Source: an uncultured Lachnospiraceae bacterium (GTDB lineage: Bacteria; Bacillota; Clostridia; Lachnospirales; Lachnospiraceae). Taken from it: 32,188 nucleotides of DNA. The notes beneath the pieces were generated by a model that was not told the DNA's origin, made no database searches, and worked only from the letters and a program-made list of their open reading frames with translations. The DNA is taken from assembly GCA_947570615.1 (NCBI GenBank), contig CANOVJ010000051.1, forward strand, positions 1 to 32,188, given 5' to 3'. Both the position numbers and the translations under genes were made by a program. Of the stretch, positions 1 to 32,188 are shown piece after piece (within the stretch, counting starts at the first letter, position 1; every line of letters starts with the position of its first letter).

Positions 1-88
1 CCTTCTCATCTGCAAGCCTTTGTTCTATCAACCGTTTCAGATAGTCGCCCATGCTCTTTTCATCATCGCAAACTGCAATACGAAGCAT
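1..88 (-). CDS. Response regulator, receiver-domain N-terminus (partial, runs off left edge)
   Basis: Reading the minus strand from an ATG at 86-88 gives 29 codons before the window ends. They begin M-L-R-I-A-V-C-D-D-E, the first beta strand and the acidic pair (CDDE) that binds Mg2+ in CheY-like receiver domains. This opening is typical of LytTR-type (AgrA/VirR-like) response regulators of Firmicutes, but the output domain is outside the window, so the subtype is a guess. An AAGGA sequence lies about 14 nt upstream of the ATG, somewhat far, so a slightly different start is possible. A cognate sensor kinase would be expected further left on the same strand. Confidence 0.7.
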   Translation of the reverse strand, partial: MLRIAVCDDEKSMGDYLKRLIEQRLADEK

Positions 89-116
89 CTCAGTATGTTA
101 GTCCTTTCTTCCCGTA

Positions 117-141
117 CGGGCCTGCCGAAGCCCGCATTATA
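117..141 (-). promoter_or_regulatory. Candidate -10 box and leader hairpin for the response regulator
   Basis: On the minus strand a perfect TATAAT (136-141) is followed by a small GC hairpin (CGGGC at 117-121 pairing with GCCCG at 130-134) and then the start codon at 88. No good -35 sits 17 nt upstream, so this is a weak call. The stretch between this gene and the GNAT gene (142-245) holds nothing else I can identify. Confidence 0.35.
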
Positions 142-245
142 TGCACATTTTCATCACAGTATATATATCGGCTGTTTTTTCAAAAGAAATATTTCTTCTG
201 TAATCAAACGACAGATTTTTGTCATTAAGGGTTATAAACGTCTTC

Positions 246-1094
246 TCAGTCTGCATCCATGCAGTCTGCGCCCCCGCCGTCTGTCCCCGTGCTGTTCATC
301 TTTTCCACAAACTCCGCGCTTTTCGCCGTCATCTCCACCCACGCGGGCCGAAATCCCGCCCGGATGGCATTGCGCACGGATTTGATGTTGGACCAGGCGG
401 CACAGTAAAAGGGAACCTTTCCCCGCCTCAGAATCTCCAGAGCCAGAGTCCCCGTCATGGCGCTGGCAATCCCGCGCGTTCTGCAGGCCGGAAGGACGTC
501 CACGCCGATCTGCCACATGTCCTCACAGTCGGCGGAGCAGCCGGCAAGCCCCACCAGCTCCTCCCCGTCATAAACGCCCACTCCAAGAACATCCAGCTCC
601 CGGCGCTTTTCGCACAGGGCGTTGCTCCACCGGGGCTGATATAACGGCCCGAAATCCTCCTGCGCAAGAAGCCGGAAGACAAACCCCTCCTTTTCCACCT
701 GCCCGCGCATCCTTCCGACCCGCTCTTCATCGAGGTATCGGACATCCGGCAGAAAATACTCCGCCATAAAGCAGATCCGCATCCCAAAGGGCGCCAGCGC
801 GTCGTTCAGCACATGAAAATTGGGCGTCTCAAAGCAATGCTCCGCAGGATATCTGTCGATGTAGGAACGCACGATCTCCTCGATCTGCGGATCGATGGAC
901 GCCACAATATTTCCCCCGTAGGATACCAGATTGCAGAAAAAGGGGAGCTCGAGATACCTCCGGCAGTTCTCGTCCTTCCGGGAGGATACGATCACGTTTT
1001 TTTCAGAGGTGAAATCCTGCGCACGGCATCCCAGGTCCACTGCGGACTGCTCCATGGCGATCTCCAGTATCTGTTTATTTGTAAACACACACAT
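246..1094 (-). CDS. GNAT-family N-acetyltransferase
   Basis: This 282-aa protein ends in a GNAT (Gcn5-related) acetyl-CoA-dependent acetyltransferase fold. The C-terminal half has the beta4 stretch IGVDVLP, then the acetyl-CoA pyrophosphate-binding loop as CRTRGIASAMT (Q/R-x-x-G-x-A/G pattern), and then the ...WSNIKSVRNAIRAGF segment, which is the typical 'N..S...y.k.GF' ending. The N-terminal 130 residues are not a recognised domain. The start at 1094 is chosen because AAGGAGAGG lies 6 nt upstream; the in-frame ATG 18 nt earlier overlaps that ribosome binding site. The substrate cannot be predicted. The gene stands alone between the response regulator and an unknown gene. No terminator is evident downstream. 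Confidence 0.85.
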   Translation of the reverse strand: MCVFTNKQILEIAMEQSAVDLGCRAQDFTSEKNVIVSSRKDENCRRYLELPFFCNLVSYGGNIVASIDPQIEEIVRSYIDRYPAEHCFETPNFHVLNDALAPFGMRICFMAEYFLPDVRYLDEERVGRMRGQVEKEGFVFRLLAQEDFGPLYQPRWSNALCEKRRELDVLGVGVYDGEELVGLAGCSADCEDMWQIGVDVLPACRTRGIASAMTGTLALEILRRGKVPFYCAAWSNIKSVRNAIRAGFRPAWVEMTAKSAEFVEKMNSTGTDGGGADCMDAD

Positions 1095-1159
1095 TTTCCG
1101 CCTCTCCTTCATCGGTTCATTCTGATGTAAAAGTGTCTTCCGCCCTATTATAACACAGT

Positions 1160-1852
1160 TCAGTTTACTTTTCTGTCCGCTCTCAGCAAAAGCTTCGCAA
1201 TGGGCAGCATCTGCGCCAGGGCTTCATAGTCTCCCATATTCTCGAAATCCCCCCGCCGCATACACGCCTCCTGGTAGACACGCCGCATGATCTGCTTTTC
1301 GATCTCGGCCTCCTGCACAAACTTCATATATTTCCTGAACCGTTTGGAGCGCTTCTCCCAGAAGCTCTCCTGCGCCTCCTTCTCATAGTCGGCCCGTCCC
1401 CGGCCCCTGTGACGGTTCAGATACCATCTGTCCGCCCGGTATTCCTCCCTGGAAGCCCCAAAGCGGTGGATGGTAAAGCTCTCGCCATACATCTGAGACC
1501 AGGGATCATAATACGCAAAGTCATTTTTCAGGGTGTCCAGCACCCATTTCTCATACTGCGGATCCTTCTGCATGGCTTCAAACCCCGCGTCCGAAATGTG
1601 AACGGCAACCGAACGCATGGCCTGGGACGGATGCACGGGAATCCGGGATATCCTCTGGTAAATATACTGTTTGTACTCCGCCAGAGTCATATTTCGGACA
1701 GCGGGGGCGTCTGTCTGTCCTTTTCCGCTCACCGCCGCGACCACGTCCATAAAGCCCGCCGTTTCCTTTCCGTGTCCCGCCTTCTGTCCGGTCTGTGTCC
1801 CTCCATAAAAGGCTCCTGTCATGTTGTTTACAAAAAAGCTGTTTCCCCCCAT
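1160..1852 (-). CDS. Uncharacterised soluble protein, Lachnospiraceae type
   Basis: A 230-aa protein of unknown function. The start at 1852 (M-G-G-N-S-F-F) is preceded by GGAGGAG at good spacing; an upstream in-frame extension would run through the hsp20 terminator and is rejected. The N-terminal ~45 residues are glycine-rich and probably disordered. Residues ~50-150 contain TLAEYKQYIYQRISRIPVHP, which reads as a compact helical region, and a WVLDTLKNDFAYYDPW stretch. Residues ~160-220 are highly charged (many Arg, Lys and Glu) and likely form long helices or a coiled coil. No signal peptide or membrane segment is visible. I do not recognise a family with certainty; the composition suggests a cytoplasmic structural or binding protein rather than an enzyme. 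Confidence 0.7.
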   Translation of the reverse strand: MGGNSFFVNNMTGAFYGGTQTGQKAGHGKETAGFMDVVAAVSGKGQTDAPAVRNMTLAEYKQYIYQRISRIPVHPSQAMRSVAVHISDAGFEAMQKDPQYEKWVLDTLKNDFAYYDPWSQMYGESFTIHRFGASREEYRADRWYLNRHRGRGRADYEKEAQESFWEKRSKRFRKYMKFVQEAEIEKQIMRRVYQEACMRRGDFENMGDYEALAQMLPIAKLLLRADRKVN

Positions 1853-1950
1853 CGTCTCCTCCTCTCCGTCCCTGCCCTCTGTGCTTTTTATATCGCCCCG
1901 GGGTGCGGGTTTCTTTAGTCGTCTTCCATGAAACGGAGAGTTTGTGTCAC

Positions 1951-1980
1951 AAAAATGCCGGAAGCATTTTGCCTCCGGCA
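1951..1980 (-). terminator. Intrinsic terminator of hsp20
   Basis: TGCCGGA (1956-1962) pairs with TCCGGCA (1974-1980) around an 11-nt loop. On the minus strand the stem is followed directly by five T residues (1951-1955). It sits 57 bp past the hsp20 stop codon. A short T run also follows on the plus strand, so it may work in both directions. Confidence 0.8.
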
Positions 1981-2037
1981 TTTTCACATCCTGTCTGATC
2001 AGACTTCTTTCCGCAGGACAGGTCATATCCTGTCCCT

Positions 2038-2478
2038 TTATCCCTCGATCTGGATATACCTGGACTCCTCCACAGCGGGCTTCGCCTGCTTCTTCGGAAC
2101 CGCTACCTTCAGGATTCCGTCCTCAAACCTGGCTCTGATCTCATCCTGTGTGACTTCCTTCCCCACGTAGAAGCTCCGGCTGCAGGTCCCGTAATATCTC
2201 TCCCGACGGATATACCTGCCGTCTTCCTTCTCGTCGCTGTCGGTACTGGTCTGCGCGCTGATGGTCAGATAACCGTCCTTGAGCTCGGCCTTTACATCCT
2301 CCTTCTTATAACCGGGAAGATCGATATCGAGCTCGAATCCGTCCTCGCTCTCCTTAATGTCGGTTCTCATGATGTTGTTGGCAGGGGTGTTAAACCTGAC
2401 AGCGTTCCTCGCCGGACGGGCAAAGTCATCAAAAAAATCATCAAATAAGTTCTCTCCAAAAATACTGGGCATTAACAT
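2038..2478 (-). CDS. hsp20: Small heat shock protein, Hsp20 / alpha-crystallin family
   Basis: A 146-aa ATP-independent chaperone that binds unfolding proteins and assembles into oligomers in the cytoplasm. Residues ~1-30 are the short family-typical N-terminal arm rich in Phe and Asp (GENLFDDFFDDFARP). Residues ~35-130 are the alpha-crystallin domain with FELDIDLPGYKKEDV and YLTISAQ, and the diagnostic GILKVAVPKK at its end. The C-terminal tail has the I-x-I motif (YIQIEG) used for oligomer contacts. AAGGAGG precedes the start codon. The gene is monocistronic, with its own promoter, a CIRCE operator and a terminator, all visible in the sequence, so heat induction through HrcA is expected. 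Confidence 0.96.
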   Translation of the reverse strand: MLMPSIFGENLFDDFFDDFARPARNAVRFNTPANNIMRTDIKESEDGFELDIDLPGYKKEDVKAELKDGYLTISAQTSTDSDEKEDGRYIRRERYYGTCSRSFYVGKEVTQDEIRARFEDGILKVAVPKKQAKPAVEESRYIQIEG

Positions 2479-2583
2479 GGTTTCTTCCTCCTTTTATTCA
2501 CTCTATATTGTTATGATGAATGACTGTGTCTCTGAACTCCGGGTTCTGATCTTTATTTCCTCTGTCCCCTTCGTTCTAATAAT

Positions 2584-2612
2584 GTTATAACACAGTTGTT
2601 AGCACTCGTCAA
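2584..2612 (-). promoter_or_regulatory. Sigma-A promoter of hsp20
   Basis: On the minus strand TTGACG (2607-2612) is followed after exactly 17 nt by TATAAC (2584-2589). Both are one base from consensus. The -35 box lies inside the CIRCE dyad, so a bound HrcA dimer would block polymerase directly. Confidence 0.85.
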
Positions 2613-2625
2613 TAGTGAGTGCTGA
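2599..2625. promoter_or_regulatory. CIRCE element (HrcA operator)
   Basis: TTAGCACTC, nine intervening bases, then GAGTGCTGA. This matches the CIRCE consensus TTAGCACTC-N9-GAGTGCTAA in 17 of 18 arm positions. It sits over the -35 of the hsp20 promoter. In Firmicutes CIRCE normally controls groESL and dnaK; its use on an hsp20 gene is less usual but known. Confidence 0.95.
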
Positions 2626-2684
2626 CAATTCTGTAAATAAATTATAAAAAAAGCATAAAATCAGCATTCCCGGAAAGAAGATTT

Positions 2685-3320
2685 TTATACATCAGTGCTT
2701 TTGTATCCGTTCTGTACCTCCTTCTGTGTCCTTTTTGTAAAAAATCCGCCTCCGTTTTTGTTCAGACGCCGCCAGGCGCCCCGAAGCGCCTGGTCGATCA
2801 GAAGCGGCACGCCGATTCCCGCCAGCAGGTAAATCCACTTTCCCGCCTCTGTCCCTCCGACAGAATATACATAATTGATATCGTGAAAAAACAGCTCGCT
2901 GTCGAAGCCCGCACAGAAGGACGTCCTGCGGCTGCACAGGTAAAAAAACCCCTTCACCAGCATAAACACCGCCGCATGGTGCATCATGACGGAGTATGTA
3001 CCGCGCCCGATCGCGGCCAGCTTCTCCGAGAAGAAAGGATGGCCGCTTATGATCCGGGCAAGAATCCCATAAAACAGATTCCACAGAAAATAAGGAAGCA
3101 GCAGAGTGAAGCATTTTCTCCGGACATAGCCCAAAATATCTGACTCCGCGTCTTCCCTGTAAAAATAACCCGACACAAACAGAAAAATGAACACGTGAAA
3201 GGAATAACAGGGAAACAGTCCGCCCACATCGAACAGACCATACCCCAGATGCCCCGCCACCACAAAAATAATCCCCAGAGCGGACAGTATCCTGAACTGC
3301 CGGTTCTCCTTCTCCCTCAT
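2685..3320 (-). CDS. Acyltransferase-3 family membrane protein, internally deleted
   Basis: A 211-aa protein made of the two ends of an acyltransferase-3 (OatA/NolL-like) integral membrane acyltransferase, a family normally 330-370 aa long that moves acyl groups onto sugars at the membrane. Residues ~1-95 hold the first helices, with the conserved active-site-type His in VVAGHLGYG and the segment LLPYFLWNLFYGI. Residues ~105-185 match the family's last helices (GTYSVMMHHAAVFMLVKG and a final YLLAGIGVPLLIDQAL). About 100-130 residues of the middle helices seem to be missing, with the reading frame kept at the joint near residue 95-100. The product is therefore probably non-functional or altered. 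A full-length relative lies directly upstream. The start is supported only by a G-rich stretch, so it is moderately sure. Confidence 0.65.
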   Translation of the reverse strand: MREKENRQFRILSALGIIFVVAGHLGYGLFDVGGLFPCYSFHVFIFLFVSGYFYREDAESDILGYVRRKCFTLLLPYFLWNLFYGILARIISGHPFFSEKLAAIGRGTYSVMMHHAAVFMLVKGFFYLCSRRTSFCAGFDSELFFHDINYVYSVGGTEAGKWIYLLAGIGVPLLIDQALRGAWRRLNKNGGGFFTKRTQKEVQNGYKSTDV

Positions 3321-3397
3321 TGCCCCCCGCTCTCCTCAATCATTCATAACTGCGCCAGTAAAGAGTCCGGAAGTTTACATCCAGACTTACAGCCCCC

Positions 3398-4432
3398 TCA
3401 GAACGTCGCCGCCCTGCGCACCACCGGTATATGATCCGCCGCAAACGCCGCCGCAAGGCTGACCAGAAAGGTAAAGACGCTCAGAACCGGTATCGATATC
3501 ACCGCCGGAAAGGAAATGGTATTGATCCCCACAAGATTGAGCTTTTCAATCACAAACATATGAAACATATAGACAAAAAATGTATAGCCGGACAGCCTTC
3601 TCCACATCTGCGCCCTTCCGGCCCCCTCAAAAACCCTGCAATACTTAAAAAACACAAAGACGGCCGCGCTCAGAACAAGGATGTTCAGGGAGGCGGGGCT
3701 GAACCACCTCTCCACATACGTACCGGACGCTCTGCAATCCCTTATGGTCAGAAGGACTGTCAGGCACAGGGCCACGCCCCCGGCCGCGTAAAGTCCCCGG
3801 CGCAGCTCCTTTTTGATTTCCATCGTGTTCAGATAATAACCCGCCAGAAAATAACCGAAATTGCCCACCAGGATATCCATCCCCAGACTGTCGAGCCGTG
3901 CCTGGAGAGTATCCAGATGAAAAAACCCCGTGAGCGCGGGAAGCAGGAACCGGAACGCCGCCCACAGCGCCAGATAATAGCCCGCCGCCTGCTTTCTGGC
4001 GCAGATCTGCCTGGCAACCGGGATCAATATGTAGAATCCACAGAGCATCTGCAAAAACCACATATGCACATGCCCGAAGATAAAGCGCTCCACCGCATTT
4101 TTAAGGACCTCCATGGAAAACGCGCCCTGTAGCGTATCCACCGCGATCCCCTGAAAGGCATAGAACGCCGACCACACATAGAACAGCGCGATCAGCTTCA
4201 GAACCCGTTTCCCTGTCCCCACCCTCTCCCGCCAGGGATCGACAAGAAACAGCCCGCTGAGCATAAAGAAGACAGGAACCGCAAACCTTGTCAGGCTGTT
4301 ATACACCGTCATAACCACAAATTCCCCTCCGGAAATATCCACCACGCTCCAGTAGCTGGCCGACACATGCAGCAAAACGATGGAAAAACTCGCCGCAACC
4401 CTTAAAATATCATATTTTACAATTCTGGACAT
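3398..4432 (-). CDS. Acyltransferase-3 family membrane protein
   Basis: A 344-aa polytopic protein of the acyltransferase-3 family (O-acetylation of surface polysaccharide or other cell-envelope glycans). It opens with YDILRVAASFSIVLLHVSA, the family hallmark with the catalytic-type His in the first helix (LLHVSASYW). RFAVPVFFMLSGLFL is the conserved second helix, and VHMWFLQMLCGFYILIPVARQ is the conserved middle motif. About ten hydrophobic segments run to the end, with the late YTFFVYMFHMFVIEKL motif present. Length is normal for the family. The acceptor is not predictable. It is transcribed from a TTGACA promoter divergent from the HTH regulator at 4582, which makes that regulator a plausible controller. 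Confidence 0.88.
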   Translation of the reverse strand: MSRIVKYDILRVAASFSIVLLHVSASYWSVVDISGGEFVVMTVYNSLTRFAVPVFFMLSGLFLVDPWRERVGTGKRVLKLIALFYVWSAFYAFQGIAVDTLQGAFSMEVLKNAVERFIFGHVHMWFLQMLCGFYILIPVARQICARKQAAGYYLALWAAFRFLLPALTGFFHLDTLQARLDSLGMDILVGNFGYFLAGYYLNTMEIKKELRRGLYAAGGVALCLTVLLTIRDCRASGTYVERWFSPASLNILVLSAAVFVFFKYCRVFEGAGRAQMWRRLSGYTFFVYMFHMFVIEKLNLVGINTISFPAVISIPVLSVFTFLVSLAAAFAADHIPVVRRAATF

Positions 4433-4482
4433 AGCCCCGTTCCTTCCCTTTGGTCTGTCTTTTCCCGTGCCTTTTTCTAACT

Positions 4483-4511
4483 ATATTATCCCATATACCC
4501 CATTGTGTCAA
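4483..4511 (-). promoter_or_regulatory. Promoter of the acyltransferase gene
   Basis: A perfect TTGACA (4506-4511) with a 17-nt spacer to TAATAT (4483-4488, four of six matches to consensus), reading toward the acyltransferase start at 4432. Confidence 0.6.
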
Positions 4512-4533
4512 TATTAATACCCCTTACAGATGT

Positions 4534-4562
4534 TTCAAACTGTTCTTCCCGCACTCTAAAAT
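4534..4562 (+). promoter_or_regulatory. Candidate promoter of the HTH regulator
   Basis: TTCAAA (4534-4539), 17-nt spacer, TAAAAT (4557-4562). The predicted start of transcription lies just before the AAGGAG ribosome binding site of the gene at 4582, giving a very short leader. The two divergent promoters are only about 20 bp apart. Confidence 0.45.
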
Positions 4563-4581
4563 AAGCAAAAGGAGTGATCAT

Positions 4582-4920
4582 ATGGACTATAAAAGGTTAG
4601 GAAAGAGAATCCGTGAGGAACGCCGGCGGCTGAATCTCACGCAGGCTCAGCTCGCAGAAAATATCGACATATCGGACACATACATGGGCGCTATCGAGCG
4701 CGGGGAGCGGAGCCTTACGCTGGATACCCTTGTAAGGCTCGTCAACAGACTGGGGGTGAGTGTGGATTATCTGCTCTCCGATTCCGTTGCGGAGAACGAT
4801 AACAATATCATCGAGCAGTTCCGGCAGATCATCGACGATCAGCCTCCTGCCCGAAAGCAGATGGCCATCAGTGTGCTGCGCACTATTTTTTCCTGTTTTG
4901 AAAAAGAGGATACGGAGTGA
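4582..4920 (+). CDS. HTH_3 (Cro/C1, XRE-type) transcriptional regulator
   Basis: A 112-aa DNA-binding protein. Residues ~5-60 are a classic XRE helix-turn-helix: LGKRIREERRRLNLTQAQLA, then the recognition helix ISDTYMGAIERGERSLTLDTL and VNRLGVSVDYLLSD. The C-terminal ~45 residues (NIIEQFRQIIDDQPPARKQM...) are helical and likely mediate dimerisation. Chromosomal clostridial regulators of this SinR-like size often govern a neighbouring operon. The start at 4582 is set by AAAAGGAG eight nt upstream; a longer upstream reading frame is not supported. It is divergent from the acyltransferase gene. Its target and effector are unknown. Confidence 0.88.
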   Translation: MDYKRLGKRIREERRRLNLTQAQLAENIDISDTYMGAIERGERSLTLDTLVRLVNRLGVSVDYLLSDSVAENDNNIIEQFRQIIDDQPPARKQMAISVLRTIFSCFEKEDTE

Positions 4921-5228
4921 TATATAGAAAGCAGAAGCGCTGCAATATGACAGAAAGCGGGGCTGCAGACGTGCTGCACACAGCGCAGGAAAATATGATC
5001 TGCTACAAAAGCATGAAAGAAATGGAGAAGGAGTCTGCCCCGCATGACTTTTCCCGCTGTCATACCGGCTATCCTGTCAGTCCGGCCTTTGTAAAGGGCC
5101 TGCGCAAGCCGGAGCTGCTGATCGGCGGGGAGAGCCCTCCCATCAGTCAGCCCAGGCGCAAAGACTTTACCTGCCGCCTTACGGTGAAAACTGTTTGGCA
5201 TATGGTTCATTTCTACCAGGAAGACGTC
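4921..5228. other. 308-bp gap without a convincing gene
   Basis: Both strands are open for part of this stretch (minus 4839-5210, plus from 4947), but neither reading has a ribosome binding site at a sensible start or a recognisable domain. The sequence has GC content like the neighbouring genes rather than an AT-rich spacer. It contains short inverted repeats such as GGCCTTT/AAAGGGCC near 5089. It could be a decayed gene, an interspersed repeat or a small unknown gene; I cannot decide. Confidence 0.4.
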
Positions 5229-6059
5229 TTATTTGTCCTGCCAGAAGACCATACTGTGGATCTTGCCCATGGCGATGTACCCGCTCTTTACCGCCGCCAG
5301 ATCATTGTCCGTACCCGTATCCTGCGTCAGGGAGCACTCCAGCGACAGATGAACGGTTCCGTCCGCTTCCCTTCTCTCCTTATAGGTATCGATAAAGAGC
5401 CCTGTACCCGCGATTTTACAGTCCCGCAGGATTCCCCGGCAGTCGCGGGGCGGACAGCCCGGAAAATTCACGTTCCAGATTTCCCCCTCCACAGGTTCCT
5501 TTTCCAGAATCTCTTTCAGGATCTCATGAAGATATTTCTCCACGGTGCCGTATACCCCGTTGGCATCCACGGAGAAGGCCGCCGCCGGGACATTGTTCAT
5601 CAGCCCCTCCATGGCGGCCGCCACCGTGCCGGAGTAGGCGATGTCAAAGCCCGTATTGTAGCCAAAATTGATACCCGAAAGCACGAAATCCGGCTTCTCC
5701 GGCATCAGATATCCCAGGGCAACCCTCACGCAGTCCGCTGGCGTTCCCCCGATCCGAAAGGCCCGGATCTTCCCCGAAGGACGGCCGGCTGCCGGATATC
5801 CTCCCGCAGAATTCCCGCCTGACGGATACGGCTCCTCCACAGGCCTGGGGGCAAGGAAATTCTCTGCCAGAGAAGCCCGCAGGGGAAAGGGCGATTCCTT
5901 CACGCTGATATCCCTGCGCAGCGTAATACCGTGCGACATGGCGCTGCACTGCTCGTCCGGCGCCGCCACCCACACATCCCCGAACCGGGCCGCCTCCCGG
6001 GCGAGAATCTCGATTCCCTTTGCGTCTATTCCATCGTCATTTACCACCAGTATCCTCAT
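5229..6059 (-). CDS. surE: 5'-nucleotidase SurE
   Basis: SurE is a metal-dependent phosphatase that removes the phosphate from 5'- (and 3'-) nucleoside monophosphates and short polyphosphates in the cytoplasm. The 276-aa product opens with MRILVVNDDGIDAKGI; the Asp8-Asp9 pair and the Ser in AAPDEQCSAMSHGITL are metal ligands. SGINFGYNTG (Asn131) and AYSGTVAAAMEG complete the active site. The usual 'GTPADCV' follows at residues 105-111. Unlike typical SurE, ~30 extra residues rich in Pro, Gly and Ser (about 68-98) sit just before that motif. AGGAGG precedes the ATG. The start overlaps the stop of the upstream gene as ATGA (6056-6059), so the two are translationally coupled. Confidence 0.95.
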   Translation of the reverse strand: MRILVVNDDGIDAKGIEILAREAARFGDVWVAAPDEQCSAMSHGITLRRDISVKESPFPLRASLAENFLAPRPVEEPYPSGGNSAGGYPAAGRPSGKIRAFRIGGTPADCVRVALGYLMPEKPDFVLSGINFGYNTGFDIAYSGTVAAAMEGLMNNVPAAAFSVDANGVYGTVEKYLHEILKEILEKEPVEGEIWNVNFPGCPPRDCRGILRDCKIAGTGLFIDTYKERREADGTVHLSLECSLTQDTGTDNDLAAVKSGYIAMGKIHSMVFWQDK

Positions 6060-7204
6060 CTCTTCCTCCCTGTGTATGATCCATTTTCGTTTCCTTCCAA
6101 CCCCCGGAACCTTTTCATCACATACATCGCCCTCTCCACATCCTCCCTGTCGGGGCTGACGATCTCCGCCCGGTTTGACAGACCGCAGATGCGCCGGGGC
6201 TCCTGACCAAAAAACACCCTGCGGTTGTTGGGACAAGCACACAGCCGCTCCGGGAACTGATCCCGGAACCACTCAAAAAGCGCTCTGTCCTCCCCGTACA
6301 ACAGCGCCGCAAGCCGGTTAATGTTTTCATGGGAATTAAAATAAATGCAGAGCATAAAATACGAATTGTCCGCATAAAAGCCGCAGATATTTTTCCCCTG
6401 GCAGGCGTACTCCACCTTCCATTTAAAGTCCGAGACGATCCCGCGCAGAGGCTTTATCCTGGCCTTTACCCTCATCCCCGAGAGCTGCGCCTCCAGCTCC
6501 CTCACCAGCGCTGCCCGCTCTGCGGGCAGCGTCCTGCATATATCCGCCACAGCAGGGGCCGGAGCATACGCGTTCTTGAAGTCAAGACGCAGAAAGTTCA
6601 TCCACTTATATTTACTCTCCGGAGCCCTGCAAAGATACAAGGCCCCGTCCATGGCCTGTCTCAATGTTTCATGGGCGATATAAACCATGCCGTCCTTTTC
6701 CCGGATGGAAACGCCGCACTCTGCCAGCCGCTCATACCGGCCGGCGTGATGCTCCGCCCCGTGAAACCGGTTCATCCTCTCAAGAACGAGGGCATATTCC
6801 CTCTGCGGGATGATCATCCCGCCTGATGGCTGATCCGGCTCTGTGCTGGCCAGCCCCGCCTCAAAAAAGAACGCGGCATAAAACTGTATGGCCTGCTGAA
6901 TGGTATTTCTCAGGGTGCTTTCCCGGGAGTCGCTTACATGCTCCTTCTCTTTCCTGCGCGCCGCCCGCATCCTCCGGCTGCCCATATATTTTTCATAGGG
7001 ATCGGGGAACACCAGATACTTTTCCGGGTTCTCATACATCCCCTGCCAGATGGAGACCATAAGCCGGTAAAACTGCCGCTGTCCCTCCTCCAGGGACGCC
7101 TCCGACGGCTCGAAGGGGGCGAGCATATCCAGACAGTGCTTTATGGAGCGCTTTGCAAGTGTGTCCATGTTTACAGCCATGCTCCTTCCATTTTCCTCTC
7201 TCAT
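6056..7204 (-). CDS. Uncharacterised protein coupled to surE
   Basis: A protein of about 382 aa that I do not recognise. It appears soluble, with no signal peptide. Residues ~90-160 include a helical region. The C-terminal half carries SDFKWKVEYACQGKNICGFY followed by a strand-rich stretch, then a cluster of Cys residues (LCACPNNRRV, RRICGLSNRAE), which might bind a metal or be structural. It ends in DREDVERAMYVMKRF. The start is uncertain: ATG at 7240, 7204, 7180 and 7168 are all in frame. An AAGGAG at ~7187 would favour 7168, while 7204 avoids overlap with the HAD gene that ends at 7224. The 4-bp overlap with surE suggests a shared operon and possibly a shared role, which remains unknown. 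Confidence 0.7.
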   Translation of the reverse strand: MREENGRSMAVNMDTLAKRSIKHCLDMLAPFEPSEASLEEGQRQFYRLMVSIWQGMYENPEKYLVFPDPYEKYMGSRRMRAARRKEKEHVSDSRESTLRNTIQQAIQFYAAFFFEAGLASTEPDQPSGGMIIPQREYALVLERMNRFHGAEHHAGRYERLAECGVSIREKDGMVYIAHETLRQAMDGALYLCRAPESKYKWMNFLRLDFKNAYAPAPAVADICRTLPAERAALVRELEAQLSGMRVKARIKPLRGIVSDFKWKVEYACQGKNICGFYADNSYFMLCIYFNSHENINRLAALLYGEDRALFEWFRDQFPERLCACPNNRRVFFGQEPRRICGLSNRAEIVSPDREDVERAMYVMKRFRGLEGNENGSYTGRKR

Positions 7205-7223
7205 ACTCTGTTTCCCAAAGCCT

Positions 7224-8060
7224 TCATCCCCTGTCCGCATCCTGCGGACAGCGCTCCGCCAGCCACCGCGCCACCCCGTCCGCGTCGTTGCTTCCGATCA
7301 CCCCGGTGGCCGCCGCCTTCAGCTCCTCCACCGCGTTCTCCACCGCATAGCACTCGTCGGAGATGCGGAACATGGAAAGATCGTTGACGGCGTCCCCGAA
7401 GGATACCACTCTGTCGCACTCCCACAGCGCCTTCAGCTTCAGGATGGCGTTGGCCTTGGTGGCCTTCTTCGGCATGATCTCGCACCAGAACTCCGGCCGG
7501 TAGAGCTCCTGCTGCAGGGTGCAGGTATACCTCCCGTCCTCCGAAAAAATATCATACAGAGGAAGGAGCTCCTGCCTTTCCCCGATACAGGTAAAGTAAA
7601 AAATCTCTCCGTCAAAAAGGCCGCTCTCATCCGCCAGAGGACGCAGCCGGGGATCTCCCTTTCTCTGGCTTAAATACCGGCGGATGCCCTCGTTCTCCCT
7701 GCCCGTCACCCAGGAAACCTTCTCCTCCCCGTCCACATGGGAATACACCAGAAGGCCGGGCTTTCGCTCTCTCATGGCAGAAACCACCTTTTCCCGCTCC
7801 TCTCCTCCAAATCCCTCTCTGGCAAGGATCTCCCCCGTGTCCGGCTGAAAGATAAAGGCGCCGTTGTAGGCGATCACCGGAATCCGGGTGGAAAGCCCTC
7901 TGGCCACCACCGAGGCGGAGACCAGCGACCTGGCCGTGGCGTAGGTAAAGAGCATCCCCTTTTCCACCAGTCCATTGATAATCCCGATGCTGTACGGGCT
8001 GATCGTATCCCTGCTGTTGAGCAGAGTGCCGTCCAGATCGGTTACATACAGTGTCTTCAT
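7224..8060 (-). CDS. Cof-type HAD-superfamily phosphatase
   Basis: A 278-aa haloacid-dehalogenase-type phosphatase of the Cof/YidA subfamily, which hydrolyses sugar phosphates and similar small phosphoesters in the cytoplasm. Motif I is VTDLDGTLLN (nucleophile Asp8, acid Asp10). Motif II is TYATARS. The lysine of motif III lies in KKATKANAILKLK, and motif IV is SFGDAVNDLSMF. A type-C2B cap occupies roughly residues 85-190. The start at 8060 is set by GGAGG five nt upstream; an ATG 12 nt earlier overlaps that site. It ends 20 bp before the gene at 7204 and is probably in the same transcript. The substrate is not predictable. Confidence 0.93.
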   Translation of the reverse strand: MKTLYVTDLDGTLLNSRDTISPYSIGIINGLVEKGMLFTYATARSLVSASVVARGLSTRIPVIAYNGAFIFQPDTGEILAREGFGGEEREKVVSAMRERKPGLLVYSHVDGEEKVSWVTGRENEGIRRYLSQRKGDPRLRPLADESGLFDGEIFYFTCIGERQELLPLYDIFSEDGRYTCTLQQELYRPEFWCEIMPKKATKANAILKLKALWECDRVVSFGDAVNDLSMFRISDECYAVENAVEELKAAATGVIGSNDADGVARWLAERCPQDADRG

Positions 8061-8099
8061 GTTGTCCTCCATGCTGCCATCAGAGTTATTTTCAACCCC

Positions 8100-8897
8100 T
8101 TACGAAGCCGGATCCGTCATGGCCCTGCGAAGCTCCGCCCAGCTATCCACCTGAAAGCCTTTTACCTGAGAAATTTTCTCCTGCAAGCTTTTCTCAGGAG
8201 AAATTTTCTTCCGAAAAGGGTCCTGCGCATCCTCCTGCACGCTTTTCATATCCTGTGCGCAGGCCGTATACCACACCGGAAAAATCCCCGCCCCGGCGGC
8301 CCCGGCCATATCGCATTCATACTGGTCCCCCACATACCAGACCTGATCCGGCGAAAGCTGCGCCTTCTCCAGCGCCAGATTGAAAATCCGCGGGTTGGGC
8401 TTTCGGAACACATACTCGCTGGAGGCCAGGATAAACTCAAAGCGGTGGGAGGGAAGCATCCGGTCAATCCGCCTCCTTAAGGCCTTCCCGCTGAAGGAAA
8501 TGTTGCTGATCACCCCCGTCCGGATCCCCTCGCCCTCCAGAAATTCCAGAAAGGCTTCGATCCCTTCCGTGGGCTTTCCCGGCGCCGCCGCATTCCAGAA
8601 GATTTCCTCCGCCTGCTCACAGGAAAGGGATAGCCCGATCCCCAGGGATTCATACAGATACGCGTTGAAAGGGTGGTTATGCACCTCTGCTGTGATCAGA
8701 TGCCTTCCTGCCGGATTGAACCTGCCCAGCTCCCGGTTGATGGCCTCCGCCTGCTCCTGTACCTGCTCCGGCGTCAGTCCATGGCGGTTTTTCACCGCAT
8801 ATTGCATCACCTGCGCCGTCCCCCTCACACCGTCAAACCGCTCCTCATCGATGAGCGTCTGTCCATAGTCAAATAAAATCATCTCCGGTTTTTTCAT
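8100..8897 (-). CDS. HAD-superfamily hydrolase, subfamily IA
   Basis: A 265-aa phosphatase-like enzyme. Motif I is LFDYGQTLID: the nucleophile Asp10 is present and the second acidic position is Gly12, a substitution common in this subfamily. Motif II is GVISN (~128-132), the motif III lysine is in FRKPNPRIF, and motif IV is YVGDQYECDMAGA (189-200). A helical cap lies between residues 16 and 110. Residues ~213-248 form a family-atypical hydrophilic insert (KKISPEKSLQEKISQVK) encoded by repeated DNA. Its ATG overlaps the TGA of the MBL-fold gene (8894-8897), so the two are co-translated. The substrate is unknown. Confidence 0.9.
   Translation of the reverse strand: MKKPEMILFDYGQTLIDEERFDGVRGTAQVMQYAVKNRHGLTPEQVQEQAEAINRELGRFNPAGRHLITAEVHNHPFNAYLYESLGIGLSLSCEQAEEIFWNAAAPGKPTEGIEAFLEFLEGEGIRTGVISNISFSGKALRRRIDRMLPSHRFEFILASSEYVFRKPNPRIFNLALEKAQLSPDQVWYVGDQYECDMAGAAGAGIFPVWYTACAQDMKSVQEDAQDPFRKKISPEKSLQEKISQVKGFQVDSWAELRRAMTDPAS
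8165..8209. repeat. Short direct plus inverted repeat inside the HAD gene
   Basis: The 12-mer GAGAAATTTTCT occurs at 8168-8179 and again at 8198-8209, a 30-bp (ten-codon) period. CCTGAGAAA (8165-8173) is also inverted as TTTCTCAGG (8190-8198). The repeat encodes the extra Lys/Glu/Gln-rich segment of the HAD protein and looks like a slippage duplication kept in frame. Confidence 0.8.
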
Positions 8898-9754
8898 ATT
8901 TCAATCTCATCTCCACTGTGTACGTACATAATCTGTTCCCCCAGATGCTCCTTCAAAATCTGAAAAGGGATCTCCCCGGTGCAGTGCCCGGTGTAAAACA
9001 TGGTTTTGCTCCCGGCCAGCTCCTCGCCAGTCTGACGGACCGTCTCCAGATCCTCCGTGGTATAGCCCTGCTTTTTGCGCATATGAAAGCCACCAAAAAC
9101 CGCGTCCGGATCCGCCCCGTATATCTCCCGGAAGCGGTCCAGGATATTCAGAATCCCGTTATGGGCGCAGCCCGAAAAGAGAACCCTCTTTCCCCCCGGC
9201 CCCTTTTCCTGAACCACCAGATACTGCTCGTGCCCAAAGTCATCCTGCCTAAAGTCATTCTGACGATTGTCATCCTGACCGGGCTCTCCCTTCCTCCTTA
9301 CCTTCAGCTCCATATTTCCCGAGGGCCACAGCCGCCTGCCCGTCACATCTCCGAACAGGGAGAGCTCCTCATCGATCCGCATGTCTCCGTCCACCGGCCT
9401 GAGCCGGGCAAGCTCCATGATCCCGGGATCGATTCCGATGTAGCGTTCCCGCTCCCCGCTGTGGTGATAAAATTCCCCTCCCGCGGATCTCCGCATAAAA
9501 ATTTCCGCCCGGGGATTGCGCTGCGCAAAGCTCATCAGGCCTCCTGTGTGGTCATAGTGCCCGTGGCTGATCACCACCGTATCCACCTGTGCGATATCCA
9601 CTCCCAGCAGGGCTGCATTTTTCAGGAACGCGTCGGTGGCTCCCACATCCGCCAGCAGCTTATGGGACGCGGTCTCCACATAGAAGCTCAGCCCGTGCTC
9701 CGCCGCACAGGCCCTGGCCCCCGGGGTATTCTCAATCAGCGTTACGATTCTCAT
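8894..9754 (-). CDS. MBL-fold metallo-hydrolase (COG1237-like)
   Basis: A 286-aa metallo-beta-lactamase-fold hydrolase. The binuclear metal site motif is VISHGHYDHTGG (His64, His66, Asp68, His69), with further ligands in SGCAHNGILNIL (His198) and YTGHCTGE. This layout, including the SGCAHNG motif, is that of the COG1237 group, related to the archaeal dihydropterin-aminobenzene phosphate synthase-like enzymes; the bacterial substrate is unknown. Residues 160-173 (DDNRQNDFRQDDF) are an acidic insert encoded by three 15-bp repeats. The start at 9754 is preceded by GGGGAGAGG. An upstream extension to 9781 is not supported by a binding site. It overlaps the HAD gene by 4 bp. Confidence 0.92.
   Translation of the reverse strand: MRIVTLIENTPGARACAAEHGLSFYVETASHKLLADVGATDAFLKNAALLGVDIAQVDTVVISHGHYDHTGGLMSFAQRNPRAEIFMRRSAGGEFYHHSGERERYIGIDPGIMELARLRPVDGDMRIDEELSLFGDVTGRRLWPSGNMELKVRRKGEPGQDDNRQNDFRQDDFGHEQYLVVQEKGPGGKRVLFSGCAHNGILNILDRFREIYGADPDAVFGGFHMRKKQGYTTEDLETVRQTGEELAGSKTMFYTGHCTGEIPFQILKEHLGEQIMYVHSGDEIEI
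9239..9283. repeat. Three tandem 15-bp repeats in the MBL gene
   Basis: Units at 9239-9253, 9254-9268 and 9269-9283 each start GTCATYCTG and differ at a few positions. The length is a multiple of three, so the repeats encode a five-residue unit of the type (D/N)D-F/N-R-Q in the MBL-fold protein. They look like a recent in-frame expansion. Confidence 0.85.
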
Positions 9755-9781
9755 TTTCCTCTCCCCTGCGCAGGAACACAA

Positions 9782-9806
9782 CGGGCAGGGAAAACCTCCC
9801 TGCCCG
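9782..9806 (-). terminator. GC-rich hairpin behind the lipoprotein gene
   Basis: CGGGCAGGG pairs perfectly with CCCTGCCCG around a 7-nt loop, 13 bp past the lipoprotein stop codon. The following minus-strand bases are only weakly T-rich (TTGTGTT), so termination may be partial and read into the MBL gene. Confidence 0.6.
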
Positions 9807-9818
9807 AATCCATTCCCC

Positions 9819-11012
9819 TTACCAGCTCTTTTCCAGAGTCAGGTTAAAGTCCACGTTGTAGGGGCTGTCGGAAGCCGCCTTTAAATCCGCGTAAACATCC
9901 CGCCTCTCCTGGCTGCTCTCCTCGGCCCAGTATTCATATCCCACGAAGTAGCTTTCCATAAAGCTGTCCCAGGAATCGAACGCGCCCTGAATGGTCTGCG
10001 CCAGCTCCAGGGAAGCGTCCAGCGCCTCCTGCTCCGTGTAATATCCCGCGATGAAGTAATATCCCAGAAGGGACATGGCGCGGCTGTAATCCCACCCCGC
10101 TATGGCGTTGTCGCCCAGCTGTTCATAGGCGGCATACCAGTCCACATAGTTCTGCGCTTCCTGCTCGTCCACATCGAAGTTTTCCAGCACAAAGGCCGTC
10201 CGGTCCGCCTGGGCTGTCTCTGCCAGACCCGCCTCGGCCAGATAGGCCATGGAGTCCGCAAACTCTACCCGATGGCCCTGCGCGGTGAGCCATTCCATGT
10301 TTTCCTGAGCGGAGGCCTTATCCGTCACCTCCCACCACTCGGACAGAAGAGACTGGACGATCGCGGCGCTGTCCTCGTTGGCGGGGAGCCCGCCGAACAT
10401 GGTGTAATCCCATCCGTTGATATCCGTCAGAACCGCACAGGCCGCGTCAAACCAGAGAATGGTGTCTGTCGATTCCACCGTGGCGGCGTTCTCAATCTCC
10501 GGGGCCGTCTCCTTAAGAGTGGTACACGCATTGTTGAAATACTCCGTCTTTCCGGCGCTGATCTTTTTGGCCGCATAGACGATTCCGTAATATGCATAGT
10601 CCGTCTCACCGTACACGGTGATTCCCTCGCCCCTGACGCCGCTGGCCGTCACCACGCAGTTGTATGCCTCCACACTGGCAAGACCGGGAATCGCCGGGGC
10701 CTGTGTGGCCGTGGCGTCCGAGGCGGTAAAGGATTCCTCCACCATGCCCTTAAGTCCCTCGATCCCGTCGATGTTGTAGAGATTCTTCGGCATCTGCATC
10801 ACCACGATGCCCTCGGAGCCATCCTCCGTAAAGGCGGCGATCCAGCTGTCCACTCCCATGTCTTCAACGACCCATTTGTCGTTCATGCTCATGCTCACTG
10901 CCCCGTCCGCAGAGGTAAACTCCTTCAGGGTCACCTGCCTCTGGCCGCACCCTGTGAGCAGCACTGCCACCAGCAGCGCGGCGGCGATCCATGCCCTTTT
11001 CAGCTTTTTCAT
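9819..11012 (-). CDS. Secreted lipoprotein with a C-terminal DUF1266-like domain
   Basis: A 397-aa predicted lipoprotein. Residues 1-22 are a lipoprotein signal (KKLKRAW, hydrophobic core, lipobox LLTGC with Cys22), so the mature protein should be anchored outside the membrane. Residues ~30-170 form a strand-rich domain resembling the PsbP-like/'DUF' folds seen in Gram-positive lipoproteins (KWVVEDMGVDSWIAAF...). Residues ~185-380 match the DUF1266 pattern: WDYSRAMSLLGYYFIAGYYT, followed by SWDSFMESYFVGYEYW. The protein is strongly acidic. AAGGGAG precedes the start. Its function is unknown; DUF1266 proteins are widespread and uncharacterised, and the lipid anchor is a less common context for the domain. 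Confidence 0.85.
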   Translation of the reverse strand: MKKLKRAWIAAALLVAVLLTGCGQRQVTLKEFTSADGAVSMSMNDKWVVEDMGVDSWIAAFTEDGSEGIVVMQMPKNLYNIDGIEGLKGMVEESFTASDATATQAPAIPGLASVEAYNCVVTASGVRGEGITVYGETDYAYYGIVYAAKKISAGKTEYFNNACTTLKETAPEIENAATVESTDTILWFDAACAVLTDINGWDYTMFGGLPANEDSAAIVQSLLSEWWEVTDKASAQENMEWLTAQGHRVEFADSMAYLAEAGLAETAQADRTAFVLENFDVDEQEAQNYVDWYAAYEQLGDNAIAGWDYSRAMSLLGYYFIAGYYTEQEALDASLELAQTIQGAFDSWDSFMESYFVGYEYWAEESSQERRDVYADLKAASDSPYNVDFNLTLEKSW

Positions 11013-11065
11013 TTCTTCTGCTCCCTTTTGATTTTAATTCTCAGGCCGGGAATCCCTGCCCGGAG

Positions 11066-12202
11066 TTACAGAACCATCTCCTTCTTATCCAGATCCGCCT
11101 GCACTCTCTCCAGATCCCTGCGGATAGAAAGCTTCTGGGGACAGGCCTGCTCGCATTTGCCGCACTTCACGCAGTTTTTCGCCTGTTTTGCGTCGCCCAG
11201 CTCACGCTCCCATCTTCCCTTCACGATATTGTAATTCTGATACATGTGATAGGTGTTCCACACTCCGAAGCATCCGGGGATATCCACACCCGCAGGGCAG
11301 GGCATACAGTAACGGCATCCGGTACAGCCGTTCTGTACGCGGCTCCTTAAGGTGTTCGTCACATCCTCGATCATCTTCTGCTCCGCTTCCGACAGGGGCC
11401 TGAAATCACAGAAGGTTTTCAGATTATCCTCCACCTGCTCCATGGTGGACATGCCGCTTAAGATCACCTTCACCCCCGGCAGGGAACCCACCCAGCGCAG
11501 GGCAAAGGAGGCCGCGGAGGCGTCCGGGTCCATGGCGTGGAATTTGTCCATGATATCATCCGCAAAGGCCGCAAGGGAACCGCCCTTTACGGGCTCCATG
11601 ATCACCAGCGGAATATTTTTCGAAGCCGCAAGCGCAGCGCCCTTTACGCCGGCCTGCTCCTCCTGATCCATGTAGTTGAGCTGGATCTGGCAGAAATCCC
11701 AGTCTCTGTAATTGATAATCTCCTCAAAGACATCGTAGCTGTCGTGGAAGGAGAAGCCAAGATATCTGATCCTGCCCTCCTCCTTCAGCTTTTCAAGGCG
11801 CTCCACCACGCCCATCTGTCTCATTGCGTCCCAGCGCTCCCGTCCCACGGCGTGCATGAGATAAAAATCTATGTAATCCGTCTGAAGCTTCGTGAGCTGT
11901 TCCTCGAAGAGTCTGTCCACATCCTCCAGACTGTTCACCAGCCACAGAGGCAGCTTGGTTGCAAGATAAAAGGAGCTTCTGTCGTATTTCTTAAGTACGT
12001 TACCGGTGACGATCTCGCTCTTTCCGCCGTGGTAGGGATAAGCGGTGTCGATGTAGTTGACCCCCTGCGCAATGGCCTTATCCAGCATTCTCTCCGCTTC
12101 CGGCTCGTCGATCTCCCCGTTTTCCAGGGTGGGGAAGCGCATACACCCAAAGCCAAGCAGCGATGTCTCGATTCCCAGGTTTTCCATTTTTCTTTTTTCC
12201 AT
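11066..12202 (-). CDS. Aldo/keto reductase with C-terminal 4Fe-4S ferredoxin domain
   Basis: A 378-aa oxidoreductase. Residues ~1-270 are an AKR barrel with the catalytic tetrad visible: Asp52 and Tyr57 (YIDTAYPYHGGKSE), Lys83 (LATKLP) and His117 (FYLMHA). Residues ~285-365 hold two cysteine groups, CTGCRYCMPCPAGVDIPGC and CVKCGKCEQACPQ, which bind 4Fe-4S clusters. This AKR-ferredoxin fusion is typical of strict anaerobes and probably couples carbonyl/alcohol conversion to ferredoxin rather than solely to NADPH; the substrate is unknown. AGGAGAGG precedes the start. A CCGGG/CCCGG hairpin (11046-11063) lies at the 3' end. It is separated from the lipoprotein gene by 53 bp. Confidence 0.93.
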   Translation of the reverse strand: MEKRKMENLGIETSLLGFGCMRFPTLENGEIDEPEAERMLDKAIAQGVNYIDTAYPYHGGKSEIVTGNVLKKYDRSSFYLATKLPLWLVNSLEDVDRLFEEQLTKLQTDYIDFYLMHAVGRERWDAMRQMGVVERLEKLKEEGRIRYLGFSFHDSYDVFEEIINYRDWDFCQIQLNYMDQEEQAGVKGAALAASKNIPLVIMEPVKGGSLAAFADDIMDKFHAMDPDASAASFALRWVGSLPGVKVILSGMSTMEQVEDNLKTFCDFRPLSEAEQKMIEDVTNTLRSRVQNGCTGCRYCMPCPAGVDIPGCFGVWNTYHMYQNYNIVKGRWERELGDAKQAKNCVKCGKCEQACPQKLSIRRDLERVQADLDKKEMVL

Positions 12203-12321
12203 GATGTCCTCTCCTTTTTTCTTTTATTCTGTCAGTAACTGCCAGATTTACGCCTGCGGCTGTCAGGGCCGCCCTCAGAGAAAGATATTCTGTACCGCAT
12301 ATCTGCATTGTATCAGACAAA

Positions 12322-14673
12322 CTATACCGTGTAAAGCCCCATGGCGATCTGCTCCGGCAAAACGGGCAGCTCCCGGAACCGGAGTCCGGTGGCGTTGCAG
12401 ATGGCGTCCGTGATGGCGGGCAGGGGTGTGTTGATCACCACCTCCCCGATGGATTTGGCCCCGAATGGCCCGGCCTTTTCATAGCTGTTCTCAAACTCCA
12501 CCCGAATGCTTCCCACGTCCAGCCTGGTGGGGATCTTATACTGCATCAGGGAGTTCTCCAGCACCCTTCCCTTTTCGTCACGGGTGACGTTCTCTGTCAG
12601 AACCATGCCGATCCCCTGGACAATTCCCCCTTCCGCCTGTACTCTGGCAAGGTTGGGGTTGATGGGGGTTCCGCAGTCCACCACGGCGGCATAGTTCACT
12701 ACCTGCGTCCGGCCGGTCTGCATGTCCACCTCGACCTCCGCCGCGCCCACCATAAAGGGAGGCGGCGAGATGGGCGAGCTGTGGGTGACTGTCTCCTGCA
12801 GGGGAATCTCGTTGCCGCACATGGAGGCGGCGGCGATCTCCTGCAGGGATACACGGCGGCAGGGATCCGGCCTCTGGCTCCCGGCGGCCTTCTCCTGCGG
12901 AGCGCGCTCTCCCTGGCCATCCTTCGCCTCCCCGGAAATCCTTCTCACATATTTTCCGTCAAACTCCGTCTCATCCTCCCCGCACCCCAGGAGCCTGGCC
13001 CCCAGACGGCAGATCTGCCGCCGCAGCTTCACAGCGCAGGTCTCCACCGCCTTCCCGGTCACGTAGGTGGTGCTGGAGGCATAGGAGCCGGAGTCATAGG
13101 GGGAGGCGTCCGTGTCCGCGCCGAACACCACGATATCCTCCACGCCGCAGTCCAGTACCTCAGCGGCGATCTGGGCCAGAATGGTATCGCACCCGGTGCC
13201 CATGTCGGCTGCCCCGATGATCAGGTTATAATACCCGTCCTCCCCCAGCTTTAAGGCGGCGCTCCCCACATCCACCCCGGAGATGCCCGAGCCCTGCATG
13301 GCCATTCCCATACCCACGCCGCGGACCCTGCCATTTCCCATGTCCCTGGCGGGATATTTCTCCTCCCAGCCGATCATCTCCCGCACCCTCGCAAGGCACC
13401 GGTCCAGGGCGCAGCTGGTATTCACCTGCCCATAATAAGCGGGCATCACATCCCCCTCCCGGACCATGTTCTGCTCCCGGACAGAGAAGGGATCCCTGTG
13501 GAGCTGCGCCGCCAGCTCATTGACCGCGGACTCCACCGCAAAAAGTCCCTGGGTTGCCCCGTACCCCCGGTAGGCCCCGGCGGACATCACGTTCGTGTAG
13601 ACCACGTCGCTGACGAACCGGAAGGCCTCGGCCTTTCCGTACAGAGGAATGGATTTGTGACCGGAGAGCCCCACCGTGGTGGGCCCGTGCTCTCCATAGG
13701 CTCCCGTGTTGGAGAGCGTGTGCAGATCGATTCCCCGGATCCGTCCGTCTCTCATGGCCCCCAGCCGCACATGCATCTCCATCTCGTGTCTGGGAGTGGA
13801 GGCCGTCATGGATTCCTCCCTGGTAAAAATGATTTTGGAGGGCTTCTTCGTCTTCCAGGTGACAAAGGCCGGATAAATTTCGCAGACCGAGGTCTGTTTG
13901 GCCCCGAAGCCGCCCCCGATCCGGGGCTTGCTCACCCGCACCATGGACTTTGGGATGTTCAGGGCGTTGGCGATGATCCTGCGGCAGTGGAACACGATCT
14001 GGGTGGAGCTGACCACATTCAGCCTCCCATAGGCGTCCAGGGTGCAGAAGGTGCGGAAGGTCTCCATCATGGTCTGCTGACAGGCCTTTGTGTGGTACAC
14101 CCGATCCAGCACCAGGTCGCACTCGGAGAGCACCTTCTCGATATCTCCGTGGGAGCTCTCGTCATGGGCGCAGAGATTACGCCGGTTGTCCGCCCCTACC
14201 GGGCACAGGCTCTCCCAGTTTTCCTCGGGATGTACCAGAATGGGATTGTCCAGCGCCTTCCGGAAATCCAGCACCGGCTCCTGCACCTCATACTCTACCT
14301 TAATTAAGGAAAGAGCCCGCTCCACACACCGCTCGTCCGCTCCCGCCACGATGGCCACCGGATCCCCCACATAGCGCACCCTGCGGTCCAACAGCAGACG
14401 GTCATAAGGGCTGGGCTCCGGATAAGTCTGTCCCGCCAGGGTGAACCGGCGCTGATCCTGGGGAATGTCCTCCCAGGTGTAGATGGCCTCAATCCCCGGA
14501 ACCTTCAGGGCAATGTCCCTGCGGATGCTTCTGATGACCGCGCTGGCATGGGGAGAACGCAGCAGCTTCACGATCAGACAGTCCCTGGGCGCGATATCGT
14601 CCGTGTAGAGCGGCTGCCCGGTGAGAAGCTGCATGGCGTCCTTTTTCCTGACTGGTTTTCCTACTGTTTTCAT
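12322..14673 (-). CDS. xdhA: Xanthine dehydrogenase-type molybdenum hydroxylase, Mo-binding subunit
   Basis: A 783-aa large subunit of the xanthine oxidase family, which hydroxylates purines or other N-heterocycles using water at a Mo-molybdopterin centre. Residues ~15-130 are the a/b hammerhead domain. Mo-cofactor contacts are GGGFGAK (253-259), GAYRGYG (366-372) and GAADMGTG (487-494). The catalytic Glu is Glu744 in FGAKSIGE. Arg369 corresponds to the substrate-orienting Arg of bovine enzyme, but the position of bovine Glu802 is Gln260, so xanthine specificity is not assured. Residues ~583-607 are a charged insert. GGGAGG precedes the start at 14673. It is last in the FAD, 2Fe-2S, Mo order. 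A permease and a MocA-like gene nearby favour a purine substrate. Confidence 0.93.
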   Translation of the reverse strand: MKTVGKPVRKKDAMQLLTGQPLYTDDIAPRDCLIVKLLRSPHASAVIRSIRRDIALKVPGIEAIYTWEDIPQDQRRFTLAGQTYPEPSPYDRLLLDRRVRYVGDPVAIVAGADERCVERALSLIKVEYEVQEPVLDFRKALDNPILVHPEENWESLCPVGADNRRNLCAHDESSHGDIEKVLSECDLVLDRVYHTKACQQTMMETFRTFCTLDAYGRLNVVSSTQIVFHCRRIIANALNIPKSMVRVSKPRIGGGFGAKQTSVCEIYPAFVTWKTKKPSKIIFTREESMTASTPRHEMEMHVRLGAMRDGRIRGIDLHTLSNTGAYGEHGPTTVGLSGHKSIPLYGKAEAFRFVSDVVYTNVMSAGAYRGYGATQGLFAVESAVNELAAQLHRDPFSVREQNMVREGDVMPAYYGQVNTSCALDRCLARVREMIGWEEKYPARDMGNGRVRGVGMGMAMQGSGISGVDVGSAALKLGEDGYYNLIIGAADMGTGCDTILAQIAAEVLDCGVEDIVVFGADTDASPYDSGSYASSTTYVTGKAVETCAVKLRRQICRLGARLLGCGEDETEFDGKYVRRISGEAKDGQGERAPQEKAAGSQRPDPCRRVSLQEIAAASMCGNEIPLQETVTHSSPISPPPFMVGAAEVEVDMQTGRTQVVNYAAVVDCGTPINPNLARVQAEGGIVQGIGMVLTENVTRDEKGRVLENSLMQYKIPTRLDVGSIRVEFENSYEKAGPFGAKSIGEVVINTPLPAITDAICNATGLRFRELPVLPEQIAMGLYTV

Positions 14674-14722
14674 GCTGATACCTCCCTGCCAACCAGAGAA
14701 ATTTCCCTCTGGCAAAAATGGT

Positions 14723-15214
14723 TTACTTTTTGTCCGGCGGCGTATCCCGTCCCGCGGCAGCTTCCTTCTTCCACCGAAGATACGCCTGTATCCCCCGAAG
14801 CTGGCCCTCGTACCCGGAACAGCGGCAGAGATTCCCCGCCAGATACTCCCGTATCTCCTCCTCGTCCGGGTCCGGATTCTCCCGGAAAAGGGCCAGCGCA
14901 TTCATCACAAAGCCGGGATTGCAGAAGCCGCACTGCTCCGCTCCCTGGTCCGCGATAAATGCCCCGAACTGCTCCGCCTCCTCTTTAAGTCCCTCCAGGG
15001 TGGTCACCCGCTTTCCGTCCGCCCGCACCGCCAGCACCGAGCAGGAGAGCACCGGTTTATCCTCCAGAAATACGGTGCAGAGGCCGCAGTTGGAGGTCTC
15101 GCACCCCCGCTTGACGCTCAGAGCCCCCTGCTTTCTCACAAAGTCGATGAGAAGCTCGTCCGGCGCCGTCTCGGCCTGAATGTTCCTTCCATTTAAAATG
15201 ATGTTGATGCGCAT
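14723..15214 (-). CDS. xdhC: Xanthine dehydrogenase-type 2Fe-2S subunit
   Basis: A 163-aa electron-transfer subunit. The plant-type 2Fe-2S domain (residues 1-75) has Cys38, Cys43, Cys46 and Cys58 (GCETSNCGLC...C). The helical second 2Fe-2S domain has Cys95, Cys98, Cys130 and Cys132 (CGFC...CRC). All eight ligands are present. It carries electrons from the Mo centre to the FAD subunit. The start codon is preceded by AGGAG, and the gene lies 41 bp after the FAD gene and 49 bp before the Mo gene, so it is in one operon. Naming of the small subunits differs between organisms (xdhC in E. coli nomenclature). Confidence 0.95.
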   Translation of the reverse strand: MRINIILNGRNIQAETAPDELLIDFVRKQGALSVKRGCETSNCGLCTVFLEDKPVLSCSVLAVRADGKRVTTLEGLKEEAEQFGAFIADQGAEQCGFCNPGFVMNALALFRENPDPDEEEIREYLAGNLCRCSGYEGQLRGIQAYLRWKKEAAAGRDTPPDKK

Positions 15215-15255
15215 CTGTAACTCTCCTTTTGAACTCCTGCCCCAGAGGCCCGCCC

Positions 15256-16065
15256 TTAAACGAAGCTCCCGGATGTTTCCTGTAATTGCAGGGCCGTCCT
15301 GGCCGTGAGCACATTCACCAGATGACTCCGGTAGCGGGCGCTGCCCCGCATATTGCTGCCGGTAGGGACATGCTCCGCGGCGTACGCGCCGAACGCCCGG
15401 GCCTTCCGGGGCGTGATCCCTCCATCGATAAGCCCCTCTTTATCTTCTATTATAACAGCCCTGCCGGGGCGGGCCCCCAGGGCGAACCTGCAGCTCTCCT
15501 TCCCCGGGGAAAAAGCCCCGCAGCAGGTGAGCACGGGAAAATCCGTCCGGGTATTGCGCACGCTTTCATAGTGAAAAAGCAGCGGCGTCTTTTTCACCAG
15601 GATATGGGTAAGCACATCCCTGTCCGCTCCCTGCCGGGCAAATTCCTCCATGGGAACGACGCCGCCCTGATACAGCTCCACATAGCTGTCCATGGCAAGA
15701 AACACTGTGAGCACGTCGGAAAACCCGAACCGGCCAAAAATGCTCCCTCCTGCCGTAGCCAGATTGCGGAACTGAACCCCCACGATACAGCGCAGCGCCT
15801 CCTTCATGGCTCCGCCCGTGTACTGTGCAAGGCCGGGGTGCGTCTCGAGCTGCCGCAGAGTGACCATGGCTCCGATCCGAAACGCTTCCTTCGTCTCCTC
15901 TATGGTATCAAGCCCCAGATCTGAGAGATCGATGGCGGTCTGCACCGTCCCCCGCTGCATTTTCATCCACAGCATACCGCCCACGATCCGGCTGCCGCGC
16001 TGCTGATTCAACTGCCATGCCTGCTTAAGACTCTCTGCCCTTTTGTATTCTCTGATCGTCAGCAT
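15256..16065 (-). CDS. xdhB: Xanthine dehydrogenase-type FAD-binding subunit
   Basis: A 269-aa FAD subunit of the CoxM/XdhB family, the exit point for electrons to NAD+ or another acceptor. Residues ~30-36 (IVGGMLWM) correspond to the first FAD pyrophosphate loop. NLATAGGSIFGRFGFSD (~110) is the second FAD-binding motif, in the typical 'GN....P..D' position but with FGRFGFSD. The C-terminal ~90 residues are the CO dehydrogenase flavoprotein C-terminal domain. The start at 16065 is chosen for AAGGAGAAGGAG upstream. It is the first gene of the xdh operon, behind a promoter at 16111-16139. It is slightly short compared with the ~290-aa norm. Confidence 0.92.
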   Translation of the reverse strand: MLTIREYKRAESLKQAWQLNQQRGSRIVGGMLWMKMQRGTVQTAIDLSDLGLDTIEETKEAFRIGAMVTLRQLETHPGLAQYTGGAMKEALRCIVGVQFRNLATAGGSIFGRFGFSDVLTVFLAMDSYVELYQGGVVPMEEFARQGADRDVLTHILVKKTPLLFHYESVRNTRTDFPVLTCCGAFSPGKESCRFALGARPGRAVIIEDKEGLIDGGITPRKARAFGAYAAEHVPTGSNMRGSARYRSHLVNVLTARTALQLQETSGSFV

Positions 16066-16110
16066 AGGTATTCTCCTTCTCCTTTGGGGAAATCCGTTCA
16101 CGCCAGTTTC

Positions 16111-16139
16111 AGTGTAGCATACGCAGGTGGGAAGTTCAA
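16111..16139 (-). promoter_or_regulatory. Candidate promoter of the xdh operon
   Basis: TTGAAC (16134-16139), 17-nt spacer, TACACT (16111-16116), 46 bp upstream of the FAD-subunit start. Both boxes match consensus at four of six positions. Confidence 0.55.
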
Positions 16140-16148
16140 TGAAATCCG

Positions 16149-16177
16149 TTGCCGGAGCGCATTGTCTGTGATATGAT
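16149..16177 (+). promoter_or_regulatory. Candidate divergent promoter of the glycosylase/ABC operon
   Basis: TTGCCG (16149-16154), 17-nt spacer, TATGAT (16172-16177), 40 bp upstream of the start at 16218. It lies back to back with the xdh promoter, the -35 boxes being only ~10 bp apart, so one regulator could act on both. Confidence 0.55.
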
Positions 16178-16217
16178 TACGCTACCGGGGCCTTTGGCGC
16201 GCCCGGAAGGAGACCAT

Positions 16218-16973
16218 ATGCTAAATGCGCTGGAAATATACGAAATTTTGCTGGCCGCCTACGGCAGGCCCCGTTGGTGGTCGGACGACGCCTTCACGGT
16301 GATGTTCCAGTCGGTGCTGGTGCAGAACACCACCTTCAGCGGCGTGGAAAAAACCTGCGCCGCCATAGGAAAACGGCTGACCCCGCAGTACATGGAGCGT
16401 CTGTCCACACAGGAGCTTGAGGAGCTGATCACCCCCTGCGGCTTTTACAGGGCGAAGGCCAGAACCATCCAGGCTCTCATCGCGTGGTTTCGCAGATACC
16501 GGTTCGATCCCCGAGGGGCGCAGGACGTCCCCACCCACGATCTGCGAAAGGAGCTGCTGGCCATCCGGGGAATCGGGGCGGAAACGGCGGACGTCATTCT
16601 GGTGTACGCCTTTTACCGGCCTTCCTTTGTGATCGACGCCTATACCCGCCGTTTTCTTTCACGGCTTGGCCATTCCTTTTCGGATGATACGGCCATCCGG
16701 GAATTTATGGTGTCCGTCCTGCCCCGGGACGCCAGGCTTTACGGATGGTATCACTGGCTGATTCTGGATCACTGTATTTCCTGCTGCCGCAAAAGCCCCG
16801 TGTGCGGGGCGTGCCCGCTTCGGGAATACTGTGAGCGGCCGGCGGCAGAAAGGGAAACGGCTTCCCCTGGCAGACAGGAAAAAATCTGCTACAATACAGA
16901 AAATATACCGCCCCGGCGGCGCACGGCCTTTGCGGCGGACAGCGGAGAAATCCCTCCGCTTCATTTACCCTGA
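16218..16973 (+). CDS. Endonuclease III-like base-excision DNA glycosylase (HhH-GPD, 4Fe-4S)
   Basis: A 251-aa DNA repair enzyme of the endonuclease III superfamily. The helix-hairpin-helix is LLAIRGIGAETADVIL (~113-128), with the catalytic Asp at 140 (VIDAYTRRF). The position of the Schiff-base lysine of Nth (GVGRK) is Glu122, so beta-lyase activity should be absent. This matches the COG2231/MagIII-like branch, which acts as monofunctional glycosylases, for example on alkylated bases. The 4Fe-4S cluster ligands are Cys189, Cys196, Cys199 and Cys205 (C-x6-C-x2-C-x5-C). The last ~40 residues are unlike the family and overlap the candidate promoter of the ABC genes. GGAAGGAG fixes the start at 16218. 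It lies 26 bp before the lipoprotein gene. Confidence 0.9.
   Translation: MLNALEIYEILLAAYGRPRWWSDDAFTVMFQSVLVQNTTFSGVEKTCAAIGKRLTPQYMERLSTQELEELITPCGFYRAKARTIQALIAWFRRYRFDPRGAQDVPTHDLRKELLAIRGIGAETADVILVYAFYRPSFVIDAYTRRFLSRLGHSFSDDTAIREFMVSVLPRDARLYGWYHWLILDHCISCCRKSPVCGACPLREYCERPAAERETASPGRQEKICYNTENIPPRRRTAFAADSGEIPPLHLP
16868..16895 (+). promoter_or_regulatory. Possible internal promoter for the ABC importer
   Basis: TGGCAG (16868-16873), 16-nt spacer, TACAAT (16890-16895), within the 3' end of the glycosylase gene and ~105 bp before the substrate-binding protein start. The local AT-rich patch in a GC-rich gene is suggestive, but the -35 is weak. Confidence 0.4.
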
Positions 16974-16999
16974 ACTGCAGAGAAAGGAACGGACGAAAC

Positions 17000-18118
17000 A
17001 TGAAAAATATAAAAAAATGGCTGCCGCTTTTGCTGGCGCTGTCCCTGGCCTTTTCCACGACAGCCTGCGGCGGCGGTTCCCGCGGGAACACAGATTCCTC
17101 CGCGGACAGCTCGGGAAATCAGGCCTCTTCCTCCGCAGAGGATACGGCTTCCTCCCCGGCGCCGTCCGGCGAGGCCAGGCAGACTCTCTATCCCGTCACC
17201 CTCACCGACCAGTTAGGCCGGGAAGTGACGCTTGAAAAGGAGCCGCAAAGTCTTGTCAGCGGATACTACATTTCCACCAGTCTTCTTCTTGCCCTGGGCT
17301 GTGGGGACAGGCTCGTCGGCGTGGAGGCCAAAGCGGAAAGCCGGGCGCTCTACCGCTTAAGCGCCCCTTACCTGACAAAGCTTCCCAGCACAGGCTCCGC
17401 CAAAGAGTTTGATCTGGAGGGCTGTGCCGCCCTGCATCCCGATCTGGTGGTGGTTCCCGCCAGATTAAAGGATTCCATTCCCGCCCTGGAGGAGCTGGGG
17501 CTGACGGTTCTCGCCGTGAATCCGGAGGATCAGGAGCTGCTCACACAGGCCGCCCTTCTGCTGGGGGAAGCCACCAATACGCTCTCTGCCGCAGACGCCC
17601 TGATCCGTTTCCAGGAGGAGCAGCTTGGCTTTTCCCAAAGCATCCTGGCCGGGGTGCAGACGCCCTGCGTCTATCTCTCCGGCAACAGCTCCCTGCTCAA
17701 CGCCGCCGGCTCCGAAATGTATCAGAACAGCCTGATTGAGAACGCGGGCGGCGTGAATGTGGCCGGAGAGCTTACGGGCAATTACTGGGGAGAAATTTCC
17801 TATGAGCAGCTCCTTATCTGGGATCCCGAGTATATCATCCTTGCCTCCGATGCAGCATACACGGTGGACTCTGTTCTCTCCGACCCCAATCTGGCCCAGT
17901 GCCGGGCGGTAAAAAACGGACATGTGTACCAGCTCCCCAACGCTGTCGAGTCCTGGGATTCCCCGGTTCCGGGCAGCGTGCTTGGCAGCCTGTGGCTGGC
18001 CTCCATCCTGCACCCGGAGCAATACCCTGACACACAGTGGAAGGAGACTGCGGTTTCCTTCTATGAAACCTTTTACGGCTTTACGCCCGAGCCTGAGAGC
18101 CTTTATGCCGCGGACTGA
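17000..18118 (+). CDS. ABC importer substrate-binding lipoprotein (FepB/BtuF/MolA class)
   Basis: A 372-aa extracytoplasmic binding protein. Residues 1-~23 form a lipoprotein signal ending in FSTTACGGG. A Ser/Gly/Ala-rich linker (~25-60) tethers it. Residues ~65-365 are the two-lobed, helix-spanned class III fold used for Fe-siderophores, haem, B12 and, in MolA, molybdate/tungstate. Typical segments are VTLTDQLGREVTLEKEPQ at the N-lobe start, HPDLVVVP in the middle and LLIWDPEYIILAS in the C-lobe. Late Arg/Trp residues are present (AESWDSPVPGSVLGSLWLASILHP). The ligand is not shown by sequence alone. The neighbourhood (Mo hydroxylase, MocA-like protein) makes molybdate a good hypothesis; iron-siderophore uptake is the default alternative. 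Confidence 0.9.
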   Translation: MKNIKKWLPLLLALSLAFSTTACGGGSRGNTDSSADSSGNQASSSAEDTASSPAPSGEARQTLYPVTLTDQLGREVTLEKEPQSLVSGYYISTSLLLALGCGDRLVGVEAKAESRALYRLSAPYLTKLPSTGSAKEFDLEGCAALHPDLVVVPARLKDSIPALEELGLTVLAVNPEDQELLTQAALLLGEATNTLSAADALIRFQEEQLGFSQSILAGVQTPCVYLSGNSSLLNAAGSEMYQNSLIENAGGVNVAGELTGNYWGEISYEQLLIWDPEYIILASDAAYTVDSVLSDPNLAQCRAVKNGHVYQLPNAVESWDSPVPGSVLGSLWLASILHPEQYPDTQWKETAVSFYETFYGFTPEPESLYAAD

Positions 18119-19175
18119 TTTCCCCTCCCGCAGATCCTCACGCCGGGAAAAGGTTCTGCTGGCGGCGGCCCTTCTTCTGACAATATCGCTGGGCGTCCTC
18201 TCCCTTATGGTGGGAAAATACCCTCTCACCCCCGCCCTGCTGCTGGCGGGCGATGAGCAGGCGCTGCGGGTATTTGTGACGCTGAGGGTCCCCAGAACCT
18301 GCATGGCGCTTTTAGGAGGACTGGGACTGGGAATTGCGGGCGGTGTGTTTCAGACGGTATTCCACAATCCTCTGGCTTCCCCGGATATCATCGGCGTATC
18401 CTCCGGGGCCAGCGCGGGGGCGGCTTTCGGCATCCTGTTTCTCTCTCCGGGCCTGTCCCCGGGGGGGCTCTTTGGCCTGCCCGGGGGACTGGCGCACATT
18501 TTATCCTCCGGCGCTGTGAGCGTCACCCTCTCCGCCTTTCTGGGAGGGCTTCTGGCGGTTCTTCTGACGCTGGCTCTCGGGGCCCTCGCCCCGGGAAAGA
18601 GCAGCGCCTCCATTGTCCTTGCAGGCATCGCCGTCCACTCCCTGGCCCAGACTCTGCTGATGGGCCTTAAGCTGCTGGCCGACCCGGAAAGGGAGCTGGC
18701 CTCCGTTGAATACTGGCTTATGGGGAGTCTGAACGGCGTCAGTCTCCACCGCCTGCCGGCGACCCTCTTCATCGGACTGGGATGCGCCGGGGGGATTTTT
18801 CTGCTCTACCGTCAGCTCCTGCTTCTGTCCCTGGAGGAATCGGAAAGCCGGATGCTGGGCGTACACGTGGGAAGAGTGCGGCTTCTGATACTCCTGCTGG
18901 CCACGCTGCTCACGGCCTGTGCCATCAGCAACACCGGCCTGATCAGCTTCGTCGGCCTGCTGGCCCCTCACACGGCCCGGCTCCTTACGGGAACCGGCCG
19001 CCCTTCCACTCTGCTTCTGGGCGGATTTGCGGGGAGCATCCTTCTTCTGGGAGCGGATCTGCTGGCCCGAAGCGTATCTTCCGGCGAGCTTCCCGTAAGC
19101 ATCTTTACTTCCCTGCTGGGAGCGCCCTTTCTGATTTACCTGCTTGTGAAATCCGCCCATACGCCTTACCGTTGA
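18105..19175 (+). CDS. FecCD-family ABC importer permease
   Basis: A 356-aa integral membrane permease of the FecCD/BtuC type, about ten helices, working as a homodimer. Recognisable family segments are LRVPRTCMALLGGLGLGIAGGVFQ, NPLASPDIIGVSSGASAGA and, near the end, GLISFVGLLAPHTARLLTG followed by a cytosolic coupling helix. The start at 18105 overlaps the binding-protein gene by 14 bp and has only a weak GAG upstream, so translation probably depends on coupling. An earlier in-frame ATG would place most of an unrelated sequence in front and is rejected. The N-terminal ~20 residues are Arg-rich and cytosolic. Confidence 0.93.
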   Translation: MPRTDFPSRRSSRREKVLLAAALLLTISLGVLSLMVGKYPLTPALLLAGDEQALRVFVTLRVPRTCMALLGGLGLGIAGGVFQTVFHNPLASPDIIGVSSGASAGAAFGILFLSPGLSPGGLFGLPGGLAHILSSGAVSVTLSAFLGGLLAVLLTLALGALAPGKSSASIVLAGIAVHSLAQTLLMGLKLLADPERELASVEYWLMGSLNGVSLHRLPATLFIGLGCAGGIFLLYRQLLLLSLEESESRMLGVHVGRVRLLILLLATLLTACAISNTGLISFVGLLAPHTARLLTGTGRPSTLLLGGFAGSILLLGADLLARSVSSGELPVSIFTSLLGAPFLIYLLVKSAHTPYR

Positions 19176-19247
19176 CTGCGACGGGCCTCAAAACCGTCAC
19201 AAACCATGCGCCGGTTCACAGGCCCTGCCTGAACAGATGGAGATACC

Positions 19248-20060
19248 ATGGATCCAGCTTTTTTTACCGCCAAAAACATAAGCGCCGGATACGGAAAACA
19301 GACCGTCCTTGAGGACGTCTCCTTTTCCCTGGAGCCGGGAACCATCACCGGGCTTTTGGGCGCAAACGGCAGTGGAAAATCCACCCTGCTGAAAGCCGTC
19401 TGCCGCCTGCTGCCCGCCAGGGGAACCTGCCTGCTAAAGGGACAGCCGCTGGATACCCTCCCCCGGCGCAGGCTTGCCAAAGAAATCAGCTATATTCCCC
19501 AGCGAAGCGGCGTCATCCTCTCCCTCCCCCTCCTGGAGGTGGTGCTGATGGGCTTTAATCCCGGGCTGGGTCTTCTGCAAAGGCCCTCCCGGACACAGCG
19601 CGACGCCGCCCGTCAGGCTCTCGCCGCCGTGGGGCTTACGGGAATGGAGGATACGGATTACCTTACCCTGAGCGAAGGCCAGAAGCAGCTCTGCATCCTG
19701 GCCAGGACCCTGGTGGAGGATACCTCCCTGCTGCTTCTGGATGAACCGGACAGCGCGCTGGATTTCCATAACCGCTGCCACAGCCTGCAAATCCTGCAAG
19801 GTCTTATCCGCAATCAGGAAAAGGCGGCTCTGGTCTCTGTACACGATCCGCTGCTGGCTCTGGACTTCTGCCAGCAGCTCCTTCTCTTAAAGGAAGGGCG
19901 CTGCATGGCCCTGCTGCATCCGGCTTATGACTCTCTTAACGATATGCAGGAGGCCTTCTCCCAAATCTACGGCCCGGTGTCCCTGATCCGGTGTCCGGAC
20001 CGCAGCGGGAGAGAGCGGCTGGTTCTGCTCTCAGAGCACGGAACCGCCTTCCCCTGCTGA
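19248..20060 (+). CDS. FecCD-type ABC importer ATP-binding protein
   Basis: A 270-aa ATPase. Walker A is GANGSGKST (38-46), the Q-loop is IPQRSG, the signature is LSEGQKQ (instead of LSGGQ), Walker B is LLLLDEPDSALD, and the switch His is in VSVHDPLLAL. This pattern (DEP-D-S-ALD, followed by a VHD) is that of the FepC/BtuD/FhuC group. It powers the permease encoded just upstream. GGAG precedes the ATG by 7 nt. Position 19176-19247 is a 72-bp spacer with no clear structure. The C-terminal ~40 residues are an extension with a Cys-rich end. Confidence 0.93.
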   Translation: MDPAFFTAKNISAGYGKQTVLEDVSFSLEPGTITGLLGANGSGKSTLLKAVCRLLPARGTCLLKGQPLDTLPRRRLAKEISYIPQRSGVILSLPLLEVVLMGFNPGLGLLQRPSRTQRDAARQALAAVGLTGMEDTDYLTLSEGQKQLCILARTLVEDTSLLLLDEPDSALDFHNRCHSLQILQGLIRNQEKAALVSVHDPLLALDFCQQLLLLKEGRCMALLHPAYDSLNDMQEAFSQIYGPVSLIRCPDRSGRERLVLLSEHGTAFPC

Positions 20061-20094
20061 AAAACATCAGCCTCCTGTGAAAGGAAAATCCTTT

Positions 20095-20796
20095 ATGAAA
20101 TCTGCCGGGACGAAAATCTCAGAAGCTGTCACAGCCTCTTTGGAACAAAACCGCACCGACGGGCCTGTGAAAGCCGTTGGCTGCGTCATCATGGCCTCGG
20201 GTCTTGGACGGCGTTTCGGAGGGAACAAGCTCCTGGCGGATTTTGATGGACAGCCCCTGATCTCCCGCATCCTGGAGTGCAGCGCCCGCTTCCCCTGCCT
20301 GCGGCGGCTCGTGGTCACCAGGCACGCCGGGATTGCCGCACTTTGCCGGGAAATGGGTCTTTTTGTGCTCCTTCACGATCTCCCGGACCGCAGCGATACC
20401 ATCCGGCTGGGCCTTGGACACCTACTGGCCATCGAGGACGGACAGGATCATATATGGCCGCCGGCGCATTCCCATCTTTCGGGCTGCCTGTTCTGCCCCG
20501 CCGATCAGCCTCTTCTGCGCCCGGAAAGCCTGGAGGCCCTCCTGCAGGCCTTTTTTCAGAACCCGGACAGCATCTGCCGTCCGGCATACGAAGGCCGGGC
20601 GGCCAGCCCTGTGCTGTTTGGCCGGCGCTTCTTTCCGGAGCTGCTGACCCTTCCCCGGGGCGCAGGAGGCTCCTTTCTGGCTCAAAAATATCCCGCACAG
20701 GTTGTGCAGATACCTGTACGGGATGCCTTCGAGCTTGATGATGTGGACACGCCGCAGGATCTGGCGCGTCTTTTCCTTCTCTCCAAAGGGATATGA
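20095..20796 (+). CDS. mocA: MocA-like molybdenum cofactor nucleotidyltransferase
   Basis: A 233-aa MobA-like NTP transferase. MocA-type enzymes add CMP to molybdopterin for enzymes of the xanthine oxidase family. The nucleotide-binding loop is VIMASGLGRRFGGNKLL (~32-48). LFCPADQPLL (~134-143) supplies the Mg2+-binding Asp. SPVLFGRRFF and LPRGAGGSFLA are the MocA cofactor-side motifs, and ELDDVDTPQDL is the C-terminal metal motif. The first ~27 residues are extra. The start at 20095 is set by AAGGA nine nt upstream; a GTG at 20077 has no binding site. It follows the importer ATPase by 34 bp, and the nearest Mo enzyme is the xdh operon. Confidence 0.87.
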   Translation: MKSAGTKISEAVTASLEQNRTDGPVKAVGCVIMASGLGRRFGGNKLLADFDGQPLISRILECSARFPCLRRLVVTRHAGIAALCREMGLFVLLHDLPDRSDTIRLGLGHLLAIEDGQDHIWPPAHSHLSGCLFCPADQPLLRPESLEALLQAFFQNPDSICRPAYEGRAASPVLFGRRFFPELLTLPRGAGGSFLAQKYPAQVVQIPVRDAFELDDVDTPQDLARLFLLSKGI

Positions 20797-20798
20797 GC

Positions 20799-22199
20799 TC
20801 AGACGCTCTCCTTCTCCTTCGGCAGAAGCACATTCAGAAGAATGGCCACCACGGCTGCCGGAACGATACCCGAACCGCCGAAAATCAGCTGAACCGCCTG
20901 GGGCGTATTGGCCAGAATGCCGGTGTTTGCACCCATGCCGTAGCCCACGCCCAGCGCCACGGATACGATGGTCAGGTTTCTGGGCGTCATGGGGCCTTTC
21001 ATGATAAGCTGGATTCCGCTGACCACAATGGAGGAAAACATCATCACGGCCGCCCCGCCCAGAACCGCCTGGGGCATGATGGAAACCAGCGCGCCCAGCT
21101 TGGGAATCAGGCCGCACAGGATCAGGAAGATGGCTCCCGTGGCCAGAGCAAAACGGTTGACCACTTTAGTCATGGCCACCAGTCCCACATTCTGGCTGAA
21201 GGAGGTGTTGGGCAGTACGCCAAAAATCGCTGCAAAGGAGGAGCCCACTCCGTCACAGATCACGCCGCCGGAGAGCTCTCTGTCGGTGGCCTCCCTTCCC
21301 ACGCCGCCTTCCATCACGCCGGAAATGTCTCCCACTGTCTCCACCGCCGTCACGATAAACATGATCATAACCGGGATGATGGCGCGCATATCGAAGACGA
21401 TCTTTACAGGCATCAGGGAGGGAATGGCAAACCACCCCGCCTCTCTCACCTTACTCCAGTTCAGCACCCAGGCCTTCGTGTATTCCACTCCGTCCGCCGT
21501 CACTCCGGTGGTGGGCAGCGCCAGTCCCATGATAAAGGCCACGATGTATCCGGCCACAATGCCGATTAAAATGGAAGCCGAGCCTGCGATTCCCTTCACC
21601 CCGTGTTTCAGCACCAGAATCACTATCAGCACGAAAAGCGCCAGCAGAAGGTTCTCCACGGAGCCGAAATCCTTCGCGTTATTTCCGCCTCCAAAGGTAT
21701 TGATCCCCACCGAGATCAGGGACAGCCCGATGGAGAGAACCACTGTTCCCGTCACCACCGAAGGGAAAAATTTCCGCAGGGGCTTTAAGAAAAATCCCAG
21801 GATCCCCTCAAAAATACCGCCTAAAACAGACGCTCCCATCATCGCGCCGTATGCCGCCGCACCGCCGCCCATGCTTGCCGCCACGCTGTTAAAGACGCCG
21901 ATAAAGCCGGAGCTCGTTCCCATGATGATAGGCACCTTTCCTCCCACCGGCCCCAGCGCATAGAGCTGGACCAGCGTCACAAGCCCTGCCACCAGCATGG
22001 CGTTTTGCAGAAGGCTGACCTGCAGGTCCGCAAATTCTCCCCCCGCGATACCGCACGCGCCGGTTATGATCAGGATCGGCGTCAGGTTTCCCACAAACAT
22101 TGCCAGCACATGCTGTAAGCCCAACGGGATCGCCTGCGCCAGCGGCATTTTCGCCTCAAACCGGTACGCCGCCTGAGACAACTCTTTTTTGTTCTCCAT
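20799..22199 (-). CDS. NCS2 nucleobase:cation symporter (uracil/xanthine permease family)
   Basis: A 466-aa inner-membrane transporter of the nucleobase-ascorbate family, about 14 helices, importing a purine (xanthine, urate or uracil) with a proton. The entry segment ends IPLGLQHVLAMFVGNLTP, a family hallmark. VETVGDISGVMEGG and FGVLPNTSFSQNVGLVAMTK form the substrate-binding signature, with the conserved QNVG. Length and topology are normal. AGGAGG lies 7 nt before the ATG. It converges on the mocA gene with the two stop codons only 2 bp apart. Together with the xdh operon it suggests uptake and oxidation of a purine. Specificity is inferred from neighbours, not from residues. Confidence 0.95.
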   Translation of the reverse strand: MENKKELSQAAYRFEAKMPLAQAIPLGLQHVLAMFVGNLTPILIITGACGIAGGEFADLQVSLLQNAMLVAGLVTLVQLYALGPVGGKVPIIMGTSSGFIGVFNSVAASMGGGAAAYGAMMGASVLGGIFEGILGFFLKPLRKFFPSVVTGTVVLSIGLSLISVGINTFGGGNNAKDFGSVENLLLALFVLIVILVLKHGVKGIAGSASILIGIVAGYIVAFIMGLALPTTGVTADGVEYTKAWVLNWSKVREAGWFAIPSLMPVKIVFDMRAIIPVMIMFIVTAVETVGDISGVMEGGVGREATDRELSGGVICDGVGSSFAAIFGVLPNTSFSQNVGLVAMTKVVNRFALATGAIFLILCGLIPKLGALVSIMPQAVLGGAAVMMFSSIVVSGIQLIMKGPMTPRNLTIVSVALGVGYGMGANTGILANTPQAVQLIFGGSGIVPAAVVAILLNVLLPKEKESV

Positions 22200-22228
22200 C
22201 TGATTTCCTCCTCATATGTTGAATGGTT

Positions 22229-22260
22229 CCGTGGCCCGCGCCGCGACGGCGCGGGCACGG
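22229..22260 (-). other. Strong GC hairpin in the permease leader
   Basis: CCGTG-CCCGCGCC and GGCGCGGG-CACGG type arms pair over ~13 bp around the loop GCGAC. It lies 30 bp upstream of the permease start, between it and the BlaR1 stop. There is no T tract after it, and it does not match a purine riboswitch. It could be a weak terminator of the blaR1 transcript or a leader element. Confidence 0.5.
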
Positions 22261-22307
22261 CTGATGTCCGTATCATATAACATATGGGGTGGCGGCGCAA
22301 TCCCTTT

Positions 22308-24131
22308 TTATCGAAGCGTAGTCTGCGGAATCCAGATCCCGTCCTCCCCATAAGGCCGGACCATGGTCACGGAAGCCTCCTCGTGATCCAGGATAAAGGA
22401 AACGGACACCCGGACCTCTCCCGCATCCTGTCCGCCTTCGCCCTTCTCCACGGAAATCTCCACCTTTCCCTCATTATTGAGCATATTCAGGAGAAACCGC
22501 GCCGCCGTGTCCGGCGCAAACAGCGGCTCATAAAAATCTCTGTTCTCCATGGCATTATCATTTAAGGCCTCCCCCGCTTCGTTTGTCAGATAATCCATTC
22601 TCGTCCCGTTGATCACGCCGCCTGGATAAGCTCTGTAAAATTCCTCCCCTGTACAGATGTTGTCCAGAATATCCAGCTCCGAGCTGTCCATCAGAAAGCG
22701 GCCATCCCGTGAATGGAATGTGAGTTTCTCCTCCCAGACCGTCACATGGGGATCCGATGTCCAGGCATAGTACAGGATCCGGGCGTCGGTATCCGTCAGG
22801 CTCATGATCCGGTAGTCCGCCTCCCCGTCCCAGGGCCAGGGGCTTGACCAGCCAAAGCCGGGCCCGTCCCCCTCCAACGTAATAACCGTCTCTCCCTCCC
22901 GGAAAATCTCCGACAGCTTTCGAGCGCACAGAGCGGCCAGCGCTCTCCCGTCCCGGCTGCAGAAAGCCTCCGCCCAGCTTTCCACAAAAGCCCGGCTTCC
23001 CAGGGCAGTAAAATCCTCCTGTGTTTCCGTGTCTGCCGCTTCCACGCCCTGCTCCGCCGCTTCCTCCCCTTCCGCTTCGCCGACGCTCTGCGTCTGTTCC
23101 GGCTCATTTGTCAGAAGAATGCGCTGTCCCCGGGGCTTTTTCTGAGTCATGAAGCAAAGCAGAAGGACCGCGCAGAGTGCCGCCCCCAGACAGACTGTCC
23201 AAACGGTGGGCTTTCTGTAGTTGAGAATGTTCCGCACCCGCTCCTTTACGCTCAGCTCCCCGAAGGCCACCGGGCAGGTCGCCGCTTTTTCCTTCCATAC
23301 ACTGCTGTTTAAGAGCGCCCTGGCGTAAGCCTTTCTGTCCTTCCCTTTCATATCGCGGATCACCATCTCGTCGCAGGCAAGCTCCATATCCCGGCACAGC
23401 ATCTTAAAGGCGACCCAGATCAGAGGGTTAAACCAGTGAACGGACAGCAGAAAGAATGAAAGGGGTTTCACCAGATGATCCCCCCGTCTGCGGTGAGCCA
23501 TCTCATGGCGCACGATATAAGGCAGCTCCTTCCTGTCCATGGAGGAGGGCACACAGATCCGGGGATGCATGACGCCGAAGAGGAACGGCGTCTCGATTTC
23601 GCCACACCTGTAAATCCTCACCACTCTGTCCTCCAGCAGATATTCCTCCATAGACGCCATACGGACACAGGCTCTGATCTTAAACCAGCTGTGGAAAAAA
23701 TATCCTGCCATAAACAGCGTCCCAAAAAACCATATGGCTGAACCAATCCGAAGCGCCATCCGCAGATCCCCTGCCTGCGCAGTCGCCGCCCCGTTTCCCG
23801 TATCCCCGCTTTTTTCCGGAGGCGCAGGCGCTTCTTTCGCTCCGGCCCCTGCCGATGCTGCCGGATCGACTCCCGCTCCCTGCAAAAAGGCATCGGCCTG
23901 CTCCGACTGTCCACCGGTCATCCCGTCTGCCAGTGATCCCCTCTCCGGAAACAGACCAAAGGCCGACTTGATGGAAAAGGGAACCATGAGACGGATTCCC
24001 ACCAGCATCCAGAGAACACATCGCAGACTCTTTGGCGCTTTCCCCAACAGGAGGCGAATCAATAGCACCGCCGGAACCATGGCTCCCGCAAACATACTCA
24101 GTCTCAAAACCTCCGGAAAAATCCTCTCCAT
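22308..24131 (-). CDS. BlaR1/MecR1-type M56 membrane metalloprotease sensor
   Basis: A 607-aa membrane sensor. Helices lie near residues 8-30, 38-55, 128-148, 223-242 and 310-328. The gluzincin zinc site is RHEMAHRRRGDH (His209, Glu210, His213) with Glu250 in MELACDEMV. In the BlaR1/MecR1 family this protease cleaves the BlaI-type repressor after an extracellular signal. The extracellular part here (~335-607) is not a penicillin-binding serine domain: no SxxK or KTG motif is seen. It has instead an NTF2-like opening (FVESWAEAFCSRDGRALAALC) and strand-rich repeats, so the signal is probably not a beta-lactam. GAGGAAAG precedes the ATG. The repressor gene lies 138 bp upstream on the same strand. 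Confidence 0.9.
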   Translation of the reverse strand: MERIFPEVLRLSMFAGAMVPAVLLIRLLLGKAPKSLRCVLWMLVGIRLMVPFSIKSAFGLFPERGSLADGMTGGQSEQADAFLQGAGVDPAASAGAGAKEAPAPPEKSGDTGNGAATAQAGDLRMALRIGSAIWFFGTLFMAGYFFHSWFKIRACVRMASMEEYLLEDRVVRIYRCGEIETPFLFGVMHPRICVPSSMDRKELPYIVRHEMAHRRRGDHLVKPLSFFLLSVHWFNPLIWVAFKMLCRDMELACDEMVIRDMKGKDRKAYARALLNSSVWKEKAATCPVAFGELSVKERVRNILNYRKPTVWTVCLGAALCAVLLLCFMTQKKPRGQRILLTNEPEQTQSVGEAEGEEAAEQGVEAADTETQEDFTALGSRAFVESWAEAFCSRDGRALAALCARKLSEIFREGETVITLEGDGPGFGWSSPWPWDGEADYRIMSLTDTDARILYYAWTSDPHVTVWEEKLTFHSRDGRFLMDSSELDILDNICTGEEFYRAYPGGVINGTRMDYLTNEAGEALNDNAMENRDFYEPLFAPDTAARFLLNMLNNEGKVEISVEKGEGGQDAGEVRVSVSFILDHEEASVTMVRPYGEDGIWIPQTTLR

Positions 24132-24269
24132 ATTCTTTCCTCATTTCCGCGCACATGGCGCATATTCTCATTTCCACATCGCTCTCCCGCCCGCGAATCC
24201 GGCATCTGACGGGCAGACGCAATCCGCATCGCTTCCCGCCTCCCATTTCCGATCCGGCGCCGGCAGTCT

Positions 24270-24629
24270 TTACTCCCCGAAGGAATCGATCATCCTGCGG
24301 ATCTCCTCAATTTCCTGCCGGGACAGCTTCTTTTTTCTGGTAAAGGCGGCAATAAAATCCGGCAGCGAACCGGCAAAGGACTTCTCCACCACCTGGGCGC
24401 TCTGTGCCGAGAGAGCTTCCTGCCTGGACACCAGAGAGGTGACGATGGCGTCCCTGGACTGCACAACGCCCCGCTCCGAAAGCCTTCTGATCACCGTGTA
24501 GGTGGTGGACTTTTTCCAGTCCAGCTTTTCCCTGCACAGCCGCACCAGCTCGCTGCTCGATACCGGCTCGTGCTCCCAGAGGATCTCGCAGAATCTGTAT
24601 TCACTGTCAAAAATTTTCGGTGTTTCCAT
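24270..24629 (-). CDS. BlaI/MecI-family transcriptional repressor
   Basis: A 119-aa winged-helix repressor. Residues ~5-75 are the BlaI/MecI DNA-binding domain: FCEILWEHEPVSSSEL, then VIRRLSERGVVQSRDAIVTSLVSR. The C-terminal ~45 residues (EALSAQSAQVVEKSFAGSLPDF) are the family's dimerisation domain. The family represses its own operon and is inactivated by proteolysis by the partner sensor encoded immediately downstream. A 40-bp dyad overlapping the -10 region of its promoter is the likely operator. A start at 24629 gives the normal family N-terminus. Confidence 0.93.
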   Translation of the reverse strand: METPKIFDSEYRFCEILWEHEPVSSSELVRLCREKLDWKKSTTYTVIRRLSERGVVQSRDAIVTSLVSRQEALSAQSAQVVEKSFAGSLPDFIAAFTRKKKLSRQEIEEIRRMIDSFGE

Positions 24630-24741
24630 CTCTTATCCGTTCTCCCCTCAGGACTCGGAATCCCTTATCCGGAAGACCGGACATTTTCGCCCGGACACTT
24701 CAGATCTCCCGATTTCCTGCCCCTGTTAATTATATTTAAAG

Positions 24742-24781
24742 GTCTAATATATTAAACCAAATTTAGTTTAATGCATTAGAC
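24742..24781. promoter_or_regulatory. 40-bp double dyad: putative BlaI-type operator
   Basis: GTCTAAT-AT-ATTAAAC, an 8-nt centre, then GTTTAAT-GC-ATTAGAC. Both seven-base arms are perfectly inverted (centre at 24761/24762). It covers the -10 and part of the spacer of the blaI promoter. The half sites differ from the staphylococcal TACA/TGTA motif, which suggests a diverged repressor specificity. Two dimers could bind side by side. Confidence 0.85.
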
Positions 24782-24793
24782 TCAGAATGTCAA
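24765..24793 (-). promoter_or_regulatory. Promoter of the blaI-blaR1 operon
   Basis: A perfect TTGACA (24788-24793), 17-nt spacer, TAAACT (24765-24770). The -10 and spacer lie within the operator dyad, a layout expected for autoregulation. Confidence 0.75.
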
Positions 24794-24803
24794 TGACAGA
24801 ATA

Positions 24804-24832
24804 TTGAAAAATAATTTTCCATATGTTATGAT
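24804..24832 (+). promoter_or_regulatory. Divergent promoter of the Rpn-family gene
   Basis: TTGAAA (24804-24809), 17-nt spacer, TATGAT (24827-24832), both five of six. It starts 11 bp from the -35 of the blaI promoter. The start codon is 242 bp further on, giving an unusually long leader. Confidence 0.65.
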
Positions 24833-24965
24833 ATAACCATCAAATTAAGCATAACGTCAAATACAGTCGATAAGGCTTCTCTTATCTTCCATGGGAAAGA
24901 AATTTCCTGTCTGATTCAAAGATCCGTGCTTAATTTCCAGAAAAAACTGACATATTTCAGAGACA

Positions 24966-25055
24966 GACGGAAGCTTTGGGCAGACATGGAGAATCTGTAC
25001 TTACGGAATACGGAAATGCCGCCAAAAAGCGGTTTCAAACCTGCACGCTTCCGTC
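24966..25055 (+). other. Long-range inverted repeat in the Rpn gene leader
   Basis: GACGGAAGC (24966-24974) is perfectly inverted as GCTTCCGTC (25047-25055), enclosing 72 nt and ending 7 nt before the ribosome binding site (GAGAGGAGG). It could close a structured domain that affects translation. The rest of the leader (24833-24965) holds nothing recognised. Confidence 0.45.
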
Positions 25056-25074
25056 CGCTGCGAGAGGAGGAGAC

Positions 25075-25971
25075 ATGCAGGGAAACAGCGAAAAGAAGGA
25101 CACTGTCGAAAAAGAATTTGTTGCCTTTCCGGATGTTGCGGCAGACACCATCAATGCGCTGCTCTACCAGGGAAAAATACGTACAGGTCCACAACGGCTG
25201 TGGCCCGGACCGACAGAGACTGTTTATCAGGGAAACGAAAAGCTCCGGACTCAGTATGAGGATCTGTGTAAATTTGAGATTATAAACGGGCAGATCAGAA
25301 TCATGTATCTGATTGCCAATCAGAGCAGGGCAGACGGAAAAATGCTGCTGCGAAAAGCCGGTTATACCGGAGGCATCTACCGGGAACAGTCCGAAAAGAA
25401 AACCCAAAGCCTTTTTCCTGTGATAGAGCTCATTCTCTACCGGGGGCAACCCGGCTGGAAAAGCGGTCGCGACATCCGGCAGCTTTTCAGGAGGCAAATG
25501 CTTGAAAAGGAGGAGTGGAAGTATATCGATGACTTAAAGCTTCATGTCTTCGAGATGAGACGTCTGCCTCCGGAAACCAGAAATCTGTTCCGGAGCGATA
25601 TGCGGATCGTGGTAGATTTTCTTGCGGAGGGAATCGGTTACCGTTCTGACCAAAAAATCGTCCATAAAGCCGCCCTGCTCAAAATGCTTAAGGTTCTCTC
25701 GGGGGAAACGGACACTGAAAATATTGAAAAATGGCTGGAACAGCAACACATCAGGGAGGAGGATGAGATCACCGTGTGTGAATTATTTGACCAGTATGAA
25801 AGGAAGGGCAGAAAAGAGGGGCTTGTCGAAGGAATAAAATGCGGCGAAGCCAGACGTCTTGTGGTGGATATCGAAAACGCCATGAAATTCTTTCAGGTAA
25901 CGCTGGAGAGAGCCTGCGAGGCACTGGGCACCACTGTGAGCAAATACGAGGAAGCCAGAAAGCTTATTTAA
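25075..25971 (+). CDS. Rpn-family putative recombination-promoting nuclease / transposase-like protein, probably degenerate
   Basis: A 298-aa protein of the Rpn (RpnA-E, PD-(D/E)xK) family, common in multiple copies in Clostridia. The family N-terminal pattern is present as AFPDVAADTINALLY, then EKLRTQYEDLCKFEI, where the Asp is the first active-site acid. The core strand that normally reads 'IENQ' is LIANQ, so the key Glu is Ala. FPVIELILYRG and the late C-terminal EEDEITVCELFDQYERKGRKEG are normal. The last ~70 residues form helices with charged heptads. GAGGAGG supports the start at 25075; an in-frame ATG at 24976 is unlikely. It is not followed by inverted repeats, so it is not shown to be mobile. 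Confidence 0.85.
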   Translation: MQGNSEKKDTVEKEFVAFPDVAADTINALLYQGKIRTGPQRLWPGPTETVYQGNEKLRTQYEDLCKFEIINGQIRIMYLIANQSRADGKMLLRKAGYTGGIYREQSEKKTQSLFPVIELILYRGQPGWKSGRDIRQLFRRQMLEKEEWKYIDDLKLHVFEMRRLPPETRNLFRSDMRIVVDFLAEGIGYRSDQKIVHKAALLKMLKVLSGETDTENIEKWLEQQHIREEDEITVCELFDQYERKGRKEGLVEGIKCGEARRLVVDIENAMKFFQVTLERACEALGTTVSKYEEARKLI

Positions 25972-25997
25972 GCTGCACTTTACCCGGAAACCTGCCT

Positions 25998-26026
25998 CCC
26001 CCAAAAGCAACGGCTTTTTTTGGGGG
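25998..26026. terminator. Terminator-like hairpin after the Rpn gene
   Basis: CCCCCAAAAGC pairs with GCTTTTTTTGGGGG around the loop AACG, with three unpaired T. It lies 27 bp after the stop codon. No U tract follows the stem in either direction, so termination is likely but not certain. Confidence 0.5.
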
Positions 26027-26130
26027 GACAGATCATGGCTTTTATAATGCATTTTCGTATCAATCCTTCAGCGTATTTTTCGATAAAACAAACAGTATGT
26101 ACAAGAGGTCGAATATCATCGTAAAATGTC

Positions 26131-26487
26131 TTACTTTCTACAATCATCTACGAATTGTTTACAGTTATTAAATAACAGAGAATATTTCTCTTCCCCTATT
26201 CTTTGCAATGCCCTTGAGATAATTCTCTCTCCCTCGCTCCCTGACTTTGCACTGTAATATATCTCATATGCCTTTTTCTTTTTGAGAAACTGATGCCATA
26301 AAACTATACGCACACTTGCAGGCTTTTTCCACCAATGTCCCGGATAACTGGAATAATGAATTATTTGATTGTCCGACAATACAATACCATAGTGCCAATA
26401 TATACCTCTTCTTACACGAATGATATCCCCTTTACAGACCTTTACATTACTACGATAAGACAAATAACCAGCGGTAACCATAAGCAA
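26131..26487 (-). CDS. LRAT-domain (H-rev107-like) thiol acyltransferase/phospholipase
   Basis: A ~118-aa protein with the NlpC/P60-related LRAT fold. Catalytic residues are visible in order: His32 (WHYGIV), His44 (IIHY) and Cys109 (NNCKQFV), the bacterial form of the 'NCEHFV' motif. The 12-residue spacing between the two His equals that of human H-rev107. Such enzymes form a thioester with a fatty acyl group taken from phospholipid and pass it to an amine or another lipid. The gene overlaps the end of the UbiA gene. GGAGGAGG points to the TTG at 26487 as start (ATG at 26481 and 26507 are alternatives). It is AT-rich like the two genes upstream. Confidence 0.7.
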   Translation of the reverse strand: MLMVTAGYLSYRSNVKVCKGDIIRVRRGIYWHYGIVLSDNQIIHYSSYPGHWWKKPASVRIVLWHQFLKKKKAYEIYYSAKSGSEGERIISRALQRIGEEKYSLLFNNCKQFVDDCRK

Positions 26488-27266
26488 TAAACTACAAACC
26501 TCCTCCATATTCTGTCTTTGTTTAACCATATATAATAGCAGATTCCCAAATACGAAAAGCACAATACAATAATATGAGCGGCAACTTCCAGTCTGACCTT
26601 AAAAAGTGCCAGTGAAACAATTTGTACAATAGCTGCTAAAATAAAGGTTCGCTTCTCGCCCCACTGGACAGGTATCGTATATTGTCCACTTTCTTTATCT
26701 CCTTCCATGTCATAAATATCCATCATCAATTCTTTCCCTGTTATATATAAAATAACTGCTAAAAGCAAAGAGAAGCTGTCAATTTCCATACTACTTTTAT
26801 AAACGACAAAGAACAATGGAATTGCAATCACTATCGCAGTATATACAGATTTGATTTTGCTAAGATAATTAATAAATCTTCCATATATAAACGCTAAAAT
26901 AATTGCGAAAAAGTATAAAAACAATTCATAAGTATTCTGTGACACCCCAATTGCCCCTATAGCGGATAAGAAAAACAGAAAACAGCCTGTTTGAAACGCC
27001 CTTTGCCTCGTTATTAATCCCATCGGCAAAATACGGTAGGGTTTATTGATTACATCTTTATCATAATCATAGACATCATTAATTGCGAAGCACCCCATGG
27101 CCGCAAATGAAAACGGTATCGCATAAAAGGCAGATTGCACCATTGGTATCTGATGTCTGCTTAAAAATAGACTTACCAAAAAAAACAGGAGAAAACACGA
27201 AGGTACATGAAGCATCTGGCAAGATTTAAAAAGGATTATTCCCTTCCTAAGCAGCTTTTTTCTCAT
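26442..27266 (-). CDS. UbiA-family prenyltransferase
   Basis: A 274-aa membrane enzyme of the UbiA superfamily with about nine helices, which transfers a polyprenyl group from its diphosphate to an acceptor. The two Mg2+/diphosphate motifs are NDVYDYDKD (63-71) and YDMEGDKESGQ (~185-195). The short INKPYR segment and GDKESGQYTIPV tail resemble geranylgeranylglyceryl-phosphate and chlorophyll synthase-type members more than the ubiquinone type; the acceptor is unknown. AAGGA supports the start at 27266, 20 bp inside the upstream gene's end. It overlaps the LRAT gene downstream. In most Firmicutes UbiA proteins serve menaquinone, but no men genes are nearby. Confidence 0.9.
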   Translation of the reverse strand: MRKKLLRKGIILFKSCQMLHVPSCFLLFFLVSLFLSRHQIPMVQSAFYAIPFSFAAMGCFAINDVYDYDKDVINKPYRILPMGLITRQRAFQTGCFLFFLSAIGAIGVSQNTYELFLYFFAIILAFIYGRFINYLSKIKSVYTAIVIAIPLFFVVYKSSMEIDSFSLLLAVILYITGKELMMDIYDMEGDKESGQYTIPVQWGEKRTFILAAIVQIVSLALFKVRLEVAAHIIVLCFSYLGICYYIWLNKDRIWRRFVVYCLWLPLVICLIVVM

Positions 27267-28692
27267 GATCCGAATCCTTATTAAAGTTTTCCATCCCATA
27301 TAACACGAGATTTAAGAAAAATATAATAAATAAAAATAATGTACCGGTTTTCACCCTGGTAAACTTTCTTTGCGCTCCTAATTGTAACGCAATCTGTGCT
27401 ATCGCGTCTGCCACTCCCAAATACAAATACAAACGGCTCAGTCTGCACTTCTGCCATGCCCCTCGTAGCGATATATCGCTTTTCTTTATTTTTGATATCA
27501 GGTCTGTTATTTCTTTTGGCCATCCACTCAAAAGAGCTATGATGCCAGCAGAGACACCCGCCATAATCCATGTTGTTAATTTGGAGAGATCAATCAGTTC
27601 TTCCAACACCTTAATCAGGTCAAATCCATTTTTCTCCAGTATAAACAAAGAAAAAATGACAATGACACTTGTGATGAAAGAAACCAGTTTAACGACATCA
27701 ATCCTTGCTCCTGTACAATTTTTCATTTTCCTTATGTTATAAAAAACGATACCATATATTTCAATAATAATGATCAGGAAAACGGCGTGAATTATGGGAA
27801 TTCTCTCCATTAATGTTACTGTCACGCTTCCCCCAAGAGAAAGAATACTGATGGCAAAACACATTGCCGAATCATATTTCTCCTTAACAGAATCACTTTC
27901 CTTGCGCATTATAACATCAAGCGACTCCAGAATTATCGACGCACTGCAAAACAACAGAAAATACACGGCAATTTTACACGAGTCAAAGGAAACCGCAAGA
28001 AACCAAAAAAACAGCAGAAATATTATATGAACAAAACCTATCTTGTTATTTTGCACTATCACATTCCCTTCATGTACTTCTGCTTTTGGAATATCACTCA
28101 GAAATAAAACATATTCATAAAGCAAAAGCACTAAGATAGGAACAATGAGCGAAACGCCACCTTCGTTACCTGAGGAATATAAAACTAATACATAACCCAT
28201 ATAAGCTGACAAGGCAATAGTATATATGGCAGGCCATACCAATTCGTATCTGACAAACTCGAATTGGTTCTCGGACAGCCTATAATAAAAAAGCATGGCG
28301 GAAAGGCTGAGAGTCCCATAGAGAATTAACAGAAAAAAGAAATTGTTATCTTTAAAAAAATTGAGAAAAAAATAAATCATGGCAACAAATAAGATACAAT
28401 CAGATACCACGATAACTTTATAACCTTTATTTATACTCCTTTGATGATATAAAGTGACAAAACCGGCAATAAATAATGCGGCAGTTAAAATAATATAAGA
28501 GGCGGAGATCCAGTTTTCTTTTATATAGCGTGGCAGTTGATACAGGCTGAGATCATTCAGGTATATAGACACAACGCCCCCTGATACCAAAGAAATCAGT
28601 GCGACTATACAATACCCCAATGTACGTTTCCAATAATTATCCGTCAGATAAATTGAGCTCTTTGTTTTCATCTTCTGAACAAACCCATTCAA
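27247..28692 (-). CDS. Uncharacterised polytopic membrane protein (about 13 helices)
   Basis: A 481-aa integral membrane protein that I do not recognise. Hydrophobic segments lie near residues 24-45, 64-83, 93-113, 117-137, 152-173, 178-199, 217-236, 240-258, 274-294, 300-320, 332-350, 368-390 and 455-475. Between the last two lies a basic cytosolic loop (KEITDLISKIKKSDISLRGAWQK). No transporter, glycosyltransferase or kinase motif was found. Starts at 28692 or 28671 are possible, neither with a good ribosome binding site. It is the first gene of an AT-rich three-gene unit with UbiA and LRAT proteins and shares their codon use. It could scaffold, flip or accept the lipid product, but that is only inference. 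Confidence 0.7.
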   Translation of the reverse strand: MNGFVQKMKTKSSIYLTDNYWKRTLGYCIVALISLVSGGVVSIYLNDLSLYQLPRYIKENWISASYIILTAALFIAGFVTLYHQRSINKGYKVIVVSDCILFVAMIYFFLNFFKDNNFFFLLILYGTLSLSAMLFYYRLSENQFEFVRYELVWPAIYTIALSAYMGYVLVLYSSGNEGGVSLIVPILVLLLYEYVLFLSDIPKAEVHEGNVIVQNNKIGFVHIIFLLFFWFLAVSFDSCKIAVYFLLFCSASIILESLDVIMRKESDSVKEKYDSAMCFAISILSLGGSVTVTLMERIPIIHAVFLIIIIEIYGIVFYNIRKMKNCTGARIDVVKLVSFITSVIVIFSLFILEKNGFDLIKVLEELIDLSKLTTWIMAGVSAGIIALLSGWPKEITDLISKIKKSDISLRGAWQKCRLSRLYLYLGVADAIAQIALQLGAQRKFTRVKTGTLFLFIIFFLNLVLYGMENFNKDSDHEKKAA

Positions 28693-28739
28693 TATTCTTT
28701 TGAAAAATAAATTTCTGGCTCAACGACTTAATTGATAAA

Positions 28740-28769
28740 ATCATACCATTTTTTTACATATTTCGACAA
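28740..28769 (-). promoter_or_regulatory. Candidate promoter of the membrane protein/UbiA/LRAT cassette
   Basis: TTGTCG (28764-28769), 18-nt spacer, TATGAT (28740-28745), 48 bp upstream of the first start codon. The surrounding region 28693-28876 is AT-rich, and no gene is seen in it. Confidence 0.5.
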
Positions 28770-28876
28770 TATACCTATAGTTCTAATTAAAATGAACTTT
28801 CTTGCATTTCTCATAAAACGACCCGTATCATATGAGTTACCCGGCAGACAGAATCGTCATTACCGTAAAATGTATA

Positions 28877-28916
28877 CAGGATACGGCACAATAAAATACT
28901 GATATACCATATCCTG
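28877..28916 (-). terminator. Possible terminator of the ABC-2 operon
   Basis: CAGGATA (28877-28883) is inverted as TATCCTG (28910-28916) around a 26-nt AT-rich loop. On the minus strand a TATACATTTT stretch follows. It lies ~50 bp past the last ABC gene. Confidence 0.4.
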
Positions 28917-28966
28917 CATCTTATTTTCTCCATCCCTGGCCTGCTGCCTGCGAGGATATCCTCCCC

Positions 28967-29758
28967 TCACGAGCTCGCGCTGTTATACCTCCTGATCCCC
29001 CTGGTCCACACCACATAAGTGAGAACCGTGAACACAGCCACCACGGATATCCCCCACAGTCCCAGCCGCCAGCTCATCTCTCCCACCAGTCTCTGTACCG
29101 GGAGCGTGGCCATGATACCATAGGGAAGGATCATGTAAAAGACCAGCTTATACACGCCATAAAAGGCAATCCCCGGCAGCTTCATGCACAGATCCAGACT
29201 GGCGTCCTCCAGCTGGATCAGCCTTGCATTGGAGATCACATAGAAGGAAACTGCCCGCATCAGAACCTCCATCTCATAGTAAAGGATCTCCATCACCAGA
29301 AGCCAGAAGCCGTAAGCCAGAAGGCTCTCCGGACCGATCTGCAGCCGGCTCACCTTCGCCCCGTACGCAATAATACACAGGCTCATGAGAATCAGCGGAA
29401 CGGAGCCCGGATTCACCTGCTCAAAGGTCAGCCGAAGCAGCGGGCTCACTGGTTTTGTCAGGTACAGATCCATCTCTCCGCTCAGCACCTTGTCCTGAAT
29501 CCCCAGCAGTCCGAAAAAGCAGACCGACATGCTGACGGCGTTCAGAAGGGAAAACGTTCCGATATACAAAATCACCTCTCCCCGCCCCCAGCTTCCGATG
29601 GCGTCCACATTGGAATAGACCACCCGGAACACCAGGAGCTGTACCAGAAACAGGCTCCCGTCCACGAAAAAGGGCGAGAAAAAATCCAGCCGGAATACCA
29701 TCAGATTGTGGAATCTTATTTTGATCAGCTCTCTTATCACTCTTAAATTTTTCTTCAT
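28967..29758 (-). CDS. ABC-2 family exporter permease (COG3694-like)
   Basis: A 263-aa membrane protein with six helices of the ABC-2 permease type. The N-terminal amphipathic entry (VIRELIKIRFHNLMVFRLDF), the segment VLSGEMDLYLTKPVSPLLRL and the GIRRYNSASS ending are the pattern of COG3694 permeases ('uncharacterised transport, permease'), usually paired with COG4587 and COG4586 partners. It pairs with the permease upstream to form a heterodimer. The ATG overlaps the stop of that gene (29755-29758). The substrate is unknown; related systems are implicated in lipid, peptide or drug export. Confidence 0.9.
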   Translation of the reverse strand: MKKNLRVIRELIKIRFHNLMVFRLDFFSPFFVDGSLFLVQLLVFRVVYSNVDAIGSWGRGEVILYIGTFSLLNAVSMSVCFFGLLGIQDKVLSGEMDLYLTKPVSPLLRLTFEQVNPGSVPLILMSLCIIAYGAKVSRLQIGPESLLAYGFWLLVMEILYYEMEVLMRAVSFYVISNARLIQLEDASLDLCMKLPGIAFYGVYKLVFYMILPYGIMATLPVQRLVGEMSWRLGLWGISVVAVFTVLTYVVWTRGIRRYNSASS

Positions 29759-30549
29759 ATTCCCACCCCGTCATACTTTCTGCTGTATCTGCTCCAGGTC
29801 AGCCGGATCAGCGCCTGCATGAGCGCACACCATGCCGCCAGGATTCCCAGACCGGATATGGCTTCCCCGGCCAGCTTTCCGGTAAGGAGCATGGAGGGCA
29901 GATAGGTCACATAGTAGAACGGCAGAAGCTTCATAACCCTCACCACTGCCTCCGGGAACAGCGCCAGCGGGATAATGCTTCCGGTGACCAGCTCCACAAA
30001 ATGCCTCTTGATCATCAGAAACGTGTCGATCCCCTGGTATTTCAGTGTCAGAATCCCCAGATAATAGTTGAGCTGCACCATGAAAAACAACCCCAGCAGG
30101 ATCATACAAAGACTGCACAGCCAGATCGTCACATCCGCCGTCAGCACGAACTCGATCCGGAAAATAAACACCCAGATCAGCGCCGCCGCAAGGTCAAATC
30201 CCAGATAGAACAACGCCACACCCGCCTCCATGGCGGTAAAATATCCCTCGATACTCACCGGCAGAATCATATATTTGGAAAAGGTTCCGTTGCGGATCCT
30301 GGCGCAGACCTCCCCGCTGATTCCGTCCGACATTTCAAGCTGATACAGAAAAGCGCTTATAATATAGTAGGAAAGCATTCCATGAAATGTAAATCCGGCA
30401 ACCACATCCTTTCCGGCAAAAATAATTCCCCAGAGCAGGCTCGCAAACACAATCCTGGAAACCGTAAAAATCATGTTAAAGGCCACATCCGCCCGCCAGG
30501 CCATCTGTGACTTTAAAAATACTCTGGCAATCTCCCTGTATTTACACAT
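29755..30549 (-). CDS. ABC-2 family exporter permease (COG4587-like)
   Basis: A 264-aa six-helix ABC-2 permease. It starts with CKYREIARVFLKSQMAWRADVAFN, the family's cytosolic entry helix, and carries CARIRNGTFSKYMILPVSIEGYF, the matching 'G.l...l..P......' loop of COG4587. It should form the membrane channel with the next permease. AAGGAG lies 9 nt before the ATG. It overlaps the ATPase gene by 8 bp and the following permease by 4 bp, so all three are strictly co-translated. Confidence 0.9.
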   Translation of the reverse strand: MCKYREIARVFLKSQMAWRADVAFNMIFTVSRIVFASLLWGIIFAGKDVVAGFTFHGMLSYYIISAFLYQLEMSDGISGEVCARIRNGTFSKYMILPVSIEGYFTAMEAGVALFYLGFDLAAALIWVFIFRIEFVLTADVTIWLCSLCMILLGLFFMVQLNYYLGILTLKYQGIDTFLMIKRHFVELVTGSIIPLALFPEAVVRVMKLLPFYYVTYLPSMLLTGKLAGEAISGLGILAAWCALMQALIRLTWSRYSRKYDGVGI

Positions 30550-31600
30550 CCGCTTTTTCTCCTTCCCGGTAGATCCGCTCGATCACCTTTCCCACTTCCT
30601 CCTCCTCGATGGTAATGTCCGCAGGCTCGCAGGCCATGACCCTGCCCATGACCTCCCCCGTCCTCTCTTTGGGAACCAGAAGAACCTTTTTGTAGGGGGT
30701 ATCCTCCAGAACCCGGATACCGGACGCATTTCCGGGCGTTGCTTCCGCTCCCGCCTCCCGCCCCCAAAGCCATCCTGTATCCCCGTCCGCCCCCTGGATC
30801 CCTTCCACCGGGTGCTGAAAGGTGACGCTGATTTTTCTGTTTTTCTGATATCTCTCAAAGAGAGCCTCCGTCCCGCCGTCATAAATTTTTGTCCCGTGAT
30901 GGATCACCACTGACCGGCCGCACAGCGCCCGGATATCCTCCATATAGTGTGAGGTGAGAAGAATAGTGGTTCTGCGCTCCTCGTTGATCTCCTTTAAAAA
31001 CCTGCGGATCTGTCTGGAGGCGATTGCGTCCAGTCCTATGGTTGGTTCGTCCAGAAACAGTACCCTGGGATTATGCAAAAGGGCCACGATCAGCTCCATT
31101 TTCATCCGTTCCCCCAGGGAAAGAGTCCGCACCTGTACATCCATCAGCTCCTGCACGCCGAACAGCTCCACAAAATACGCCCTGTTGCTTCGAAAATCCT
31201 CCTCGGAAATCTCATAAATCTCCTTGAACATCCGCAGGATATCGTTTACCGTCAGCTCAAAAAACAACTGGCTTTTCTGCCCCATCACCACCGCATACTG
31301 CTTTTTGAACTCATTTTTCATATCGTTGGGATAGTATCCCAGCACACTGACCTGACCGCAGGTGGGCGCGATGATCCCGGTCAGCATCTTGATCAGCGTG
31401 GTCTTTCCCGCGCCGTTGGGCCCGATCAGCCCCACAAACTCTCCCCCGGCGATCTGCAGATCCATGCCGCTTACCGCCGTCTTCTCCACATATTCCCTGT
31501 GAAAAAGGCTGGAAACGCTTCCCCGCAGCCCTTCCTTCTTTTTGTACCTTCTGTAGCGTTTGGTTAAATCCCTGGTCTCGATTACATTCTGTGCATCCAT
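30542..31600 (-). CDS. ABC-2 exporter ATP-binding protein (COG4586-like)
   Basis: A 352-aa ATPase. After a basic N-terminus (TKRYRRYKKKEGLRGSVSSLF, typical of COG4586) come Walker A GPNGAGKTT, the Q-loop VMGQKSQLFFELT with the family's 'QLFW' position, the signature LSLGERMKMEL, Walker B LFLDEPTIGLD and the switch His in LLTSHYMED. The C-terminal ~100 residues (from FQHPVEG...) form a regulatory domain and include a low-complexity Gly/Ala insert. The start at 31600 is fixed by AAGGAGGG eight nt upstream; an earlier in-frame start at 31663 would run through the promoter. It is the first gene of the operon. Confidence 0.93.
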   Translation of the reverse strand: MDAQNVIETRDLTKRYRRYKKKEGLRGSVSSLFHREYVEKTAVSGMDLQIAGGEFVGLIGPNGAGKTTLIKMLTGIIAPTCGQVSVLGYYPNDMKNEFKKQYAVVMGQKSQLFFELTVNDILRMFKEIYEISEEDFRSNRAYFVELFGVQELMDVQVRTLSLGERMKMELIVALLHNPRVLFLDEPTIGLDAIASRQIRRFLKEINEERRTTILLTSHYMEDIRALCGRSVVIHHGTKIYDGGTEALFERYQKNRKISVTFQHPVEGIQGADGDTGWLWGREAGAEATPGNASGIRVLEDTPYKKVLLVPKERTGEVMGRVMACEPADITIEEEEVGKVIERIYREGEKADV

Positions 31601-31628
31601 GCGATATACCCTCCTTCTCTCTGTGGCC

Positions 31629-31657
31629 ATTATTTCAGTATCATATAGAAGTGTAAA
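31629..31657 (-). promoter_or_regulatory. Proximal promoter of the ABC-2 operon
   Basis: TTTACA (31652-31657), 17-nt spacer, AATAAT (31629-31634), both five of six. It would begin transcription ~20 nt before the ATPase start codon's ribosome binding site region. Confidence 0.6.
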
Positions 31658-31670
31658 CAACAATCAGCGC

Positions 31671-31712
31671 GGCCCGCATGCTGCACCAACAGCAAACTTC
31701 CATATGCGGGCC
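31671..31712 (-). repeat. Structured motif, copy proximal to the ABC operon
   Basis: GGCCCGCAT (31671-31679) pairs with ATGCGGGCC (31704-31712). Inside, GCTG (31680-31683) pairs with CAGC (31690-31693) around a 6-nt loop, and a 10-nt single-stranded segment follows on one side (31694-31703). The core is shared with a copy at 31837-31876 whose outer stem is different. Confidence 0.75.
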
Positions 31713-31717
31713 TGCGC

Positions 31718-31766
31718 AAAAAAAGACCGTGCAGATCTGCCCCGGACGGCATGATACTGCACGGTC
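31718..31766 (-). terminator. Intrinsic terminator between the two motif copies
   Basis: GACCGTGCAG (31725-31734) pairs with CTGCACGGTC (31757-31766). On the minus strand the stem is followed by seven T (31718-31724). It separates the two motif copies and would stop transcripts from the upstream promoter before the ABC operon. Confidence 0.8.
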
Positions 31767-31836
31767 TCTTCTCCCTGATCAGAAACGGACAGGCCGCGGG
31801 GGGTGTACGCCGCGACAGCAGAAAAACCGGCGCACC

Positions 31837-31876
31837 GGGCACACGCTGCATCAACAGCAAATTCTTCTGTGTGCCC
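31837..31876 (-). repeat. Structured motif, distal copy
   Basis: GGGCACAC (31837-31844) pairs with GTGTGCCC (31869-31876). The inner GCTG (31845-31848) and CAGC (31855-31858) with a 6-nt loop, and a 10-nt asymmetric segment (31859-31868), match the proximal copy in spacing and nearly in sequence. Only the outer stem differs, and it remains fully paired. Confidence 0.75.
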
Positions 31877-31884
31877 CTGTACAC

Positions 31885-31915
31885 AAAAAGGAGCACAGCC
31901 ACACAGCCATGCTCC
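31885..31915 (-). terminator. Intrinsic terminator of the upstream small RNA
   Basis: GGAGCA (31890-31895) pairs with TGCTCC (31910-31915) around a 14-nt loop, followed on the minus strand by five T (31885-31889). It is ~200 nt from a consensus promoter with no gene between. Confidence 0.75.
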
Positions 31916-32081
31916 CATTCCAATCAGCAAATTACATTATTAACCAGATCTATCAGCACATCGTAAGGCAGAAATGAGAATGATTCCACGCAAAATAGAC
32001 AGGAATCATCCCTGCAATATTTATTTTGCATTCTCCATTTTTACCACGGCTGACATAAACTGTCCCCCACTTCTTAATGAT
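31885..32081 (-). ncRNA. Candidate ~200-nt structured non-coding RNA
   Basis: A consensus promoter (32088-32116) and a terminator (31885-31915) bracket ~197 nt without a gene. The RNA can form AAATGAGAATG/CATTCTCCATTT (31972-31982 with 32029-32040), enclosing CAAAATA/TATTTTG (31991-31997 with 32022-32028) and CAGG/CCTG (32000-32014). An 8-bp alternative, ATGATTCC (31980-31987) with GGAATCAT (32002-32009), excludes all three. CCACGGCTG near the 5' end can also pair with CAGCCATG (31904-31911) next to the terminator. Length and bracketing resemble a 6S RNA, but I cannot confirm it; an orphan riboswitch leader is another option. Confidence 0.55.
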
Positions 32082-32087
32082 AAAATC

Positions 32088-32116
32088 ATTATAGTTCTCT
32101 GCAGGCGGTTTGTCAA
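32088..32116 (-). promoter_or_regulatory. Perfect sigma-A promoter of the candidate RNA
   Basis: TTGACA (32111-32116), 17-nt spacer, TATAAT (32088-32093): every position agrees with the sigma-A consensus, the strongest promoter in the window. It reads leftward into the candidate RNA. Confidence 0.88.
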
Positions 32117-32120
32117 GATA

Positions 32121-32188
32121 CGGTTTTAACCTCTCAGGTTAAACTTATAAACCGATATGCACCGCGGCACCATTTGTGGTGCCACGTA
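32121..32188. other. Two hairpins at the right edge
   Basis: TTTAACC (32125-32131) pairs with GGTTAAA (32137-32143) around TCTCA. GGCACCA (32166-32172) pairs with TGGTGCC (32177-32183) around TTTG. The latter carries TGGTGCCGCGG on the minus strand and TGGTGCCACG on the plus strand, each one base from a T-box-like antiterminator sequence. The window ends here, so no T-box call is made. Confidence 0.35.

Follow-up and report, generated by a model that had tools for sequence, protein, structure and literature searches.

A probable ribosome-mediated attenuator leader before an ABC-2 exporter and/or a MutS2 paralog in gut Lachnospiraceae

The leader RNA described here, from an uncultured Lachnospiraceae bacterium, is a member of an unannotated cis-regulatory family and no stand-alone small RNA. 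We consider it likely that the leader acts as a ribosome-mediated transcription attenuator, inducing an exporter and/or a ribosome-rescue paralog when translation is inhibited. The sequence features behind this reading are a promoter, a Shine-Dalgarno (SD) sequence, a short upstream open reading frame (uORF), a conserved fold, one or more terminators, and linkage to two classes of gene. The leader is read on the minus strand of the window, by which we mean the whole stretch of DNA analyzed (32,188 nucleotides of contig C51, from a genome of 4.05 Mb), and its parts are collected in Table 1.

Table 1 Features of the leader and downstream operon in the window.
Feature	Position	Strand	Basis
Sigma-70 type promoter, TTGACA-17-TATAAT	32088..32116	-	12/12 consensus matches
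Shine-Dalgarno GGGGGA, 6 nt 5' of uORF ATG	32063..32068	-	read from sequence
uORF, 11 codons, MSAVVKMENAK*, stop codon within hairpin P2	32021..32056	-	read from sequence; homologous uORFs in relatives
Structured leader core	31944..32055	-	covariance models R1 (36.7 bits) and R2 (48 bits, window itself among its 81 rows)
Helix P1, uORF strand 32053-32031 with 31973-31953	31953..32053	-	window folds; homologous helix in relatives
Hairpin P2, TGCAAAATAAATATTGCA, enclosing stop codon, most conserved stretch	32013..32030	-	alignments
Hairpin P3	31977..32012	-	fold and alignment
3' strand X, proposed antiterminator strand (TGCTTAATATTRTGG in relatives)	31940..31962	-	pairing models; weak in window
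Terminator T1, GGGAGCATGGCTGTGTGGCTGTGCTCC then T-run	31889..31916	-	-18.3 kcal/mol, z -4.85
Second terminator T2, GACCGTGCAG...CTGCACGGTC then TTTTTTT	31718..31766	-	inverted repeat and fold, recognized by hand
ABC-2 exporter ATPase, first gene of downstream operon	30542..31600	-	PF00005; 63% identity to leader-linked abcA of G030 (tblastn)
Exporter permease B	29755..30549	-	64% identity to permB of G030
Exporter permease C	28967..29758	-	PF06182; 61% identity to permC of G030

The leader RNA and its relatives

An earlier note on this DNA had proposed a structured RNA running from a perfect promoter to an intrinsic terminator ahead of an ABC-2 exporter, and our analysis bears out each of these elements (Table 1): the promoter and the T1 hairpin with its T-run lie on the minus strand, exporter genes follow downstream, and the 200-nt RNA folds better than all 200 shuffled versions of itself (z -3.56). 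The same note took the transcript to be devoid of a coding gene. This was wrong, since the leader holds an 11-codon ORF with its own SD sequence, retained in relatives, and the stretch is thus not free of coding sequence. Mutually exclusive folds, also proposed, do exist, formed by the strand 3' of P1 and the 5' arm of T1, but not at the sites first named. One of those, an 8-bp helix (31980-31987 with 32002-32009), is part of helix P3 in the main fold and competes with nothing. The other, a pairing of 32045-32052 with the terminator loop at 31904-31911, can form (eight pairs, one of them G-U, counted by eye), but its uORF-side motif CAGCCRTG occurs in only 1 of 81 leaders, that of the window itself, and the pairing is therefore not a conserved feature.

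Known RNA families were rejected as identities for the leader. The Rfam search suggested by the earlier note was run and returned no family at gathering score (6S, T-box and riboswitches included) in the window, nor in six relatives scanned together with the window's own locus; when matches up to E 10 were admitted, only four sub-threshold ones appeared (E 0.46 to 7.1). The note's main alternative, a 6S RNA, falls with this result, and the 6S RNA of this genome lies elsewhere (C12:3438-3632, 60.7 bits against a cut-off of 46.4).

Collecting homologs, the other check that had been proposed, yielded conserved, covarying leaders in Lachnospiraceae. A DNA search of 98 genomes matched nine, comprising the window's own genome, six true homologs from the same genus, and two chance or coding matches (L012 and L014) that were left out. 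The six homologs share the SD sequence, a small ORF, the near-invariant stretch TGCAAARTAAATATTGCARGG and the long-range helix, and they also carry CCTTACAATTGCTTAAT or CCCTACAATTTGCTTAAT, followed by a terminator. The covariance model R1, built from these six with the window excluded, recovered the window RNA at E 5.5e-7, while the next best match scored 9.5 bits. R1 matched 25 of 397 genomes in the family, counting the window's own and one model source; in the genus, the 8 matching genomes out of 37 were the window's own, the six sources and one more.

A second model, R2, was built from 81 rows, the window among them. These rows were drawn from 94 R1 sources, leaving out long inserts, some duplicates and near relatives; a second, weak R1 match at L098 (16.7 bits) was also dropped. 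Across the order, R2 had matches in 7 of 295 genomes, three of which belong to other families, and the 2 matching genomes among 291 in the class both come from the window's own family; stricter filters, which lose weak matches, applied in these large covariance-model searches. A pattern scan blind to genes covered 84,980 species and reported 93 stretches, from which 80 loci were taken. Most are labelled Lachnospiraceae, and they include Parablautia intestinalis, P. muri, Eubacterium plexicaudatum ASF492 and Acetivibrio ethanolgignens. The family thus described occurs in gut Lachnospiraceae and a few related bacteria. L106, unlike nearly all other loci, is labelled as a Bacteroides sp. metagenome-assembled genome.

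The typical leader consists of an SD sequence, a tiny ORF with its stop in a hairpin loop, a covarying junction, the strand TGCTTAATATTRTGG and a terminator. In a 71-row MAFFT alignment that was not fitted to structure (the window and the weakest or most diverged matches were left out), 92.4% of cells paired, compared to 42-52% with slid partners, and changes on both sides of a pair were found in 101 cells versus 26.7 (sd 7.1) in shuffled alignments. The covariance-model-fitted alignment gave 95.1% paired cells and 179 both-side changes versus 29.8. Hairpin P4 contributed 75 of the 101 both-side changes in the 71-row alignment. Helix P1 was 96.6% paired in the 71 relatives, with 7 both-side cells over its 13 pairs; P1 varies little, and its own covariation is therefore thin. 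Very strong nucleotide conservation was seen in the near-invariant stretches TGCAAARTAAATATTGCARGG and TTTTCGCCTTACAATTGCTTAATATT. L119, which contains a run of N, was excluded from every structure count. By alignment, P4 is absent from the window leader, which is a divergent member of the family.

Related hairpins with an asymmetric purine-rich bulge were found in several places: two in the window (31677-31725 and 31842-31890, 71% identical), one in L210 (1490-1540), and others in L124, L144 and L172. One lies 3' of a tRNA-Gln gene on contig C7, and a relaxed pattern gave three matches, each 188-214 nt behind a leader core. These hairpins may be a dispersed repeat or a second leader element.

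Genes behind the leader

The window belongs to the exporter class of loci, its three exporter proteins being 61-64% identical to those of the leader-linked exporter of G030. Permease B of the window has no Pfam match, and no solved relative was found for permease C. PADLOC matched only ATPase parts (best mads_3 at 8.3e-24, for the window ATPase).

Across the 80 gene-blind loci, tblastn placed an ABC-2 exporter operon and/or a MutS2 paralog downstream of the leader in 74. A mutS2-like gene alone follows in 59 loci and abcA-permB-permC in 7, with abcA at the locus end in 2 more; all four genes stand in tandem (abcA-permB-permC-mutS2) in 5 (L080, L087, L105, L119 and L149), and 1 has a permC remnant with a mutS2-like gene. 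The first gene match starts 191-719 nt behind the leader pattern in these 74 loci. Four of the six loci with neither gene class have less than 750 nt of downstream DNA, and the other two are L106, with a methyltransferase, and L151, with pieces of an ABC transporter. The order search added five new R2 matches, four before abcA (two of these, L207 and L208, nearly identical) and one before a mutS2-like gene, three of the five lying in other families.

Other genes occur at individual loci. A methyltransferase lies between leader and mutS2-like gene in L077 (972-1688), a methyltransferase immediately behind the leader in L106 (6888-7661) is 36% identical to it, and a GNAT acetyltransferase lies between leader and mutS2-like gene in L182 (3073-3705); these are possible further members of the regulon. 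In L151, a 331-aa ORF that has no Pfam match is followed by one matching part of PF00005, an arrangement that we take for a broken ABC transporter. At two loci, L066 and L114, a permease C remnant precedes a MutS2-like gene broken into separate frames, which in L066 measure 493 and 166 aa. Behind the MutS2-like gene of L129, approximately 2280 and 4049 nt from the leader core, stand two ORFs (588 and 586 aa) that weakly resemble the ABC ATPase.

The linked MutS2 is a paralog distinct from the canonical form. MutS2 matches at E 1e-40 or better were found in 79 of 80 family genomes and were mostly canonical (near 800 aa, about 300 bits). A shorter paralog, distinct from these, was also present in 13 genomes (in 12 it scored above 540 bits, and in one it was a contig-end fragment); one genome held an intermediate form. 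The linked paralog is about 635 aa long. That of L051 scored 539.8 bits against the mutS2 model TIGR01069 (cut-off 400) over profile positions 3-510 of 790, which correspond to the ATPase core, and this core matches the solved MutS2 of Bacillus subtilis over profile positions 6-541. Smr and MSSS domains gave no match at E up to 10 in the three paralogs scanned (L142, L172 and L105), whereas the canonical MutS2 of the window's genome, which is also the genome of L172, matches Smr (3.4e-25) and MSSS. A region of the paralog, GDSVMVYPDKKIGIV, resembles a KOW/SH3-like domain by eye alone.

None of the 17 canonical MutS2 loci gave an R2 match, and 7 of the 14 taken as MutS2-like did; four of the seven match by construction, their RNAs being in the model, and three are new (E 1.2e-5, 0.007 and 0.21). 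The window's genome itself has a MutS2-like gene on contig C34 (L172, 38232-40106) with a second, strongly diverged leader, which encodes the uORF MEVKENTDN*, matches R2 at E 0.007 and was missed by R1. Upstream of MutS2-like loci, a short ORF and a terminator-like hairpin were present in 7 of 8 cases, judged by eye, with the RNA sequence mostly lost. Among the diverged genes (L179, L180, L181, L184, L185, L186 and L191), other short ORFs, such as MLIASEYGA* and MSVLSVEVKDN*, accompany terminator-like hairpins, and these leaders perhaps constitute several sub-classes.

A proposed switch and its alternatives

In the attenuation mechanism that we propose, ribosomes of unstressed cells would complete the uORF quickly, allowing the uORF strand to form P1, and the extension of P1, with the 3' strand. 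Strand X would thereby be held back, and T1 (and T2 where present) would end the transcript at roughly 200 nt. If a ribosome stalled, whether through a translation inhibitor or for some other reason, it would stay on the uORF or its stop codon and so block P1; X (TGCTTAATATTRTGG) would then be free to pair with the 5' arm of T1 and subsequently of T2. With the terminators disarmed, RNA polymerase would enter the exporter and/or MutS2 paralog genes, and the proteins made from them would pump the inhibitor out and clear ribosomes that had stalled.

Pairing models are consistent with the T1 part of this mechanism. Strand X lies directly 3' of P1 and is complementary to the 5' arm of T1. A terminator was found in 75 of 81 loci; L083, L088, L110, L118, L119 and L158 were left out of the switch model because no terminator or motif was found. 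We modelled the leaders up to the 5' arm of T1, keeping the uORF and 12 nt past its stop unpaired to mimic a stalled ribosome. Expected X-T1 pairs rose from 1.85 in the free RNA to 6.80 with the uORF masked (65 up, 6 down, 4 unchanged; n = 75). Shuffling the 5' end raised the expected pairs to 5.31 from the native 1.85, the native value being lower in 67 and higher in 7 of the 75. True X/T1 partners paired at -7.88 kcal/mol compared to -7.20 for permuted partners, with 20 of 20,000 permutations as good (91 of 5,000 with cruder terminator calls). In the window, masking raised expected pairs only from 2.5 to 4.8, and T2 is also in the path. At equilibrium the finished T1 hairpin prevails over the antiterminator (mean stem probability 0.95), so the switch would have to be kinetic, with the choice made during transcription.

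The T2 pattern (ACCATRGTATC...CYATGGT and a T-run) was drawn up after such hairpins had been noticed. It matched 42 of 81 loci on the same strand, 125-565 nt behind the start of the leader pattern, and elsewhere in 609 kb it matched only three times, on the opposite strand and also at leaders (+257 to +298). It does not match the window's own T2 copy. The T2-class hairpin comes first among the terminators in L103, L135 and L147, at no more than 20 nt from X. X paired with the 5' arm of T2 at -11.45 kcal/mol versus -6.73 for shuffled arms (41 loci and the window). In 9 of the 42, none of 100 shuffles did as well (the median share that did was 3%), and an average of 5% of downstream 24-mers pair equally well. 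Neither X and T2 (4,261 of 10,000 permutations as good) nor T1 and T2 displayed partner-specific covariation in permutations. These complementarities suggest that one antiterminator strand may serve both terminators.

The uORF that would sense the ribosome typically encodes MLSVIVMEKIAK*, to which the window's peptide in Table 1 corresponds. By rule, 78 of 80 uORFs have an SD sequence (the exceptions are L123 and L129, the uORF of the latter being cut by the locus edge), stops are TAA in 78 and TGA in 2, and lengths are 12 aa in 69, 11 aa in 4, 10 aa in 3 and 9 aa in 4; in L086, L097, L110 and L138 the rule chose GTG or TTG, though an in-frame ATG further up gives 12 aa. The third codon position is the most variable at codons 4 and 12, the third base of codon 12 being left free by the search pattern, which is also responsible for some of the uORF conservation. 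Codons 3 and 5 vary more at their first or second position, and codons within P1 hardly vary. A start with an SD sequence was found in 78 of 79 leaders in frame 0, none in frame +1 and 63 of 79 in frame +2, a control that does not discriminate. Taken together, the third-base variation of codon 4, the contrary codons 3 and 5 and this control make coding constraint on the uORF likely, if not proved.

The attenuation mechanism has to be weighed against a riboswitch, one of the classes that the earlier note had named for its regulatory RNA with exclusive folds. Conservation, covariation and gene linkage uphold the regulatory RNA, but a ligand riboswitch is less likely than attenuation, since an ORF lies at the heart of the conserved fold and the genes linked to it resemble translation-stress genes. 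If the conserved junction bound a metabolite or antibiotic directly, with the uORF incidental or a minor tuning element, the conservation of TGCAAARTAAATATTGCARGG and TTTTCGCCTTACAATTGCTTAATATT, which exceeds the need of a plain attenuator, would find an explanation, and pairing does account for part of the uORF conservation. We nevertheless regard this reading as unlikely: 78 of 80 leaders retain SD, start and stop, the diverged MutS2-like leaders keep a short ORF while mostly losing the RNA sequence (7 of 8 by eye), and an exporter and a MutS2 paralog do not make up one metabolic pathway.

A classical starvation attenuator, which would sense Lys or Asn tRNA charging through conserved codons near the uORF end, seems improbable. 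The last codon is Lys or Asn in all 80 pattern loci (the pattern itself forces AAN) and also in the diverged C34, L179 and L186 leaders, but L180, L181, L184, L185 and L191 end in other residues. Moreover, the uORFs contain no run of a single residue, Lys and Asn are mixed, and none of the linked genes is a lysine or asparagine gene. Least probable of all is a stand-alone or dual-function small RNA (6S-like included) lying before these genes by chance: its strong promoter and roughly 200-nt RNA with a strong terminator would suit that role, and a short RNA may accumulate in the off state, but the recurrence of the same two gene classes behind 74 of 80 gene-blind loci, the lack of Rfam matches at gathering score and the separate 6S RNA speak against it.

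Known systems and significance

Ribosome-mediated attenuation of this kind would resemble rli80-hflXr of Listeria monocytogenes, where, in the available text of PMC6310831, an attenuator that has a small ORF and depends on the ribosome governs a splitting-factor paralog protecting against lincomycin and erythromycin. Both have a small ORF and alternative RNA folds before a paralog of a ribosome-splitting factor, and rli80 is induced by lincomycin and erythromycin; the target there is an HflX homolog and the peptide has 14 aa with an RLR, whereas our leaders precede a MutS2 paralog in other bacteria. The available parts of PMC6310831 mention no exporter in the same transcript, whereas some of our loci include one. 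The mefA/msrD system likewise places an efflux pump and a ribosome-acting ATPase under transcription attenuation by leader peptides (MefAL and MsrDL), a stalled ribosome obstructing the terminator, according to excerpts of PMC10314930; unlike here, MsrD is an ABC-F protein, and the peptides, MTASMRLR and MYLIFM, are unrelated. Our leaders, unlike mefA/msrD, have one conserved RNA fold spanning 138 model positions. MefA is of another transporter class than ABC-2.

Two further systems are partly similar. The uORFC-6-1 motif, found by comparative genomics upstream of hflX in Bacillales, likewise combines RNA structure with an embedded uORF ahead of a gene for ribosome rescue, but it encodes an RLR peptide, its structure lies wholly downstream of the uORF start, and its gene and order differ (parts of PMC8632094). 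The toiL uORF of Escherichia coli topAI is regulatory as well and senses several classes of ribosome-targeting antibiotics, but it acts via the downstream ribosome-binding site and Rho instead of an intrinsic terminator (PMC12121999). The R/K-x-R/K arrest motif of macrolide-responsive peptides (as defined in a portion of PMC10314930) is absent, by eye, from the consensus MLSVIVMEKIAK*. Since peptide, RNA and linked genes differ and RLR and R/K-x-R/K are absent, the leader is not a member of rli80-hflXr or mefA/msrD, though by analogy it would work like them in function, with another peptide, RNA and targets. Among the best matches in open-licence papers, in the parts available, none was found to describe a leader or attenuator for MutS2 or this exporter, and 'mutS' is absent from the main text of PMC8632094 and PMC2965389.

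The MutS2 of B. subtilis shares the ATPase core with the linked paralog, which is about 635 aa long and lacks Smr and MSSS matches. In the passages available from PMC10897456, mutS2 deletion makes B. subtilis hypersensitive to chloramphenicol, tetracycline and erythromycin, and SMR removal dramatically reduces ribosome binding; SMR or KOW mutants are only modestly erythromycin-sensitive, however, and the ATPase is most critical. An SMR-less form could therefore still act on ribosomes, as we suggest for the paralog. Somewhat more tentatively than the attenuation mechanism alone, it is conceivable that a MutS2 paralog lacking SMR, the collision-sensing domain ('MutS2r'; in some cases co-transcribed with an ABC-2 exporter), constitutes an antibiotic-inducible ribosome-rescue resistance system of gut Lachnospiraceae, in which a single leader peptide, bearing a new arrest sequence (V-M/T-E-K-x-A-K/N-stop), is in control and one antiterminator strand disarms two successive terminators; we hold this fuller picture to be a little less than evenly balanced.

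If true, these leaders would place a further paralog of a ribosome-splitting factor, beside HflXr, under a stalling-peptide switch, in gut commensals and together with an exporter. The system opens tests of the role of an SMR-less MutS2, of the gut compound that is sensed and of arrest by a peptide without a known motif, and the promoter-leader unit offers a ready reporter for whichever translation inhibitor may be involved.
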